Origin: Bacteroidota bacterium
GTDB taxonomy: Bacteria; Bacteroidota; Ignavibacteria; Kapaibacteriales; HRBIN21
DNA length: 64,000 bases
NCBI GenBank assembly: GCA_030550395.1
Contig: JAUQPL010000003.1
Location: 1-64,000 of the forward strand
Reading direction: 5' to 3'
How positions within the stretch are numbered: the first letter of the stretch is position 1; the number at the start of each line of letters is the position of its first letter. Both the position numbers and the translations under genes were made by a program. Below, piece by piece: positions 1 to 64,000 of this stretch. A model generated the notes under the pieces. That model had not been told where the DNA came from. It made no database searches and was given only the letters and a program-made list of their open reading frames with translations.

Positions 1-2
1 CT

Positions 3-254
3 GTGGAAATTCAAATGAACCCCCACATTCTCGAGCACACCCGCATCCCGCGCTATGAGCCGTCCAACCCGGTGCATCGGCGTCTGGCGGAGTTATCGCA
101 GGCGGCGCACGAGGCGGCGCGGCGGGGGAATACGGCGGAATTGGCGCGCATCGAGGCCGAGATTGACCGCCAGGCGGCGCAGTTGTGGGGCTTGACCGAG
201 GCCGAACTGCGCGAAATCCAGCGCAGTTTGGCCGAATTGGCCGGGAACCCGTAA
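3..254 (+). CDS. C-terminal fragment of an Eco57I-like DNA methylase/restriction protein (5' end outside window)
   Basis: The reading frame is open from the left edge, so this is the tail of a longer gene. The visible 83 residues contain a run beginning HTRIPRYEPSNPVHRRLAEL, then an amphipathic helix and LWGLTEAELREIQRSL. From memory, this pattern closes large Eco57I-type N6-adenine methylase/restriction fusions; no catalytic motif is visible here, so the family call rests on the tail only. The stop codon lies inside a REP-like palindrome, and a broken transposase follows. It belongs to the accessory patch at the left edge rather than to the core operons beyond base 595. Confidence 0.5.
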   Translation: MEIQMNPHILEHTRIPRYEPSNPVHRRLAELSQAAHEAARRGNTAELARIEAEIDRQAAQLWGLTEAELREIQRSLAELAGNP

Positions 255-278
255 GGGCGGCCCGCCGGGTCGCCCTAC
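251..278. repeat. REP-like GC-rich palindrome
   Basis: Arms GTAAGGGCG (251-259) and CGCCCTAC (271-278) pair with one bulged A, and an inner CCC-gcc-GGG extends the stem. It overlaps the stop of the upstream methylase fragment and sits about 20 bases before a REP-associated transposase remnant. Short GC palindromes of this form accompany such transposases in several phyla. Only one copy was noticed in the window. Confidence 0.5.
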
Positions 279-299
279 AATAATGATCGTCTCCGGGGC

Positions 300-521
300 C
301 CGGCATCGGGTTCCGTCGGTGCCATCGTGGCGCGATACAAATCCATCGTTGCTAAACGGATTAACCAACATCGTGGCACACCTGGCGCGCCCGTCTGGTA
401 AGGCAATTATTACGAACACATCATCCGTGACGAAAAATCCCTCAATCGCATCCGGGAATACATCGCTGCCAATCCCTTGCGCTGGCATCTGGACTGGGAA
501 GACCCCTCAGCGGCTTGGTGA
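300..521 (+). pseudogene. Remnant of a REP-associated tyrosine (Y1/IS200-like) transposase
   Basis: Read in the frame starting at base 300, the sequence gives a GAIVARYKSIVAKRIN segment, then RGTPGAPVW, an in-frame TAA at 399-401, and then NYYEHIIRDEKSLNRIREY followed by IAANPLRWHLDWE, ending at TGA 519-521. These are the C-terminal signatures of REP-associated Y1 transposases (W-x-RNYYEHIIR and REYI-NNP-RW). The N-terminal half with the HUH motif is absent and the remaining part carries a stop where the family has a Q codon. It is therefore a truncated, inactivated copy. The adjacent REP-like palindrome fits the known transposase-REP association. Confidence 0.8.
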
Positions 522-594
522 TGATGAGTTCGAGCATAGGTGATAAGTAGAGCGCTTATTGCTTGGCCTCTTGGAATCGCCTTCCCTAGTTTTT

Positions 595-1464
595 TCATCG
601 GCGCGATGTACTATCGGCGGTGAGGGCCAGCAGGGGATGCCATCGGGCGAGGCTGACCGGGGGAGGGCAGAAAAATTGTAAGGATGTCGTCATAAGAGGA
701 GGCTCCTGCGGGGGTATCAACCGTGCAGAGCCGACCTCGTACCCGCCGGGGCGCAGGATTGTAGAACCACTCAGGACCAAACGCCGTCGGTGTTTACGGT
801 AGAATTGCCCGCTGTAAAGGACCTCTAGGCGTGCTCGTAGGAGTTGCCGCTGTGCGTCATCCCCAGAGTTGAGAAGCCAGTCATGACCTGGTATGAATTC
901 CTCAGGGTCAAGGAAGGCCAGCACACGGGCAGGAGCTTCCTTATGGACCAGTACTGGGGTACCGCGGGGAAGAAGGCGGTAGAGGAAGCGAGCATCTTCT
1001 CGGCTGAGGCGAACGCAGCCGTGTGAGGAAGCCCGATGCCCTAAGTGCCGGTAGTAACTCCATCCCTCCAGAGCGTGGAACCCGATGTTGCCTGAGAATC
1101 CCATCCAGTAGAGCATGGGGATATTGTCAAACTGTCGTGAAATAGCCATCGTTGCCTTTGTCTGGAGGGTGAACAAGCCTGTTGGGGTTTCCATGCCTTT
1201 CGGCACCCAGGGAGCACCGGAGGAGACTTTGAATTGGTAACGCCCTCCATTGCGCTCGTAAAGATACAATCGCTGGCGCTGGAGGTCTAGCTCCAGGTAT
1301 CGCTGGCTCAGCGTATAGATGGTATCCCGGACAGGGAAGAAGCGCAGGAATTCAACCGGGATGAGCCCTGGTGTAGACCGTGTGCGGTGCCTTTCCCGTA
1401 CCTCGCTGCTGGGAAGGGTGGAAAGCATCAAAGTGGCGCAGCCCAGCAGTAAGAAACCCCTCAT
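595..1464 (-). CDS. L,D-transpeptidase (YkuD domain), exported
   Basis: A 289-residue protein with an N-terminal hydrophobic signal (MRGFLLLGCATLMLSTL); the LLGC may be a lipobox, though a weak one. A YkuD domain spans roughly residues 52-175 and has the catalytic signature with H130 (GFHALEGW) and SHGCVR, where H148, C150 and R152 are expected active-site residues. Family members form 3-3 peptidoglycan cross-links or attach proteins to peptidoglycan in the periplasm, via a Cys thioester. About 100 residues follow the domain without a motif I recognise. It is the last gene of the leftward speB-dapD-ABC run and borders the accessory scrap at the window's left edge. Confidence 0.87.
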   Translation of the reverse strand: MRGFLLLGCATLMLSTLPSSEVRERHRTRSTPGLIPVEFLRFFPVRDTIYTLSQRYLELDLQRQRLYLYERNGGRYQFKVSSGAPWVPKGMETPTGLFTLQTKATMAISRQFDNIPMLYWMGFSGNIGFHALEGWSYYRHLGHRASSHGCVRLSREDARFLYRLLPRGTPVLVHKEAPARVLAFLDPEEFIPGHDWLLNSGDDAQRQLLRARLEVLYSGQFYRKHRRRLVLSGSTILRPGGYEVGSARLIPPQEPPLMTTSLQFFCPPPVSLARWHPLLALTADSTSRR

Positions 1465-1560
1465 TATGTTGGAGAAGCAGTTTTACCCGAGGTGGCGCAC
1501 AAAATTACCAAGGGCGTGGATAGGTTTATTGGGCTCCTCTCACAGTTTGCTACGGAATCT

Positions 1561-2832
1561 TTATCCAACCTGTCGCAACCATTGCCATAGCTGCCTTGGT
1601 GTGGGAAGCCCACTGTAGTGGAGCATTCCTACCCGGTAGAGCTTGCCTGCAATCCAGAGGAGAAGGACGGTGAGCGCCAGTGTGCATCCGACGGAGGCGG
1701 CTACTTCCCAGGTATTGATACCCCCGGCGAGCGCGCGGAGTGGCAGAGCTACAGGGGCAGTCAAGGGGAATACTGTAAGGAACAGGCTTGGAAAGCTTTC
1801 AGGAGCTTCCAGCAGGAAGTGGAGTAGGAAGAAGGGGAATGCAAGAGGGAAGATAATGAAAGCTTGGAAGGGTGCTGCTTGTGTGCGGTCAGTGGCGAGG
1901 GCTCCGACACTGGCGAAAATCCCGGCATAGAGCAAGTATCCCATCACGAAGCAGGCCAGAATAAGCAGCAGGGCGTGCCGTGCCGTTTGGAGAGTGGTGT
2001 CCGCTATTGCCTGGAATTCCTTGGCTGATTCCAATAGTCCCAGCTGCAAGATTGCTGTGATGGTGGGAAGTGCAATCAGGGAGCTCAAAACCCCGACGAA
2101 CACTATCCAACACAGCAGCTGGAAGAGCCCAACAGCCCCTAACCCAATGACCTTCCCCCAGAGTAGTTCTATTGGACGGGCTGCCCCGAGAAGGAGTTCG
2201 GCGATGCGGAGTTCCTTTTCCTCCACGATGCTATCTGTTAAAATGCTGCCGTACGATGCCAGCATGCTCAGCAAGAGAGCGGCAACGATAGCGGAAGCGG
2301 CGATACCGAGGGCTGTCTGGGCATGAGATTTCTGCGGGTGGAGCCATTGCATTTCCCACTGGAGCCCATGGAGGAGAAGGGAGGTAGTCACTGAGTCCAA
2401 GCGAGTGGAGAGGGCATAGGAGGAAAGGAGAAAATGCTCTAACTCCTGACGGAGGTGCTTGGACAGTGCCCCTTGGCGTCCCAAGACGGTGACCCTCCTC
2501 TGTTGGAAGCTGGAGTCTGTCACGATGATAAGCCATCGGAGAGTCCCTTGCTGGAGTTCCTTCTGCCAAGCTCGCCATGTTGTGGAGTCGGATGAGAAAC
2601 GGACCCCTTCGGGGAGATGGTTCGGCTGTAAGCGTCCAGTAGCATCATACAACGCGATATCTGTCCGAGAAGAGTCCGAGCTCTGCAGTAGTGGGATCAG
2701 TATGATACCGACCACACCGAAGAAGAGAGGGACGAGCGGGACAAGGAGTGTTGAGAGCCAGAAACCGCGCGTTTGGATGCGACGCCGGAATTCCCAGGCA
2801 GCAACGATCGTACTGCGACTCCACGGGCTCAT
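1561..2832 (-). CDS. ABC-2 type exporter permease (NatB-like)
   Basis: Starting at the ATG that overlaps the ATPase stop (ATGA), the protein has 423 residues. One membrane helix lies near residues 22-46, a large extracytoplasmic domain extends to about residue 175, and several further hydrophobic helices fill the C-terminal half. This is the layout of NatB/YhaP-type ABC-2 permeases, which export Na+ or unidentified substrates. A longer in-frame reading begins inside the ATPase gene, and its extra 47 residues lack membrane-protein character, so I reject it. It pairs with the upstream ATPase; the substrate cannot be read from sequence. Confidence 0.82.
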   Translation of the reverse strand: MSPWSRSTIVAAWEFRRRIQTRGFWLSTLLVPLVPLFFGVVGIILIPLLQSSDSSRTDIALYDATGRLQPNHLPEGVRFSSDSTTWRAWQKELQQGTLRWLIIVTDSSFQQRRVTVLGRQGALSKHLRQELEHFLLSSYALSTRLDSVTTSLLLHGLQWEMQWLHPQKSHAQTALGIAASAIVAALLLSMLASYGSILTDSIVEEKELRIAELLLGAARPIELLWGKVIGLGAVGLFQLLCWIVFVGVLSSLIALPTITAILQLGLLESAKEFQAIADTTLQTARHALLLILACFVMGYLLYAGIFASVGALATDRTQAAPFQAFIIFPLAFPFFLLHFLLEAPESFPSLFLTVFPLTAPVALPLRALAGGINTWEVAASVGCTLALTVLLLWIAGKLYRVGMLHYSGLPTPRQLWQWLRQVG

Positions 2833-3752
2833 GGAGAAGCCGAGTTGGCTTTGACAACATCTATGAAGATCTCCTGCATGCTCGGCTCTTTCCAGACAAA
2901 AGAGCGAAGGGAGACGTGCTGGAGAGCACAGGAGAGAAAGTCTTGTAAGGAGTCTGGGTTGGGATGCGGCCACCGAAGTTCAATGCGGTTTGAGCTCTGG
3001 CTAAGGAGGCGGAGATGAGGGAAATGGGAGAGTACGGGGGTGATGTCGCCGTGGAATTCAATAACGATGGTGTCCTTCCCCCAGCGTTGTTTAATCTCCT
3101 GGACATTTCCTGCCAGGACGATGGTGCCTTGATGGATCAGCAAGACCTCGTCACAAATCTGTTCAACTTGCTCCATTCGGTGTGTAGAAAGCACAATTGT
3201 ACAACCGTCGGCGCGCAGTTCTTGGAGTAGTGTGCTGAGCTCGTCGGCGTTGATAGGATCTAGGCCGCTGGTTGGCTCGTCCAGTAAGAGGAGGCGCGGT
3301 CGGTGAAGCAGTGTTGCGGCCAGCTGTACCTTCTGTTGCATGCCTTTGGAGAGTTCGTCCACTCGCCGATGATACCATTGGGCGGCTCCCATGCGCTGCA
3401 ACCAGAAGTAAATAGCGTTGCGCGCTTCGGCGGTGGACATACCGCGTAGACGGGCAAAGTAGAAAAGCTGATCTCCGACCCGATTGCGCCGGTAAAGCCC
3501 GCGCTCTTCGGGCAGATACCCAATCCACTGTTGGTGTTTCCGTTGGAAGGGCTCTCCGGCGAAGAGGAGTTCTCCTGTAGTCGGTGGGAGGATGCCCGCC
3601 AAGATGCGCAGAAGAGTGCTTTTCCCCGCGCCGTTTGGTCCCAGCAGTCCTACGATCGTTCCTGGTGTGAGCGTGAAGGAACAATGGCGCAGGGCGACAG
3701 TCTGTCCATACTGCTTGGAGAGCTGATGGGCTTCTACAATCGGCTCCTCCAT
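2829..3752 (-). CDS. ABC transporter ATP-binding protein (NatA-like)
   Basis: A 307-residue ABC ATPase: Walker A GPNGAGKST at residues 38-46, signature ELSKGMQQ near 133-140 (the SKGMQ variant usual in the NatA/ABC-2 branch), and Walker B LLLLDEPTSGLDP starting near 154. A C-terminal extension of about 90 residues follows the nucleotide-binding fold, as in other NatA-like proteins. It powers the permease encoded next to it, with which it is translationally coupled (ATGA). It lies 18 bases after dapD, so it is probably in the speB-dapD operon. Substrate unknown. Confidence 0.9.
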   Translation of the reverse strand: MEEPIVEAHQLSKQYGQTVALRHCSFTLTPGTIVGLLGPNGAGKSTLLRILAGILPPTTGELLFAGEPFQRKHQQWIGYLPEERGLYRRNRVGDQLFYFARLRGMSTAEARNAIYFWLQRMGAAQWYHRRVDELSKGMQQKVQLAATLLHRPRLLLLDEPTSGLDPINADELSTLLQELRADGCTIVLSTHRMEQVEQICDEVLLIHQGTIVLAGNVQEIKQRWGKDTIVIEFHGDITPVLSHFPHLRLLSQSSNRIELRWPHPNPDSLQDFLSCALQHVSLRSFVWKEPSMQEIFIDVVKANSASP

Positions 3753-3770
3753 GGGGATGGCATTGCGGTT

Positions 3771-4628
3771 TTATAACATGGCACGGAGAGCGGTTTCCAA
3801 AGCAGTCCGGGCGTCGGTTTGGGGAGTGCGGTACTTGACGATGACCGGCGTTGCGATGCCAAGCCCATGAGTACGGGCAAAGGGAGAGTCTATTTGTCGG
3901 CAACCGGGGATCACGACAGCGGCCTCAGGAATCTCCACGGGCTCATCGGGTGTTCCAGTAAGAATACGCTCATGGACAAGGTCATAGACGGGCGTTGTTG
4001 CCGTAAGTTGGACGCCGGCGGCTATGACTGCCCGGCGGCGGATGAGTACTCCTTCAAAGAGTCCGCAGTTTGCGCCGATGAAAGCTTCATCCTCTACGAT
4101 AACCGGGCGTGCTTGCGGTGGTTCTAAGACGCCCCCGATCTGAGCTCCGGCGCTCAAGTGCACTCGTTTACCGATTTGGGCGCAGCTTCCAATGAGGACG
4201 TGGGAGTCTACCATTGTCCCTTCGTCTACGTAAGCTCCCACGTTGATGTACATTGGGGGCATGCAGACGACGCCGGGGGCAATGTAGGCTCCACTGCGCA
4301 CGGCGGAACCTCCCGGCACCAGGCGCACGCGTTCATCGGGTGAGAACCAGCGTAAAGATAAGGTGTCCACATCCGTAAAGCGCCATGCTCCGATGCGGTA
4401 CGGACGGAGGCGTCCGAGAAGGAAACAGAGAAGAATGCCCTGCTTAATCCACGGATGGGTCTGCCATGAACCGTCGGGACAAGGTTCGGCGGCTCGGAGA
4501 CGCCCGACCGAGAGTTCGTGGAGCAGATGACTCAAGGTGGGAAGCGCCTCCTCCCGCCGAGCGCGGAGTTCGTCCGGTGGAAGGCTGCTCCAGTGGAGGA
4601 TTTGGGCACGCAGGGATTCTAGGCTCAT
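3771..4628 (-). CDS. dapD: 2,3,4,5-tetrahydropyridine-2,6-dicarboxylate N-succinyltransferase
   Basis: A 285-residue protein starting at the ATG that overlaps the speB stop (ATGA). The N-terminal helical part is followed by hexapeptide repeats from about residue 110 to 250 (MYINVGAYVDEGTMVDSHVL, GSCAQIGKRVHLSAG), giving a left-handed beta-helix as in DapD trimers. DapD transfers succinyl from succinyl-CoA in the succinylase branch of lysine and diaminopimelate synthesis, which feeds peptidoglycan. GGVLEPPQARPVIVED and ATTPVYDL are typical of DapD rather than other acyltransferases. Placement between a ureohydrolase and an ABC exporter says little about its role. Confidence 0.93.
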   Translation of the reverse strand: MSLESLRAQILHWSSLPPDELRARREEALPTLSHLLHELSVGRLRAAEPCPDGSWQTHPWIKQGILLCFLLGRLRPYRIGAWRFTDVDTLSLRWFSPDERVRLVPGGSAVRSGAYIAPGVVCMPPMYINVGAYVDEGTMVDSHVLIGSCAQIGKRVHLSAGAQIGGVLEPPQARPVIVEDEAFIGANCGLFEGVLIRRRAVIAAGVQLTATTPVYDLVHERILTGTPDEPVEIPEAAVVIPGCRQIDSPFARTHGLGIATPVIVKYRTPQTDARTALETALRAML

Positions 4629-5533
4629 AGAGAACTCCACGCAAGGGTGAGGGTCTTGTATATCAGACGCGCAACCGTTAGGGCTGCGTGATGGAGGCCG
4701 GGAATTGGGGCAAACTCGACGACATCGAATCCAATGATGCGGCGTCCGCTCTGCCGGATCCGACGGAGCAGGTGGATGACTTCGTGATACCAGAGCCCAT
4801 CAGGCTCGGGGGTCCCTGTTGCCGGCATTTGGGAAGGATCCAGCACGTCAACGTCTAAGGTTATGTAAACGTCCTCACTCAAGCTGTCCACGACCGCATC
4901 GTACCAGCTTGATGTTCTTGGCGACTCACGTCGGATAGCCGAGGCAAAGAAGGTCCGCAAGTTCGCTCGGCGGATGTACTCCATTTCCTCCCGGCACAGA
5001 GCGCGAATGCCTACCTGGACGACTCGTTCAGCCGGGAAGAAGTCCAGAATGCGCGCCATTGCACAAGCGTGGGAGTAGGGAGAACCTTCGTACTGGGAGC
5101 GGAGGTCAGCGTGGGCATCCAGTTGCAAGAGGCTCATTTGGGGAAAGTGGCGGAAATGGGCCCGGATGGGAGCTATGGCGATAGTATGCTCGCCGCCAAT
5201 GGTTACAACGTATTTTCCCTGTTGGAGCAGGTGTTCCACCACTACTTCAACCTTGGCAATGGCAGCCTCATCGTATGCCCCATTGAGAGCAATGGGGGCA
5301 ACCGTTGCGATGCCCAGCTCATAGCAGAGCTCTCGGTCGAATTCCTCGTCGTACGGTTCCACGTGAGCGCTGGCAGCTAAGATGGCGTCGGGGCCGTAGC
5401 GGGTCCCTTTCCCAAAGCTAGTGCGGTACTCATACGGTGCCGGTACGAGGGCGATGTGGGAATGCGGGAGCGAGGAATACTCAGGCTCCAAGTCCAGGAA
5501 GTTCTCTTGCGGTCCAAGCAGACGAAGTTCCAT
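4625..5533 (-). CDS. speB: Ureohydrolase, agmatinase-like
   Basis: A 302-residue arginase/agmatinase-family enzyme counted from the ATG at 5533; a GTG four codons earlier is also possible. The dimanganese ligands are visible in GGEHT (113-117), DAHAD (139-143) and LDVDVLDP (226-233), and SPYSHA supplies substrate-pocket residues. Agmatinases hydrolyse agmatine to putrescine and urea; arginase, formiminoglutamase and guanidinobutyrase share the fold, so substrate is an inference. It is first in a leftward run with dapD. The 200-base gap to divergent fliP should hold both promoters, but I find no convincing one there. Confidence 0.82.
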   Translation of the reverse strand: MELRLLGPQENFLDLEPEYSSLPHSHIALVPAPYEYRTSFGKGTRYGPDAILAASAHVEPYDEEFDRELCYELGIATVAPIALNGAYDEAAIAKVEVVVEHLLQQGKYVVTIGGEHTIAIAPIRAHFRHFPQMSLLQLDAHADLRSQYEGSPYSHACAMARILDFFPAERVVQVGIRALCREEMEYIRRANLRTFFASAIRRESPRTSSWYDAVVDSLSEDVYITLDVDVLDPSQMPATGTPEPDGLWYHEVIHLLRRIRQSGRRIIGFDVVEFAPIPGLHHAALTVARLIYKTLTLAWSSL

Positions 5534-5736
5534 CCTGGTGCTCACCCAGCAGCGACCGTAGCCGATGCCTGAAGACGAGCAAAAAGAACCAAACGGTGTG
5601 GGATATTGCCAGATTCCCACCGTGGGTTGTGCCATTGAGGCGGGTTGGAGCGGGGGAGGTGAGGATATGGAACTTGTGAAAAATCAACGATTTCTAAGAG
5701 CTGCTATCGGTCTGGCATAGGGATTGGAGAGCCGTT

Positions 5737-6531
5737 GTGCAGCTTACTGTGATGTGGAGGACGATGGAGACACGAAGCTACCTATTTGTGGTAGTGCTGC
5801 TGCTATTGGGTCTGAGCACAGATGTATGGGCGCAGCAGGCTCCGGTGCCGCCCCTCCCGAAGGTAAGCGTTGGCATAGAGGCGGCGCAATCTCCGCAGGA
5901 TTTCTCACTAACGCTCCAACTGCTCATCCTTCTGACCGTGCTGAGTCTGGCTCCCTCTATTTTGGTGATGATGACCTGCTTTACCCGTATTGTCGTTGTC
6001 TTTTTCTTTCTGAAGCAGGCCTTAGGAACCCAGATGCAGCCCCCGAGTCAGCTGTTGACTGGATTGGCGTTGTTCCTTACCTTCTTTGTCATGCAACCGG
6101 TGCTCAACGAGGCGAACGAGAAGGGACTTCAGCCGTACTTGCGACAGGAGATTACGCAGGCACAAGCGGTGGAGAACATGATGAAGCCCTTCCGTGAATT
6201 CATGCTCAAGCGCGTGCGGCAGGAGGATCTGGGACTGTTTATTCGCCTCAGTGGGGGACAGCGTCCGAAAACGCCAGCAGATGTGAGCACGTGGGCACTC
6301 ATCCCGGCATTTGCTCTGAGTGAGCTCCGAATGGCCTTTCAGATTGGCTTTCTCCTTTTCTTGCCCTTTTTGGTTATTGACCTCATCATTGCAAGCATCC
6401 TATTGTCGCTGGGAATTTTCCTGCTCCCCCCGCAATTGGTTTCGCTCCCAGCAAAAATCCTGCTTTTCGTGCTGGTAGATGGTTGGAACTTGCTCGTTGG
6501 GTCACTTCTTCAAGGGATTGTCTCACCGTGA
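5737..6531 (+). CDS. fliP: Flagellar export apparatus protein FliP
   Basis: A 264-residue membrane protein. An N-terminal signal-like helix (YLFVVVLLLLGLSTDVWAQ) precedes the core helices; LAPSILVMMTCFTRIVVVFFFLKQALGTQ and DLIIASILLSLGIFLLPP are FliP family blocks. FliP forms the export gate core with FliQ and FliR in the flagellar basal body. I prefer the GTG at 5737 because GGAGAG stands about 5 bases upstream; ATGs at 5752 and 5764 are alternatives. It heads the cluster fliP-fliQ-fliR-flhB-flhA. FliO and the switch genes are absent here. Confidence 0.95.
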   Translation: MQLTVMWRTMETRSYLFVVVLLLLGLSTDVWAQQAPVPPLPKVSVGIEAAQSPQDFSLTLQLLILLTVLSLAPSILVMMTCFTRIVVVFFFLKQALGTQMQPPSQLLTGLALFLTFFVMQPVLNEANEKGLQPYLRQEITQAQAVENMMKPFREFMLKRVRQEDLGLFIRLSGGQRPKTPADVSTWALIPAFALSELRMAFQIGFLLFLPFLVIDLIIASILLSLGIFLLPPQLVSLPAKILLFVLVDGWNLLVGSLLQGIVSP

Positions 6532-6543
6532 AAGCGGGTAGCG

Positions 6544-6810
6544 ATGAACGAAGAGATGGTGGTCTACTTGGTGCGCGAAGCCTTTTTTCATGTTCTACTC
6601 ATTGCTGGACCACTCCTAGTCTTAGCGTTGATTGTGGGCTTGGTTATCGCAATTCTGCAAGCAGCGACGACTGTTTCTGAGCAGACCTTGACATTTGTAC
6701 CGAAGCTGGTAGCCTTGATGATTGTGGGAGTCCTGCTGCTTCCCTTTATGCTTGGGATGCTTAAGCGCTATTGTCTTGGGTTGTTCCAGCTTATCCCGAG
6801 GTTGCGGTGA
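6544..6810 (+). CDS. fliQ: Flagellar export apparatus protein FliQ
   Basis: An 88-residue, two-helix membrane protein. AATTVSEQTLTFVPKL is the conserved FliQ loop between the helices. Length and gene order (directly after fliP, stop adjacent to the fliR start) match the family. FliQ packs around the FliP/FliR helical assembly of the export gate. Confidence 0.95.
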   Translation: MNEEMVVYLVREAFFHVLLIAGPLLVLALIVGLVIAILQAATTVSEQTLTFVPKLVALMIVGVLLLPFMLGMLKRYCLGLFQLIPRLR

Positions 6811-7605
6811 ATGAATGCGCTTGATGCGGCGGCCCTCCAGAATATGTTCCAGCAGGTGCTTTTGGGAGGGCTGCTCTTTGTGCGGGTCCTTGGGCTGTTG
6901 TTGATGGCACCGGTGCTCGGCTTTACCGGAATTCCACCGATTTTCAAGGTTTCGTTTGCCGCCATGATTGCAATCGCTTTGCTTCCGACCGTGCCTCCCC
7001 AGCCCCCTTTGGAGCTCCATCCTTTTGCGCTTGCTCCCTTAGTTCTGAAGGAGTCCTTCGTAGGGCTCTTTATCGGCTTTGTTGCCTCAAGTGTGCTCTA
7101 TGCTGCGCGATTTGCCGGTGGGCTGATTGACGTAAACACAGGATTCCAAACAGCCTTGTTCTTTGAGCCAAACTTGGGCGGCTTTCCGACACTTGTGGGG
7201 GAGTTCTTTGCCTTTGCGACGATGATGCTGTTTTTCGGGCTGGATGGGCCACGGGTGCTCCTGACAGCTTTTGCGGAAAGTGTGCAATTAATTCCCCTTA
7301 CGTCCCCTTTACTCCCCCTGGAATCAGAGGTACCGTTGGTCGCCTGGGTTGGTGGGGTGACAACGCTTGCTTTCAGTATCGCTGCACCGGTGTTGGCGGC
7401 GCAGTTCCTCGCCATATGGGCGCTTGCGTTGCTAGCGCGGACAGCTCCGCAGATGAACATCTTCATGCTGAGCTTTTCTGTCAAGGTTATCGTGGGTCTT
7501 GGAATGCTAGTGGTGGGTACGCCGTTGATGGTCATATTGGTGCGCGCGGCTTTACACAAGCTGACAGCAGAGACGCTCCTTTTGATTCGGAGCCTTGTGC
7601 CGTAG
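6811..7605 (+). CDS. fliR: Flagellar export apparatus protein FliR
   Basis: A 264-residue polytopic membrane protein starting immediately after the fliQ stop. It contains LKESFVGLFIGFVASSVLYA, DVNTGFQTALFF and the C-terminal APQMNIFMLSFSVKVIVGL block typical of FliR. It completes the FliP5-Q4-R1 gate. The alternative reading as a virulence-type secretion SctT is less likely given the flhB-flhA continuation and lack of other injectisome genes. Confidence 0.94.
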   Translation: MNALDAAALQNMFQQVLLGGLLFVRVLGLLLMAPVLGFTGIPPIFKVSFAAMIAIALLPTVPPQPPLELHPFALAPLVLKESFVGLFIGFVASSVLYAARFAGGLIDVNTGFQTALFFEPNLGGFPTLVGEFFAFATMMLFFGLDGPRVLLTAFAESVQLIPLTSPLLPLESEVPLVAWVGGVTTLAFSIAAPVLAAQFLAIWALALLARTAPQMNIFMLSFSVKVIVGLGMLVVGTPLMVILVRAALHKLTAETLLLIRSLVP

Positions 7606-7632
7606 TCAGTAGCCACTGGCGACAGGGATACC

Positions 7633-8745
7633 ATGGCGGAGACGCCGGAAGGACAACAACGGACGGAGCCGCCGACGCCGAAACGCTTGGAGGAAGCGCG
7701 TTTGCGCGGACAGGTGGCGAAGAGTGCCGATTTTACTGCAGCTGCTGCCTTAGTTGGCGCAGCGGTGTTATTGGCAGCTCTCTCACTGCCCATAGCTCGG
7801 TCTCTGGCGCGGCTGTTAGAAGGCTATCTGCGCTGGGGGACAACAGTGCAGCTTAACGAGGAGAGTGTGTGGGGGCTTGCCTGGGATTTCCTCTACCGCC
7901 TCCTTCTTTTGATTCTGCCTCCTCTGGCTTTGTTGCTCCTCTTGGGAGTAGGGGCGGAAGTTGGACAGGTGGGGCTGCGTTGGGCAGCGAAGAAGTTCCC
8001 ACAAGGACTGCCATTGCAGACGGTTTTTAACCCATTTGTCGGATTGCGGCGGATTTTTCTGTCTGGTCGCTCGGCAGTGGAGCTTGCCAAGAGTCTCCTC
8101 AAGATTGTTCTGCTGACGGGGGTTGCTGTCCATGTGCTCTGGAGTCGAGTGGAAGAGCTTGCGCAGCTGGGCGTTATCCCAATCCGGCAGGTGGCGCCAC
8201 TTCTCCGAGAGATTGCACTGGAGCTAACGGTTAAGGTGGCTGTCGTTTTCCTCGGGCTGGCGCTGGCGGATTTGTTTTACCAGCGGTATCGCTATCGTGA
8301 AGATTTGCGCATGACTCGGCAGGAGGTGCGCGACGAGCTCAAGCAGACGGAGGGGGATCCACAGCTGAAGTCACGGTTGCGGAGCCTGCTGCAGCAGCGT
8401 TTGCGCCGGTGGATGCTGCAGCGGGTCCGGCAGGCGGATGTAGTTGTGACCAATCCTACCCATGTAGCGGTTGCACTGCAGTACACGCCGGGAGCTATGC
8501 GGGCACCGGTGGTCGTTGCCAAGGGTGCAGACCGAATCGCCGAGCAGATTCGGCATATTGCCTGTCAGGCACATGTCCCGATTGTGGAAAACCCTCCGTT
8601 GGCGTGGAGCCTGTACCGGAGTGTGGAGGTTGATCAGGAAATCCCTGAGCGGCTGTTTGCAGCGGTAGCGGAAGTGTTAGCGTATGTCTACCATGTCTAT
8701 AACCGCGCTAAGGCACAACGAGTTCTCCAGGGTCGCCAATGGTAG
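7633..8745 (+). CDS. flhB: Flagellar export switch protein FlhB
   Basis: A 370-residue protein: the N-terminus (EGQQRTEPPTPKRLEEARLRGQVAKS) is the FlhB family opening, four membrane helices follow to about residue 215, then a cytoplasmic domain. The autocleavage site NPTH is at residues 274-277. Cleavage between N and P switches substrate specificity from rod/hook to filament proteins. Its stop overlaps the flhA start (ATGGTAG), so the two are probably translationally coupled. Confidence 0.96.
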   Translation: MAETPEGQQRTEPPTPKRLEEARLRGQVAKSADFTAAAALVGAAVLLAALSLPIARSLARLLEGYLRWGTTVQLNEESVWGLAWDFLYRLLLLILPPLALLLLLGVGAEVGQVGLRWAAKKFPQGLPLQTVFNPFVGLRRIFLSGRSAVELAKSLLKIVLLTGVAVHVLWSRVEELAQLGVIPIRQVAPLLREIALELTVKVAVVFLGLALADLFYQRYRYREDLRMTRQEVRDELKQTEGDPQLKSRLRSLLQQRLRRWMLQRVRQADVVVTNPTHVAVALQYTPGAMRAPVVVAKGADRIAEQIRHIACQAHVPIVENPPLAWSLYRSVEVDQEIPERLFAAVAEVLAYVYHVYNRAKAQRVLQGRQW

Positions 8746-10829
8746 AAGCACGGTTTCCGGCTATAGGATTCTTTCAACGTCTGCAACGCCAGCCCGATGT
8801 TGCGATTGTGGTTGGAATCTTGGGAGTCCTGACGCTCCTTATCTTCCCTCTGCCGACTCCCTTGCTGGACGTACTGCTGGCGCTGAACATAACGGTGTCT
8901 TTGTTGATCCTTCTGGTCGCCATCTATGTCCGCCATCCGTTGGAGCTGAGCGTTTTTCCCAGCTTGCTTTTGGTAACGACACTGTTCCGCTTGGGGCTAA
9001 ATGTGGCAACGACGCGGCTCATTCTCGGGCAAGCGAATGCAGGGGAGATTATCCGAGCCTTTGGGAGCTTTGTCGTAGCGGGGAATTATGTGGTGGGCTT
9101 CATTATTTTCCTCATCCTCGTGTTGATCAATTTTGTGGTCATCGTGAAGGGGGCGAATCGGATTGCGGAAGTTGCCGCCCGTTTTACGCTGGATGCACTG
9201 CCGGGCAAGCAGATGAGTATTGATGCCGAGCTGAACGCGGGTTTCATCACCGAACAGGAGGCGCGGCAGCGTCGGGAGCAGCTTGCTCGGGAAGCGGATT
9301 TTTACGGTGCGATGGATGGGGCTGCCAAGTTTGTGCGCGGCGATGCTATTGCCGGCTTGGTTATTACGGTGATCAACATCGTCGGTGGGCTCATTATCGG
9401 TATTGCACAGCGGGGCATGGATGTGGTGACGGCGCTGCAGACGTACACAGTGTTAACGATTGGCGATGGACTGGTGTCGCAGATCCCGGCTCTGCTCATT
9501 TCTGTTGCTGCTGGAATGGTTGTGGCGCGGTCATCTACGCGTGACCGCCTGGAGGTAGAGATTGGGCATCAATTCGGGCAGCAGCCGCGAGCATTGGTCG
9601 CCACAGCAGCGGCGGCGTTTCTTCTGGCGCTTCTGCCTGGTCTTCCGATGATTCCATTCCTGGTGTTGGCGGCAGCCGCTGGCGGGGTTGCTTTTGTCCT
9701 CTTCCGGCGCCAGCGCTTGGAACAGGCGCGACGGCAGGCGGAGGAAGCTGCTCGGGCACGCCTTGCAGAACGTCCAACGGAGCCGGCACCGGAGGAGCTG
9801 CTCCGCGTGGAGCCGGTGGAAATTGAGTTGGGCTATGGACTGTTGCCGTTGGTGGATGAGACGCGCGGCGGGAACTTGCTTGTCCGTATCACAAATGTCC
9901 GCCGTCAGTTGGCAGCAGAGCTGGGTATTCTCCTTCCCCCAGTTCGCATCCGGGATAACCTGCGTTTAGAACCGGAGGAGTACCTCATCCGTATCCGGGG
10001 CAATGAGGTCGCTCGGAATAAAATTTACCCTGGTATGGTCATGGCGATGAATCCTGGAACGGCGGAGGGTGAGCTTAGCGGGATCCATGTTACAGAGCCC
10101 GTTTTTGGACTCCCGGCCGTGTGGATTCCGGCCGCTCAACGGGAACAGGCGGAGTTGATGGGCTATACAGTGGTCGAAGCCGCAACAGTACTCATCACCC
10201 ATTTAACCGAACTCCTCCGACGTCATGCGTGGCGATTGCTGAGTCGGCAGGATGTCCGCCAACTACTGGAACACTTACGCCGAGACTATCCCGCACTGGT
10301 TGAAGAAGTTACCCCAGAGACGCTTCCTTTGGGGGTGTTGCAACATATCCTCCAGAACCTGCTGCGCGAGGGCATTCCGGTCCGAGACTTAGCGCTCATT
10401 GTGGAAACGGCGTTGGAGTCGGCGAAGACAACGAAGAACGCGGACGTGCTAACGGAATACGTCCGCCACGCCATGGGGGAGACGATCCGCAAGCTATACC
10501 AGGATTCCCAAGGAGTCTTGCACGCAGTTGCTCTGTCAGCAGAGATAGAGCGCTTGCTGACAACACAACTTCAGCAGTCGCCCCAGGTTGCTGGAATGGC
10601 AACGCTGGGCTTATCTCCGGACACACTCCAACGACTGCGCCAAGCAGTAGCTCAGGCGTTGGAGCAGCTGACCGTGCTCGGTTATCCACCCGTTATTCTT
10701 TGTTCTACTCCACTGCGTCCTTATGTTTACCGGCTCTTGGCAACCTCGTTCCCGATGATTGCTGTAGTAAGCTATACAGAGTTGCCACCCGATACGCCGC
10801 TGGACATTGTTCGTACTGTTCAGCTGTAG
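8739..10829 (+). CDS. flhA: Flagellar export gate protein FlhA
   Basis: A 696-residue FlhA/LcrD family protein. The N-terminal half has about eight membrane helices, with family blocks FPSLLLVTTLFRLGLNVATT, VIVKGANRIAEVAARFTLDA and GKQMSIDAELNAG (proton-path and FHIPEP-region residues). The C-terminal cytoplasmic domain starts near residue 330. FlhA forms the nonameric ring that couples proton motive force to export. It ends the cluster; no flhF or fliA follows, and etfBA begins after 92 bases. Confidence 0.96.
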   Translation: MVEARFPAIGFFQRLQRQPDVAIVVGILGVLTLLIFPLPTPLLDVLLALNITVSLLILLVAIYVRHPLELSVFPSLLLVTTLFRLGLNVATTRLILGQANAGEIIRAFGSFVVAGNYVVGFIIFLILVLINFVVIVKGANRIAEVAARFTLDALPGKQMSIDAELNAGFITEQEARQRREQLAREADFYGAMDGAAKFVRGDAIAGLVITVINIVGGLIIGIAQRGMDVVTALQTYTVLTIGDGLVSQIPALLISVAAGMVVARSSTRDRLEVEIGHQFGQQPRALVATAAAAFLLALLPGLPMIPFLVLAAAAGGVAFVLFRRQRLEQARRQAEEAARARLAERPTEPAPEELLRVEPVEIELGYGLLPLVDETRGGNLLVRITNVRRQLAAELGILLPPVRIRDNLRLEPEEYLIRIRGNEVARNKIYPGMVMAMNPGTAEGELSGIHVTEPVFGLPAVWIPAAQREQAELMGYTVVEAATVLITHLTELLRRHAWRLLSRQDVRQLLEHLRRDYPALVEEVTPETLPLGVLQHILQNLLREGIPVRDLALIVETALESAKTTKNADVLTEYVRHAMGETIRKLYQDSQGVLHAVALSAEIERLLTTQLQQSPQVAGMATLGLSPDTLQRLRQAVAQALEQLTVLGYPPVILCSTPLRPYVYRLLATSFPMIAVVSYTELPPDTPLDIVRTVQL

Positions 10830-10876
10830 TGCCTCTGTTCTGATTTCGGTTTCGAAGTTCGTTGGTCGAATGTGCG

Positions 10877-10884
10877 TAGCTTTG
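10877..10884 (+). promoter_or_regulatory. Candidate Bacteroidota-type -7 element upstream of etfB
   Basis: TAGCTTTG fits TAnnTTTG, about 38 bases before the etfB ATG, in the 92-base gap after flhA. No well-spaced TTG -33 element is visible. Confidence 0.4.
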
Positions 10885-10921
10885 TAGTTCCGTGTGTGTC
10901 ACCGAGTGATGTTGGCCGACG

Positions 10922-11671
10922 ATGCGGGTAATGGCCTGCCTTTCCTACGTGCCTGATACGGCTGCGCGTCCCCGTATTGCCCCCGATGGGAGACAGATTG
11001 ACCGGACGGGCATCAAGTTTATCATGAACCCGTACGATGAGTATGCCCTGGAAGAGGCTCTGCGGGTTCGAGAGCGTTTCGGGGGCGAAGTGCTCGCTGT
11101 CTGTGTGGGACCCGAGGCGGCTACAGAGATTCTCCGTACGGCGCTTGCTTTGGGAGTGGATCGGGCTCTCCTGGTGCGAGATGACTGGACTTTGGACTCA
11201 TTCGGTGTGGCGACGGCGCTGGCCCATGTTGCCCGACAATACCAGCCGGAACTTATCTTGATGGGACGTCAGAGCATTGACTTTGACTCCTTCCAGATGG
11301 CGTCCGCAGTCGGGGAACTGCTGGGCTATCCCTCCGTATCGGTGGTTTCTCGGCTCACTATTGCTGAGGATGGCTCCGTAGAGGTTGACCGCGATATTGA
11401 GGGAGGGAAGGAAGTGGTTCAGACACGGCTGCCGTGTGTCATTAGCGTGCAGAAAGGGATTAACGAGCCTCGCTATCCGAAGCTGCCCGATATTATCAAG
11501 GCAAAAGCGAAGCCGATTGAGTCTATAGAACCGCCCTTGGTGGAACCTTTGAGCGACATTGTGTCCATGGAGCTTCCTCAGCGCCATCGGGCGGGGAAAA
11601 TTCTTGGTTCATCCGATGCAGAGCTGGATGAGTTGATTCGTTTGCTCCACGAAGAAGCAAAAGTCATCTGA
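10922..11671 (+). CDS. etfB: Electron transfer flavoprotein beta subunit
   Basis: A 249-residue EtfB. The family start MRVMACLSYVPDTAARPRI, NPYDEYALEEALR and the DVDRDIEGGKE-like segment (VEVDRDIEGGKEVVQTRLP, which ETF dehydrogenase families recognise) are visible. EtfB binds AMP and, with EtfA, accepts electrons from acyl-CoA dehydrogenases in the cytoplasm and passes them to a quinone oxidoreductase. etfA follows after 13 bases. A glutaryl-CoA-dehydrogenase-like gene at 41168 is a plausible donor. Confidence 0.95.
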   Translation: MRVMACLSYVPDTAARPRIAPDGRQIDRTGIKFIMNPYDEYALEEALRVRERFGGEVLAVCVGPEAATEILRTALALGVDRALLVRDDWTLDSFGVATALAHVARQYQPELILMGRQSIDFDSFQMASAVGELLGYPSVSVVSRLTIAEDGSVEVDRDIEGGKEVVQTRLPCVISVQKGINEPRYPKLPDIIKAKAKPIESIEPPLVEPLSDIVSMELPQRHRAGKILGSSDAELDELIRLLHEEAKVI

Positions 11672-11684
11672 GGAAGGAGGGAAG

Positions 11685-12704
11685 ATGGCGGCGATTTTAG
11701 CACTTGTGGAGACAGATGCGGCGGGTTTGAAGCGCAGCTCGTGTGAAGTTCTGACGGCTGCCCGTACGCTTGCGGCACAGCAGAGTGTGGGGGTTACTGC
11801 GGTGCTGATAGCCGGTCCACCCGATCCCCTTCAACAGGTAGGGGTATATGGGGTTGAGGAAGGGATTGTCATAGAGCACGAGTTGCTGCAGGACTACTCT
11901 ATGCCAGCGATGGCGGTGGCATTAGCCCAGTTGGTAGAAGCGGAGGGGGCATGCACCGTGCTTATTGCTGCCAATGCCCGTGGGAAGGAATTAGCCCCTC
12001 GGCTTGCGACAAAACTCCGAGCTGGCTACGCTCCGGATTGTATGGAATTTCGTCTGCAGGACGGGCAATTACTTGCCCTCCGCCCGGTCTATGCGGGGAA
12101 GGTGATGGCAACAGTCCGACTGCGGACACCGATCCAGGTCTACTCGCTCCGCCCCAATGTCTTTACTGCTCGCCCGGCGGAATATCCCGTGGTGACGACC
12201 ATACGTCGGTTCCAGCCCCAATTACGTCCTGAGGACTGCAGTGCGGTCGTTCGTGATGTCCTCCGTACCTCAGGGAAACTGGATGTGCTGGAAGCCGATA
12301 TTATTGTCTCGGGAGGGCGAGGCATGAGGGGACCGGAGCACTTCTGGATGATTGAGGAATTAGCCCAGATGCTGGGAGGAGCCGTTGGAGCCTCACGAGC
12401 AGTCGTTGATGCGGGGTGGCGTCCCCATAGCGAGCAGGTGGGGCAGACCGGGAAGACGGTCTCTCCGAGCCTCTACATTGCCTGTGGTATTTCTGGGGCG
12501 ATTCAGCATCTGGCGGGAATGTCTTCTTCCAAAGTCATCGTCGCTATCAACAAAGACCCAGAGGCGCCTATTTTCAAGGTCGCAGACTATGGGATTGTCG
12601 GCGATCTCTTTGATGTCTTGCCCCGCTTAGCGGTGAAGCTGGCACATTTTCTGGGCAAACCTGTTCCGGAGCGTTTCCTCAATCTGCTGCAGCAGCGCAA
12701 TTGA
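11685..12704 (+). CDS. etfA: Electron transfer flavoprotein alpha subunit
   Basis: A 339-residue EtfA with the FAD-binding C-terminal domain: SGGRGMRGPEHF, SRAVVDAGWRPHSEQVGQTG, YIACGISGAIQHLAGM and INKDPEAPIF are the diagnostic blocks from about residue 205 to 300. It carries the FAD of the ETF heterodimer. The start follows AGGAAGGAGGGAAG, a strong ribosome binding site. It is paired with etfB; no ETF-quinone oxidoreductase gene lies nearby. Confidence 0.96.
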   Translation: MAAILALVETDAAGLKRSSCEVLTAARTLAAQQSVGVTAVLIAGPPDPLQQVGVYGVEEGIVIEHELLQDYSMPAMAVALAQLVEAEGACTVLIAANARGKELAPRLATKLRAGYAPDCMEFRLQDGQLLALRPVYAGKVMATVRLRTPIQVYSLRPNVFTARPAEYPVVTTIRRFQPQLRPEDCSAVVRDVLRTSGKLDVLEADIIVSGGRGMRGPEHFWMIEELAQMLGGAVGASRAVVDAGWRPHSEQVGQTGKTVSPSLYIACGISGAIQHLAGMSSSKVIVAINKDPEAPIFKVADYGIVGDLFDVLPRLAVKLAHFLGKPVPERFLNLLQQRN

Positions 12705-12760
12705 GCTTTCCTCTTGTCGTCTACACTGTCTGCGAGATAGTGCGACAGGAGGGCTTGGTG

Positions 12761-13378
12761 ATGAAGAAGGTGCGCGTAGAAGTTGTCGGTATTGCCTCAA
12801 CGGAGAGCAACAATTCGTTTGCCCTCATCCTGAAAGAGGTCGATGGTGAACGGCGCTTGCCGATCATCATTGGCGCCTTTGAGGCACAGGCGATCGCCTT
12901 GGAATTGGAAGGGATGCGTCCGCCGCGCCCGATGACCCATGATTTGCTCAAGAGTATTATCGAAGCCCTGGATAGCAACGTGGTGGAAGTTTGTATCCAT
13001 TCGCTGCGTGATGGCACTTTCTACGCGTACCTTCTGCTGGAGGATGGTGAGGTCGAAGTAGACGCTCGTCCCAGCGATGCGATTGCTTTAGCTCTGCGGT
13101 GTAGCGCTCCCATCTACGTTGCCGAGGATGTTATGGAGGAGGCAGCTCTGACGCCTTCTTCCCTGGAGGAGGAGCACGAGGAAGAAGAGAACGAAGAGGA
13201 GCAAGATTACTTTGAGCGTCTGAAGCGTCGTTCGGCAGAGGAGTCATCCCGTCAGCCCCGAGATCAGCTCCAACGCCTCCAGCAACAACTCCAGCGGGCA
13301 ATTGAGGAGGAAGATTACGAGCGGGCTGCTCGTATTCGGGATGAGATTCGGCGCCTGATGGAACGCTCTTCGCAGTGA
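12761..13378 (+). CDS. DUF151 bifunctional-nuclease-type protein with C-terminal UVR motif
   Basis: The ATG at 12761 (AGGAGG 8 bases upstream) gives 205 residues. The first 125 residues form a DUF151 domain (LPIIIGAFEAQAIALELEG, DARPSDAIALALR). A strongly acidic linker (EEEHEEEENEEEQ) leads to a C-terminal UVR/UvrB-UvrC motif (LQRAIEEEDYERAARIRDEI). DUF151 proteins have been described as dual DNase/RNase enzymes; the UVR helix suggests protein contact as in UvrB-UvrC or McsA. The fusion is common in the Bacteroidota/Chlorobiota. It lies 56 bases after etfA. Confidence 0.85.
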   Translation: MKKVRVEVVGIASTESNNSFALILKEVDGERRLPIIIGAFEAQAIALELEGMRPPRPMTHDLLKSIIEALDSNVVEVCIHSLRDGTFYAYLLLEDGEVEVDARPSDAIALALRCSAPIYVAEDVMEEAALTPSSLEEEHEEEENEEEQDYFERLKRRSAEESSRQPRDQLQRLQQQLQRAIEEEDYERAARIRDEIRRLMERSSQ

Positions 13379-13383
13379 TCCCG

Positions 13384-13391
13384 TATTTTTG
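13384..13391 (+). promoter_or_regulatory. Candidate -7 element for tRNA(CAT)
   Basis: TATTTTTG matches TAnnTTTG and ends 11 bases before the first tRNA base, a proper distance for initiation just ahead of a tRNA. Confidence 0.5.
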
Positions 13392-13402
13392 CAAATGCCC
13401 TT

Positions 13403-13475
13403 GCCGGCGTAGCTCAGCAGGTAGAGCAGCGGAATCATAATCCGCGAGTCGGGGGTTCGAATCCCTCCGCCGGCA
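13403..13475 (+). tRNA. tRNA with CAT anticodon (elongator Met or Ile2)
   Basis: A complete cloverleaf: acceptor GCCGGCG/CGCCGGC, D arm with AGCTCAGCAGGTAGAG, anticodon stem GCGGA/TCCGC with loop ATCATAA (anticodon CAT), T arm GGGGG-TTCGAAT-CCCTC and discriminator A. CCA is not encoded. The 1-72 pair is G-C and the anticodon stem lacks the three G-C pairs of initiators, so it is not initiator Met. Whether it is elongator Met or lysidine-modified Ile2 cannot be settled by eye. Confidence 0.97.
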
Positions 13476-13679
13476 CCCTTTCCTCCTGAGGGCTTTCTCC
13501 TGTTCAGGGCTGATTCTTCAACTCAGGCTCGCTTTTCACCAGAGCTGGTCCCTATGCTGTGGGTTGCTCGCTGGGGTGGCGGGGGAGTTGCGCAGTGTGG
13601 CTTATATTCGGATTTCGTGGTAAGACCCACAATAGGTTGCCGTTAGAGTGGCCATTTCTGCGCTGCACATGTAGGTGGA

Positions 13680-14144
13680 GTGATGCAATTCTGCGGTCTG
13701 GGAAGACTCGTCGTTGCTTTTGCGCTTGTCTACGGGGCAGGGGCACAGCAGCTAATGTTGTACGCTGGTGGAGACGGCAGCAGTTCCGTGGTTTTGGAAG
13801 ATTACAGCGCTGAAGCTCCGCATCCCGATGTAAAGTCAGGAACAAAGGGGCTGGGTGAGAATGTGTGGGAGGACTTGGAGGCAGCTCAGTATCCGGAGAT
13901 TGTATTCCGCTTGGAGGGAGTATCGTCCTACGGGAGCAGCCGTCTCTGGCAATGTTCCGATTCGGGTTGAAGGGATGTTGTCCGTTGTGGGAGTAGAGAA
14001 AAAGCAATAGGCTTTCCGACTACATGGGAGGCGAAGGGGAATTAGATAGGGGTGCATGGAGCTGCAGAGTTGTTCATGGCGGACTTCGGAATTAAGCCTT
14101 GTGCGTTTATGGTTGCCATGCGGGTGGACAATCGGCCACTTTGA
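13680..14144 (+). pseudogene. Degenerate YceI-family secreted protein
   Basis: A good ribosome binding site and signal peptide (GLGRLVVAFALVYGAGAQQ) open the gene. Three frames together restore a YceI C-terminal half: SGTKGLGENVWEDLEAAQYP-EIVFRLEGV in the first, GNVPIRVEGMLSVVGVEKK in the second, and AIGFPTTWEAKGN, stop TAG (14043-14045), then ELFMADFGIKPCAFMVAMRV in the third. Lesions are a frameshift near 13945, one near 14005 and the in-frame stop. YceI proteins are periplasmic lipocalin-like, isoprenoid-binding beta-barrels. The block lies between a tRNA and the SQR-like gene. Confidence 0.75.
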
Positions 14145-14196
14145 CTTTGTGATGGAAGCCTAGTAGGTTGTTGAACATAGCTTGGAGGTGGTACCA

Positions 14197-14346
14197 ATGA
14201 AGGGGAGGCGATTGCTGTACATTGCGGTGCCTGCAGTTGTGCTGGGAAGTACCCTGGTTTGCGGGCACGGGAGCTGCGAGCTGGGGCGTTGCACTTCGGT
14301 TCAATGGGATGATCCGTCCACTCTGGATAGTGCAATGGGGCGATGA
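14197..14346 (+). CDS. Possible small exported cysteine-containing protein (49 aa), or gene remnant
   Basis: The ATG has a good ribosome binding site (TTGGAGGTGG, 8 bases spacing). The peptide opens with a signal-like MKGRRLLYIAVPAVVLGSTL and then has four cysteines in about 11 residues (VCGHGSCELGRC). It stops after 49 residues; another frame continues with RRKTQLFGFLQNARLPSD to a stop at 14434-14436, so the gene may be frameshifted like the YceI pseudogene before it. No family recognised. Bases 14347-14501 otherwise hold only a candidate -7 element. Confidence 0.35.
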   Translation: MKGRRLLYIAVPAVVLGSTLVCGHGSCELGRCTSVQWDDPSTLDSAMGR

Positions 14347-14465
14347 CCCATATCGGCGCAAAACTCAGTTGTTCGGCTTCCTACAGAATGCACGGTTACC
14401 GTCGGATGTGATGGAGATCACTTCCCGAGTTGATTAGCATCCTGTAGCAAGGGATAGAGCTTCTT

Positions 14466-14473
14466 TAAGTTTG
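14466..14473 (+). promoter_or_regulatory. Candidate -7 element upstream of the SQR-like gene
   Basis: TAAGTTTG matches TAnnTTTG, 28 bases before the SQR-like ATG. No suitably spaced -33 TTG is seen. Confidence 0.4.
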
Positions 14474-14501
14474 CTGCTGGTAAGACAAGCTGGGTAGGGC
14501 G

Positions 14502-15749
14502 ATGGCGCGACCCCATGTTGTCATTCTGGGAGGAGGATTTGGGGGATTAGAGACAGCTTTTGTTCTGCGGTACAGGCTGCGGGATCGGGTCCAGTTGACC
14601 CTTGTTTCTGAATCACCGTATTTCCTGTTCAAGCCGAACACGATTTATATCCCGTTCGGTTTGGAGCCGGAACGGCTGCAGATTGCACTCCGGCGCCCGT
14701 TGGAGCGGCGCAATATCACTTTCATACAGGCACGGGCTTCCGCTGTCGACCCGGAGAAACAAACTGTATTCGTCGACGGACAGTCGCTGCGATACGATTT
14801 CTTGGTCATCGCAACCGGTGCGGGCATGCGTCCTGGAGAGGTTCCAGGATTACAAGAGCATGCCCATAGTATCTGGACCCCGAGCGATATGCTTCGCCTC
14901 CGGAGCAGTATTGGGGACATCGTGCGCACGGCGCGGGAGGGGAAAAGAGTCCAGGTCCTTTTCCTAGTTCCGCCAAATAACAAGTGCTCGGGTCCCTTGT
15001 ACGAGATAGTTTTCATGCTGGACACTTACCTTCGGCGGCAAGGGGTTCGGGAGCGCATAGGGATAGTGTACACGACGTACGAGAATAGCTTCATTCAAGC
15101 TTTTGGTCCGCGGTTACACGAAGTCGTAAGTCGGGAGTTTGAACGGCGCAATATCACAGGGTACACGCAGTACGTGGTACAGGAGGTTACTCCGAAGTCG
15201 GTCTTCTATGCTAATGGCAACGAAATCCCTTACGATGTCCTTATAACTTTCCCGCCGTATGAAGCGGGAATTCGTTTTACGGGCTTGCCCGTGGATGAGC
15301 GCGGCTTTATCCTCACAGATCCTCGGACACGGCAAGTGCAGGGCTATCCGGCGATCTACGCCGTTGGAGACGCTAGTGACTTCCCTGTCAAACAGGCGTT
15401 CCTGGCTTTCCTCCAAGCTGATGCGGCAGCAGAGCATATCGCCATGCATATCACCGGAGGAGAGGAATTCCGCGGCTTTGAACCGGTCTCAATGTGCATT
15501 ATGGAGATGCTGGACACCGCCACATTTGCCCAAGTTCCGCTTGTATTGGAGAGCCCCGTTGCGCAGGTCCGTTCGGACGCTGATGGACTCTACAAGGTTG
15601 GGGTTTCTCCGCTTTGGCGACTGGGGAAGAAGTTCTTGGGTCTTTATCTACCCTTCCGCTTCCGGGCCGGGAATCCCTTCCATGTCGGGCTTCCCTGGCG
15701 GATTATTGAGAAGGGCATGAAACTTATGAGCGGACTTTTGGCGCGGTGA
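14502..15749 (+). CDS. Sulfide:quinone oxidoreductase-like FAD-dependent protein
   Basis: A 415-residue pyridine-nucleotide-disulfide-fold flavoprotein. The FAD dinucleotide site VVILGGGFGGLETA is at residues 5-18, IATGAG closes the first FAD region, and YAVGDASDF lies near residue 287. The segment NNKCSGPLYE (C162) and SMCIMEM (C332) align with the two sulfide-reactive cysteines of SQR; the third cysteine of classical SQRs, expected near residue 120-130, is not present. SQRs oxidise sulfide and reduce membrane quinone. A C-terminal amphipathic segment (RIIEKGMKLMSGLLAR) fits membrane attachment. A TonB receptor follows after 26 bases. Confidence 0.75.
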   Translation: MARPHVVILGGGFGGLETAFVLRYRLRDRVQLTLVSESPYFLFKPNTIYIPFGLEPERLQIALRRPLERRNITFIQARASAVDPEKQTVFVDGQSLRYDFLVIATGAGMRPGEVPGLQEHAHSIWTPSDMLRLRSSIGDIVRTAREGKRVQVLFLVPPNNKCSGPLYEIVFMLDTYLRRQGVRERIGIVYTTYENSFIQAFGPRLHEVVSREFERRNITGYTQYVVQEVTPKSVFYANGNEIPYDVLITFPPYEAGIRFTGLPVDERGFILTDPRTRQVQGYPAIYAVGDASDFPVKQAFLAFLQADAAAEHIAMHITGGEEFRGFEPVSMCIMEMLDTATFAQVPLVLESPVAQVRSDADGLYKVGVSPLWRLGKKFLGLYLPFRFRAGNPFHVGLPWRIIEKGMKLMSGLLAR

Positions 15750-15775
15750 CGTGTCAGAAAAAAGCAGGAGGTGCC

Positions 15776-17656
15776 ATGAAACGAATTGTTCTTGCCTATG
15801 TCGCTGTAATTGCTGTCTCTGCCTATAGTCTTGCTGCAGAGCGAGGGGATACGGCGGTGTATCGCTTCCCGACTGTGACAGTGGTAGGGCGGATGGCTTT
15901 CGTGGGTGAGCAAGCAGTAGTAGTCCCGAAGGCTGGGGTCTACGAACTTTTGGAGACAGAGGGTATCGTACAAGTGCTGCGGCGTGGTGGGTTTCTCAGC
16001 TCGGACCTTTATCTGCAGGGATTTAAGCGGGCAGACGTGGGAGTTGTTGTAGATGGGGTACGCTTCCCTAACGCATGTCCTAATCGGATGGATGTTCCGT
16101 TGGCGCGAGTGGAACCTTTGGATATCGCTGCGGTTGTGGTGGACTACTCAGGAGCCTTACTGCCTGGCGGCTTAGGAGGTTCATTAGCGTATCAGCGGCA
16201 GCCCATTGGTGGAGGGATGCAGGTACGCTCGGAGTTCAGTGGGCAGTTTGGTGCAGAGCCCTTCTGGGATGTGAGCGTGCGGGGAGAAGCCTACCGTCAA
16301 CGCCTGATAGCTCGCTGGTTGCAGCTTCGTTCATATACGGACGGCGGTGGGCGTTCCTTTGGACAGCTTTATGGCTATACCTCCGACCATATCCAGTCTC
16401 GTTGGGTAGATGTGACACTGCGGGGGAGGATCCAGGCCCTGAGCTATGATGCCCGGTTCAATGTGTCTTCCGATGTCCCTTTCCCTGCTCTCATGATGGA
16501 CGAGCGGCGGAATCTGACTGGGATGCTCAGCTTCGCTTTGGATAAGCATCGGCTCTATGGTGTCTATACGTGGCATCGCATGGACAACGGAATGCGCCGC
16601 GATGCCGTTTCCATGCGGATGAGGACCGATGCAACGACGGCAACCATTGGGCTGGTGGGCGAGATGTACGATGTAAGCTACCGCTTCTGGAAGGCGGAGA
16701 ACACGATGAACGATACCATGCGTCAAGCAGTGATTCCCTCGGTCCACAGTATCCGTGCAGGGATAGCCTACCAATGGACGGTGGAACGGTGGCGTTTCCA
16801 TGTTCGAGCAGGGTTGGCTGTGATGGGCATTGGAGACACGGCCCGAATGTCTGTATACCGAACTCTTTATCCTGAGACAAAGCGGTGGCGCTGGTACGTT
16901 CCAGGAGCTTTGGCTGTTGGTTACCAGTCCCTGTTGTCGGGACGGTGGAAGGCGGGGATGCAGATGGAGCTTACGGGCGAAGCTCCGGCAGAAGAACAGC
17001 TCTTCTTTGCCCTTCAACGCCCCATGGGGAGACCGTGGGTGCTGGGCAATCCGACGTTAGCAGAGCCAGTGCGGCTAAGCTTACGAACAGCGCTGGGGTG
17101 GGGTGAGCGAGCACAGCTCCAGGTAGCCGCTTCTCACGTTTGGAATTATCCCTCCGTAGTAGCCCAGCAGCAGAATGACCGGCGTTACCAGACCTACAGC
17201 GGAATCCGAGCGATACTGCTCACAGCGAACCTGTCCCATAGTTCGCCCTATGTGGATGCAGTTGTGGAGTATGCTTGGGGTGAGCAGACGACGAGCAAGC
17301 GTCCATTGAGCGAAATTGCTCCTTTTACGGTTACCCTCACGGGCAAAAGCCCTGTCTTGTGGGAAAGTTTGTCCGGATGGGTCCGCGGTGTATATGCTGC
17401 GGCACAACGGCGTGTGGATGCGTCGGTGCAGGAGCAGCCTACCCCGGACTGGTTCCGGTTGGATGCGGGAGTTCAATGGAAGAGCAAGACGGGGCTTTCC
17501 GTGGGAATAGAGGGGACAAATCTTCTCAACCGTCTCTACCGACGGCACCTGTCCTATATCCGCAATCCTTATGCCGTTGGGATGCCTGTGTATGAGCCGG
17601 GACGTAGCATCCGCTTCTGGTTCCGATGGCAGTGGGAGCAGCCGTCAGGACAGTAA
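15776..17656 (+). CDS. TonB-dependent receptor, OprC/NosA-like (putative copper uptake)
   Basis: Starting at the ATG 4 bases after AGGAGGTGCC-type site, the protein has 626 residues with a signal peptide to about residue 20, TonB-box-like YRFPTVTVVG, a plug domain to about 140 and a beta-barrel ending in aromatic FWFRWQWEQ. The plug contains ACPNRMD, a CxxxM motif (C101, M105), and the barrel contains WHRMD, an HxM motif (H267, M269), followed by a Met-rich loop (MRRDAVSMRM). OprC binds copper through a CxxxM-HxM site, so copper is the likely ligand; this is inference from residues. The gene follows the SQR-like gene and probably shares its transcript. Confidence 0.78.
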   Translation: MKRIVLAYVAVIAVSAYSLAAERGDTAVYRFPTVTVVGRMAFVGEQAVVVPKAGVYELLETEGIVQVLRRGGFLSSDLYLQGFKRADVGVVVDGVRFPNACPNRMDVPLARVEPLDIAAVVVDYSGALLPGGLGGSLAYQRQPIGGGMQVRSEFSGQFGAEPFWDVSVRGEAYRQRLIARWLQLRSYTDGGGRSFGQLYGYTSDHIQSRWVDVTLRGRIQALSYDARFNVSSDVPFPALMMDERRNLTGMLSFALDKHRLYGVYTWHRMDNGMRRDAVSMRMRTDATTATIGLVGEMYDVSYRFWKAENTMNDTMRQAVIPSVHSIRAGIAYQWTVERWRFHVRAGLAVMGIGDTARMSVYRTLYPETKRWRWYVPGALAVGYQSLLSGRWKAGMQMELTGEAPAEEQLFFALQRPMGRPWVLGNPTLAEPVRLSLRTALGWGERAQLQVAASHVWNYPSVVAQQQNDRRYQTYSGIRAILLTANLSHSSPYVDAVVEYAWGEQTTSKRPLSEIAPFTVTLTGKSPVLWESLSGWVRGVYAAAQRRVDASVQEQPTPDWFRLDAGVQWKSKTGLSVGIEGTNLLNRLYRRHLSYIRNPYAVGMPVYEPGRSIRFWFRWQWEQPSGQ

Positions 17657-17675
17657 TTTTGAGCAAGCTGGGACA

Positions 17676-18863
17676 TTAAGGAGCTACGGAGCGTGGCGAT
17701 CCTGCGTTGACCATAGCAGGGATGTCCCTCATGGGGGCCAGGACCTTCTCCAACGCTTCAACGGCGTAGAGAAGGTCTTCTTCTGTGGTCTGGTGGGATA
17801 GGGAAAAACGGATAGCTGCCCGTGCTTGGGCAGGACTCCGTCCTATCGCTAATAGAACGTGCGACGGTTGCATACTCCCGGCGGTGCAGGCAGAGCCATT
17901 GGAGACAGCAACGCCATAGAGGTCCATACCCAGGATAAGGGCATCGCCGTCCAGTCTGTGCGCGTCGGTGAAGGTAATGTTCACAATGTGAGGAAGGGCT
18001 CCTTCCATAGGCGTGTTGAAGATAACGCCTGGGATGCGCTCTTGCAGGAGCTGTTGTAGGAAACGCTTTAAGTGCTGGACACGGCGCGTGCGTTCCTCCA
18101 AGGCTTGAACGGCTTTCCGTGCCGCGACTTGGAACCCGACGATCAAGGCAACGGGTTCTGTCCCTGCTCGGCGATTCCGTTCCTGAGAACCACCGTGTTG
18201 ATGGGCTTTGAAATCAATGCCGCGTCGGATATACATTGCCCCAATCCCTTTGGGACCGTAGATTTTATGGGCGGAGAAGCTAGCAAAGTCGACCCCGAGT
18301 TGGTGTACATTCACCGGGATTTTCCCAAATGACTGCACGGCATCCGTATGGAGAAGAGCATCGGGGGCGGCAGCGCGGATAGCCTCTATCGGCTCTATGA
18401 CCCCTGTCTCATTGTTGGCGTGCATGACGGTGATCAGCGTCCGCGGGTGATTCCAGGCCATTGCCTCTTCCGGGTGGACCCGTCCCCAAGAATCTACCGA
18501 CAGCACAGCAGTACGGAAGCCTTGGGCTGCCAGAGCTTCGGCGGGGTGAATAATGGCATGGTGTTCTACGGCGCTGTAGACAACAGTGTCTGCCAGCCGG
18601 GATTCTACACAACAGCTCTTCAAAATGGCATTGTTGGATTCGGTACCCCCGCTGGTGAAGACAATCTCTGAGGGATGAGCCCCGATGAGGGAAGCGATCT
18701 CTTCCCGGGCTTCCTCTACCGCAATGCGGGCACGACGTCCCCACGTATGGAGGGAAGAAGCATTTCCAAAATGCTCCCGCAGCCACGGAAGCATTGCCTC
18801 CACGACGTCAGGGTCTATTGGAGTTGTTGCGCTATAGTCCAAGTACACACTGCGGGGTGTCAT
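17676..18863 (-). CDS. iscS: Cysteine desulfurase, IscS/NifS family
   Basis: A 395-residue PLP enzyme: opening VYLDYSATTPIDPDVVEAM, VFTSGGTESNN, HANNETG, DAVQSFGKIP, the PLP lysine in SFSAHKIYGPKG, and the catalytic cysteine in NGSACTAGSMQPSHVL. It removes sulfur from cysteine for Fe-S cluster and tRNA thiolation pathways. The extended SACTAGS loop is of the IscS/NifS class. It is translationally coupled (ATGA) to an upstream 88-residue protein, not to iscU. It is convergent with the TonB receptor, with only 19 bases between. Confidence 0.92.
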   Translation of the reverse strand: MTPRSVYLDYSATTPIDPDVVEAMLPWLREHFGNASSLHTWGRRARIAVEEAREEIASLIGAHPSEIVFTSGGTESNNAILKSCCVESRLADTVVYSAVEHHAIIHPAEALAAQGFRTAVLSVDSWGRVHPEEAMAWNHPRTLITVMHANNETGVIEPIEAIRAAAPDALLHTDAVQSFGKIPVNVHQLGVDFASFSAHKIYGPKGIGAMYIRRGIDFKAHQHGGSQERNRRAGTEPVALIVGFQVAARKAVQALEERTRRVQHLKRFLQQLLQERIPGVIFNTPMEGALPHIVNITFTDAHRLDGDALILGMDLYGVAVSNGSACTAGSMQPSHVLLAIGRSPAQARAAIRFSLSHQTTEEDLLYAVEALEKVLAPMRDIPAMVNAGSPRSVAP

Positions 18864-19126
18864 TCTTCACGCTCATCGTTGAGCCGACCATATCCACGGT
18901 ATGCGTCAAGCTTTGCGCTGTAGAGCACGATGTTGAAGGAACTATCGCGCAGGATTCCGCCGGAAGTTGAGAGGTAAAAGGGAGCAATTTGCCCTGTGGG
19001 GTGGCGTGAGGGCATTCCGTTTTCATCAACGTAGAAGTACAAAACGTAGTACCCGTGCTCTTTGCGCGCATGGGGCAGCTGGTGCAGAACGTTCTCCAGT
19101 GAGAAGGTGTAGAAGCGCTCGTCCAT
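18860..19126 (-). CDS. Conserved-looking hypothetical protein (88 aa) coupled to cysteine desulfurase
   Basis: I do not recognise this protein. It is soluble-looking, rich in aromatic residues ([14 protein letters not shown]) and acidic at the C-terminus (GRLNDEREE), with no cysteine, signal peptide or membrane helix. Its stop overlaps the start of the cysteine desulfurase gene (ATGA), so the two are very probably co-translated, which suggests a role in sulfur transfer or its control. The 109 bases between it and divergent secA should carry both promoters. Confidence 0.6.
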
Positions 19127-19235
19127 CTTTACGACAGAAGGGCAAGGCTTATTTCAAAGACGCACAAACCCTGTACTTCCTGCGTCTATATTCCTGCTTT
19201 CTCATGACTGCTGCGCAACCAAAACGAGGGGCTCT

Positions 19236-22200
19236 ATGGTGCTGAAGCTGTTGCAGAAGATCTTTCCGACGAAGCGGGAGCGTGATATTCGACAGCTCCT
19301 GCCTTTGGTTGAAGCCATTAACCGTGAGTATGAGCAATTGCATGGACTCACCGACGCAGAGCTGCGGGCAAAGACGGATCTGTTCCGTTCTATCATTCGC
19401 GAGCGCACAGAGTCTTATCGCCAGCAAATAGAGAGTCTCCGAGAGCAATTACGCACCCGAGAGCTTTCTTACGAGGAGCGCTTGGATGTTTACGACCGAC
19501 TGGCAAAGTTGGATGAGGAGGAATATCGGCTCATCCAAGCTACGCTGGACGAGCTTTTGCCCCAAGCCTATGCGGTTGTTAAGGAAGCCTGCCGGCGTTT
19601 AGCCGAGATGCAGTACACGTATGAAGTCGTGGGGCACCAAGTTGTCTGGGATATGGTGCCGTTTGATGTGCAGTTAATGGGGGCTATCGTCCTGCATCAG
19701 GGGAAGATTGCTGAAATGGCAACCGGCGAGGGGAAGACATTGGTAGCCGTGATGCCCTTATATCTCAATGCCCTTGCTGGGCGTGGAGTGCACCTGGTGA
19801 CGGTCAACGACTATTTGGCTCGGCGCGATGCTGAGTGGATGGGCCCGGTCTTTCGCCTGCTGGGTATGACCGTCGGTTGCATCCAATCGCAGATGTCCAT
19901 TCCAGAGCGGAAGAGACAGTACCAGTGCGATGTCACTTACGGTACGAACTCGGAGTTCGGCTTTGATTACCTGCGGGACAACATGGCGTTGGACCCGAAC
20001 GATATCGTGCAGCGTGAGCACTGGTACGCCATTGTGGATGAGGTGGATTCCATCTTAATTGACGAGGCTCGGACCCCACTGATCATCTCCGGTCCCGTTG
20101 TATCCAGCAACGAGGAATTCGTACGGATGAATCCCCGTGTGCGTCGCCTAGTGGAGGTGCAGACGCGACTGATCAACCAAATCGTTGCCGAGGCAGAGCG
20201 TCTCCTGCGCTCTGGGGATAAAGAAGACCGAGAACGTGCAGGAAAGCTCCTTCTCCAGGCTCACCGGGGGCTTCCTAAGCACAAACGCCTGCTTAAGCTC
20301 TTGGCCGATGCGGATGTCAAACAGCTATTGCACGAGACGGAGCTCTACTACCTGCGGGACCAGGGCATTCACCTGCACGAGCTTGATGAGGAGTTGTACT
20401 ACACCATTGACGAGAAGACCCACCAGGTGGACATCAGTGAGAAAGGGCGCCAGCTCCTTGCCAATACAGGGGAAGATCCCGATATGTTCCTCATCCCCGA
20501 TGTGGGGACGGAGATCAGCGTCATTGAGCAGAACCCTGAATTGACGACTGAGGAAAAGCAACGTCGCAAAGACGAAATCTTCCGCCTCTATGCCGAGCGA
20601 AGCGAGCGCGTCCACGTCGTCAATCAACTCCTGCGGGCTTATTCCCTCTATGAGCGCGATGTGGACTACGTCGTCCAGGATGGTAAGGTCAAGATCGTGG
20701 ACGAGTTCACCGGTCGTATCTTAGAAGGGCGGCGGTATTCCGATGGACTCCATCAGGCAATTGAGGCAAAGGAAGGGGTGACTGTAGAGCATGACACGCA
20801 GACGTTAGCTACAATCACCATCCAAAACTACTTCCGCCTCTATCGCAAGCTGGCAGGAATGACGGGTACGGCAGAGACGGAGGCGGCGGAGTTTGACAAG
20901 ATTTACGGTCTAGACGTGGTGGTCATTCCAACTAACAAGCCTGTCATTCGGAAGGATTTGGACGATTTGGTCTTCCGGACCAAGCGCGAGAAGTACAACG
21001 CCGTCATCCAGGAGATCCAGCATCAGTTAGAGCGGGGACGTGCTGTACTGGTTGGGACTACGAGCGTGGAAGTTTCCGAGACACTGAGCCGGATGCTGCG
21101 TCGCTTGGGAATTCCCCACAATGTGCTCAACGCCAAGCACCATCAACGGGAGGCAGAAATTATTGCCCAGGCAGGGCGCAAAGGAGCTGTCACCATTGCC
21201 ACGAATATGGCCGGACGCGGAACCGATATCAAGTTAGACCCCGAGGTACGGGCGGCTGGTGGCTTGGCCGTTATTGGAACGGAGCGACACGAAGCCCGCC
21301 GCATTGACCGGCAGCTACGTGGGCGTTCCGGACGCCAGGGTGATCCGGGAACATCACAGTTTTTCGTTTCCCTGGAAGATGATCTGCTCCGCCTCTTCGG
21401 GGGACCTCGCATTGCGGCAATCATGCAGAAGCTGAAGGTCCCCGAGGGTGAGCCGATTCAACATCCGATGATTACGAGGGCTATTGAACGGGCGCAGAAG
21501 AAGGTGGAGGAGCAGAACTTTGCTATCCGAAAGCGGCTGCTGGAGTATGATAACGTGATGAACCAGCAGCGGGAGATTATCTACGACCGGCGACGTCATG
21601 CCCTACTGGGTGAACGACTGAAGGGGGAGATTTTCCAGTCAATTCGCGAGCTGGCCGAGGATTGGTATGACACGTATCATCCCGAAGGTGACATAGAGGG
21701 GTTGAAGAACACTGTGCGGGCAACATTGTTGTGCGAACCCGCCATCACAGCCCAGGAATTCCGCGACATGACCAAGGAGGAAGTCGTTCAACGCATCCTG
21801 CAAGCAGCGCAAGAATTTTATCAGCGGAAGGAGGCGGTTTTAGGAGCTGAATTCATGGCCCAGCTGGAGCGGTTTGCTATTTTGATGACCATTGACGAAA
21901 AGTGGCGGGAGCATCTGCGGGCAATGGATGAGCTGCGGGAGGGTATCCATCTGCGGGCATATGGGCAGAAGGATCCTTTGCTGGAGTATAAGGCGGAAGC
22001 ATATCGGCTCTTCACTCAGCTCATCAAGGACATCAACCGGGAGTCGGTGCATTTTGTCTTCAAGTACTTCCCACCAGTGCTGGAGCAGTTGTCGGCTTCC
22101 TCTCTGCAGCAGCAGCCTGTGGAGACAGGTCTCCGGTTGCGACAGGTGGTGCCGTCGTCGGCGCTCCGCTTCTCCCATCCCGAGGCGGTCAGCAGTGTCG

Positions 22201-22358
22201 CAACAATGGTTGCGACCACAGCAGAGCACGCCGGCGCTCCGGTGGCTCCGAAGCCGCGAACGGTAGTCAACACGATGCCACGAGTGGGGCGCAACGACCC
22301 TTGTCCCTGCGGTTCGGGTAAAAAGTACAAGCATTGCCATGGACGGAACTCCTCGTAG
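19236..22358 (+). CDS. secA: Preprotein translocase ATPase SecA
   Basis: A 1040-residue SecA, longer than the roughly 900 of E. coli. Walker A MATGEGKT at residues 161-168, Walker B with [17 protein letters not shown], and a helicase-like motif with [12 protein letters not shown]. An insert near residues 290-400 ([20 protein letters not shown] and following) is of the type seen in Bacteroidota/Chlorobiota. The C-terminus has the zinc-binding SEC-C motif [17 protein letters not shown], which binds SecB and lipids. SecA drives post-translational export through SecYEG. rluD begins within its last codons. Confidence 0.97.
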
Positions 22359-23532
22359 GGCAGGACGTTCTTCCCCTGAAGAGGAGCGCATTCCCTTTAC
22401 GTACGAATTCCGTGTGCCTGCAGGGCAGGGTGCAGAGCGGCTTGATGTGTGGTTGGCTCGAATGCTTCCTCACGCCAGCCGCACGAAGGTGCAGAGGGCG
22501 ATTGAAAGCGGGCATGTTTCTGTCAACGGACGTACATCCAAGCCTAGCTATCGGATCCGCCCTGGCGATCTTATCACGTGCACGGTCTACCGTTTGCCTC
22601 CGATGGAGCTGTTGCCAGAACCTATCCCGCTTGACATCGTGTACGAGGACGCTTATCTTATGGTCATCAACAAGCCAGCGGGTCTACCGACGCATCCCGG
22701 CATTGGACATCGGCGGGGGACAGTGGTCAATGCTGTCCTGCATCACTTGGGACTCCGACAACCTATCCGCATTGAAACAGAGTTGGGAGACGAGGAGGAA
22801 GATGAGGGCGCCCTTTTCTCAAGCGAAGCGGTGCGTCCGGGGATTGTTCATCGCCTGGATAAGGATACGTCAGGACTGCTGCTGATCGTCAAAGACGCAG
22901 CGCTCCACGCTGTTCTGTCGGAACAGTTTGCGCAGCGTCGCATTCACCGGGAGTATTTGGCTCTGGTTTGGGGGCGTATGCCGGAGAAAGCAGATTCCTC
23001 TCAGCGCGTTATACTGGAAAGGCGTGGACACGGTATCATTGATGCCCCGATTGGACGTTCGCCTCGGAACCGTAAGGCTTTCGCTGTTGTGCCCTCAGGG
23101 AAGCCGGCACGGACGGAATATTGGGTGTTGGAGGAATATCCCATCGTTAGCTTCCTTCGGTTGCGATTGCATACAGGGCGAACGCACCAGATACGGGTTC
23201 ACCTTTCATGGGTTGGACATCCCGTCGTTGGGGATCCACTCTATGGCGGTGATGCGATACGGGTAACGCCGCCAGAACCGCGCTGGCGGCGGTGCGCAGA
23301 ACGTTGCCTTTCGTTTCTCTCACGGCAGGCACTCCATGCATACAGACTAAGTTTCCTCCACCCCGTCACTCGTCAGTGGATTGAGTGTGAGGCGCCCTTG
23401 CCACCAGATATGGAAGCGGCTATTGCTGAGCTTCGGATGACGGCGCAGGAGACGGAACTTCAATCCCCAGGAGCTGGGCGACAATGTGTTCAGCCTGACG
23501 GAGAGTTTCTTCCAGCTGCTCGTTGCAGATGA
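22339..23532 (+). CDS. rluD: Ribosomal large subunit pseudouridine synthase, RluD family
   Basis: A 397-residue protein with an N-terminal S4 domain ([20 protein letters not shown]) and a pseudouridine synthase domain: [13 protein letters not shown], catalytic [12 protein letters not shown], and [10 protein letters not shown]. RluD modifies helix 69 of 23S rRNA; other RluA-family substrates are possible. It overlaps secA by 20 bases. Its C-terminus after residue ~365 reads across the 3' end of convergent gmk for 113 bases, and that tail ([19 protein letters not shown]) does not look like the family, so the original stop may have been lost. Confidence 0.9.
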
Positions 23533-24043
23533 TGGCATCAAAGAGGTCCTGATAACTCAGCTCAAGGGCGGCTCGCTGGAGGCGGCGTTGGATTTGTTCC
23601 TCGGTTTCTGTCCCCCGCCGCCGCAGACGGCGTTCAAGCTCTTCCATGCTGGGTGGGGCAACGTAGATGAGGAAAGTCTCTTCCGGATATGCCTGCCGTA
23701 GGGAGAGAGCACCTTTAACGTCAATGTCAAACAGCAAGTATTCCCCGCGCTGGAGTGCTTCTTCTACCGGTGCCCGTGGAGTTCCGTAGAGGTGCCCGAA
23801 AATCTCTTCGTGCTCCACGAATGCGCCAGCATGGAGAGCCTCCTCAAACTGCTGACGGGTGAGGAAGAAATAGTCTTTCCCGTGGAGCTCTCCTGAGCGC
23901 GGCGGACGAGTAGTGGCGGAGATAGAGAAGCGCAGCTGAGGGAAACGAGTTAGCAAGTACCGAGCCACCGTTGTCTTCCCTGCCCCACTGGGAGCCGAGA
24001 TAACGATGAGGTGACGTCGGGAATGGCTCTGCGGTTCCGACAT
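23420..24043 (-). CDS. gmk: Guanylate kinase
   Basis: From the ATG at 24043 (GGAG 7 bases upstream, 4 bases after the yicC stop) the protein has 207 residues. P-loop SAPSGAGKTT is at residues 16-25; SATTRPPRSGE and DYFFLTRQQFE are the GMP-binding region, and FDIDVKGALSLRQ the Walker B-like block. It phosphorylates GMP to GDP. The order yicC-gmk is a widespread arrangement. The 3' end overlaps the rluD tail on the opposite strand. Confidence 0.95.
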   Translation of the reverse strand: MSEPQSHSRRHLIVISAPSGAGKTTVARYLLTRFPQLRFSISATTRPPRSGELHGKDYFFLTRQQFEEALHAGAFVEHEEIFGHLYGTPRAPVEEALQRGEYLLFDIDVKGALSLRQAYPEETFLIYVAPPSMEELERRLRRRGTETEEQIQRRLQRAALELSYQDLFDAIICNEQLEETLRQAEHIVAQLLGIEVPSPAPSSEAQQ

Positions 24044-24047
24044 CGGC

Positions 24048-24917
24048 TTACTCCAGGTTTTGAGCCTGTTCGCGGAGACGCTCAATGTCTTCCTTCAGTT
24101 GGACGACCCAATGGGAGATGGAGGCGTCATCGGCTTTTGCGCTGATTGTGTTGGCTTCACGGAGCATTTCCTGCAATAGGAAAACGAGTCGTCGTCCAAC
24201 AGGGACGCTTTCGCGAAGCAGTTGGCGCATCAGTTCCAGGTGGCTTCGCAGCCGAGTACATTCCTCATGGGTATCCAACCGGGTTGCTAAGAGTGCAACT
24301 TCCTGCGAAAGCCGCTGGGGATCGGGAAGCTCGCCGAGCAGTTCGGAGACGCGTTCGCGTAGGCGCTGCTGAGCCTGTGGGATCAATTGGCGGTTTCGTC
24401 GTTCAATGGCGGTGACAATTCGCTCAACATTGCGGAGATGTTGGCGCATATCGGCGACCAAATTCGCTCCCTCTTTGCGTCGCATCTGCTGTAGTTGTCG
24501 GAGGGCACGTTGGAGGGCGCGCTGTGCCACCGACCATATTCGGGAGTCGTTACTGGTAGAGGATGGAGCTTCAAAGATGTCCGAGAAGCAGAGCAGGTGC
24601 TCCAGACGGGGTTCCTCAGCTATGCCGAGGGAATGGGCAAGTTGTTGCAGCATCGTGTAGTAGCCCCGAGCTAACGGGAGCGAGAATGAACGGGGGATGG
24701 GCTCTAACCATTGTAGAGTGAGCGTAACGGTGACTGTCCCACGGGAGAGTGTTTGACGTACTAGCTCTCGGATGTGCCATTCGTACGAGCTCAACTGCCG
24801 TGGGAGGCGGCAGGTGATTTCCAGGAAGCGATTGTTGAGGCTCAGCACTTCGGCAGTGATCTGCAGCCCATATGCAATTACCTCTGCCCGTCCGAACCCC
24901 GTCATACTCTGGGGCAT
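24048..24917 (-). CDS. yicC: YicC/YloC-family endoribonuclease
   Basis: A 289-residue protein with the family start MTGFGRAEV, SLNNRFLEITCRLPR and the C-terminal block RRLVFLLQEMLREANTISAK. Members are endoribonucleases implicated in RNA turnover. gmk follows directly. A strong terminator lies upstream, so yicC-gmk probably starts its own transcript or depends on readthrough. Confidence 0.92.
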   Translation of the reverse strand: MPQSMTGFGRAEVIAYGLQITAEVLSLNNRFLEITCRLPRQLSSYEWHIRELVRQTLSRGTVTVTLTLQWLEPIPRSFSLPLARGYYTMLQQLAHSLGIAEEPRLEHLLCFSDIFEAPSSTSNDSRIWSVAQRALQRALRQLQQMRRKEGANLVADMRQHLRNVERIVTAIERRNRQLIPQAQQRLRERVSELLGELPDPQRLSQEVALLATRLDTHEECTRLRSHLELMRQLLRESVPVGRRLVFLLQEMLREANTISAKADDASISHWVVQLKEDIERLREQAQNLE

Positions 24918-24950
24918 TCCTATCCCCCTGCGATTGAGGGACTCAGAGAC

Positions 24951-24992
24951 GAAAAAACAGAGGGGTTCCTGGCAAACTGTGCCGGAACCCCT
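24951..24992 (-). terminator. Rho-independent terminator ending the pepA-to-hypothetical block
   Basis: On the minus strand, AGGGGTTCC-GGCA pairs with TGCC-aGGAACCCCT around a short loop (24961-24992), followed by CTG and six T residues (24957-24952). It lies between the secreted hypothetical (stop 25020) and yicC, so it should end the long leftward transcript. Confidence 0.85.
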
Positions 24993-25019
24993 ACGTACGG
25001 GAGCGACGGAAAAGGCAAC

Positions 25020-25454
25020 TTAGCGCCGTCTTTGACTCTGCCCACCTTCCTGCTGTGCCTGGGCTGCCTCTGTGATGGCGTCCATAACCTGCTTGTATCG
25101 GTCGGCATCGGCCCCAGTGATGCGAGCACGTTGCATCAACACAACCAGGTTTTGCGCCACAGGCAATTGGAGCTCTAAGGTGACCTCATCGTTTGGATTT
25201 GCACGATTTGCCTTTTGGGCTGCTTCAAAGGCGTCGTTGAGAGCTTTCCGGACTTCCAAATAGGCGTCCACTTCACGTCCCTGGATTTCTACCCCGTTGA
25301 TCAGGTTGATTGCAAACGCCAACCCTGCTACGGTCAGCTTTGGCTTGATGATCTGGGGAGGTGGAGGCGTTTGCAGTTGACCACCTTGTTGGGCAAAGGT
25401 AACGCTGCTGGCGAAGACACCTGCCAAAAGCCATTTGACCGCTGAAGTGTGCAT
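25020..25454 (-). CDS. Secreted hypothetical protein
   Basis: A 144-residue protein with a clear signal peptide (VKWLLAGVFASSVTFAQQ), a proline patch (TPPPPQ) and a helical remainder with many Q, A and R residues ending in EGGQSQRRR. No known family recognised. It sits 26 bases after the PorQ-like gene and is followed by a strong terminator, so it is the last gene of the long leftward operon. Export and neighbourhood suggest a periplasmic or outer-membrane-associated role. Confidence 0.6.
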   Translation of the reverse strand: MHTSAVKWLLAGVFASSVTFAQQGGQLQTPPPPQIIKPKLTVAGLAFAINLINGVEIQGREVDAYLEVRKALNDAFEAAQKANRANPNDEVTLELQLPVAQNLVVLMQRARITGADADRYKQVMDAITEAAQAQQEGGQSQRRR

Positions 25455-25480
25455 TGTGGCTCCCTGTGTTTTGCTTGGTT

Positions 25481-26401
25481 CTACATATCCATCTGAATCC
25501 CTAGCCGGTGAAGCGCTGCTGCACTCACCAGCGTTGCACTATAGTCAATGCGAATATTGCTGAGCGTAATCCCCGTCCCCACTCCCATCCCCGTAACTCC
25601 CCGCTGTCGGGCTGGAGCTGCACGCCGGAGAAGATTATCGTAGCCCAGCCGTAGTTGCAGAACCGAGCTGAGGCGGAACTCAATACCAACTACAAAATTT
25701 GCAAATTTCTGCCACACGGATGGCGTTGGTTCTGTAAGGTGGACAAAGCTAAGATTGAAAATTGCCGGCAGTCCTTGGAGAAAATGGGTCAATCCAATGC
25801 GGAGATCTGTGGGCAGAGACGGCTGCGGGGAATGGTGAAGGGGGGTTCCGACGTGGAGAAGCGAAAGGGCAGCACTTGTACGTTGGTCCGGGAAGGTGTA
25901 GAGAAGCCCAGCGTCAAAAGCCAGTGCCCATGCGTGCTGTTGGTCTAAGCGTTCCCAGACAAGCTTGGGACCGATGCCGTAAAAGAGACGGGGCTCCAAG
26001 GTGTCGCTGTACCATGCTGCTAGGGCAACATCGTGTGCGGAGAATTGTCCAAGCGGTTGTCCATTAGCGTCGCGTCGGTCAAATACACCGTAGTCCATGT
26101 AGACGGCTCCGATAGTCAAACGTCCACTGAAGATGGGAAGGCCGCTGTAGAGGAGCATTCCGGCATTGATATCCAGAACGTGCTTGAGGAAGGTAGAGCT
26201 TAGGGTTTGGCGTTCTACTGTTGCACCAATTGCGGGGTTGAGGATGACGGTGCCAGCGTCGGCGGGGAGTGCAACAGTTGCTGACCCGAGCGCTGCAGAG
26301 CGCGGGGATACAGTTGTACGCAGAAACTGGAATGCCGCTGACGTTTGGGCGACTACCGAAGCCAGTGAGGAGAGAAGTATGAGCCCAATCCGGTAGACCA
26401 T
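25481..26401 (-). CDS. PorV/PorQ-family outer membrane protein
   Basis: A 306-residue exported protein with a signal peptide to about residue 19 and a predicted beta-barrel. Its opening (FQFLRTTVSPRSAALGSATV and DAGTVILNPA) matches the PorV/PorQ family pattern in which an Asn-Pro-Ala follows a Ser/Ala-rich first strand. PorV and PorQ serve type IX secretion in Bacteroidota, but many family members occur without that system, so the role is uncertain; no other T9SS gene is in the window. The start overlaps the thioesterase stop (TAATG). Confidence 0.7.
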   Translation of the reverse strand: MVYRIGLILLSSLASVVAQTSAAFQFLRTTVSPRSAALGSATVALPADAGTVILNPAIGATVERQTLSSTFLKHVLDINAGMLLYSGLPIFSGRLTIGAVYMDYGVFDRRDANGQPLGQFSAHDVALAAWYSDTLEPRLFYGIGPKLVWERLDQQHAWALAFDAGLLYTFPDQRTSAALSLLHVGTPLHHSPQPSLPTDLRIGLTHFLQGLPAIFNLSFVHLTEPTPSVWQKFANFVVGIEFRLSSVLQLRLGYDNLLRRAAPARQRGVTGMGVGTGITLSNIRIDYSATLVSAAALHRLGIQMDM

Positions 26402-26847
26402 TAGCCGTTGCCGGAGTTCAGCACATATTGTCGGAGAGCATCCCAGAATATCGTCGGGGGACGTACTGGGCGCCAGCTGCGTGCTTCCATGAAGGCGTGG
26501 ACAGTATAGCCGCTCGCAATAGGCTGAGCATCCCGCCGGATTTCGTACTCCAGACGCAACGTCGCTGTGTAGCGAGGGCGGTAGCGGGTTTGAATATGGA
26601 GCACGTCGTCGTATCGGGCAGGAATATGGTAGTGAACGTGTGCTTCCAGTACTGGGAGTATGTAGCCGCGAGCTTCCAGTTCCGAGTACGGGATGCCACA
26701 GGCTCGGAGGAGTTCCGTGCGCCCGACCTCGAAGTAGAGCAAGTATGTAGCGTAATAGACCACACCCATTTGGTCGGTATCGGCATAGCGGACACGAAGC
26801 GTCGTTGTGTGGACGATTTCAGGAAACGTCTCTGGTATAGAGCTCAT
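26401..26847 (-). CDS. Acyl-CoA thioesterase, YbgC/4HBT family
   Basis: A 148-residue hotdog-fold protein. RVRYADTDQMGVVYYATYLLYFEVGR carries the catalytic Asp and the Y-x-YFE pattern of the YbgC/FadM type. Such enzymes hydrolyse acyl-CoA or acyl-ACP thioesters, sometimes near the Tol-Pal system. It is translationally coupled to parB (ATGA) and to the PorQ-like gene (TAATG). Confidence 0.88.
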   Translation of the reverse strand: MSSIPETFPEIVHTTTLRVRYADTDQMGVVYYATYLLYFEVGRTELLRACGIPYSELEARGYILPVLEAHVHYHIPARYDDVLHIQTRYRPRYTATLRLEYEIRRDAQPIASGYTVHAFMEARSWRPVRPPTIFWDALRQYVLNSGNG

Positions 26848-27830
26848 CGGGGTGGCAGACGGTGGATTTTCTCCAAAGTAGCAAATAACTCCAGAAGGCG
26901 CTCCAGCTCTTCAAACGAGTAGAACTCAATCTCTATCCGTCCTTGTCCATGGGCATTGGTATGGAGATGAACCTGGGTGCTGAACAGCTGTCGGAGGTGT
27001 TCCTCGATCTCCTTCAATGTTGTCTGTAGAGTACCCTGGGGGCGTGAAGGCTCTGGACTCTGTCCACGCTTAGTTACTCGCTCCAACTGCCCCGTTGGAG
27101 AGAGTCGGATGCGTCCGAGCTCAATTTCCTTCACCAGTGTCTCTGTCTGTCGGACGGAGAGACTTTTGGTGATGGTTTCCCGGAACACGGCCATTTGGAG
27201 CTCTTCGGTCGGGAGCGCTAACATGGCTCGAGCATGTCCCATGGTCAGTTGCCGTTGTCGGAGGGCATTCTGGATTGGTTCAGGTAAGCGGAGGAGACGG
27301 AGGAAATTCGCAACGGTCGTGCGGTCTTTCCCAACTTTGAGAGCAACCTCTTCTTGGGTCAGGTGACATTCCTCAATGAGTCGTTGGTATCCGCGGGCGA
27401 CCTCAATAGGATTGAGGTTCTCCCGCTGTACGTTCTCGATGAGGGCTAATTCCAGCAGCTCAATGTCTCGTTCCACGTCTAAAACATAGGCTGGAATGCG
27501 TTCCAATCCAGCCTCAAGGCAGGCACGGACGCGACGTTCACCGGCGATGAGCTCAAACCCATTGTCGGCACGGCGGACTGTGATGGGCTGGATGAGCCCA
27601 CGCTCTTTGATAGAGCGGGCCAGCTCCTCTAAGGCTTTTGGGTCAAAGTCCTGGCGTGGTTGATAGGGGTTAGGGCGGATCTTGTTCACCTCAATGAGCA
27701 TGACGACCCCGACAGAGACTCCGTCGTCCAGGGGTAGTTCCCGACTCTGTTCCTGCAAGAGGGGGCCGGTGGGGATCAAGGCTTCCAGGCCGCGCCCTAA
27801 GCCTAAGGCCGATCGCGCTTTGGCACTCAT
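26844..27830 (-). CDS. parB: Chromosome partitioning protein ParB (CTPase)
   Basis: A 328-residue ParB. The N-terminal domain has [13 protein letters not shown] and the CTP-binding GERRVRA motif; the central HTH is in [21 protein letters not shown]; the C-terminal part is the dimerisation domain. ParB loads on parS as a CTP-dependent clamp. No good parS site was found in the window. parA precedes it with a 4-base overlap. Confidence 0.95.
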
Positions 27831-28675
27831 GAGAGCTCTCCCTCTGTTGGAGAGACATTCACCGTTTCTGACGGCGGAGCGGTATCGTGCTTATACGAGC
27901 GGGCAGCAATGGAAGGATTGCGCTCTAAGATTTCTTGAGCGAGCTCCAGGTAATTGCGAGCCCCTTGGCAGAGGGCATCGTAGAGGAGTACGGGCTTCCC
28001 GTGGCTGGGGGCTTCCGAGAGCCGGACATTTCGGGCAATGACGGTGCGGAAGGTCTTGTTCTGGAAGTGACTCCGCACTTCCTCAAGAACTTGGTTGGAG
28101 AGGCGTAGGCGGCTATCGTACATCGTCAATAGTACTCCTTCAATGTCCAGCGAAGGATTCAGGTGGCGCCGGACAATGGCAATCGTGTTCAAAAGTTGTC
28201 CTAACCCTTCTAGGGCGTAATACTCACACTGGACCGGAATCAGGACGGAATCGGCAGCGGTCAGGGCGTTGAGGGTAAGAAGCCCCAGTGATGGGGGACA
28301 GTCTATCAGGATGAAGCTGTATTTGCGTCGGATGGGTTCCAGCACCTCTCGCAGAATCCGTTCCCGCCGCTGAAGGTCTACCATTTCAATTTCGGCCCCC
28401 ACCAAGTTGATGTGTGAGGGAAGTACCCAGAGAAAGGGCAATTCCGTTGGGACAATTGCTTCCTGAATGGGGACACCTCCGATAAGTACCTCGTAGGTAG
28501 TCTTGTCAAGCCGCCGCGTATCTATACCTAATCCGTTAGAGGCGTTTGCCTGAGGGTCAATGTCGAGAAGGAGCACAGGGTACTCCGCTACTGCCAGCGA
28601 TGCCGCTAAGTTCACAGCGGTCGTCGTCTTCCCGACACCACCTTTCTGATTGGCGATGGCAATTACCTTCCCCAT
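27827..28675 (-). CDS. parA: Chromosome partitioning ATPase ParA/Soj
   Basis: A 282-residue ParA with the deviant Walker [19 protein letters not shown] near residues 11-28, [13 protein letters not shown] and [18 protein letters not shown]. It forms nucleoid-bound gradients that move ParB complexes. The start lies 13 bases inside the Nudix gene's end. The pair is embedded in a housekeeping operon rather than beside rsmG/mnmG. Confidence 0.95.
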
Positions 28676-29292
28676 GGGTTTCCCTGCAGCCCTTTCATAT
28701 CGGACGTGATATCTCTACACAGCACAGAGAAGAGAGCAACCAAGACGAGCGAATGGCGAATAACACCGGTGCGGAGGAGATGGGGCACTTCATCTAATGG
28801 AACAAGACGGACAGCAATCTCCTCATGGTGATCCCAGCGGGGTTCGGTTACCCGGCGACAGTTGAGCCAGAGGTAGGAGTAGCATACGTTTGTTAAGAAG
28901 GCGGGATTGGGGTAATTGATCCGCAGCAATTGTGCGGGCTCCTCAGAGGCATAACCAGTCTCTTCGCGGCATTCCCGTTCTGCTGCTAGCCGGGGATCCT
29001 CACCCGGACTGACCATTCCCCCAGGAATTTCCAAGGTAATGGAGTCAATGCCGTGGCGGTACTGCTCAATGAAGATGACATGTCCTTCTTCCGTCAGGGG
29101 AACGATATTCACCCATGGTGGGGCCTCCAAAACGACGAAATCGCCGAGCTGTCCCCGCAAGGGGTGACGCCGGCGGACACGGTAGAGGGTAAAAATACCG
29201 TGGTCTGAGAGGGCTTCCCGCTCCACAGTTTCCCAAGCGACGGGAGAGGCATTATGTCTGCTCTGCGCCACTGGAGGAATTAAAGATGACAC
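28663..29292 (-). CDS. Nudix hydrolase, ADP-ribose pyrophosphatase-like
   Basis: A 209-residue protein with a full Nudix box in [20 protein letters not shown] followed by ETGYAS (G-x5-E-x7-REUxEExGU). [19 protein letters not shown] before it is the arrangement of ADP-ribose/nucleoside-diphosphate-sugar pyrophosphatases. Substrate is not certain. It stands between kdsB and parA in the long leftward operon. Confidence 0.88.
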
Positions 29293-29311
29293 CGGAACCA
29301 GTCAATTAAAA

Positions 29312-30091
29312 TTACGGAGTTTGGCGCGCCTGCCGACAGCGCAAAGTGCTGCGGAACCAACGGCGTAACTGCGCAAGCTGTTCGGCAGTGTCCACCCCCA
29401 TGAGAAATCCTTCAGCAGGAAGGCAACCGATGGTGTAGCCAGCTTCTAACAATCGGAGCTGCTCTAAACCCTCCGCCCGTTCCAACGGGCTAGCAGGGAG
29501 CATACAGAAGCGCTGGAGAATCGGTGCGCGGTAAGCATATATCCCAACGTGTTTCCAGAAGTGGGCTGTGTGGAGGAGCTCCTCCAGCGAGTGAGCCCGG
29601 ACATAGGGGATAGGCGCTCGCGAGAAGTACAGTGCGCTCCTGTCGGCACGCAGTACTACTTTAACCACCGCGGGCGAAAGTAGTTCCTCTGTCGTCTTGA
29701 TAGGCTGAACCAGGGTTGCCGCATCCCAGTGTGCATGCTCCGCAAGGGAGGTGATGAGCATTTCAATGTGCTGGGGCTGAAGGAGGGGTTCATCGGCTTG
29801 GACATTGAGCACGAAAGCCGCCTGGAGACGGAGCCGTTCGTAAGCGCGGGCGACCCGGTCCGTTCCGCTGGGGACGTCGTCCGGGATGATGACAGTGTCT
29901 GCACCAAACCGGCGGCAGACAGCAGCGATGCGTTCGCTATCAGCGGCGATGATCACGCGGGAAAGGTTCCGAGCTTTGCTGGCAGCTTCCCATACCCATT
30001 GGACGAGCGGCTTCCCACACAGTTTCCGCAAGGGCTTTCCCGGGAGGCGGCCAGAGGCATACCGCGCCGGAATAATGGCAACGGCATTCAT
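29312..30091 (-). CDS. kdsB: 3-deoxy-manno-octulosonate cytidylyltransferase
   Basis: A 259-residue CMP-Kdo synthetase. AIIPARYASGRLPGKPL is the signature opening, followed by VQADEPLLQPQHIE and HVGIYAYR. It activates Kdo for lipid A-core assembly, which shows a lipopolysaccharide outer membrane. Start and gatC stop overlap by 4 bases. Confidence 0.93.
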   Translation of the reverse strand: MNAVAIIPARYASGRLPGKPLRKLCGKPLVQWVWEAASKARNLSRVIIAADSERIAAVCRRFGADTVIIPDDVPSGTDRVARAYERLRLQAAFVLNVQADEPLLQPQHIEMLITSLAEHAHWDAATLVQPIKTTEELLSPAVVKVVLRADRSALYFSRAPIPYVRAHSLEELLHTAHFWKHVGIYAYRAPILQRFCMLPASPLERAEGLEQLRLLEAGYTIGCLPAEGFLMGVDTAEQLAQLRRWFRSTLRCRQARQTP

Positions 30092-30372
30092 TCCAGGACT
30101 TTCGGTACCCGGAAGAAGACACCGTTATGCTTCGGGGCATTCTGAAGCACTTCTTCCCGAGGGAGCGACGGCTGAGGGATGTCGTCCCGGAAGGCGTTCT
30201 CTGTTGGCACAACGTGCGTCAGGGGCTCCACTCCTTCCAGTTCCAGGCTCTCAATGACGCTGACGAAATGCACGATGCGGGCAAACTGCTCAGCGAAGGC
30301 ATCCAGCTCCTCATCGCGAAAGCGGAGCCGTGCTAATTCGGCAATGTGTTGGACAAGGGCGCGGGTATCCAT
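30088..30372 (-). CDS. gatC: Aspartyl/glutamyl-tRNA amidotransferase subunit C
   Basis: A 94-residue GatC: HIAELARLRFRDEELDAFAE, the EGVEPLTHV centre and the C-terminal APKHNGVFFRVPKVLE are family hallmarks. GatCAB amidates Glu-tRNA(Gln) or Asp-tRNA(Asn); gatA and gatB are elsewhere. The start overlaps the acyltransferase end by 40 bases. Confidence 0.92.
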   Translation of the reverse strand: MDTRALVQHIAELARLRFRDEELDAFAEQFARIVHFVSVIESLELEGVEPLTHVVPTENAFRDDIPQPSLPREEVLQNAPKHNGVFFRVPKVLE

Positions 30373-31112
30373 GGCACAGAAGGAGTTTGAGAGGACATTT
30401 CAGCGAGCCATTCGGCTATCTGTTCCCGAAGGGATTGAAGCCAGCGATGCTGGTCCTGACGGTTCAGTGTGGTAGGGAGTTCTATCGGGGCACCGATGCG
30501 GACGCGTACTGTGCCCGGGCGGAATCGAAGCGTTTTCGGGGGGAGCAATGCATGAGTTCCAGCAATAGCAACCGGAACGAGTGGACGGCGCAGTTTTTGG
30601 CCAAGCACAATCACGCCGCGCTTGAAGGGGCGAACGGTTCCGTCGAAAGAGCGTCCCCCTTCGGCAAAAACTACGGGGGAAAGCCCGTACTGCTGGAAGC
30701 GCTCAATGGTCAACTCAATATGGCGGTGGGCATCCAATGGGTGACGAGTGATAGGGACATAGGGTAAGCGGCGAAGCACCCAACCGAAGAAGGGGATGTA
30801 TTCCAAGCCCTTTTTGTACAGGAAACAAAGCCGATCGGGAAGAGCTGCAACGAGGACCGGGATATCAAGCAAACTGGCGTGATTGCACACGTAAATGAAG
30901 GGACCTCCTTGCTGCAGATGCTGGCGTCCTTCCACAAGGATATGGACTCCGCAGAGACGGAGCATCGTACGTGCCCATCCTGGGACAGCCGCCAGTAACC
31001 TCTGTGATGCCCTTCTCCGAGGCAGAAGCAATGCCCACGTGGAGGAGGCGATCGTATATCCGACAATGGCTGCTGCCCGAAGTCCGTAACCGATGATGCC
31101 ACCTGTCCACAT
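30333..31112 (-). CDS. 1-acyl-sn-glycerol-3-phosphate acyltransferase (PlsC family)
   Basis: From the ATG at 31112 the protein has 259 residues: a membrane segment (AAIVGYTIASSTWALLL), the catalytic NHASLLD (NHx4D), and FAEGGRSFDG, which replaces the usual FPEGTRS block. It probably makes phosphatidic acid at the inner membrane; other lysophospholipid acceptors are possible. A longer reading upstream has no family similarity. It lies 19 bases after the DUF4286 gene. Confidence 0.85.
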   Translation of the reverse strand: MWTGGIIGYGLRAAAIVGYTIASSTWALLLPRRRASQRLLAAVPGWARTMLRLCGVHILVEGRQHLQQGGPFIYVCNHASLLDIPVLVAALPDRLCFLYKKGLEYIPFFGWVLRRLPYVPITRHPLDAHRHIELTIERFQQYGLSPVVFAEGGRSFDGTVRPFKRGVIVLGQKLRRPLVPVAIAGTHALLPPKTLRFRPGTVRVRIGAPIELPTTLNRQDQHRWLQSLREQIAEWLAEMSSQTPSVPWIPAPLSNTLPN

Positions 31113-31131
31113 CGTTCGTGCCTGACCGTGA

Positions 31132-31458
31132 TCAGGTCTGTTCCGTTGGCCGAGTTGCTGTCCAGCGCAACACAAGGAGCTGTCGCTGGAGACGGATATG
31201 GGGATGGAATCGTTGAGCATGCTCATTCCGCAGTTGAGAAGCGTACAGCTCCTCATACCGTCGGAAAAGCTCCAGCCGTGGACAGTAGTAGACGATGTGG
31301 AATGTCGCTATGGGAACGGAATCCATCTCTTGCCACAGCTCTGCCCGCTCGAAGCATCCCGTAGCGAGTACGGCCGGAATGTGGTCCTGGCACATCCATG
31401 TTGTCCATTCATCGGCAAGTTCTGTGGGCACCTCAGCCCTGATGTAGTAACACAACAT
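31132..31458 (-). CDS. DUF4286 family protein
   Basis: A 108-residue protein counted from the ATG at 31458, where the family normally begins with an aromatic beta strand (MLCYYIRAEV). WTTWMCQDHIPAVLATGCF and the C-terminal LRNEHAQRFHPHIRLQRQLL match the DUF4286 pattern, seen mainly in Bacteroidota and Chlorobiota. Function unknown, with a ferredoxin-like or dimeric alpha-beta barrel fold expected. The 157 bases upstream, to the phosphomutase stop, hold no other gene I can see. Confidence 0.7.
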   Translation of the reverse strand: MLCYYIRAEVPTELADEWTTWMCQDHIPAVLATGCFERAELWQEMDSVPIATFHIVYYCPRLELFRRYEELYASQLRNEHAQRFHPHIRLQRQLLVLRWTATRPTEQT

Positions 31459-31615
31459 TGTTTCGAATGCTCGCTCTTTCAGTGGGCATAGCATGGAGAC
31501 GAAACGAGTTCTTCCGGTTGTGGATAGGTATGTCTGTGGGGAGCAGGAGTGCGCGGCGTTATCGCAAGTCCAGACCGAGGGGAGGAGGGGGATAGCTGCT
31601 GCAAGTCAGTTCTGG

Positions 31616-32989
31616 TCAGTGCGGCAGAAAGGGTCGGAGTGTTGTTTCTATTTGCTCTACCTCTGCTTGGGTTGAGGCTTCAATAATAAGGCGCACAATG
31701 GGCTCTGTGTTGGATGCCCGGAGATGGAACCAACCGTTGCCAATCCGGGCGTAGAGTCCATCATCGCGACGAAGTTCCTCAGCGTAAGGGGCCAGGGAAT
31801 GAGAGATATGCTCTAACAGTTCCGGGAAAGATTCTGGCGAGGGGAGGGTGTATTTGCGCATTACTGGTTGCGGGATCTCTGCGACCAATTCCGAAAGGCG
31901 CTTTTGCTTCTGTGCCATCAGTCCGAGAATGAGGACGATACCTGCCAAGGCATCGCGTCCATAGTGGAGATGGGGGAGGATGACACCTCCGCTTCCTTCA
32001 CCACCGATAACGCCACGAGCTTGTTTGAGGAGGCGGACGACATTTGCCTCGCCTACAGGAGATCGGAGGACGTTGGCTCCATAAGCTCGGGCTACGGCGT
32101 CAACAGCGGAGGTGGTTGAGTAATTCACCACAGCTAGGCGCTCATACCGGCGCCCACAGGCTTGGCGCCAGTGCTCCCAGACGGCTTGGGTGGATAGGGT
32201 AATGGTGAGTTCCTCCCATAGGCATTGACCGGTTTCATCTACGAGGACGAGTCGGTCAGCGTCCGGGTCTACAGCAATGCCGACGTCGGCGTTGTAGTGG
32301 CGTACCCAATGGGCTAACTCCTGTAGATGATCGGGAATCGGTTCGGGTGGATGGGGGAAGATTCCACTCCCATCGGCGTGGAGTAGGGTGAGACGGCAGC
32401 GCAGCTGTTGGAATAGGAGGGGCAGAATTGTGGAGCCGGAGGCGTTGACAGCATCCACAACGATGGAAAAGCCTTCCTGTGCAATGGCATCTCCGATGTG
32501 GCGGAGCCATTGGGGTTTCCACAGACTGTGAAGGTGCTGGGTGATGGCTTGGAAGTGCATGCGTCGGGTAGAGGGGATAGTGGAACGATATCCGTTCGGC
32601 ATTGGGGCTTGACCGGAACGAGCTTGCCGGTAGAAGAGCGTGGCGTCTAAAGTCAGCCCTTCACTGCCGAGGAATTTCAGCCCATGCCATTCGGCAGAAT
32701 TGTGCGAGGCTGTGATTGCAATTCCGCCAGGCAGCCGCCGACGGGCAATCCACACTTGAATCGTGGGTGTCGGTACGACGCCCAAATGGTGGATACTTCG
32801 TCCCTGGCGTCGGACAATGTAGGTTACAAATTCCTCCAACTGGTCAGCTCCTTGCCGTCCGTCCCAGCCAATAGCAATTGGACCTTCGGGTAGACGGTGC
32901 ACGAATGCATGGATCATACGCTCGATGAGCTCGGGAGCGAAGTCATCGACGGTGAAGCGCAAACCGGAGACAGAACACAGCAGCGGCAT
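31616..32989 (-). CDS. Phosphoglucosamine/phosphohexomutase family enzyme
   Basis: A 457-residue alpha-D-phosphohexomutase: phosphoserine loop ITASHNSAEWHGLKF, Mg-binding DPDADRLVLVDE, sugar-binding GEGSGGVILP and the C-terminal phosphate-binding loop RASNTEPIVRLIIEA. It interconverts 1- and 6-phosphates of glucosamine, glucose or mannose. The shortened DPDADR and GEGSGG motifs suit GlmM or a phosphomannomutase; I cannot choose. Product would feed the cell wall or surface glycan genes in this window. Confidence 0.87.
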   Translation of the reverse strand: MPLLCSVSGLRFTVDDFAPELIERMIHAFVHRLPEGPIAIGWDGRQGADQLEEFVTYIVRRQGRSIHHLGVVPTPTIQVWIARRRLPGGIAITASHNSAEWHGLKFLGSEGLTLDATLFYRQARSGQAPMPNGYRSTIPSTRRMHFQAITQHLHSLWKPQWLRHIGDAIAQEGFSIVVDAVNASGSTILPLLFQQLRCRLTLLHADGSGIFPHPPEPIPDHLQELAHWVRHYNADVGIAVDPDADRLVLVDETGQCLWEELTITLSTQAVWEHWRQACGRRYERLAVVNYSTTSAVDAVARAYGANVLRSPVGEANVVRLLKQARGVIGGEGSGGVILPHLHYGRDALAGIVLILGLMAQKQKRLSELVAEIPQPVMRKYTLPSPESFPELLEHISHSLAPYAEELRRDDGLYARIGNGWFHLRASNTEPIVRLIIEASTQAEVEQIETTLRPFLPH

Positions 32990-32991
32990 TG

Positions 32992-34416
32992 TTACGGACG
33001 GTTCACGTGCAGAAGGGCTTCAACTTCTTCAGGACGTCGTGGGATAGCAGCCGAGAGTATTTCGGCTCCGTTGTCGGTGATGTGCACCACATCCTCAATC
33101 CGGATCCCGATACCCCACCAACGTTGATCGCAAGGGCTTCCAGGGGGGACGTAGACCCCTGGCTCGACGGTGATAACGTAGCCGGGGCGAAGCGTATCCG
33201 TAGGCCCGACATCGTGGACGTCCAGTCCAAGGTGATGGGAAGTAGCATGGGGGAAATAGTGGCGCACATTGGATCCAGTGTCGAGAATTCCTAACTGTCG
33301 AAGTCGGCGCTCAAGGACGGCGACTGCTCGTTGATGGGGCAGAGCGAAGGGGACGCCAGGGCGGCATGCAGCGATGGCGGAATCCTGGGCTTCCAGGACA
33401 ATGTTGTAGAGGGTGCGTTGTTCTGCCGTGAAGTATCCGCTAATGGGGATTGTCCGGGTAATGTCGGCAGCATATCCGGCGTATTGGGCACCGCAGTCGA
33501 TGAGGACGAGGTCTCCGTCGGCTATGCGGCGGTGGCCATTCGTATAATGGAGGATGCACGCATTCGGACCGGCAGCCACAATTGTGGGAAATGCCACGTC
33601 CTCGGCACCGCGACGACGGAGTTCACTCTCCAGGAGAATCTGCAGGTCCCGCTCGGACATCCCGGGACGTGCAGTGTGCCATAGGGCCTGTAGAGCCTCG
33701 CCGGTGATGGCAATAGCACGCCGCAGCAGGCGGAGTTCCGCTGTATCCTTCTGAGCCCGTAACTGGACCAAGGGGGGAAATCCTCGACGAGCTACGAGCT
33801 GTGGAAAGCGTTCCCGTAACCATTCTGTTTCCTGCTGCTCAATGGAGAAAGGACGTCCAGAAACAGGGAGTCGGAGCAGTGGGGTTGGAAGACCGAGGAG
33901 GTAGAGAGTATCTGTCGTTGCCAGAATCTGCAGTAATAGGCTGTCGAAAGCTGAGCGGGGGAGAGCAGTAATGCCGAGTAGGCGTTCAGCTTCCACCGGA
34001 CCCATCCGAGCCCCTTCCCAGCGCTCATGTCTGGGGTTGCGCTCTGGGATGAAGGCGAGAGCATGCACGCGTTGCTCTTGCACTTGGATGCCTTCAGAAC
34101 TGAGGAGCAATATCGTGTTCGGCTCGGGAATTCCAGTCAAGTACCAAAGCCAGCTGTTTTGGCGGTAAGGGTAGTATACATCCCCATTGCGCAGGTGGCG
34201 TTCCGCAGCCACAACGAGCAGTAAGCTACGGGGGCCGAGGGAGCGCAGGAGCTGCTGGCGTCGTTGGTGATAGACTGCGGGGGAGAGGACATCAGCGTAT
34301 GGGTACTCGTAGGGAGGAATCCAAAGGCTATCGGCAGCGATGAGCGGAAGGGCTGCCAAAAAGAGCCCTGCCCCTTGCACCCATCTGTGACCGAAAGCGA
34401 GCCGATAACGGTCCAT
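32992..34416 (-). CDS. Exported Xaa-Pro aminopeptidase (M24B)
   Basis: A 474-residue protein: an N-terminal hydrophobic segment (GAGLFLAALPLIAADS) indicates export; an aminopeptidase P N-terminal domain with QNSWLWYLTGIPEPN; and an M24 catalytic domain with metal ligands in LIDCGAQYAGYAADITRT, FPHATSHHLGLDVHD, ITVEPGVYVP and GIRIEDVV. It removes an N-terminal residue before proline, here probably in the periplasm, suiting a peptide-scavenging life style. Confidence 0.9.
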   Translation of the reverse strand: MDRYRLAFGHRWVQGAGLFLAALPLIAADSLWIPPYEYPYADVLSPAVYHQRRQQLLRSLGPRSLLLVVAAERHLRNGDVYYPYRQNSWLWYLTGIPEPNTILLLSSEGIQVQEQRVHALAFIPERNPRHERWEGARMGPVEAERLLGITALPRSAFDSLLLQILATTDTLYLLGLPTPLLRLPVSGRPFSIEQQETEWLRERFPQLVARRGFPPLVQLRAQKDTAELRLLRRAIAITGEALQALWHTARPGMSERDLQILLESELRRRGAEDVAFPTIVAAGPNACILHYTNGHRRIADGDLVLIDCGAQYAGYAADITRTIPISGYFTAEQRTLYNIVLEAQDSAIAACRPGVPFALPHQRAVAVLERRLRQLGILDTGSNVRHYFPHATSHHLGLDVHDVGPTDTLRPGYVITVEPGVYVPPGSPCDQRWWGIGIRIEDVVHITDNGAEILSAAIPRRPEEVEALLHVNRP

Positions 34417-34434
34417 TCCCTTCCGTAGCTCGGC

Positions 34435-35034
34435 CTATTTCAGCACCCGCCGAATGCTCTGGAGGAACTGTTCCTTCGTGCGGGCACCGACGATGCGTTC
34501 AACAATTCTGCCGTTTGCATCGATGATGAACGTAGTCGGAATCGCCATGATGTTGCCGTAGGCATCGGCCAAGCGTACATCTCCGAGAACGTTTAAGTAC
34601 GGTACGTTCCGGGATTCTAAGAACGCTCGCACCTTCTCTTGTGCATTTGCTCCCTGGTCAAGGCTAACCCCAAGCAGAAGGAATCGGTCTGGCGGTAATT
34701 CGCGGTGGAGCTCGATCAAGTCAGGAATCTCACGGCGGCAGGGACCGCACCAGGTTGCCCAGAAGTTGAGGAGGACAACTCGGTTGCGAGCAAGCTCTGA
34801 GAAGCGGAGGCGACGTCCGTTGCCGTCCCTCCAGGCAAAGTCCGGAGCACGATTGCCGCTACTGGCGAACACCTCTTCTACTACAGGCACGGTAATAGAG
34901 GAGGACGCTGATGGGGTGGAGGGTGTGGGCTTTTGGGCTGAGCAGGTGCTGGTAGTTAAGCCCAGGCTTATGAGGGACAGCAACCATGGGTATAGCCGCA
35001 ATTTCGGGATGTGTCGTGTGGGGGAGGAGAGCAT
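34435..35034 (-). CDS. Thioredoxin-fold protein, TlpA/ResA-like
   Basis: The ATG overlapping the anti-sigma stop (TAATG) gives 199 residues: an N-terminal signal or anchor (LYPWLLSLISLGLTTSTC), then a thioredoxin domain with FWATWCGPCRREIPDL (C96, C99) and the cis-proline at IMAIPTTFIID. TlpA/ResA proteins reduce periplasmic disulfides, often for cytochrome c maturation. It is co-translated with the ECF sigma/anti-sigma pair, so it may be part of their response to redox or envelope stress. Confidence 0.88.
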   Translation of the reverse strand: MLSSPTRHIPKLRLYPWLLSLISLGLTTSTCSAQKPTPSTPSASSSITVPVVEEVFASSGNRAPDFAWRDGNGRRLRFSELARNRVVLLNFWATWCGPCRREIPDLIELHRELPPDRFLLLGVSLDQGANAQEKVRAFLESRNVPYLNVLGDVRLADAYGNIMAIPTTFIIDANGRIVERIVGARTKEQFLQSIRRVLK

Positions 35035-35816
35035 TATTCCAGTTCCAAGACTTGTTTCACTTGCTCTGGGGGAAGTGTTGCGGCAATGCCGCACACCATC
35101 GTGCGCGTTTTCCAAAAAGCACATGTATGCGGTTGTTCGGGACATCCCCAATACCATGCGTTGTTCATCACCGTGTGCCAGATTGTGGAATCCAACCAGA
35201 GGTAACCCTTCTGGAAATCTTCTTCCGGGGCTTCTGCAAAGAGCAACCATCCATTCTGTGTCCGATAGACAAGCAAGGGAAGCCGGTAGCTATTAACCGG
35301 ATGCATAGCAACCCCGACCAGCGGGGCTTCCTCCTCTACGTGAGGAAAAACGAACGAGGAAGGAATTCCATGTTGCTGCAGAAAGGAGCGGACGGCAATG
35401 GTATCGCGCAGGGGTTCAATGGAGAGACGACCGTGCTGCAGGTCGTCCAAGCCTCTGAGAAGAGCGGTCATAAAGCATGGTGGTGAGCTGCGGGGAGGAA
35501 TTGTCAGGTACCATGTAAGGGCAATGCCTGCCAGAGCAGCAGCAATGGCAGCGGGGATCCAGCGGTATTGTCTTATTCTCCGTGATGGGGCAAGGCGACG
35601 CTGAATGGTGGGGAGAAGCTCAGGAGGTATGGGATATTGTAATCGCTGACGCCGTTCCCGCAGTAGCTGGCGGATAGCACGCTCGTGATAGTAGAGCTGC
35701 TGGTATTCCGGTCGCTGTAAGAGATTCTGGAGTTTTTCCTGGACGTCTGGCTCTAAAGGGACACCATCCACGTATGCTGAGAGATATTGCTCCAGGAAGG
35801 AATGTTCAGCATTCAT
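35034..35816 (-). CDS. Anti-sigma factor-like single-pass membrane protein
   Basis: A 260-residue protein with a cytoplasmic N-terminus (about 85 residues, helical, opening HSFLEQYLSAYVDGV), one membrane helix near residues 86-106 and a periplasmic C-terminal domain containing four cysteines. There is no HxxxCxxC zinc motif, so it is not a ZAS-type anti-sigma. The role is inferred from topology and from 4-base overlap with the upstream sigma gene. It is also coupled to the TlpA gene. Confidence 0.7.
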   Translation of the reverse strand: MNAEHSFLEQYLSAYVDGVPLEPDVQEKLQNLLQRPEYQQLYYHERAIRQLLRERRQRLQYPIPPELLPTIQRRLAPSRRIRQYRWIPAAIAAALAGIALTWYLTIPPRSSPPCFMTALLRGLDDLQHGRLSIEPLRDTIAVRSFLQQHGIPSSFVFPHVEEEAPLVGVAMHPVNSYRLPLLVYRTQNGWLLFAEAPEEDFQKGYLWLDSTIWHTVMNNAWYWGCPEQPHTCAFWKTRTMVCGIAATLPPEQVKQVLELE

Positions 35817-36394
35817 GGCTGTGGCGATTCATTAGAGATGTCCCACCCGCGCTGCCGAGCATAGTCGCGTAGGAGTTGCGCTAGCCGCATTCGCGCACGG
35901 TGTAAGCGCGAGCGAACTGTACCGACCGGAATCCCCAACATCCGAGCTACATCTTCATAGGCAAATTCTTCAAGATCACACAAGATGACGATTGTGCGAA
36001 AAGATTCAGGCAATGCGTGGAGTGCCTGCATGATATCGTCGTCCAAGATATTTCGGTAGAAGTCTACCTCAACGGAGGGAGTTGCTGCCTCCAATAGGGT
36101 AGCCGTAGGGGTATCCTCTTCTTCCTGCTCGTGGTAGGGTGCTATGTCCGGCATACGCTGTTGGGCACGATAGTAGTTGATGTAGAGATTGCGCAGGATG
36201 GTAAACAACCACGCCTTGCAGTTCGTTCCCAGTTGGAACTCGTCCCAGTGCTGCCATGCCCGTAGGTAAGTCTCTTGGACCAAGTCCCGGGCGAGCTCGG
36301 GATCGTGGCAGAGGTAGACGGCGAATGAGTACAGTTCCCTCCTATGGGAAAGGGCTTCGCGTTCAAAGTCCCGATAGCGTTTCTCAGGGTGCAC
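35813..36394 (-). CDS. ECF-type RNA polymerase sigma factor
   Basis: Starting at the GTG 17 bases after pepA, the protein has 193 residues. Sigma region 2 is in CHDPELARDLVQETYLRAWQ and LFTILRNLYINYYR; region 4 is in LPESFRTIVILCDLEEFAYE and the HTH IPVGTVRSRLHRARMRL. A longer reading overlaps pepA and adds no family sequence. No good Shine-Dalgarno precedes the GTG, so coupling to pepA translation is possible. Partner is the membrane anti-sigma encoded next. Confidence 0.9.
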   Translation of the reverse strand: MHPEKRYRDFEREALSHRRELYSFAVYLCHDPELARDLVQETYLRAWQHWDEFQLGTNCKAWLFTILRNLYINYYRAQQRMPDIAPYHEQEEEDTPTATLLEAATPSVEVDFYRNILDDDIMQALHALPESFRTIVILCDLEEFAYEDVARMLGIPVGTVRSRLHRARMRLAQLLRDYARQRGWDISNESPQP

Positions 36395-36411
36395 GTTCGT
36401 AGGGAGTCTGG

Positions 36412-37929
36412 TTATTTCTCTTCCGCTTCTGGTGAGAGGGGTTCCCAGGTCCGTAGCACCTCTGTTAGGAGTCGGACTCCGACGCCGGTTCCACCTTTGG
36501 GCATGTAATCGGTCTCCTTTGGAGCAATCGCCGTACCAGCGATATCCAGATGTGCCCACGGGTAGTTGCCGACGAAGTGTTTGAGGAACAGAGCGGCCGT
36601 AATTGCGCCGGCTGGACGTCCACCGGAATTTTTGATGTCGGCAACGTCGCTTTTGATGAGTTCACCGTACTCTTCGTACAACGGAAGTTCCCAGACCCGC
36701 TCGTATGTACGCTCTCCGGCTTGCTTTATGCGCTTCAGCAACTCGCGATGGTTCCCAAAGAGTCCCGTGGTCACATGCCCTAAGGCAACCACGCATGCGC
36801 CGGTGAGCGTGGCTAGATCAATCACTGCTTGGGGTTGGTATCGCTCAGCGTATGCTAAAGCATCTGCTAAGATAAGGCGCCCTTCGGCGTCGGTATTTTC
36901 AATTTCGGCTGTTTTCCCATTGAGGAAGCGTAGGATATCTCCGGGCACCATTGCCGAGCCACTGGGCATGTTGTCGGTTGCTGGGGCCAGCCCCACAACG
37001 TTCACGGGGAGTTTGAGCCGAGCTACGACAGAAAGCGTCCCGATGACGGAGGCAGCCCCGTGCATATCTGCTTTCATTTCGCTCATGTTCGCTGCTGGTT
37101 TGAGGGAAATGCCGCCCGTGTCAAAGGTAATCCCTTTGCCTACCAAGACAATCGGCGGGATTGTTCGGCGAGTTCCCCAGTACTCCATGATGAGGAAAAC
37201 AGGGGGACGGGCACTTCCGCGGTTGACCCCAAGTAAACCTCCCATGCCGAGGCGCTCAATTTGAGCTTTGTTGAGCACCCGGACACTGAAGCCGGCTTGG
37301 GTTCCTATTTGGCGAGCGCGGTCAGCTAATGCTTCAGGATAAATCTCGTTGGGCGGTGCATTGGCTAAGTCGCGGGTTAAGAAGACCCCCTCGCACACGA
37401 TGCGAGCATATTCAACAACGGGATGGAAACGGCGCTGTTCAGTCGGTGTGGAAGCGCAGATGGTAAAGCGCTCCACGAGTCCATTGTCTTGCTCGCGGGT
37501 GATGTACTTGGCGAACCGGTATTGGCTGAGTACACCACCCTCCAGAACGGAGAGGACGAAGTCTTCTGGGGTGATGCTTCCAACCGGAGCGGGAGGAATC
37601 GGAAAGGCGAGGTGGCGGAGCCTCAGCGAAGCTGCACGCTTGGCTGCTGCTGCCGCTGCTCGGCGGATTGTCTCTAACGTCAGCGTGTTTTCTGAGCCAA
37701 GCCCAACGATGAGTATGCGCGGTGCCCGAATAGCCTGGGCGGTGTACAAAAGGGTACTCGTCTTCTCCTTGCCGGTGATGTCTCCAGCATCCAGCGCAGC
37801 CCGGAGAGAGGGAATAATCTCCGCTAGCTCTTGGAGCTTGCCGGGAAGCTGTTCTTGTGTGACAAAGTAGACGACCGCATCTGCTTCGATTTTCTGCCAG
37901 TCTTTCCGACGGAGTTCTACAGCTGGCAT
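36412..37929 (-). CDS. pepA: Leucyl aminopeptidase (M17, PepA family)
   Basis: A 505-residue protein. The catalytic domain carries GKGITFDTGGISLKP, KADMHGAASVIG and the M17 signature NTDAEGRLILADAL, which hold two zinc/manganese ions and the catalytic Lys/Arg. It cleaves N-terminal residues from cytoplasmic peptides. It heads the long leftward block and has a candidate promoter 34 bases upstream. Confidence 0.95.
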   Translation of the reverse strand: MPAVELRRKDWQKIEADAVVYFVTQEQLPGKLQELAEIIPSLRAALDAGDITGKEKTSTLLYTAQAIRAPRILIVGLGSENTLTLETIRRAAAAAAKRAASLRLRHLAFPIPPAPVGSITPEDFVLSVLEGGVLSQYRFAKYITREQDNGLVERFTICASTPTEQRRFHPVVEYARIVCEGVFLTRDLANAPPNEIYPEALADRARQIGTQAGFSVRVLNKAQIERLGMGGLLGVNRGSARPPVFLIMEYWGTRRTIPPIVLVGKGITFDTGGISLKPAANMSEMKADMHGAASVIGTLSVVARLKLPVNVVGLAPATDNMPSGSAMVPGDILRFLNGKTAEIENTDAEGRLILADALAYAERYQPQAVIDLATLTGACVVALGHVTTGLFGNHRELLKRIKQAGERTYERVWELPLYEEYGELIKSDVADIKNSGGRPAGAITAALFLKHFVGNYPWAHLDIAGTAIAPKETDYMPKGGTGVGVRLLTEVLRTWEPLSPEAEEK

Positions 37930-37962
37930 GTCTTCTTTTCCGATGGGACTTGCACCTTTTTA

Positions 37963-37970
37963 CAAAACTA
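37963..37970 (-). promoter_or_regulatory. Candidate -7 element for the pepA operon
   Basis: Minus-strand TAGTTTTG fits TAnnTTTG and ends 34 bases before the pepA start. It stands back to back with the candidate sod promoter. Confidence 0.45.
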
Positions 37971-38013
37971 CGCATACCCTGTGGGTTTTGCTCTCTTGGT
38001 TCCAGCAGTGTGT

Positions 38014-38021
38014 TAAGTTTG
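38014..38021 (+). promoter_or_regulatory. Candidate -7 element for superoxide dismutase
   Basis: TAAGTTTG fits TAnnTTTG, with TTTTG at 37986-37990 as a loosely spaced -33 element (23 bases). It lies 63 bases before the sod ATG. Confidence 0.4.
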
Positions 38022-38084
38022 TGTGGTACTTCTACCCAAAAGCGGTGAGTTTATGCCGTATGATGTGAGCACAGGAGGGGTCAC

Positions 38085-38798
38085 ATGGAACGGCGGGAAT
38101 TTCTTCGCATGTTGGGGTCAGTAGCGGCGGTTGGGACCGTAGCGTGGGGCATTCCTGCTCAGCAGCAGTCACAGGATGCTGGCGAGATCCGTGAGCATAC
38201 GCTGCCGCCTCTACCCTATCCCTATGATGCGCTTGAGCCATACATTGATGCCAAGACAATGGAGCTGCACCATATGCGGCACCATCAGGCGTATGTTGAT
38301 GGACTAAACCGGGCCGAGCGCGAATTAGCCAAAGCCAGGGCAACGGGCGATTTCACGTACGTGGAGTATTGGTCTAAAAAAGCAGCCTTCAACGGTGGAG
38401 GGCATTTTTTGCATACGCTCTTCTGGTCCATTATGGCGCCGCCGGGTAATGGGGGAGGGGGAGAGCCCACGGGACGATTGCGGCAGCTGATAGAGCGAGA
38501 TTTCGGGAGCTTTGAAGCATTTCGACGGCATTTCTCAGCAGCAGCCTTAGCTGTTGAAGGAAGTGGATGGGCACTCCTTCATTATCGCCCCGCCGATGGT
38601 CGCCTCCTTATCCTGCAGGTGGAAAATCAGCATAAGCTAACCCCCTGGGGAGCCGTTCCCATCATGGGTATTGACGTCTGGGAGCATGCCTATTACCTCA
38701 AGTACCAGAACCGCCGCAAAGACTACATTGAGGCGTGGTGGAATGTGGTCAATTGGGCACAGGTGGAGAAGAACCTCCTTGCCCTTCTGGAGCGATAG
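38085..38798 (+). CDS. Tat-exported Fe/Mn superoxide dismutase
   Basis: A 237-residue protein. A twin-arginine signal (ERREFLRMLGSVAAVGTVAW) precedes a complete Fe/Mn-SOD domain: MELHHMRHHQAYV (ligand H62), GGGHFLHTLFW (H110) and GIDVWEHAYYLKY (D197, H201). It dismutes superoxide in the periplasm after folded export with its metal. Metal choice cannot be read reliably. RBS AGGAGGGG lies 6 bases upstream. A sugar nucleotidyltransferase starts 8 bases after the stop. Confidence 0.92.
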   Translation: MERREFLRMLGSVAAVGTVAWGIPAQQQSQDAGEIREHTLPPLPYPYDALEPYIDAKTMELHHMRHHQAYVDGLNRAERELAKARATGDFTYVEYWSKKAAFNGGGHFLHTLFWSIMAPPGNGGGGEPTGRLRQLIERDFGSFEAFRRHFSAAALAVEGSGWALLHYRPADGRLLILQVENQHKLTPWGAVPIMGIDVWEHAYYLKYQNRRKDYIEAWWNVVNWAQVEKNLLALLER

Positions 38799-38806
38799 AG
38801 CGCTCG

Positions 38807-39526
38807 ATGGATGCGGTGATTTTAGCCGGTGGATTAGGAGAGCGGTTGCGCCCGCTGACGAAAATTATCCCGAAACCACTTCTCCCCGTTGGAGAACGCT
38901 CCGTGCTGGAAATTACCCTGCTGGCTCTCAAGCGGAGCGGTGTTCGCCGTGTCTTTGTGGCCCTCAACTATCAATCGGAGCTATTTAAGGCGTTCTTAGG
39001 GGATGGGAGCCGATGGGGGCTTTCGATAGAGTGTGCCGTGGAGGATACCCCGTTGGGGACGGCGGGACCACTGCTGCTCTTTGCTGAGCGACTCCGCCGC
39101 CCGTTTTTGGTCATCAACGGCGATATCTTGACAAACCTTAACTTCCGCACGCTCCTCCAGTATCACCGCCGGCAGAAGGCAATACTGACCATTGTAACAA
39201 AACAAATCGTGCTCCCTCTCCGCTATGGGGTTGTTATTGCCCATGGAGGATACGTGCAGAAGGTGGAGGAAAAGCCCAATATTGCTGCCGAAGTAGTGGC
39301 GGGAATTTATGCCTGTAACTCTGAGGTGCTCCGCTATATCCCACCGCGGACCCATTACACGATGCCTGAGCTTATCCAATGCCTTCTAAGGGTGGGTAAA
39401 CCGGTTGCTCAGTTCCCGCTCCATGACTACTGGCTGGACATTGGACAGATGGAGGATTACGAACGTGCCCAGCAGCTCTATGCCCAAGGGGTCTTCAACC
39501 AAGTCTTAGCCGACGATGTCTCGTGA
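38807..39526 (+). CDS. Sugar-phosphate nucleotidyltransferase
   Basis: From the ATG at 38807, 239 residues: LAGGLGERLRPLT and PKPLLPVGERSVLE are the NTP-binding opening, DTPLGTAGPLLLF and INGDILTNLNF the sugar and Mg sites, and DIGQMEDYERAQ the C-terminal block. It makes an NDP-sugar (glucose, mannose or heptose 1-phosphate are possible). The following methyltransferase and epimerase suggest a surface polysaccharide. It overlaps the next gene by 11 bases. Confidence 0.88.
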   Translation: MDAVILAGGLGERLRPLTKIIPKPLLPVGERSVLEITLLALKRSGVRRVFVALNYQSELFKAFLGDGSRWGLSIECAVEDTPLGTAGPLLLFAERLRRPFLVINGDILTNLNFRTLLQYHRRQKAILTIVTKQIVLPLRYGVVIAHGGYVQKVEEKPNIAAEVVAGIYACNSEVLRYIPPRTHYTMPELIQCLLRVGKPVAQFPLHDYWLDIGQMEDYERAQQLYAQGVFNQVLADDVS

Positions 39527-40169
39527 ACAGAACTTCCAGCGCCCTTGGTATCCGACGGCGTTGGAATTGTTCCGGTGGGCAGCCCAAGGGCGTCGTTGCC
39601 GTGTTGTGGATATCGGTGGCGGAGCTGCTGAGATGGCGCTTCTGCTGCGCCGGGAGGGACATGAGGTGGAATTCGTAGACATTGACCCTGATAACGTTGC
39701 CCGTGCTCGGGCTTTGGGGTTTCCGGCCTATCAACATGATTGTAATGAGCCACTGACGCAGCTGTTCGAGCCGGAATGCTTTGATGCTGCGCTGCTTTTG
39801 GAGGTGATTGAGCATGTTTTCCGAACGCAAGTGCTCCTGCAAAGTTTATGGCGGTGCCTACGTCCGGGTGGTTTTCTGGTGCTGACCACTCCCAACGTGG
39901 CGCATATCCGTTGGCGTCTTCGAGCATTGTTAGGACATCCCCCGCGGGGGGAGGGATACCATGTGCGCTTCTTTACGTATAGGCTGCTCTGTGAGGAGCT
40001 TTCCCGGGCTAGATTTCAGGTTGTCCGTGAAGCTCATGCCACATCAACGTTGGGAATCAACGCTGTGCGGGTATGGCTTAGGAAGCCCCCGATACGACTC
40101 CCGCTGCCGAGGGGACTACGGGGACTCCTTGTGCGGAATTTTGCGCTAGTTGCGCGTAAGCACTGCTGA
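39516..40169 (+). CDS. SAM-dependent methyltransferase (class I)
   Basis: A 217-residue protein with motif I VVDIGGGAAEMALLL, acidic VEFVDID for the ribose of SAM, and motif IV-like ALLLEVIEHVF followed by LRPGGFLVLTTPN. The pattern is that of methionine-biosynthesis-W/UbiE-like glycan methyltransferases, acceptor unknown. It is set between a nucleotidyltransferase and an epimerase, so a sugar or lipid-linked sugar is likely. Confidence 0.85.
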   Translation: MSREQNFQRPWYPTALELFRWAAQGRRCRVVDIGGGAAEMALLLRREGHEVEFVDIDPDNVARARALGFPAYQHDCNEPLTQLFEPECFDAALLLEVIEHVFRTQVLLQSLWRCLRPGGFLVLTTPNVAHIRWRLRALLGHPPRGEGYHVRFFTYRLLCEELSRARFQVVREAHATSTLGINAVRVWLRKPPIRLPLPRGLRGLLVRNFALVARKHC

Positions 40170-40174
40170 CACCT

Positions 40175-41122
40175 ATGGAGTGGAGGGCATTTTACCGGGG
40201 GCGCTCTGTGGTGGTATTGGGGGGGGCTGGGTTTCTGGGAAGCCATCTTGTAGAGCACCTTGTGGGGCTCGGGGCGCAGGTAACCGTTGTTGACGCCTTG
40301 GTACCCGGTAGTGGCGGACGCCTGGAGCATTTGAGGGCTGTTGCTTCTCGAATCCATCTTGTCTTGGATAACTACGGACAGACCCATGCCTGGATTCCGA
40401 GACTGGAAGAAGGAAGTGTGATTTTCCACTGTGCCGCTCTCAACACCCATCGGTGGTGTAACGAGCATCCCCACCACGACGCTCTGTGGAATTATCTGCC
40501 AAATTGTGTTCTTGCGGAACACCTGTGGCATCTTCCTTTCCCCGTACGGCTGCTTTATGCCAGTACGCGGACGGTGTACGCCCCGAGGAAAGCATTGCAG
40601 ATTACGGAACGCCATCCGCCGGGGCCATCCGACGTATATAGCTTCCATGCGTGGGCTAGTGAGCAGATCCTGCTCCGCTGTTGTGAGCGTGGTCATACTA
40701 TCGCCGTACTCCGGCTGCCACACTTGTATGGGCCTCGTCAGCGCTTGGTGGGGGTGGAGATTGGATTCCTCGGCGAGATGTTGCGGGCAGCTCTCCAGGG
40801 AGAACCTTACGAGCTCTTTGCTCGCGGAGAGGTTTTTCGTGATGTGCTCTATGTGGCCGATGCTGTAGAAATACTTCTGCGCTTAGGCGCCCACGCTGTA
40901 AGCGGTGTGTTCAATGTTCCCGGCATCTATGCCTCAGCCCGTGAGATTGGGCAACTTCTGGAGGAGCTGCTCGGATGGAGGGATTATCAGCTTGTCGATG
41001 TTCCGGCTACGTCTTTCCCACCCCTTTCGGGGAAGCGATTAGAGGAGGTGATTGGGTGTCTACCTAGAACTCCCTTGCGTGAAGGGCTGCGAGAAACTCT
41101 TCAAGCTCTGCGGCAGCAATAG
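40175..41122 (+). CDS. NAD-dependent epimerase/dehydratase-like SDR with substituted catalytic lysine
   Basis: A 315-residue extended SDR. The NAD site VVVLGGAGFLGSHLVEHL is intact, YASTRTVYA supplies the serine/threonine region and HLYGPRQRL the substrate loop. The catalytic YxxxK reads Y155-S-F-H-A159: alanine replaces lysine while the downstream Glu (SEQ) keeps its register. The protein may be inactive, use another base, or bind rather than convert an NDP-sugar. It belongs to the nucleotidyltransferase-methyltransferase set. Confidence 0.8.
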   Translation: MEWRAFYRGRSVVVLGGAGFLGSHLVEHLVGLGAQVTVVDALVPGSGGRLEHLRAVASRIHLVLDNYGQTHAWIPRLEEGSVIFHCAALNTHRWCNEHPHHDALWNYLPNCVLAEHLWHLPFPVRLLYASTRTVYAPRKALQITERHPPGPSDVYSFHAWASEQILLRCCERGHTIAVLRLPHLYGPRQRLVGVEIGFLGEMLRAALQGEPYELFARGEVFRDVLYVADAVEILLRLGAHAVSGVFNVPGIYASAREIGQLLEELLGWRDYQLVDVPATSFPPLSGKRLEEVIGCLPRTPLREGLRETLQALRQQ

Positions 41123-41167
41123 GATATATTTGTACCCGTGGACGTGGGCTTAGTCTGTTTGGAAACC

Positions 41168-42331
41168 ATGGCGTTTGAAGGGGTGGATTACTACCGGTTA
41201 GACGAGCTTTTGACCGAGGAGCAGAAATTGGTCCGCCAGACGGTGCGTGAATTTGTAGAAGCGGAGGTTATCCCCATCATTGAACGGCATTATCGGGAAG
41301 GGACTTTCCCGATGCACTTGGTGCCGAAAATGGCGGAATTGGGCCTCCTCGGGATGACGTTGCCGCCGGAATATGGAGGGGCTGGCGCCGACAACATTAG
41401 CTATGGGTTGGTCATGCAGGAATTGGAGCGTGGTGATTCAGCAATACGCTCCTTTGTCTCCGTTCAGAGCGCGTTGGTGATGTACCCCATTTACACCTAC
41501 GGTACCGAGGAGCAGAAGCGCAAATGGTTACCCAAGTTGGCACGGGGAGAAGCAATCGGCTGTTTTGGTCTGACGGAGCCCGACCATGGCTCTAATCCAG
41601 CGGGGATGGTTACCACAGCCCGCCGAGTGCCGGGAGGCTTTGTCCTTAATGGAGCGAAGATGTGGATTACAAATGGCTCGATTGCCGACGTGGCCGTTGT
41701 ATGGGCAAAGTTGGAGGGCGAAGTCCATGGCTTTCTGGTAGAGCGCGGAACGCCTGGCTTTACGACGGTAGAGATGAAGAACAAGCACTCGCTGCGGGCA
41801 TCGGTGACTTCGGAGCTTATTTTCCAGGACTGCGAGATACCCGAGGAAAATATGCTACAGGTGCGGGGGCTCAAAGGACCTTTGAGCTGTTTGACTCAAG
41901 CCCGCTATGGCATTGCCTGGGGGGCTGTCGGTTCGGCAATGGCCACCTTTGAAGTGGCATTGAACTATGCCAAAACCCGCCTTCAGTTCGGTCGCCCCAT
42001 TGCGAGCTTCCAGCTCATTCAGGACAAGCTAGTTTGGATGCTCACAGAGATTACCAAGGCGCAGTTGCTCTGTTTCCGTCTTGGTCAGCTGAAGGATGCT
42101 GGGACAATGACGTTCCAGCAGGTTTCTCTGGCGAAGCGGAATAATGTAGACATTGCGCTTACGGTTGCCCGCATGGCGCGGGAAATCTTAGGGGCAAATG
42201 GCATTCTGGATGAGTATCCCGTCATGCGTCACATGGCGAATTTGGAGTCAGTCAAGACCTACGAGGGCACTCACGAAATCCATACGCTCATCATTGGGGC
42301 CGATATTACCGGCTTTCCGGCCTTTACCTAA
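41168..42331 (+). CDS. Acyl-CoA dehydrogenase, glutaryl-CoA dehydrogenase-like
   Basis: From the ATG at 41168, 387 residues. GCFGLTEPDHGSNPAGM, NGAKMWITNG, ARYGIAWGAVGSAM, FGRPIASFQLIQDKL and the C-terminal NLESVKTYEGTHEIHTLI follow glutaryl-CoA dehydrogenase closely; the catalytic Glu lies in TYEGTHEIH. It oxidises acyl-CoA and passes electrons to ETF, whose genes are at 10922-12704. Whether the substrate is glutaryl-CoA is an inference. Its stop overlaps the convergent SRAP gene by 4 bases. Confidence 0.88.
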   Translation: MAFEGVDYYRLDELLTEEQKLVRQTVREFVEAEVIPIIERHYREGTFPMHLVPKMAELGLLGMTLPPEYGGAGADNISYGLVMQELERGDSAIRSFVSVQSALVMYPIYTYGTEEQKRKWLPKLARGEAIGCFGLTEPDHGSNPAGMVTTARRVPGGFVLNGAKMWITNGSIADVAVVWAKLEGEVHGFLVERGTPGFTTVEMKNKHSLRASVTSELIFQDCEIPEENMLQVRGLKGPLSCLTQARYGIAWGAVGSAMATFEVALNYAKTRLQFGRPIASFQLIQDKLVWMLTEITKAQLLCFRLGQLKDAGTMTFQQVSLAKRNNVDIALTVARMAREILGANGILDEYPVMRHMANLESVKTYEGTHEIHTLIIGADITGFPAFT

Positions 42332-43002
42332 GGAAGGGGTGGGATTTCTTCGGGGGTCAGTACGGAGGCATCGTCATAGCGGGGATTGTTCAATCGACGG
42401 GATGCAGGGGTGCAGACCATTGCTTCGGCAGGATATGGGCGTAAGCAGAGCAGTACGTCAGCAAGGGGGGCGTTTATGTCAAGCCACAGGGATTCCGACT
42501 CTCGGGATAAGAGGGCAGGCATGCGGTCATGGATGCGAGCCACCAGAGCATTGGCGGGAACGGTGATAATGGCAAAGCTTTGCAATATTTCGCCCGTTGT
42601 CGGGTTGTACCATTCATCCCACAAAGCTGCCATGCTGAAGAGAGCTTCATCGCGGAGGGAAAAGCGGAAGGGGAATCGTCCGTTGGGATGCTTGAGCCAT
42701 TCGTAGAAGCCGGTGGCAGGTACCAGACACCGCCGGTGACGCAGGAGGTGTCGGAAGCTCGGGCGTTCGTGGACTGTTTCCGCTCGGGCGTTGATGATGC
42801 GTCCGCCGAAATCTTCCGTTGCCCATGAGGGAGTCAATCCCCACCGGAGCAGAGCGATTCGATTTTCATTCTCCTCCCGCCGGACGACGGGTAACATTTG
42901 AAGAGGAGCGGCGTTGTAGCGCTCTACCCCGGCGGACTCCCGCACTTGGAAACGTCGGCGCAGTTCTTCCCCTGAGCTAACAATCATGTAACGCCCACAC
43001 AT
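42328..43002 (-). CDS. SRAP/HMCES-family abasic-site processing protein
   Basis: The start MCGRYMIV (catalytic C2 after Met removal) fixes the 224-residue reading. NARAETVHERPSFRHLL, RRCLVPATGFYEW (catalytic Glu) and IHDRMPALL (catalytic His) are the SRAP blocks. Members form a thiazolidine cross-link with abasic sites in single-stranded DNA, protecting forks. It is monocistronic; 170 bases upstream lead to a small membrane protein gene. Confidence 0.93.
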   Translation of the reverse strand: MCGRYMIVSSGEELRRRFQVRESAGVERYNAAPLQMLPVVRREENENRIALLRWGLTPSWATEDFGGRIINARAETVHERPSFRHLLRHRRCLVPATGFYEWLKHPNGRFPFRFSLRDEALFSMAALWDEWYNPTTGEILQSFAIITVPANALVARIHDRMPALLSRESESLWLDINAPLADVLLCLRPYPAEAMVCTPASRRLNNPRYDDASVLTPEEIPPLP

Positions 43003-43172
43003 CGTGTACCCCTGAGTGCCATCGGTGAAGACGAAGAGGGGCGAAACCATGTGGGAGATTCTTCGTCGGTTGTGGACATTGGAGGACATGGGATTCAAGA
43101 TGCAACGGAATGCTCCGAACTTCAGTAGAAAGGTCAGGTGCGGTATGTTTGCAAAAGTGCTAAGGAGCTGGG

Positions 43173-43313
43173 ATGAAGCGGTGGTATACTCCGGAGGTGG
43201 CCCGGCGACATCCCCACCACCGTCAGCGCTGGTTGTACTTTGTGCTCTTCCTCGTTGTGGCGTGCCTTGTTGCGCTGGCGACTATGGAAGTCCTATCGAG
43301 CCTCTCGCTGTAA
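43173..43313 (+). CDS. Small single-helix membrane protein (46 aa)
   Basis: A short ORF with a strong ribosome binding site (AAGGAG, 5 bases before the ATG). The peptide is positively charged and His-rich at the start (ARRHPHHRQR), then has one hydrophobic helix (LYFVLFLVVACLVALATM) and ends SLSL before TAA. The positive-inside rule predicts a cytoplasmic N-terminus. No family recognised. It is followed by the promoter of the beta-barrel gene, so it is its own unit or shares one with nothing downstream. Confidence 0.6.
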   Translation: MKRWYTPEVARRHPHHRQRWLYFVLFLVVACLVALATMEVLSSLSL

Positions 43314-43337
43314 GCATATGGTAAACGATGCGTGTGC

Positions 43338-43368
43338 TTGTCTTTGGGGGCTTGTTGCTGTATATTTG
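43338..43368 (+). promoter_or_regulatory. Bacteroidota-type promoter of the beta-barrel gene
   Basis: TTG (43338-43340) and TATATTTG (43361-43368) are separated by 20 bases, the spacing expected for -33/-7 elements of Bacteroidota sigma-A promoters. The start codon is 63 bases downstream. This is the best promoter in the window. Confidence 0.65.
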
Positions 43369-43430
43369 CAACGGACAAGCGGTGCAGGGGTGCACCGCGG
43401 GGTATGTCGAACCAGTTTGAGGAAGTTGCG

Positions 43431-44045
43431 ATGAAGCGGCTTGTTGCTCTGTTGGTTGCGGTCGGGATGGCAAGTTTGGTCGCTTCTGCGCAGAAGACCA
43501 AGCAGGGGGACAAGGCGTGGTTCTTTACGTTGAGCGGATTGTCGAACCTGGGAGTTGACGGAGGGATAAGGCTCCTGTACTACCTCAGCGATGACCTTGG
43601 CTTGACGGTGGGATTGGGCTTTGGGACGACCAGTAGGACAGTTAAGGCACCAGCAGGTGGAGCGGATGAGAAGACATCCACCCTCCAGCTGACGCTCTCC
43701 CCTGGGTTGCGCTTTAATATTGCCTCTGCTGGTTCTGTCGTCGGGTATGCGGGTGTTGGCATCCTCTTTGCGATAGGAAGCGAGACGGTAGAGAATCCCC
43801 AATATGTAAGCGGAAACAAGACGGAAACCTCTACTACTGCGTTTGGTGCTGCTGTCACGGCGGGGGCGGAATGGTTTGCGTGGAGCAATGTCTCGCTCGG
43901 GGCCATCTATAGCTTGAGCTTTACGACAAGCTCAGGGAAAACGAAGGTTACCTCGGGCGGCTCGTCGACGGAGCAGGATGCCTCATCTACAACAGCAATT
44001 AGCACGGCTCCGTCGGGGGCTTTTACGCTTTCCATCTACTGGTAA
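43431..44045 (+). CDS. Outer membrane beta-barrel protein
   Basis: From the ATG at 43431 (GAGGAAG upstream), 204 residues: a signal peptide (VALLVAVGMASLVASA), then alternating strands ending in SGAFTLSIYW, a terminal aromatic as the Bam signal. The sequence looks like porin-family or OmpW/OmpX-like small barrels; loops rich in Thr/Ser. Function unknown. A promoter precedes it and a strong terminator follows. Confidence 0.78.
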   Translation: MKRLVALLVAVGMASLVASAQKTKQGDKAWFFTLSGLSNLGVDGGIRLLYYLSDDLGLTVGLGFGTTSRTVKAPAGGADEKTSTLQLTLSPGLRFNIASAGSVVGYAGVGILFAIGSETVENPQYVSGNKTETSTTAFGAAVTAGAEWFAWSNVSLGAIYSLSFTTSSGKTKVTSGGSSTEQDASSTTAISTAPSGAFTLSIYW

Positions 44046-44076
44046 TCCTGAGCGTGGAAGGTTGAAAAACGCGATA

Positions 44077-44114
44077 AACGCCCGTGCGGTTCTGCACGGG
44101 CGTTTTTTTTCTTT
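44077..44114 (+). terminator. Rho-independent terminator after the beta-barrel gene
   Basis: ACGCCCGTGC and GCACGGGCGT pair around a six-base loop, followed by eight T residues and CTTTT. The other strand reads TTTATCGCGTTTTT after the same stem, so it may also stop tRNA-Phe transcription from the right. Confidence 0.92.
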
Positions 44115-44124
44115 TATCTCGACG

Positions 44125-44197
44125 TGGTCAGGGAGGGAGTCGAACCCCCGACACGGGGATTTTCAGTCCCCTGCTCTACCACCTGAGCTACCTGACC
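44125..44197 (-). tRNA. tRNA-Phe (GAA)
   Basis: Minus-strand cloverleaf: acceptor GGTCAGG/CCTGACC, D arm TAGCTCAGGTGGTAGAG, anticodon stem GGGGA/TCCCC with loop CTGAAAA (GAA), T arm with GGGGGTTCGACTCCC, discriminator A. CCA is not encoded. It is opposite in direction to both flanking genes. Confidence 0.98.
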
Positions 44198-44238
44198 GTT
44201 GGGACGACGCGAAATTAGAAAAAGGACAGGTTTCTCAC

Positions 44239-46419
44239 ATGCACGAGCAGTGGCGCTTTCGGTGGGAGCAGTGGCGGGCATTGCCGCCGGGAGTGCGGTG
44301 GAGGAAGCTGAGGCAAGCCATGCGGCGCGCGCTTATCCGGGCCCGCCCTGTGCGGATTGTGCCGGAGAGCCTTGCCCTCATGAACGTGGCGCAGCGCAGA
44401 CCGCTGTTTCTTCTCCCACCAGAGCAATATATAGCACCATTCCGAGAAAGGCTCCAGCTTTGGTGGCAGCATTGGCAGCATCGGGAAAGTTTCCTCTTCC
44501 TCCCGTGCTGGATCCGGCTGCCGATGGTGCAACGGGATCTACGGCCAAACCTGCACCAGCTTGCTGCGGCTTTGGGGGATTCGGGATATGCTCAGCTGCT
44601 CACGGATTGTCAGTGGCTGGATTGGCAGAAAGACGTGTTTAGCGGCTACCGCTGGGAAAAGGGGGATTATGTCTCCTGGAGGAACTTGCCGGGGGCTGAT
44701 CCAAAAGTTCCATGGGAGTTAGGACGCCTGCAATTTTTGCCGATTCTCGCAATACTGGCGCATTTGGAACCGGCAAAGGTACAGCAGTTCTGGGAGCAGT
44801 TCCGGTGCGTTGTTCTAGACTTCTTCCTCCAGAATCCAGTCGGACAAGGAATTCAGTGGGCATCCCCGTTAGAAGTCGCTGTACGCTCTTTTTCTCTACT
44901 CCTTGCTGCGGGGCTCTTCCATCATCAGCAGCTGTGGGAGGAATCTTTAGAGCGACTCCTGTGGCGGAGGATAGCCGAGCATGGACTTTTCCTGATGCAT
45001 CGTTTAGAGTGGAATGCGGGGCTGCGAGGAAATCATTATTTAGGCGATGTTGTCGCTCTCCTGAGCATTGGTGCTGCTTTGGGAGGGTATCCTGTAGCTG
45101 CAGCGTGGCTAGCCTTCGGGATCTCAGAGCTTGCAAGTGAAGTGCTTTACCAGTTCTTGCCCGATGGTGGGAATTGGGAGGGGTCAACATATTACCATCG
45201 CTTCGCGCTTGAGATGGTCTTGGCAGGAACGGCAGTTGCTCTTGGACTCTCACCGGAACAACGCCATACGGTAGCAACGGTTCCTCGCCATCTGTGGCGC
45301 TCGGAGCGCCCTCTTCCACCAGGAAGGTGGAGGGAACAGGTAGCCTCGGTAGGGACCGAGTCCATGTTTCCAGCTGCGTACTGGGAACGGTTGCAGGCAG
45401 CAGTTCAATTTGCTGCAGCTATAACGAAGCCAAATGGCTATGCTCCACAGATTGGTGACCACGACAGTGGACGTTGGCTGAAGCTGATTCCTCGCTTTGT
45501 ACCGTTGGCGAGTGCGCAGTCTCATACCTATGAACTTCCCGAGGGGGAGTCCATTGCTGAGATTGGTGAGGAGCATCGCGACTTCCGTCCAACCCTCGGT
45601 CTGGCAGCGACACTCTGCTGCCGCTGTCCTGAAGAGTGGGAGCAACAGCCGGAGGCATTCCTTTTCCCGCGCTATCCCATTTTAGAGATCCGGGAGCCAG
45701 CGGCAGTGGAATGGTTTCCGGACTTCGGGTTGGTGGTATACCGCTGGAACGGCTTTTTCCTTGCAGTCCGTTGCGGAGGGCTGGAGCGCCTCCATCCAAG
45801 TGGTGGACATGCTCATTGTGACCAATTGTCCCTGGAGCTGTGCCTTGGGACAAGCGATGTTTTCGTGGATCCAGGAACTTACTGCTACACTGCCTCTCCA
45901 GAGTGGCGGAATCGCTTTCGTGCGACGGCAGCTCACAATACGCTCGTAGTTTCTGGAGAGGAGCAGTTTCGTTTCTTTGAGCATTCGTCGGAGGCGCTCT
46001 TCTGGCTTTTCCGGCGCGGAGTCCAGGCGCGGGCATTAATTGTCCAGGAGCGGGAATTTGTCGGTGAGTTTCTCCATCCACGCTATCGGCATCGTCGCCA
46101 TCTATACCTGCTCCCGGACGGAGTAGAGGGGCGGGATATCTATGAAGGTCCTGCTCCGGCGGTATGTTCCTTCAACCTGGCACCAGAAGTGCGGATTGGG
46201 GTTTGTAGTACAACCGAGGTCCTGTGCCATACGGAGGCAGGAACTCTCCGCTTCTGTGGATCAGCGCCTATAGAGTGTATTCCCAGCTTTTTCTCCAGTG
46301 GGTACTATGTGCGGCAGCGCACCCATTGCATCCGCTTACCGGTGACCAATGGGGAGCTTCGCTGGCGGATTCAGCTCCTGGAGAAGATTACAGTTCCATG
46401 TCCACGCCCAGGAAGATAA
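44239..46419 (+). CDS. Heparinase II/III-like protein
   Basis: A 726-residue protein starting after the tRNA gene; the frame is open further upstream but would run through the tRNA. An alpha/alpha-barrel N-terminal part (RLEWNAGLRGNHYLGDVVAL, PDGGNWEGSTYYHRF) and a beta-sheet domain with SGGHAHCDQLSLELCLG and FVDPGTYCYT match polysaccharide lyases of the heparinase II/III type. No signal peptide is seen, so it may act in polysaccharide assembly like those in glycan clusters. It converges on the TonB gene with 32 bases overlap. Confidence 0.8.
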   Translation: MHEQWRFRWEQWRALPPGVRWRKLRQAMRRALIRARPVRIVPESLALMNVAQRRPLFLLPPEQYIAPFRERLQLWWQHWQHRESFLFLPCWIRLPMVQRDLRPNLHQLAAALGDSGYAQLLTDCQWLDWQKDVFSGYRWEKGDYVSWRNLPGADPKVPWELGRLQFLPILAILAHLEPAKVQQFWEQFRCVVLDFFLQNPVGQGIQWASPLEVAVRSFSLLLAAGLFHHQQLWEESLERLLWRRIAEHGLFLMHRLEWNAGLRGNHYLGDVVALLSIGAALGGYPVAAAWLAFGISELASEVLYQFLPDGGNWEGSTYYHRFALEMVLAGTAVALGLSPEQRHTVATVPRHLWRSERPLPPGRWREQVASVGTESMFPAAYWERLQAAVQFAAAITKPNGYAPQIGDHDSGRWLKLIPRFVPLASAQSHTYELPEGESIAEIGEEHRDFRPTLGLAATLCCRCPEEWEQQPEAFLFPRYPILEIREPAAVEWFPDFGLVVYRWNGFFLAVRCGGLERLHPSGGHAHCDQLSLELCLGTSDVFVDPGTYCYTASPEWRNRFRATAAHNTLVVSGEEQFRFFEHSSEALFWLFRRGVQARALIVQEREFVGEFLHPRYRHRRHLYLLPDGVEGRDIYEGPAPAVCSFNLAPEVRIGVCSTTEVLCHTEAGTLRFCGSAPIECIPSFFSSGYYVRQRTHCIRLPVTNGELRWRIQLLEKITVPCPRPGR

Positions 46420-48769
46420 GGCGCTCCCCACCGGGGAAGAAATGGCGTCCCTCCGCGCCGGCAGCGTAGAGGGTGTTGAAGAGGTTGTTCACCTGTAGGC
46501 GCACTACAAGTTGTTGGAGTCCCAGGAAGTTGGGGATCCCCCATCGGAGGTCCAAATCGGCAACTGTGTAGGGGTCTACAACATTATCCCGGTAGTCGGC
46601 AATCGTTGGGTCGAAAGCTGCGTACTCAGCCAGCCGAGTGCCGAAGTTATCAGAGTAAAAGCGGCCGACATGGCGGAGTGTTAATTGTGCCTGGAGCTGA
46701 CCGTGTTGGTAACGGAGATGTCCGGAAGCCAGGAATTCCGGAAAGCCGGCTACAGGGTTCCCATTCAAAGAGACAGCCGTTCCACGGCTGCTATAATATG
46801 TGTATTCCACGATGCGGTTGCGGCTCAAGGTTGTGGAAAGTCCAGCTATCAGGGAACCCCAGCGAGGATGGGAGAGGAACTGGGCTGCTGCTTCTAACTC
46901 AATCCCGACATGTCGCGTACGAGGAGCATTGCCGTCAATGGGTGCACCGAAGATATCTACGCGCCCGCTTTTGACGAGCTCATCAAAGAACTCCATCCAG
47001 AAGACTCCCACGGAAGCCTGGAGCCAATTGGTCCGGTAGCGCCATCCGAACTCAATATCCAGCATTCGCTCGGGCTTGACTAGTGGCTTAGAGAAATCAT
47101 AGCGGACAATGCCGCCGATGGTGTCGCTTTCGAAGAGTGGTCGCGCGCCAAAGTAAGCGTCTTCGGCTGCATAGAGATTCCGCATCCGAGGCTCGCGAGA
47201 AGTATAGGCGAGCAGCCCGAACAGTTCATGCTCGGCGGTGGGCTTCCAGAGAAGTCCCACTCGGGGGTTGAAGAAAGTATAGCGGATGTCGAACAAGGTG
47301 CCGTTGCCCCAGACGGTATCCCCTGAGCGTGTCAGATAGTATGTGTACCGATTGCCTGCCCGTTCGTTGCGGATGCGATAGCTGTGGTGTACGATTTGCG
47401 CCTCAATGTTAAGCGTGACTTGTGAGGCGAGTTCGTATTGCTCACGGGCAAAGAGGGAGAAGATATCCCGGACGCCTTCGTACTGGTAAATTTTGTACTC
47501 TGGATCAAAGTCTGTGGGAAGCAGTTCAGCGTAGCGGACCTTGCCCCAGTGAACGGAACGATGGAGGCGAATTTCCGTGCCTAGGAGGAGCTCGCCGCTA
47601 GCATGCTTCCAGAGTAGTCGGGGGATCCAGCCACCGTGCTTGTTGCCAACGAATGCTCGAATGATGGCATTGCGCGGGTAGACCGTATCGGGAAGGTCCC
47701 AGCCATATTCCCGCGTAAGGCGGAGAGTCCGGGCATCAGCCCAGGAGCCGTCAAAGTCGAAGAACCCGTCACCAGTGTAGTAGAAGAGCACCGATTTCAG
47801 CTCCAGGTTGGGGCTGATACGCCAATCATTGAGAAGTTCGTAGTGCGGTTGTGAGAAGTTCTCCAACTCCACTGGACGACGTTCCACAGCGAAGCCGATG
47901 CGACGATAAGTGCTATCGTATTCCCACCAGGCATAATTTTTGCGGCGTAGCACAGGGTCCTTGATGTGCTGTTTCGGGATGCCGTAGTAAGTCAGCCCGT
48001 CTGCCAGTGGGCCGCCGAAGATGTTGATCTGGGTGGTGAGGTTTTTGTCAAAGCGGACGCCACTGAGGAAATAGCTGTTCAGTGTTGCCCAGCTCTGGTC
48101 GCGATAGCCCCAAGACTCAATCCGAGCCATGCGTCCGTAGAAGGCATAGCGTTTTTCAATGATTCCCGAGGAGACCTCCAGAGCATACCGTTGGACCGTG
48201 GGCTGAAGATGGGTCTTGGTTGGCGTGCTAAATTGCTGCCAGCCGCTCCCGAGGCTAATGCGCACGAGCCGTTCGGCTAGGAAGTTGGAGGTTGTGATAT
48301 TGATACTTCCGCCGATAGCAGCGGCTCCGTAGTTAATCAAACCTGCACCACGTTGTACCTGGATGGAGCCAACACTGGCAGCCAGATCTGGGAAGTCGAT
48401 CCAGTACACATTGTGGTCTTCGGGATCGTTTTGCGGTACCCCATTGATGAGGACAGCAATACGGCGTTGATCAAAGCCCCGCATGACGAGTGTGGAGTAT
48501 CCAATCTGGTTCCCATTCTGGGACCAGACAAACACGGAGGGGAGGGCATTGAGGAGGGTTGGGAAGTCCTGTGCCGTGTAACGTTGAACAATGCTGGCAC
48601 GCTCCACCTCCGTGAAAGGCACGGGACTTTTTCCTGCCTCGGCCCGGGTCGTTGTGACGGTAACGACTGGTAGTTGGTACAGGCGCGTGGTGTCTTCAGG
48701 AGCTTGTGACAATTGGGCCCACAGATGGGTAGTAACTCCGAAAGCAAGCCAGACAAGGCGGGCACGCAT
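46388..48769 (-). CDS. TonB-dependent receptor under TPP riboswitch control (putative thiamine/precursor uptake)
   Basis: Starting at the ATG with GGAGG 6 bases upstream, 793 residues: signal peptide (VWLAFGVTTHLWA), TonB-box-like LPVVTVTTTRAE, plug domain with VLINGVPQNDPEDHNVYWID and RGAGLINYGAAAIGGSINI, then a large barrel with VNNLFNTLYAAGAEG near the end. The leader carries a TPP riboswitch, so the ligand is very likely thiamine, its phosphate or a pyrimidine/thiazole precursor; sequence alone would not say so. It crosses the outer membrane with TonB energy. No inner-membrane thiamine permease lies beside it. Confidence 0.9.
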   Translation of the reverse strand: MRARLVWLAFGVTTHLWAQLSQAPEDTTRLYQLPVVTVTTTRAEAGKSPVPFTEVERASIVQRYTAQDFPTLLNALPSVFVWSQNGNQIGYSTLVMRGFDQRRIAVLINGVPQNDPEDHNVYWIDFPDLAASVGSIQVQRGAGLINYGAAAIGGSINITTSNFLAERLVRISLGSGWQQFSTPTKTHLQPTVQRYALEVSSGIIEKRYAFYGRMARIESWGYRDQSWATLNSYFLSGVRFDKNLTTQINIFGGPLADGLTYYGIPKQHIKDPVLRRKNYAWWEYDSTYRRIGFAVERRPVELENFSQPHYELLNDWRISPNLELKSVLFYYTGDGFFDFDGSWADARTLRLTREYGWDLPDTVYPRNAIIRAFVGNKHGGWIPRLLWKHASGELLLGTEIRLHRSVHWGKVRYAELLPTDFDPEYKIYQYEGVRDIFSLFAREQYELASQVTLNIEAQIVHHSYRIRNERAGNRYTYYLTRSGDTVWGNGTLFDIRYTFFNPRVGLLWKPTAEHELFGLLAYTSREPRMRNLYAAEDAYFGARPLFESDTIGGIVRYDFSKPLVKPERMLDIEFGWRYRTNWLQASVGVFWMEFFDELVKSGRVDIFGAPIDGNAPRTRHVGIELEAAAQFLSHPRWGSLIAGLSTTLSRNRIVEYTYYSSRGTAVSLNGNPVAGFPEFLASGHLRYQHGQLQAQLTLRHVGRFYSDNFGTRLAEYAAFDPTIADYRDNVVDPYTVADLDLRWGIPNFLGLQQLVVRLQVNNLFNTLYAAGAEGRHFFPGGERLIFLGVDMEL

Positions 48770-48775
48770 AGCAAT

Positions 48776-48819
48776 CCTCCACACGCATTGGTTGGACATA
48801 ACACTGTGCCGTGTGGAGG
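48776..48819 (-). promoter_or_regulatory. Shine-Dalgarno-sequestering hairpin below the TPP riboswitch
   Basis: CCTCCACACG and CGTGTGGAGG form a perfect 10-base-pair stem. The downstream arm contains the GGAGG used by the TonB receptor, so the folded state would block translation. It is the probable expression platform. Confidence 0.75.
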
Positions 48820-48883
48820 TGCTCGTTCAAGAAGGGGGAGGCTTAAGAGAGGAGATACAGCGGGCGGAATATTCTTACCGCTA

Positions 48884-48974
48884 CTCCGTTTTCCCTACGC
48901 CGGCATTACCCGGATCAGGTTCAAAGGGTATCCTCTCAGCCTCGCCCAAAGTGGACGAAGCACCCCCAACGGAG
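48884..48974 (-). ncRNA. TPP (thiamine pyrophosphate) riboswitch
   Basis: The minus strand shows the THI element: closing stem CTCCGTT/AACGGAG, GGGGGTGC, the core GGCTGAGAGGATACCC, then TTTGAACCTGATCCGGGTAA and TGCCGGCGTAGGGA. All conserved pyrimidine- and diphosphate-sensing parts are present. It lies 115 bases before the TonB receptor start and controls that gene. Confidence 0.97.
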
Positions 48975-48980
48975 CAGTTG

Positions 48981-48988
48981 CAAAATTA
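48981..48988 (-). promoter_or_regulatory. Candidate -7 element of the riboswitch transcript
   Basis: Minus-strand TAATTTTG fits TAnnTTTG and ends 7 bases before the first riboswitch base, exactly where transcription would begin. No -33 TTG at the usual distance. Confidence 0.6.
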
Positions 48989-49003
48989 GAGCTCTTGTCG
49001 GAC

Positions 49004-49480
49004 TCACAGCGTGAAGCGAAGTCCAGCTCCTAAGACCAATTGATCGTAGTTGCCCAAGACGAGCTTGAGTTCTCCAAAAACAGCGCCGAAATCTACCCGG
49101 GTCTCACCCCCGATACCAATGTTAAGTCCGATTTCAGAGTTGCTTACCGTTCCAATACCGATGTCCACGCTCTCATGGGCATATTGGAGTCCGAAAATCC
49201 CATAGAGGCGCTGTTGGCGTCGGTGCTCATAGAAGATGTAGTGTGCATTACCGTCCAACGTCCAGAAGGTGTGCCCAGACTTCGTGAAGAAGTAGTGAAA
49301 GTTCGTCACGAAGCGGAGCGTAGGAGAGGTAAGATAGTAGCCCCGCAGGTCTACTCCTGGCTTTTCGATGTCGCTTCCGTAGCAGAGCCCGATTCCAAGG
49401 TTGAGCTGAGCTTGACCGGGAGAGGCGGCCAAGAAACAGAAAAACAGAGAAGCTGTCACCCACAGGCTCCGTAGGTACAT
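49004..49480 (-). CDS. Small outer membrane beta-barrel protein
   Basis: A 158-residue exported protein with a signal peptide (LWVTASLFFCFLAASPGQAQ) and alternating amphipathic strands ending LGAGLRFTL. This resembles eight-stranded OmpX/OmpW-type barrels; I do not recognise a specific family. It lies upstream of the TPP riboswitch but has a separate transcript start from it, so a link with thiamine is not shown. Confidence 0.65.
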   Translation of the reverse strand: MYLRSLWVTASLFFCFLAASPGQAQLNLGIGLCYGSDIEKPGVDLRGYYLTSPTLRFVTNFHYFFTKSGHTFWTLDGNAHYIFYEHRRQQRLYGIFGLQYAHESVDIGIGTVSNSEIGLNIGIGGETRVDFGAVFGELKLVLGNYDQLVLGAGLRFTL

Positions 49481-49522
49481 CGGTGATGGTTCCGAAGTTT
49501 TACATAACCCAAAGTACAGGTA

Positions 49523-50659
49523 CTATGGACGTACGATACGAGGTCGTTGATGTACAAAGAAGGCCTTGAGGTGTTCAGCAACATAACGGATTTGGGTTTC
49601 CGTTAACTCCGGATACAAGGGGAGTGAGAGCAACTCATGTTGATATTGCCATGCCACAGGAAACTCATCGGGATGATGTCCGAAGCGACGGTAAGCGGGT
49701 ACGAAAGGAAGCGCACGTGGGTAATGAACCTGTGTCTGGATGCCCTGGGAGGTAAGGTAATGCTGGAGTTCATCCCGACGAGGTGTCCGGATAACGAAAA
49801 GGTGGAAAACATGGGTGCAGCCTGGACGGATGTGGGGAAGAGTGATTTCCTCAACGTCAGCTAAGAGCTCACTGTAGAGCTGGGCGTGTTCTGCTCGCTG
49901 ACGATTCCACTGATGGATATAGCGCAGCTTGACAGAGAGGATAGCTGCTTGAAGTCCGTCTAGCCGGCTATTTATACCTTCAATCTCATGTTCGTACTTG
50001 GTCAGCGAGCCATGGTTGGTGAAGATGCGGATAAAGTGAGCCAAGGCATCGTCGTTGGTAAGAATAGCTCCGGCATCGCCGTAAGCACCCAAATTTTTGC
50101 TCGGGTAAAAGCTGAACGCTGCTATTGTGCCGAAAGTGCCGATGAGCTGCCCATGGTACTGGGCGAAATGTGCCTGAGCACAGTCCTCCAGTACTATGAG
50201 GCTGTAACGACGGGCTAAGTTCAGAAGCTTCTCCATATCGGCAGGCTGTCCGTAGAGATGAACGGGGATGATAACGCGTGTGCGCTCTGTGACGCAGTGT
50301 TCAGCGTGGCAGGGGTCAAGGGTGTAATAGTCTGGCTCGATATCTACGAAGACTGGTCGGGCGCCAAGGTGGGAGACTGTTTCCGCCGTTGAAATCCAGG
50401 TAAGAGCCGGTACTAATACCTCATCGCCAGGTCCGACACCGAGGGCTCGCAGCGCAACGTAAAGAGCGTCCGTCCCATTTCCTACCCCAATGCAGTGGCG
50501 GACTCCATGGGCTTTAGCATATGCTTGCTCGAACGCTTCAACGTATTTGCCGCGGACGAATGCTGCTTCCTCTAGTACGGTGGCAATAGCAGCGTCAATT
50601 TCTACCTTCAGTTGCCGGTACTGAGCCCGTAAGTCCACAAAGGGCACTTGGATTCCCAT
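49523..50659 (-). CDS. DegT/DnrJ/EryC1-family sugar aminotransferase
   Basis: From the ATG at 50659, 378 residues: VGNGTDALYVALRALGVGPG, LEDCAQAHFAQY, and the PLP lysine in SFYPSKNLGAYGDAGA. It transaminates a keto-sugar nucleotide (WbpE, FdtB or ArnB-like). Coupling to an acyltransferase of the WbpD/FdtC type (start and stop overlap) points to a 3-acetamido sugar on a UDP or dTDP carrier. A longer reading upstream overlaps the acyltransferase and is rejected. Confidence 0.9.
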   Translation of the reverse strand: MGIQVPFVDLRAQYRQLKVEIDAAIATVLEEAAFVRGKYVEAFEQAYAKAHGVRHCIGVGNGTDALYVALRALGVGPGDEVLVPALTWISTAETVSHLGARPVFVDIEPDYYTLDPCHAEHCVTERTRVIIPVHLYGQPADMEKLLNLARRYSLIVLEDCAQAHFAQYHGQLIGTFGTIAAFSFYPSKNLGAYGDAGAILTNDDALAHFIRIFTNHGSLTKYEHEIEGINSRLDGLQAAILSVKLRYIHQWNRQRAEHAQLYSELLADVEEITLPHIRPGCTHVFHLFVIRTPRRDELQHYLTSQGIQTQVHYPRALPFVPAYRRFGHHPDEFPVAWQYQHELLSLPLYPELTETQIRYVAEHLKAFFVHQRPRIVRP

Positions 50660-51144
50660 TAGCTTTCTCCTCGCTGTGGTAGTTCCCGAAGCTTCCGGGC
50701 GGGATTGCCAGCATAGATACCCGGGGTCAAAATGTCTTTCGTAACGACGGAGCCTGCCCCGATGACGACATCGTCTACAATGCGCACAGGGAGGATTGTT
50801 GCATTGCTTCCAATAGCAACGCGGTTCCCTATCGTTGTCGGTTTCCAAAACTCCCGCCGCGGAGCCGGGCCACCCGTTTGGAATGTGTCGTTGATAAACA
50901 TGACCCCATGTCCAATGAAGCAGTCTTCACCAATGGTGACGAGCTCGCAGATGAAGGTGTGGGATTGCACGCGCGTGCGCTTGCCAATGCGGACCCCGCG
51001 CTGGATTTCAACGAACGGACCGATGAAGCAATCGTCTTCAATGAAGCATTCGTAGAGGTTGACGGGTTCAACGATGGTAACGTTGCGCCCAAAGGTTACG
51101 TCACGGATTTGCGCCTGCCATCGGATGGGTTCATTCTTAGCCAT
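50659..51144 (-). CDS. Hexapeptide-repeat sugar N-acetyltransferase (WbpD/FdtC-like)
   Basis: A 161-residue left-handed beta-helix protein: FGRNVTIVEPVNLYECFIED, GVRIGKRTRVQSHTF, VTIGEDCFIGHGVMFIND, and C-terminal VIGAGSVVTKDI-PG-YAGNPAR. It would acetylate the amine made by the aminotransferase next to it. The Asn-Asp pair in FINDTFQTG is the usual active-site entry of this branch. Confidence 0.88.
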   Translation of the reverse strand: MAKNEPIRWQAQIRDVTFGRNVTIVEPVNLYECFIEDDCFIGPFVEIQRGVRIGKRTRVQSHTFICELVTIGEDCFIGHGVMFINDTFQTGGPAPRREFWKPTTIGNRVAIGSNATILPVRIVDDVVIGAGSVVTKDILTPGIYAGNPARKLRELPQRGES

Positions 51145-51152
51145 AGAACGCT

Positions 51153-52226
51153 TCAGGTCAGTGGCACTACTTGTGCAACGGCGCGGAGGACGTCTTCAAC
51201 AGTTAAGCCATCCCCGCCTTGGGCGCAAAGGACGATTGCCGCAGGGGTATAAGGTCCAATGTGGGCAGGATCCGTTCGCAAGAAGAGAGCAATGACCGGG
51301 ACGCCGACAGCGGCCGCCAGGTGCATGATGCCAGAGTCATTGCTAATGAGGAGAAGGCACCGCTGGAGTAGAGCGGCTGTTTCAGGGAGGTCAGTCTTAC
51401 CCGTGAAATCTTCTACTGCCTTTCCCAGAGTAGCGCGCAGTCGGGCAGTAAGCGACCGTTCCTCGGGACCACCGAAGAGAACAAGGTGGTAGCCCGATTG
51501 TTGGAGGCGCTGCGCAAGGGAGAGGAAACCTTCTATTGGCCATCGCTTTTCTGCACGTCCACTGCCTGGATGGAGGGCGATTCGGGGAATATCTCCGGGT
51601 AAGAGCTGAGCCGCACGACGGCGTGCCGATTCCGGGACAGGATACGTAGGGTAGAAACTGCCCTCAGGGATGTCTTCGCCTACAGTGCGGAGGAGATCAA
51701 GGTTCAGCTCTACCCGATGGCGCTGTGGAGGAGCGGCTACAAGGCAGTGGTAGAGGCATGAAAGATCCCGACCCGACCGTATGCCGGAGTTGTACACATG
51801 CTTGAGTCGCAGCTGAGCTCTGCTGGCAACGGCGATGAGGGAATGTCGGATAGTGTTTGCCGGCTGAGCCCCTAAGAAGACGTCGGCTCGGAAGCGCCAG
51901 CATTGCCAGAGAAGGTGGATAAACGCCGGCAGCGAGCTCCACCCCTCACGGTAGGAGAGGACAGAAAGCTGAGGAAAAGGCAGAAAAAGAGAGCGGAGAT
52001 GCGCCCGGGTGACCACGGCAAGTTGCAATTCCGGAAGTCGCTGGCGGAGCACTTGGAGGAGCGGAAGTGCCATGATGGCATCACCGATACCGGCTCCGCA
52101 GAGGAGTAAACACCGCCGTGCCCGTTGCCATCGCTGGCGGAGCTCCTCTGCCGATAGAGCTTCAGCACGGAACCATCGGCAGAGGAGGGAGCAGAGGAAC
52201 CTTCGTACAGCTGCGCTCAGAGACAT
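51153..52226 (-). CDS. Glycosyltransferase family 9 (heptosyltransferase-like)
   Basis: A 357-residue GT-B protein: CGAGIGDAIMALPLLQVLRQ at the start, IALHPGSGRAEKRWP and the nucleotide-sugar block SNDSGIMHLAAAVGVPVIAL. GT9 enzymes add heptose or related sugars to the lipopolysaccharide core. It lies between an amino-sugar pair and a GT4 enzyme, so this block likely builds outer core or O-antigen. Confidence 0.87.
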   Translation of the reverse strand: MSLSAAVRRFLCSLLCRWFRAEALSAEELRQRWQRARRCLLLCGAGIGDAIMALPLLQVLRQRLPELQLAVVTRAHLRSLFLPFPQLSVLSYREGWSSLPAFIHLLWQCWRFRADVFLGAQPANTIRHSLIAVASRAQLRLKHVYNSGIRSGRDLSCLYHCLVAAPPQRHRVELNLDLLRTVGEDIPEGSFYPTYPVPESARRRAAQLLPGDIPRIALHPGSGRAEKRWPIEGFLSLAQRLQQSGYHLVLFGGPEERSLTARLRATLGKAVEDFTGKTDLPETAALLQRCLLLISNDSGIMHLAAAVGVPVIALFLRTDPAHIGPYTPAAIVLCAQGGDGLTVEDVLRAVAQVVPLT

Positions 52227-53386
52227 AGCTCGCTGATAGGCTTCCGTTGTGCAAGGCCATTGAACAACTGCTGCAAGCGGGGACAGTTGTGCCGGAGACC
52301 ATGCTGTTTTTCTGCATATTCCCGAGCTCGTAAGCCGACGGTAGCGCGATGCTCGGGGTTGTCAAGGAAGGATTCCAGCGCTTGTTGCAGTCGTGCAGTA
52401 TTGCCATCTGCACAGATTCCAATCCCTTCCCGTCGGAGAACTCCGCCAGGATCAACCCACAAAGAGACCACAGGGGTTTCCCGGAGCCACGCTTGGACGA
52501 AAGTGTTGGGGAAACCTTCATAGAAGGCGGTATGCAGAAGAACCCATGCTCGCTCCAGAAGTTCTTGGGCTTCCTCTGGGGAGAGCGCGCCGAAGAGACG
52601 AACATTTGAGGGGAGGCGCTTCCATCGGTGAAGTTCGCGTAGCTGCTCTGGACGAGTGGAGCCAGTGACGAAGAAAAATTGTATCCCACTGCGTTCGTAG
52701 GAAGCAGCAATTTTCAGGGCAAGTCCAAGCTGTGCGTGAGGTCGGTAATTGTGAATCCACACAACCAGAGGTGTAGGCTCTTTGCGAGCAGGACGATGAA
52801 GCTCAGGGTGGAGCGTGGGGACTACGAGACTTTCACGTCCGTAGCGACGGCGGAGGAGTTCCTGTTGCCCCTTGTGTTGGGTAAAAAGGTACGGCGCCTT
52901 ACGCAGAGTCTTATGGAGTTGAACGTCTGACCACAGGGCGTAAGGAAGTAGGAGCCATGAACGCCAGCGGGGGTGCCGATGGCGGATGAAGGTGTAGGTT
53001 GTGGGAAGAAATTTCTGGACGGTGAGGTCGGAGGAGAGAGCGAAAACATAGGGAAGCTTGCGTCGGAGAGCAAAGTCCAACACAACCCCACTTTCCTGGA
53101 GTATCCCCCAGCCTCGTTGGTAGAGAACATCAGGGTTGAGTTCTGCCAAGAGGGTTTCCACCTGTTGCCGAGGGACGCAAAAGCCATTGGGGTAGAGCGG
53201 AATCCAATAGATAAGGCGTCCGGGTGCTTCCAGCTCTTGTCCATACTTACCCGTCAGGCTATGGCAGAGATGGACAACTTCCCAGCCCCCTGCTGCCAGA
53301 GCTTCGCCCAAGTATCGCAGCTGTAACTCAACTCCGCCGGCGTGTTCACTCCAATGGCGATGTCCCGCAATGCAGAGAAGGGGCAT
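52217..53386 (-). CDS. Glycosyltransferase family 4
   Basis: From the ATG at 53386 (MPLLCIAGHRHWSEHAGGVE), 389 residues with the N-terminal GGVELQLRYLGEALAAGG and C-terminal E-x7-E-like region in HTAFYEGFPNTFVQAWLRET-P and ADGNTARLQQALESFLDN. GT-B retaining fold; sugar donor unknown. A longer reading overlapping the TrmH gene is rejected. Confidence 0.85.
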   Translation of the reverse strand: MPLLCIAGHRHWSEHAGGVELQLRYLGEALAAGGWEVVHLCHSLTGKYGQELEAPGRLIYWIPLYPNGFCVPRQQVETLLAELNPDVLYQRGWGILQESGVVLDFALRRKLPYVFALSSDLTVQKFLPTTYTFIRHRHPRWRSWLLLPYALWSDVQLHKTLRKAPYLFTQHKGQQELLRRRYGRESLVVPTLHPELHRPARKEPTPLVVWIHNYRPHAQLGLALKIAASYERSGIQFFFVTGSTRPEQLRELHRWKRLPSNVRLFGALSPEEAQELLERAWVLLHTAFYEGFPNTFVQAWLRETPVVSLWVDPGGVLRREGIGICADGNTARLQQALESFLDNPEHRATVGLRAREYAEKQHGLRHNCPRLQQLFNGLAQRKPISELCL

Positions 53387-53393
53387 GGGAAGC

Positions 53394-53990
53394 CTATCGC
53401 TGGAGCCATTCCTGAAGCAACTTCTGGAAAAGCTCTGGAGGTAGTCGCTGGTGGTTATACAATCCGGCATTCCACCGTTGCCGAAACGCCTCGTAGAGAG
53501 TGACAGCACAAGCTACGGAAATATTCAAGCTCTGTACCATGCCGACCTGAGGAATCCAGCAAATTCCATCGGCAAGGCATCGGGCTTCCTCGGAGACGCC
53601 ACGATGCTCGTTTCCGAAAACCAGCGCTGTCGGCTGCGTAAAGTCGAGGGTGAAGATATCCTCTGCCTGTGCTGTCAGCGCAGTTGCCCAGATACGGAAT
53701 CCCTGCTCCCGGAGAAGGGTATAGCAGCGCGATACGTCTGTATGGCGCTGCAAAATAAGCCATTTGTAGGCACTGCCTGAGGTTCGGTGGCTGATCTCCG
53801 GGAACGACTCCACGGTATAGAGCAGGTGAACCTCTAACAGGCCGACAGCGTCGCACGTGCGCAGAACAGCAGAGACGTTGTGAGGGTCGTGGACGTTCTC
53901 TAACACCACTGTTAAATCCGGTTGTCTGCGGCGAAGGACCTCCTCAATCCGCTGTCGGCGGTGCTGGGTGCGCTCCTGTCCAGAGGTCAT
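53394..53990 (-). CDS. TrmH/SpoU-family tRNA/rRNA 2'-O-methyltransferase
   Basis: A 198-residue SPOUT protein: VLENVHDPHNVSAVLRTCDA (motif 1, Asn), LVFGNEHRGVSEEA (motif 2) and IPQVGMVQSLNISVACAV (motif 3). TrmH methylates G18 of tRNA; length and the DPHNVSAVLRTCDA pattern favour TrmH. Start overlaps the nuoD stop (ATGA), which is unusual company. Confidence 0.88.
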   Translation of the reverse strand: MTSGQERTQHRRQRIEEVLRRRQPDLTVVLENVHDPHNVSAVLRTCDAVGLLEVHLLYTVESFPEISHRTSGSAYKWLILQRHTDVSRCYTLLREQGFRIWATALTAQAEDIFTLDFTQPTALVFGNEHRGVSEEARCLADGICWIPQVGMVQSLNISVACAVTLYEAFRQRWNAGLYNHQRLPPELFQKLLQEWLQR

Positions 53991-55291
53991 TTATCGGCTT
54001 CGCCCATAACTGGATCAATGGAGCCGATGATGGCAACGACATCGGCAACCATGGAGCCTTCGCACAAGTATGGTAGTGCCTGCAGATTCGCTGCTGAGGG
54101 AGACCGAATCTTCAGCTTCCATGGAGTCCCTGTCCCATCAGAGACGATGTAGAATCCCAGCTCGCCCTTGGGGCTCTCGATGGCAGTGTAAGTCTCCCCG
54201 GGTTCAGGCATAATGCCGAAGTTGATGAGCATGAAGTCGTTAATGAGTTCCTCCATTCGGGTGTAGACGCGCTCCTTGCGGGGAAGCACAAACTTCGGGT
54301 CGTATGCAAGTACTTCACCTGGGGGCATCTTGTCCAGTACTTGCCATAGGATTTTCACGCTTTCCTTCATCTCTTGGATGCGCACCATGTAGCGGGACCA
54401 CGAGTCCCCATCGGGATAGGTGATGACTTCAAAGTCCAGTTGATCGTAGACCAGATACGGCTCGTCTCGCCGCAGATCGCGCGGTACTCCCGAACCCCGC
54501 AATGAGGGACCAGTCAAGCCTAGTTGGATCGCCTTGTCGGCCGATATATAGCCCACGCCTGCTAAGCGTTCAATGAAGATGCGGTTGCGGTGAACCACTT
54601 TCTCAAAGTAGGCCAACTCGTTGGGGAACTGGGATAGCCATTCTCGGATTTTCGCAAATGCTTCCGGTGGGACATCATTTGCCACACCGCCGATACGGGT
54701 GTAGCTAGTAGTGAAGCGGGCACCGCAGATGAGCTCGAAGATGTCGTAGAGCTTTTCCCGTTCGCGGAATGTCCAGAGAAACAAGGTCATTGCCCCTACG
54801 TCCATGCAGGTAGCCCCCATTGCCATAAGGTGAGAGGAGATGCGTGCCAGTTCCGCGACCAATACCCGAATCCACTGTGCGCGCGGGGGCGCCTCAATAC
54901 CACATGCATTTTCAATTGCCAGAGCAATAGCAACATTGTTGGACATCGGAGCAATGTAGTCTAAGCGGTCAGTATGGGGGATGAACTCGTGGTAGGTAAT
55001 GTTCTCTGCCAGCTTCTCGTAGCCTCGGTGGAGATATCCCAGTTCTGGTACACACTTGATGACTGTTTCACCGTCCAAGCGTAGTAAGACTCGCAGCACT
55101 CCATGGGTTGCTGGATGCTGCGGACCCATGTTCAAGACCAGGTCGTTCTCTAACGGGTCCTCAAAGAGAACGCTTACATCACGGTCCAATAGCTGGCGGA
55201 GGATCTTCGCCTGACGGACCTGCTGTACGTGCTCTACAAAGGCGATTTCATCATGTGGTTTTTGCCCCTTCATTATCCAGTTCTGTGCCAT
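53987..55291 (-). CDS. nuoD: NADH-quinone oxidoreductase subunit D (complex I)
   Basis: Counted from the ATG at 55291, 434 residues; starts at 55273 or just inside dcd are also possible and no good Shine-Dalgarno decides. LVLNMGPQHPATHGVLRV, HTDRLDYIAPMSNNVA, and C-terminal YTAIESPKGELGFYIVSDG and IIGSIDPVMGE are family hallmarks. It is the quinone-site 49-kDa subunit. It stands alone, with dcd and the transhydrogenase upstream, whereas nuo genes are usually clustered. Confidence 0.93.
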   Translation of the reverse strand: MAQNWIMKGQKPHDEIAFVEHVQQVRQAKILRQLLDRDVSVLFEDPLENDLVLNMGPQHPATHGVLRVLLRLDGETVIKCVPELGYLHRGYEKLAENITYHEFIPHTDRLDYIAPMSNNVAIALAIENACGIEAPPRAQWIRVLVAELARISSHLMAMGATCMDVGAMTLFLWTFREREKLYDIFELICGARFTTSYTRIGGVANDVPPEAFAKIREWLSQFPNELAYFEKVVHRNRIFIERLAGVGYISADKAIQLGLTGPSLRGSGVPRDLRRDEPYLVYDQLDFEVITYPDGDSWSRYMVRIQEMKESVKILWQVLDKMPPGEVLAYDPKFVLPRKERVYTRMEELINDFMLINFGIMPEPGETYTAIESPKGELGFYIVSDGTGTPWKLKIRSPSAANLQALPYLCEGSMVADVVAIIGSIDPVMGEADK

Positions 55292-55305
55292 GGAACCGAA
55301 CAAAA

Positions 55306-55878
55306 TTACGGCGAGCAGTTCCCTTCGTTGACCGGAGAGGGAGTAGCGAAGTGTTTCCACAACATGGATTCTATAGGGATGGGCTTTCGCTCTCGGTACT
55401 TGGCGCTGGGACGTCGGTTGTAGGGGTTGAGGACTTCGCCCTTGACTTCAAAATAGATGAGCTGTCCGATGGGCATGCCGGCATAGATGCGGACGGGTTT
55501 TTTGACGGAGATTTCCAAGGTCCAGTAGTTACAGAAGCCGACATCTCCTTTACCGGCAGTGGCGTGGATATCAATGCCCAGACGCCCGACGCTGGAACGC
55601 CCTTCTAAGAAAGGGACATGGACATGCGTTTCCGTGTATTCCTCCGTCACGCCTAAGTAGAGCATGTTCGGCTGCAGTACGTATCCCTCGTCGGGAATTT
55701 CAAAAAGCTCAATGCGATTGTGCTTGCGTGCGTCCAGTACCTCGTCCACATAGACGCCGAGCACCTTGCCCAGATGAACGTCGTAACTATTAGGACCCAA
55801 GCATTCAGGGCGAAAAGGCTCGATGACAATGAGGCCTTTTGCGATATTCTCCAGAATCTCTTTGTCCGAAAGGATCAT
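55306..55878 (-). CDS. dcd: dCTP deaminase
   Basis: From the ATG at 55878, 190 residues: LGPNSYDVHLGKVLGVYVDE, FLEGRSSVGRLGIDIHATAG (RSSxGRLG motif with catalytic Glu) and GFCNYWTLEISV. It makes dUTP from dCTP for thymidylate synthesis; a combined dUTPase activity cannot be excluded. Set 23 bases after pntB. Confidence 0.92.
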   Translation of the reverse strand: MILSDKEILENIAKGLIVIEPFRPECLGPNSYDVHLGKVLGVYVDEVLDARKHNRIELFEIPDEGYVLQPNMLYLGVTEEYTETHVHVPFLEGRSSVGRLGIDIHATAGKGDVGFCNYWTLEISVKKPVRIYAGMPIGQLIYFEVKGEVLNPYNRRPSAKYRERKPIPIESMLWKHFATPSPVNEGNCSP

Positions 55879-55900
55879 GCTGGGCTCGACGGCGTGCGAC

Positions 55901-57301
55901 TTACACACTCTTGAGTGCTTCAGCTATAGCTTCCAATGAACCACGGGCATCGCCGAAGAGCATGTACGTGTTGGGTTGGTAGAAGAGCTCGTTTTCAACA
56001 CCAGCAAAGCCCGGGTTAAGGGAGCGCTTGAGGACGATAACTGTGCGAGCACGGTCAACATCCAGGATAGGCATGCCATACAGCGGACTTGAGGCATCCT
56101 TCCGGGCAGCAGGGTTGACGACATCATTGGCGCCAACGACCAGCGCGACATCAGTGTGTTCAAACTCTGGATTGATGTGCTCCATGTCGTAGAGCAAATC
56201 GTAAGGGATGTCCGCTTCCGCCAGCAGGACATTCATGTGCCCGGGCATACGACCAGCAACGGGATGAATGGCGAACTTGACATCAACTCCACGCTGCTGA
56301 AGAAGGGTGGTCAGTTTTTTCACCGCATGCTGTGCTTGAGCTACAGCCATTCCATAGCCAGGGACAATGATAACGGAGCGGGCATATCCTAAGATGACAG
56401 CTGCGTCCTCCGCCGTTGTACTCCGCACGATGCGATCGGTTGCTCCACCAAGGTGCGCCTCGGCTCCCACGGCGCCGAAGAGGACGTTGGGCAGGGAGCG
56501 GTTCATGGCCGTACACATGATGTTGGTCAGGATGATGCCAGACGCTCCCACCAGAGTACCGGCAATGATGAGCAAGTAATTGGAAAGCACGAAACCAGTG
56601 CTTGCCGCTGCCAGCCCCGACAGGGAGTTGAGGAAGGAAATCACTACCGGCATATCCGCTCCCCCGATGGGGATGACCATCATGACCCCTAACACGGCTG
56701 AGATAGCAGTGAGGAGGTAGAAGAGTTCGAGCACCGTTGCTTCTGGCCACACCCTCTGTTGGAGTAAGAGGAGGGTAACCAGAGCAAGGATGGCAATACC
56801 TTGGAGGGCATTCCACCCATGGTGGAAAGGAAGCACGATGGGGCGTCCGCTGAGAATCTCCTGGAGCTTTGCAAATGCAATAACGCTGCCGGTGAAAGTG
56901 ATCGTTCCGATGATAACACTGGCTGCAATGCTTCCTGTTAGGGCAGTAGAAGCTTGAGCGATGCTATGGTGCAGATGCAAGCGCTCCATTTCTGCAATAG
57001 CTACCACTGCTGAAGCGGCTCCACCGAAACCATTCAGAAGGGCAACCATCTGTGGCATCGCCGTCATGGGGACTCTCAAGGCCATCACTGCCCCCAGCCC
57101 TGAGCCAATGACAATGCCGATGAGGATGCCCTCAAAGCTTAGAATGCTGCGGTGAAGGAGTGTGGCGAGCACGCCAATCAGCATTCCCAAAGCTCCGATG
57201 AGATTCCCCGTGCGCGCCGTCCGCGGCGAACTGAGCCGCTTGAGGGCGAGGATAAACATTGCCGAGGCGACTAAGTAGGCGGCATTAATCAGGACTTCCA
57301 T
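55901..57301 (-). CDS. pntB: NAD(P) transhydrogenase subunit beta
   Basis: From the ATG at 57301, 466 residues: nine or so membrane helices in the first 270 residues, then domain III, the NADP-binding part: IVPGYGMAVAQAQHAVKKL, VKFAIHPVAGRMPGHMNVLL and VGANDVVNPAA. It couples proton entry to hydride transfer NADH to NADP+. Overlaps pntA2 by 17 bases. Confidence 0.95.
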   Translation of the reverse strand: MEVLINAAYLVASAMFILALKRLSSPRTARTGNLIGALGMLIGVLATLLHRSILSFEGILIGIVIGSGLGAVMALRVPMTAMPQMVALLNGFGGAASAVVAIAEMERLHLHHSIAQASTALTGSIAASVIIGTITFTGSVIAFAKLQEILSGRPIVLPFHHGWNALQGIAILALVTLLLLQQRVWPEATVLELFYLLTAISAVLGVMMVIPIGGADMPVVISFLNSLSGLAAASTGFVLSNYLLIIAGTLVGASGIILTNIMCTAMNRSLPNVLFGAVGAEAHLGGATDRIVRSTTAEDAAVILGYARSVIIVPGYGMAVAQAQHAVKKLTTLLQQRGVDVKFAIHPVAGRMPGHMNVLLAEADIPYDLLYDMEHINPEFEHTDVALVVGANDVVNPAARKDASSPLYGMPILDVDRARTVIVLKRSLNPGFAGVENELFYQPNTYMLFGDARGSLEAIAEALKSV

Positions 57302-57593
57302 CGTGCTTTTCTGCTCGTTGCGGACGGAACATCCGGAGCATGCGGTCGGTGACAAGAAACCCTCCCACGACATTGATCATTGCCCATGCTACAGCAATGA
57401 TTCCAAGAAGTGCTAAAAGAGGCGACTCCTGCTTCCCGGCAATCAGGAGCGAGCCAATGATGGTGATGCCCGAAATAGCGTTAGAGCCTGACATCAAGGG
57501 CGTATGGAGTGTGGGTGGAACTTTGGAGATCACCTCAAAGCCCACGAAGGCGGCTAAGGTGAAGATGAAGATGGAAAAGAGCAACTCGCTCAT
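57285..57593 (-). CDS. pntA: NAD(P) transhydrogenase alpha-2 membrane subunit
   Basis: A 102-residue membrane protein with TPLMSGSNAISGITIIGSL, the conserved helix of domain II alpha. Separation from the alpha-1 gene gives the three-gene form known from Rhodospirillum. Confidence 0.93.
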   Translation of the reverse strand: MSELLFSIFIFTLAAFVGFEVISKVPPTLHTPLMSGSNAISGITIIGSLLIAGKQESPLLALLGIIAVAWAMINVVGGFLVTDRMLRMFRPQRAEKHDGSPD

Positions 57594-57605
57594 GGCGGCA
57601 CCTGT

Positions 57606-58739
57606 CTATAGCACTTTCTGGGTATCGAGAGCGAAGGGATGGAGGCGACCGTCATGCACGATACATGTCTGCTGGAGGATTTCGTCCTCAAAATGGAGCT
57701 GAGGTTTCCCGTCTCGGAGGAAGAGAGCAAGGAAGTGTTCAATGTTGCGAGCCAGCATCTGGCTAGCGTGAATTGGTACAGTTGCCGGCAAGTTCAGTGG
57801 TCCGTAGATACCAACCCCGTGATGGTAAACCCATTCTCCTGGACGAGTTAACTCGCAATTGCCACCGGTCTCTGCTGCAAGATCTATGATAAGGCTTCCT
57901 GCGGGCATCTGCTCTACCATTGCTGCAGTAATGAGGCGTGGAGCTGGGCGTTCGGGAACAGCAGCAGTGGTAATGACAATATCGGCTCGAGCAACATACG
58001 TTGCCAGGGCTTCCCGCTGCCGACGTTGGATTTCTTCAGGCAGTTCCCGAGCGTAGCCGCCCCGCTGCTCCACGTGGTCAATCTCTAAGGTGATGGGCAG
58101 AAACCGTGCTCCAAGGCTTTCCACCTGCTCTTTGACTGCTGGGCGAATGTCGTATGCCTCCACCCGGGCGCCTAACCGTCGGGCGGTTGCGATTGCCTGC
58201 AGCCCTGCAACACCTGCCCCAATCACTAGGACCAGTGCAGGGGGGATCGTGCCTGCTGCAGTGATCATCATGGGAAGGAGGCGCCCAAAGCGCTCTGCTG
58301 CTATAATGACGGCTTTGTACCCAGCAATGGACGCCATAGAGGAGAGCACGTCCATGCTTTGTGCTCGTGAAATGCGCGGCATCCGCTCCAGCGCGAAGAC
58401 GGTAATCCCGCGTGCCCGTAGCTGTTCCACTCGCTCCGGGAAGCGCCAGGCTTGTATAGTGCCGATGAGGATCTGCCTAGAGCGCATGTGGGTAATTTCT
58501 GCTTCCTCCGGCATGTAGAGGCGGAGGAGTATGTCAGCTCGCTGAAGCACTTCCTCGGCGCTGGGGACAACTTCTGCCCCAGCGGCGCGGAAATCCTCAT
58601 CCGGATAGAAGGCACCGATACCGGCTCCCTTCTCCACAATGACGTGGTATCCCCGCTGGTGAAGCCGCTGGATGGCCTCTGGCGTTAATGCGACTCGGTG
58701 TTCGCTCTGGAACCGTTCTCGAATGATGCCAACACGCAT
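57606..58739 (-). CDS. pntA: NAD(P) transhydrogenase alpha-1 (NAD-binding) subunit
   Basis: A 377-residue soluble subunit. ERFQSEHRVALTPEAIQRLH and VLVIGAGVAGLQAIATARRLG are the AlaDH/PNT N-terminal and NAD-binding domains; RADIVITTAAVPERPAP and IDLAAETGGNCELT complete it. It heads a leftward unit that probably reads through to 49523. Candidate promoter 30 bases upstream. Confidence 0.95.
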   Translation of the reverse strand: MRVGIIRERFQSEHRVALTPEAIQRLHQRGYHVIVEKGAGIGAFYPDEDFRAAGAEVVPSAEEVLQRADILLRLYMPEEAEITHMRSRQILIGTIQAWRFPERVEQLRARGITVFALERMPRISRAQSMDVLSSMASIAGYKAVIIAAERFGRLLPMMITAAGTIPPALVLVIGAGVAGLQAIATARRLGARVEAYDIRPAVKEQVESLGARFLPITLEIDHVEQRGGYARELPEEIQRRQREALATYVARADIVITTAAVPERPAPRLITAAMVEQMPAGSLIIDLAAETGGNCELTRPGEWVYHHGVGIYGPLNLPATVPIHASQMLARNIEHFLALFLRDGKPQLHFEDEILQQTCIVHDGRLHPFALDTQKVL

Positions 58740-58768
58740 GAGGAAACGGCGTACCCGAAGTTCAGCAG

Positions 58769-58776
58769 CAAAATTA
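58769..58776 (-). promoter_or_regulatory. Candidate -7 element for the pnt operon
   Basis: Minus-strand TAATTTTG fits TAnnTTTG; its last base is 30 bases before the pntA1 start. Mirrored by TAAATTTG on the plus strand at 58853-58860. Confidence 0.45.
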
Positions 58777-58852
58777 GCGAAAAGCGCTCCCTACTTACCA
58801 TGGGCTTTGACAAGGTGTGGTGTGAGAAGCGCTGAGGGTGACTACTAATCGC

Positions 58853-58860
58853 TAAATTTG
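58853..58860 (+). promoter_or_regulatory. Candidate -7 element for the arsR-type gene
   Basis: TAAATTTG fits TAnnTTTG, only 9 bases before the arsR ATG at 58870, which would give an almost leaderless transcript. Confidence 0.35.
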
Positions 58861-58869
58861 CATAGGTCG

Positions 58870-59190
58870 ATGAGTACGGCTGTACGTGATATCGTCCGAG
58901 TTGCTCGGGCACTCTCAGAGCCTGCTCGGGTGCGTCTGCTGCGGGAGTTGGCGGCAAGGGGGAGTATGATGTGCGTGGAGGTACAGCAGTTCCTACGCTT
59001 GGCGCAGCCGACGGTCTCGCACCATGTTAAGACACTGGTAGAGGCAGGGTTGGTGGAGACAGAAAAGCAAGGGCGACACGTACGAATCTGGCTCTCTCTG
59101 CAAGCATTGGAGCAGTTCTGTCAGCGCTTGCAGCAGGTAGTTCAGTCTCCATCGTGTGGTGGGTCCAACGCCATGAAAGGTGCCCCATAA
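58870..59190 (+). CDS. ArsR-family winged-helix regulator
   Basis: The ATG at 58870 gives 106 residues; TTG 12 bases earlier is another candidate. LSEPARVRLLRELAARG and the recognition helix LAQPTVSHHVKTLVEAGLVE define the ArsR/SmtB fold. The classic ELCVCDL metal site reads MMCVEVQQFL with one cysteine, and two further residues CGG lie at the C-terminus, so thiol or metal sensing is possible but not shown. It precedes two DoxX genes and an FMN reductase, its likely targets, and is divergent from pntA. Confidence 0.85.
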   Translation: MSTAVRDIVRVARALSEPARVRLLRELAARGSMMCVEVQQFLRLAQPTVSHHVKTLVEAGLVETEKQGRHVRIWLSLQALEQFCQRLQQVVQSPSCGGSNAMKGAP

Positions 59191-59277
59191 TCAGGGGGAT
59201 TACAAGGTGCCGGTTTTTCCAAGCTCCCGGAGAAATCGGCTGATGTCTGTATGTTCCACATTCAGGGTGAGGGACGT

Positions 59278-59682
59278 ATGAACGCTGCTGTGCTCATCGG
59301 GCGAGTGATCGTGGGGTTGTACTACGTGTACAATGCACTCAATCATCTCATCTTTGCGCCAGGCCAGTTAGCCGAGTATGCGGCTTCCAAAGGAGTTCCG
59401 CTTCCGCTGGTGGCAGTTATTGTGACGGGAATTTTGCTCCTCATCGGTGGCTTGAGTATCCTATTGGGCGTCTATGTGCGCATTGGGGTGCTAGCGCTCG
59501 TGGTGTTCTTCCTTCCGGTGACTTTCTGGATGCATGACTTTTGGGCCGTGGCGGACCCGATGCAGCGGATGATACAGATGGTCCAGTTTGTCAAGAATCT
59601 TGCTCTTATGGGCAGTGCGCTGATGTTCTTAGCAATTCCGGAACCATGGGCGTATTCACTGGCAGCGAGGCGAAAGAGTTGA
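59278..59682 (+). CDS. DoxX-family membrane protein (first of a tandem pair)
   Basis: From the ATG at 59278 (GAGGG upstream), 134 residues with four membrane helices: LIGRVIVGLYYVYNALNHLI, IVTGILLLIGGLSILLGV, LVVFFLPVTFWMHDFW and ALMGSALMFLAI. DoxX relatives take part in thiosulfate oxidation or in redox complexes with superoxide dismutase. It shares gene duplication with the next gene. Role unknown here. Confidence 0.8.
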   Translation: MNAAVLIGRVIVGLYYVYNALNHLIFAPGQLAEYAASKGVPLPLVAVIVTGILLLIGGLSILLGVYVRIGVLALVVFFLPVTFWMHDFWAVADPMQRMIQMVQFVKNLALMGSALMFLAIPEPWAYSLAARRKS

Positions 59683-59713
59683 AGAAGGTAGAACAACTCG
59701 GGGTGAGCTTCCG

Positions 59714-60088
59714 ATGGAAGTCCTTGCATTTGTTGGGCGGTTGCTCTTTGGATTGTACTGGCTCTACAATGCACTCAACCATTTGGTCATTGCTCCGAAG
59801 GCGTTAGCTCAGTACGCGGCGGCTCGGAAGGTGCCATCTCCGACGGTGGTGGTCTACCTAAGCGGCTTGCTGCTCCTTGTCGGAGCGGTGACGATCCTGC
59901 TGTGGGTATATGTGCCTATTGGGGTTGCAGCATTGGTGCTCTTCCTGATACCGGTGACTTTTTGGATGCATAGCTTCTGGACTGTACAGGACCCGATGCA
60001 GCGCATGGTGGAAATGGTGCAATTCACGAAGAACTGGGCTCTCATCGGGGCGACGCTATTGCTCTTAGCGCTACCGGAGTCGTGGTAG
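59714..60088 (+). CDS. DoxX-family membrane protein (second of a tandem pair)
   Basis: A 124-residue paralogue of the preceding protein with the same four helices: FVGRLLFGLYWLYNALNHLV, FLIPVTFWMHSFW, QDPMQRMVEMVQFTKNWALI. Nucleotide similarity is also strong (GACCCGATGCAGCG in both), a tandem duplication that has diverged. Hetero-oligomer formation is a fair guess. Confidence 0.8.
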   Translation: MEVLAFVGRLLFGLYWLYNALNHLVIAPKALAQYAAARKVPSPTVVVYLSGLLLLVGAVTILLWVYVPIGVAALVLFLIPVTFWMHSFWTVQDPMQRMVEMVQFTKNWALIGATLLLLALPESW

Positions 60089-60163
60089 TATCCTGCTCAG
60101 ACAGCATTTGTTCTAATGCAAAAGCGTCGGGAGCGTCAGGGGAGCGACTCCCGGCGGACGGTG

Positions 60164-60171
60164 TAACTTTG
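60164..60171 (+). promoter_or_regulatory. Candidate -7 element upstream of the FMN reductase
   Basis: TAACTTTG fits TAnnTTTG, 25 bases before the ATG. A GGGAG...CTCCC dyad lies just before it (60130-60152) where a regulator could bind. Confidence 0.4.
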
Positions 60172-60196
60172 CGGGGTCTTCGTTGACGGAGCCTGG

Positions 60197-60769
60197 ATGA
60201 TTCGGGTACTCGGTATTGTAGGGAGTCTGCGGCGGGAGTCGTATAACCGAAAGCTTCTGTGGGCGGCTCAGAGGTTGGCTCCGGAAGATATGCAGATAGA
60301 GGAGGCTGGGTTACAAGGCATACCGCTGTTTAACCAAGACGAGGAGTTCCCGCTGCCGATAGCTGTTCGGGAGCTCAAAGAGCGGATTCGGGCGGCGGAT
60401 GCGGTGGTGATTGCAACACCGGAGTACAACTACTCAATCCCCGGGGTGCTCAAGAATGCACTGGACTGGATGTCGCGTCCGCCACTGGAGAATCCCTTTG
60501 AGGGCAAGCCGGTTGCAATTATCGGGGCAACGACGGGGAATTTCGGGACACTGAGGGCGCAGTTGCACCTTCGCCAGGTCCTCTTCTACCTGAACGCCGA
60601 TGTAGTGGCAAAGCCGGAGGTGTTGGTCTCGCAAGTTGACGAGAAGTTGACGCCTGAGGGTATTATGACGGACCCAGTGGTACAGGAGCTCTTACAGCGG
60701 TTGCTCTGGGCGTTACGCCAGCGTGTTGTTGAACGGCGGCAGATTGCCCAACTTCTCCATGCGCGCTGA
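60197..60769 (+). CDS. NADPH-dependent FMN reductase
   Basis: A 190-residue flavodoxin-fold enzyme: GSLRRESYNRKLL (FMN phosphate loop), TPEYNYSIPGVLKNALDW and AIIGATTGNFGTLRAQ. The family includes azoreductase, chromate reductase and ArsH-like enzymes that transfer electrons from NADPH to quinones or metal oxyanions. It follows the DoxX pair and overlaps rsmB by 11 bases. Confidence 0.9.
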   Translation: MIRVLGIVGSLRRESYNRKLLWAAQRLAPEDMQIEEAGLQGIPLFNQDEEFPLPIAVRELKERIRAADAVVIATPEYNYSIPGVLKNALDWMSRPPLENPFEGKPVAIIGATTGNFGTLRAQLHLRQVLFYLNADVVAKPEVLVSQVDEKLTPEGIMTDPVVQELLQRLLWALRQRVVERRQIAQLLHAR

Positions 60770-62186
60770 AGCGCTCGTGGGGCATGCAGCGGAGCTCCTG
60801 CGGCGCATGCTCCGCTCGGCTCAGCCACCCGATGCAGTAGCCCAAGAGTACTTCCGCCAGCGTTCGTATCTAGGAAGCAAGGAGAGACGGTTCGTTGCTG
60901 AGGTTACCTTTGCGGCAGTGCGCTGTTGGGGTATACTGCGGTGGTGTCTTGCACGGCAGTCTGCTCCTTCGGTATCGGTTTCTCCGGAGTGGCTTGTTGT
61001 CGTTGCGATGGGATATCTCGGTGTGCAGTTGGGGAATCCACACCTTGTGCCTGCTTTTGCTGCAGCCGCTCAGGTATCGGAGAACGAGCTGTGGGAAAAT
61101 CTCCTTACCCAGGTTGGATGGGGAGTTCGGGGGCTGAAGTGGCTTGAGGAACTTGGGCAGAGGGTGTGTGTGTTGGAGCGGGAGCTTCAGCTTCTTCTCC
61201 GGCAACCCTACTCGGAGTGGGGGCCGTTGCAGTGGGAGCTTTTCTCGGCTGCCTGCTCCTTCCCGGAGTGGATTTTGCGCTGCTGGATGGACAACCCGTG
61301 GACATCTCTGACCCCTGCGGAGGTCTTTCTGCTATGCCGAACACTCATGATGCCGGCGTTACCCTGCGTGCGGGTCAATACCATGCGGACCTCCCGCGAG
61401 CATCTCCTTGAGGAATTACGGCAGCGGGGTATTGCTGCAACCCCTACGGTGTTTTCGCCCGTTGGTATTCGGCTCTGGGAGAGAATTGCTGTGCATGGGT
61501 TAGAACCCTACCGCGCAGGGATGCTGGAGGTGCAGGAAGAGGGAAGCCAGTTGGTCGGCTACGCTGTCGCTCCGCAGGCAACGTGGCGTCTGTGGGATGC
61601 GTGTGCGGGGGCTGGGGGGAAGACACTTCACCTGGCGACTCTGCAGCAGGATCGGGGGGAAATCTGGGCCACCGATGTTGACGCTCTTCGGCTGCGGGCG
61701 TTGCGGCAGCGCCTCCGTCGTGCAGGTGTTCGCTCCGTCCGTGTTGGGGTTCTCCGCCCGCATGATTCCTTATCGAACCTACCGCGCCGCTTTGACGCAG
61801 TGTTGATAGATGCTCCGTGCTCCGGGATTGGCACAGTTCGCCGGACGCCGACGTTGAAATGGCGCCTCAGCCCTTCAGCGCTACGTCGCCATCAGCAGCG
61901 GCAGCTTCGCCTCCTGCAGCAGTATAGCTCTCGCGTGGCTCCCGGTGGGATTCTCGTCTACGCCACTTGCTCGTTGATGCCAGAGGAGAATTTCGGCGTG
62001 GTCACTCAGTTTCTCAAGCAGCATCCGGAGTGGGAGGCGGAGCCTATTGAGCCGGTATTTCAGTCGATGGGAATTCAGCTCCCGTGGATTCTGCCCCAGC
62101 GTCCGGAGTGTCTCCTGCTGCCCTCTCGGCATGGTACCGATGGCTTTTTCATCGCTCGGTTCCGCCGTCGGCACTCTAAGCGGTAG
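60759..62186 (+). CDS. rsmB: 16S rRNA m5C methyltransferase, RsmB/Sun family
   Basis: The ATG overlapping the reductase stop gives 475 residues. An N-terminal NusB-like helical domain (AELLRRMLRSAQPP, SKERRFVAEVTFAAVR) precedes a Rossmann domain: DACAGAGGKTLHLA, motif IV D351APC354SGIGTVRR and motif VI YATC404SLMPEEN; the two cysteines are the catalytic pair. It methylates C967 of 16S rRNA. Parts of the middle are poorly conserved. Confidence 0.9.
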   Translation: MRAEALVGHAAELLRRMLRSAQPPDAVAQEYFRQRSYLGSKERRFVAEVTFAAVRCWGILRWCLARQSAPSVSVSPEWLVVVAMGYLGVQLGNPHLVPAFAAAAQVSENELWENLLTQVGWGVRGLKWLEELGQRVCVLERELQLLLRQPYSEWGPLQWELFSAACSFPEWILRCWMDNPWTSLTPAEVFLLCRTLMMPALPCVRVNTMRTSREHLLEELRQRGIAATPTVFSPVGIRLWERIAVHGLEPYRAGMLEVQEEGSQLVGYAVAPQATWRLWDACAGAGGKTLHLATLQQDRGEIWATDVDALRLRALRQRLRRAGVRSVRVGVLRPHDSLSNLPRRFDAVLIDAPCSGIGTVRRTPTLKWRLSPSALRRHQQRQLRLLQQYSSRVAPGGILVYATCSLMPEENFGVVTQFLKQHPEWEAEPIEPVFQSMGIQLPWILPQRPECLLLPSRHGTDGFFIARFRRRHSKR

Positions 62187-63004
62187 CAGGCTTTGCGGGG
62201 GGAGATATCCAGCGAAAGATGACCTCCGTGCCGTAGTTGCCCCGGCGCCGAAAGTCTAGGAGGAAGAGGTCTCCTTGGCGTGGAGACATATGCCCAATTA
62301 GAACATTGCCCTGCGCGGCAGATTTCCTCTTCCCCATGGCGGACACTGAGGTAGAAGAAGAGCACATCTCCTGCTTCCCCACACAAGTTTGGCGGCGTAA
62401 GGCGAAGTCCTTCACCGAAGCGCCATTGTGCCACGATCCATCGTCCTTGGAGGTGTTCGGCGTCCAATAATCCAGAGACCAGGACACCGGCGAAGGCGTG
62501 GAAGACCTCTGGGGTGACGGTCCGATCGCATACAAGTCGGCTCTCGGTCAGGCCTGCCATGAGGAAGCCGCTGTCCGGGAGCACCAAGCTAGGGCGGAAG
62601 GGGAGCTCTTCCAGTACCCACAGCTCTTCGTCGTAGAGCATCATGCCGTAGAAGTCGTGTACCAGCACATCAATGGGCTCAGGGGGTACGAACTCCCGGA
62701 CATCGGCGCAGAGGAGATGTACCCGCCGGTGGTTGCCCAAGCGTCGCTGCGCAAGGCGGTAGAGCAGTCGGTTCCGTTCTACTGCGTAGACACGGCGTGC
62801 CCCTAGCCGGAGCAGTTCTTCAGAGAGTATACCCAGACCGCAACCGGCTTCCATGCAGACAGAACCCCGAATACGGTGCTGGTGCCTCCGCAGAAGGCGA
62901 CGGTATTCCCGCAGCCGCTGCCGGTCGTCGTAGATGCTGATGAAGGCTAATAGGTCATCGTACGTCCGGAATTGCCGGGGCGAGAGCCGATTGACAATAT
63001 CCAT
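62075..63004 (-). CDS. SAM-dependent methyltransferase (arginine-methyltransferase-like), apparent frameshift near 62,330
   Basis: A 309-residue open frame. The first ~230 residues look sound: VCMEAGCGLGILSEELLRLG (motif I), RVYAVERN and LVHDFYGMMLYDEEL resemble PRMT-like enzymes. After residue ~225 (VRHGEEE) the protein turns Cys/Arg/Pro-rich. In another frame the same DNA gives GNVLIGHMSPRQGDLFLLDF then GNYGTEVIFRWISPP and a stop at 62176, which fits a natural end. Either a real frameshift or a base error; the open frame as it stands overlaps rsmB by 112 bases, the alternative end by 11. Confidence 0.65.
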   Translation of the reverse strand: MDIVNRLSPRQFRTYDDLLAFISIYDDRQRLREYRRLLRRHQHRIRGSVCMEAGCGLGILSEELLRLGARRVYAVERNRLLYRLAQRRLGNHRRVHLLCADVREFVPPEPIDVLVHDFYGMMLYDEELWVLEELPFRPSLVLPDSGFLMAGLTESRLVCDRTVTPEVFHAFAGVLVSGLLDAEHLQGRWIVAQWRFGEGLRLTPPNLCGEAGDVLFFYLSVRHGEEEICRAGQCSNWAYVSTPRRPLPPRLSAPGQLRHGGHLSLDISPRKACYRLECRRRNRAMKKPSVPCREGSRRHSGRWGRIHGS

Positions 63005-63016
63005 GCCGACCGAGCA

Positions 63017-64000
63017 TCAGAGTAGAGGGAGTGCCCACCATGGCAGAACCTTCACAATCGGTTCCCGTTGGCTGAGTTCCCAGAGTTGGAGTGTGGAAAG
63101 GGCATAGCGGCGGAAATGTCGTGGCACACTGCCGAACGTGGCAGACAGGAAAGCTTTGCGTGTATCATCGGTCGGTTCTACCTGGAAGAGCTCCAATAAC
63201 AGTTCCAGCGGCTCTTTGCGGCGGGGAAATTCCAGGATGCGTACGGGTTTCTCAGGTGCGATACCCAGTCGCCGTTTGGCAAGCGCAATAGCTGTAGACA
63301 GGCCGCCCAAGGTGTCAACGAGCTTCACCCTGAAGGCTTCCTCGCCCGTCCAGACCCTGCCGCGAGCGCGTTCGCGAATCTGTTCTAAGCTCATCCGACG
63401 CTGTTGGGAGACGACCTGTAAGAAGTGCTGGTAGATGGCGGCTCCGAGTGTGCGGAAGCGTTGTCTCTCCCGCTCGCTGTAAGGGATGAAGGGGGTAGCT
63501 AGGGAGAAAGCCTCGGGATTACTCCCGACAGTGTCAATGCCAACTCCCAACTTCTGCGCAGTGCCGGCGAAGTTGAACATTATGAAAATCACCCCGATGG
63601 AGCCAGTCAGGGTTGACGGATGCGCAATGATGGTGTCGCAGCCGACAGCTAAGTAGTATCCTCCGGAAGCAGCAACATCGCTCAGAGAGGCATAGAGGGG
63701 TTTGTGCCGCGCGATTCGGCGCAGTTCCGTCCATATTGCATCCGATGCGAGGGCAGAGCCACCGGGACTATCCAGGCGTACAATGATAGCACCTACGTCT
63801 TCATTTCGCTCAGCTTCCCGAAGGGCTGCAATGAAGTCATCGGAAGCGATAGTCGGCTCGCTGAAGGGGTCCCCTGGACCTCTTCCCGGGACGATTCCTC
63901 CAACACCGTACACAATGGCAATAGCTGGCTTTTTGACCTCACGCTGGTGCCACTTCCGTACGGCTGTCGAACCTAAGTAGCGAGCAATGCTGATGAGGCG
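63017..64000 (-). CDS. sppA: Signal peptide peptidase SppA-like (S49), 5' end beyond window
   Basis: The frame is open to the right edge (328 residues visible), reading KKPAIAIVYGVGGIVPG as the start of the catalytic domain. IIVRLDSPGGSALASDAIW, the nucleophile serine in VAASGGYYLAVGCD, TGSIGVIF and ARGRVWTGEEAFRVKLVD are S49 motifs. It degrades signal peptides and membrane protein fragments. The N-terminal domain, with the catalytic lysine in long SppA proteins, is likely outside the window. Confidence 0.88.
   Translation of the reverse strand, partial: RLISIARYLGSTAVRKWHQREVKKPAIAIVYGVGGIVPGRGPGDPFSEPTIASDDFIAALREAERNEDVGAIIVRLDSPGGSALASDAIWTELRRIARHKPLYASLSDVAASGGYYLAVGCDTIIAHPSTLTGSIGVIFIMFNFAGTAQKLGVGIDTVGSNPEAFSLATPFIPYSERERQRFRTLGAAIYQHFLQVVSQQRRMSLEQIRERARGRVWTGEEAFRVKLVDTLGGLSTAIALAKRRLGIAPEKPVRILEFPRRKEPLELLLELFQVEPTDDTRKAFLSATFGSVPRHFRRYALSTLQLWELSQREPIVKVLPWWALPLL

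Follow-up and report, generated by a model that had tools for sequence, protein, structure and literature searches.

The window, the stretch of 64,000 nucleotides analysed here, comes from a bacterial genome of 1.94 Mb (99.3% complete), which was compared with relatives among Candidatus Kapabacteria and HRbin21-type genomes. On its minus strand, a gene for a TonB-dependent outer-membrane receptor is preceded by a leader that carries a promoter box, a TPP riboswitch aptamer and a hairpin containing the Shine-Dalgarno (SD) sequence (Table 1). The receptor gene stands alone, and the heparinase-like gene downstream of it is convergent, on the plus strand. Just upstream, on the minus strand at 49523-53509, aminotransferase (DegT/DnrJ/EryC1) and glycosyltransferase genes probably form a surface polysaccharide cluster.

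Table 1. Features of the receptor gene and of its leader in the window
Feature	Position	Strand	Basis
Predicted thiamine receptor of the outer membrane, TonB-dependent, 793 aa	46388..48769	-	Pfam, clade, TPP linkage
3′ arm of the hairpin, holding the Shine-Dalgarno GGAGG	48776..48785	-	Sequence; SD unpaired 0.00-0.01 with the aptamer forced
Conserved hairpin-loop motif AUGUCCAAC (WUGUYNMAY)	48791..48799	-	27/47 leaders
Dual-use linker strand CGAGCACCUCCACACGGC, complementary to both the aptamer 5′ core and the SD arm	48808..48825	-	Duplexes, swap tests, folding
5′ arm of the SD-sequestering hairpin, CCUCCACACG	48810..48819	-	Sequence; swap test of linker with RBS, p 0.0002
Toehold UCCUCUC..GCCUC in the linker, complementary to the aptamer	48838..48853	-	Duplex; kept across the genus
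TPP riboswitch aptamer (THI element, RF00059)	48874..48977	-	74.3 bits, sole copy in the genome
Aptamer segment GAGGCUGAGAGGA, open to first invasion by the upstream linker	48931..48943	-	Duplex; complement kept in five congeneric leaders
Aptamer 5′ core UCCGUUGGGGGUGCUUC (P1-P2 5′ strands), predicted antisequestor partner in the TPP-free state	48957..48973	-	Duplex, swap test
-7 promoter box TAATTTTG, Bacteroidota type	48981..48988	-	Sequence; recurrence in related leaders

The RF00059 covariance model matches minus-strand positions 48977-48874 over its full length (model positions 1-105, E 9e-13). The score of 74.3 bits lies well above the gathering score of 54.3, in keeping with the complete THI element of the original prediction. 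The alignments contain the conserved TPP-binding core (CUGAGA, ACCUGAU and GCGUAGGGAA), the positions of which are invariant across 30 genomes. Stem P1 pairs 48977-48968 with 48890-48881 over 10 bp, including one G-U. The RF00059 search of the source genome found this single TPP element.

The box TAATTTTG (48988-48981) had been proposed as the element's own -7 promoter. Of 34 related leaders, 25 have the same type of box, TAnnTTTG, 8-12 nt 5′ of the aptamer, and 26 have it at most 34 nt 5′ of the aptamer, where shuffled sequences give an expectation of 0.8. Because of this recurrence, the promoter reading is sound. Transcription would start a few bases before P1, or at P1. By eye, no -33 TTTG could be made out 5′ of the box, and a sigma-70 scan of the leader gave no match, this consensus not being expected to fit the phylum.

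Downstream of the aptamer, CCTCCACACG (48819-48810) and CGTGTGGAGG (48785-48776) form a 10-bp stem without mismatch on the minus strand and enclose a loop of 24 nt. The 3′ arm contains the GGAGG of the receptor gene (48780-48776), and the start codon ATG is at 48769. The perfect SD-sequestering hairpin of the original prediction is therefore present as described, and its separation from the aptamer, given there as about 65 bases, was measured at about 65 nt.

An upstream ATG at 48799 (minus strand) lies in frame inside the hairpin loop and would extend the receptor by 10 residues; it is without SD, and its frame is not common to about half of the relatives. The loop also carries the motif WUGUYNMAY, which occurs in 27 of 47 Kapabacteria-type leaders, against 1.4 in shuffles, and in none of the 30 leaders of terminator type. 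Where it occurs in Kapabacteria leaders, its distance to the start codon is mostly 22-31 nt. That the motif supplies a start codon, for the receptor or for a leader peptide, was rejected as a general explanation, 14 of the 27 occurrences being out of frame and 7 reaching a stop codon.

For a signal to pass from the aptamer to the hairpin, an alternative pairing had been predicted, the partner of which was left unnamed. It was found between the linker strand 48825-48808 and the aptamer 5′ core 48973-48957, with a duplex energy of -24.9 kcal/mol compared to a mean of -16.6 for dinucleotide-shuffled sequences (p = 0.01). The rival SD hairpin is nearly equal in energy, at -24.5 kcal/mol. A further duplex, of -19.7 kcal/mol, joins the upstream linker segment 48853-48838 to 48943-48931 in the aptamer. 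Two mutually exclusive helices, one predicted to free the SD and the other to hide it, are present in the leader, the picture being less clean in truncated equilibrium folds.

Folding with and without an aptamer constraint, a check put forward with the original prediction, bears this out. With the aptamer forced, the probability of the SD being unpaired is 0.00-0.01; without constraint it ranges from 0.06 to 0.78 depending on the position. Equilibrium folding of the leader ending at the start codon gave a partial switch in the window, with the SD unpaired at 0.02-0.36 in the free state, and no switching in two congeners. As these truncated leaders switch only partly at equilibrium, the ON state would depend on co-transcriptional timing or on downstream sequence. 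The fold without TPP is favoured over the aptamer-forced fold by about 14 kcal/mol. This gap exceeds the repayment expected from TPP binding alone, and we infer that control must be kinetic and co-transcriptional. In folds of nascent lengths, P1 is present up to about 125 nt and linker invasion is seen by 140 nt. The antisequestor reaches 0.88 at 175-197 nt, and the SD arm is complete only at 202 nt.

The pairings were compared between species by a swap test, in which the aptamer 5′ core, linker and RBS segments of each leader were paired either with their own partners or with those of other species. The set comprised 47 Kapabacteria-type leaders, and phylogeny was ignored. For the aptamer 5′ core with the linker, own pairs gave -16.2 and swapped pairs -15.1 (p = 0.0004 with 47 leaders, p = 0.001 when thinned to 35). 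For the linker with the RBS, the values were -13.9 and -9.3 (p = 0.0002, 47 leaders). P1, used as a positive control, gave p = 0.002, and p = 0.09 when thinned. Control pairs outside the model gave no signal in the 47 leaders (p = 0.9 for the aptamer 3′ part with the linker, p = 0.15 for the aptamer 5′ part with the RBS). The antisense strand ends 30-45 nt 5′ of the start codon in 39 of the 47 leaders. These comparisons show both of the predicted, mutually exclusive helices covarying across the leaders.

The -7 box, the aptamer, the linker elements and the hairpin are kept in five genomes of the genus, that of the window included; in one of the five the -7 box reads TAATTTCG. At the level of the order, a TPP element was found in 58 of 61 genomes, nearly always exactly one. 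It lies just 5′ of the receptor in all 79 relatives with an intact 5′ end (79/79). The 50 whole genomes of receptor relatives that were searched all gave an RF00059 match (50/50), in single copy bar one exception. Chance is excluded by the retention of the leader in the five congeneric genomes and by the TPP element 5′ of all 79 receptor relatives.

The receptor matches the Pfam models Plug (PF07715, 57 bits) and TonB_dep_Rec_b-barrel (PF00593, 108 bits). Among the NCBIfam family models, the best matches are far under their cut-offs and only a generic TonB receptor is seen. A BtuB identity was rejected, as the NCBIfam BtuB models, which have cut-offs of 836 and 600, gave scores of 45.3 and 41.1 bits respectively. 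No relative of solved structure was found by sequence at E 0.001. Compared with the window receptor over the shared half, TPP-linked receptors of several Bacteroidota classes reach at least 115 bits, as opposed to at most 70 bits for other TonB receptors, drawn from its own and sister genomes together with E. coli BtuB, FepA and FhuA. In a tree of 35 proteins, 24 TPP-linked receptors form one group with a support of 100/100, some of the outside branches being long. A B12 or siderophore receptor was thus ruled out by the BtuB model scores, by direct comparison and by a placement in the tree apart from BtuB, FepA and FhuA. The clustering agrees with the vitamin specificity of the original prediction, and neither of the two outcomes that would have spoken against that prediction, a covariance score under threshold or a grouping with siderophore or cobalamin receptors, was obtained. 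The accompanying view that sequence alone would not assign the receptor held for the generic family models, which fail, and not for the comparison with TPP-linked receptors, which points to thiamine.

The thiamine supply of the bacterium was examined from gene content. ThiC was not found in 13 genomes of the order, that of the window included. ThiE/TenI was not found in the window genome and scores above cut-off in only one of 61 order genomes. Thiamine diphosphokinase is present in 12 of the 13 genomes, again including that of the window. The source bacterium appears unable to make vitamin B1, as judged from ThiC and ThiE. The sole order genome with ThiE above cut-off, G014, also has ThiC, ThiD, ThiG, ThiH and ThiF-like genes, all of which, ThiE excepted, were named from sequence with no family scan. 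No other member of the order was found to have a thiamine biosynthesis cluster. Two TPP elements lie upstream of thiC in G014 (L170, G014:C71:74000-90000), and it has no receptor orthologue. With no ThiC or ThiE found in the window genome, and with a thiamine diphosphokinase encoded there, the cargo of the receptor is likely to be thiamine itself. In many Ignavibacteria-type relatives, the receptor operon consists of the receptor, thiamine diphosphokinase, then a sodium:solute symporter or a PnuC-type transporter.

PnuT had been expected as the inner-membrane partner, under a similar element elsewhere in the genome. This was not borne out: PnuT is absent from the window genome, which has no second TPP element. 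Across the 61 order genomes, 22 have PnuT-type genes, 35 have strong homologues of the operon-linked symporter and none has both. The four with neither are the prototroph G014, two genomes that are 86% complete and one that is 93% complete. The exclusion gives a Fisher p of 7e-13 with phylogeny ignored, and both kinds occur within one family, f9. Because PnuT and the symporter exclude each other across the order, the sodium:solute symporter is predicted to be the inner-membrane thiamine carrier. In the window genome it is encoded at G000:C14:224665-226029 (L171:6627-8039), among unrelated neighbours, with no riboswitch and unlinked to the receptor.

A carrier of this kind invites comparison with ThiV of SAR11, an HMP carrier of the SSS family that is controlled by a TPP element (PMC11452348). 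By description, the two are alike in being SSS carriers of a thiamine-related compound, predicted here, with a tie to TPP (PMC11452348). ThiV therefore offers a precedent for TPP-regulated HMP uptake (PMC11452348), and the SSS membership of the carrier predicted here would suit a receptor for the uptake of HMP or a similar thiamine precursor, or of another nutrient, with TPP merely as the signal. Unlike riboswitch-controlled ThiV, however, the symporter of the window genome is unlinked, and the presence of thiamine diphosphokinase without ThiE speaks for thiamine. With ThiE not found here, nor above cut-off in 60 of the 61 order genomes, joining HMP to the thiazole by the usual enzyme would be impossible, and HMP uptake is disfavoured on this ground. 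Moreover, thiamine diphosphokinase, which uses thiamine, is present in the genome and sits in the receptor operon of relatives. Import of a precursor or other nutrient is accordingly quite unlikely, and thiamine is retained as the probable cargo.

A translational OFF switch with an antisequestor is well supported by the predicted pairings and their covariation. In the absence of TPP, the linker segment 48853-48838 would invade the aptamer first by pairing with 48943-48931. Next, and ahead of transcription of the SD arm, 48825-48808 would pair with the 5′ core of the aptamer (48973-48957), which would leave GGAGG accessible and allow the receptor to be made. If TPP bound the nascent aptamer, the 5′ core would be locked in P1-P2 and the linker strand freed; this strand and the SD arm would then pair, so that GGAGG would be hidden and the receptor repressed. 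The receptor would take thiamine across the outer membrane; passage through the inner membrane would probably fall to the unlinked sodium:solute symporter, and thiamine diphosphokinase would convert the imported thiamine to TPP.

In many Ignavibacteria, Melioribacter and KSB1 relatives, switching may instead occur by transcription termination, as a G+C-rich hairpin, with a T run after it, lies between the aptamer and the receptor start codon. Such a terminator-like arrangement was found in 30 of 91 scored leaders, nearly all of them outside the near group, and nearly all Kapabacteria leaders are without it. No intrinsic terminator was found after the aptamer in a scan of 48700-49050, so that the window leader does not belong to the transcription-terminating class. 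Its hairpin precedes a start codon, not a T run, and in the Kapabacteria leaders the linker covaries with the RBS instead. Termination in place of RBS hiding is thus very improbable here; the receptor family appears to have switched between transcriptional and translational control during its history.

The folds of some congeneric leaders, with the hairpin present in both states at equilibrium, would also suit an aptamer that is a relic, a permanent hairpin and a constitutively low level of receptor. This is scarcely credible, however, given that the aptamer, the linker antisense strand and the RBS covary over many genera and that the binding core is invariant in 30 genomes. It is a serious possibility, if not the favoured one, that TPP also lowers the mRNA through Rho or RNase after translation stops, the translational block being part of the effect, as the TPP riboswitch of E. 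coli tbpA acts both ways (PMC11487190). The translational control by TPP that was originally proposed is upheld by the covarying exclusive helices and by the hiding of the SD when the aptamer is forced. The leader is thus very probably a TPP riboswitch of the translational OFF type that controls a TonB receptor for thiamine, and its host a Kapabacteria-type bacterium auxotrophic for thiamine. A more far-reaching proposal, that the WUGUYNMAY motif is a second, unrecognised input to the switch (through the ribosome, a protein or a tertiary contact) and, jointly, that the B1 supply of the whole order hangs on one riboswitch-controlled receptor and on a symporter replacing PnuT as the inner-membrane thiamine carrier, is doubtful.

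TPP-controlled TonB receptors are known in Bacteroides, as the original prediction stated for Bacteroidota, the precedent being OMthi (BT2390) of B. thetaiotaomicron (Costliow and Degnan 2017, PMC5613172). By description, the window receptor is alike, a TonB-dependent receptor under a TPP element (PMC5613172). As in gut Bacteroidetes, the receptor operons of relatives hold a thiamine-pyrophosphate-making enzyme and a PnuT-type transporter (PMC5613172). Unlike B. thetaiotaomicron, which makes thiamine and uses PnuT, the window genome yielded no ThiC, ThiE or PnuT (PMC5613172). The closest parallel for the switch is E. coli tbpA, where a TPP-free anti-P1 stem disrupts the aptamer and frees the SD, and TPP restores P1 and hides the SD (PMC11487190). 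The predicted freeing of the SD by a TPP-free anti-P1 pairing is common to both, whereas the tbpA riboswitch controls an ABC transporter (PMC11487190). In the window, unlike tbpA, a single linker strand is antisense to the 5′ strands of P1 and P2 and is itself the anti-SD, and an additional invading segment lies upstream in the linker.

The type of control is therefore already known; what is added here is an expression platform resolved for the group, a receptor clade and the prediction of a symporter. The mode of action of Bacteroidetes TPP elements has been stated to be uncertain (PMC5613172), and the present model sets out, in full and in testable form, a translational switch for a TPP element of the Bacteroidota group. 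Linkage to the riboswitch defines a phylum-wide thiamine receptor family that is nameless in current family models. Two further predictions are open to testing: reliance of the whole order on vitamin B1 from outside, and a thiamine carrier coupled to sodium. The predicted B1 dependence and carrier would aid the cultivation of these largely uncultured and little-studied bacteria.
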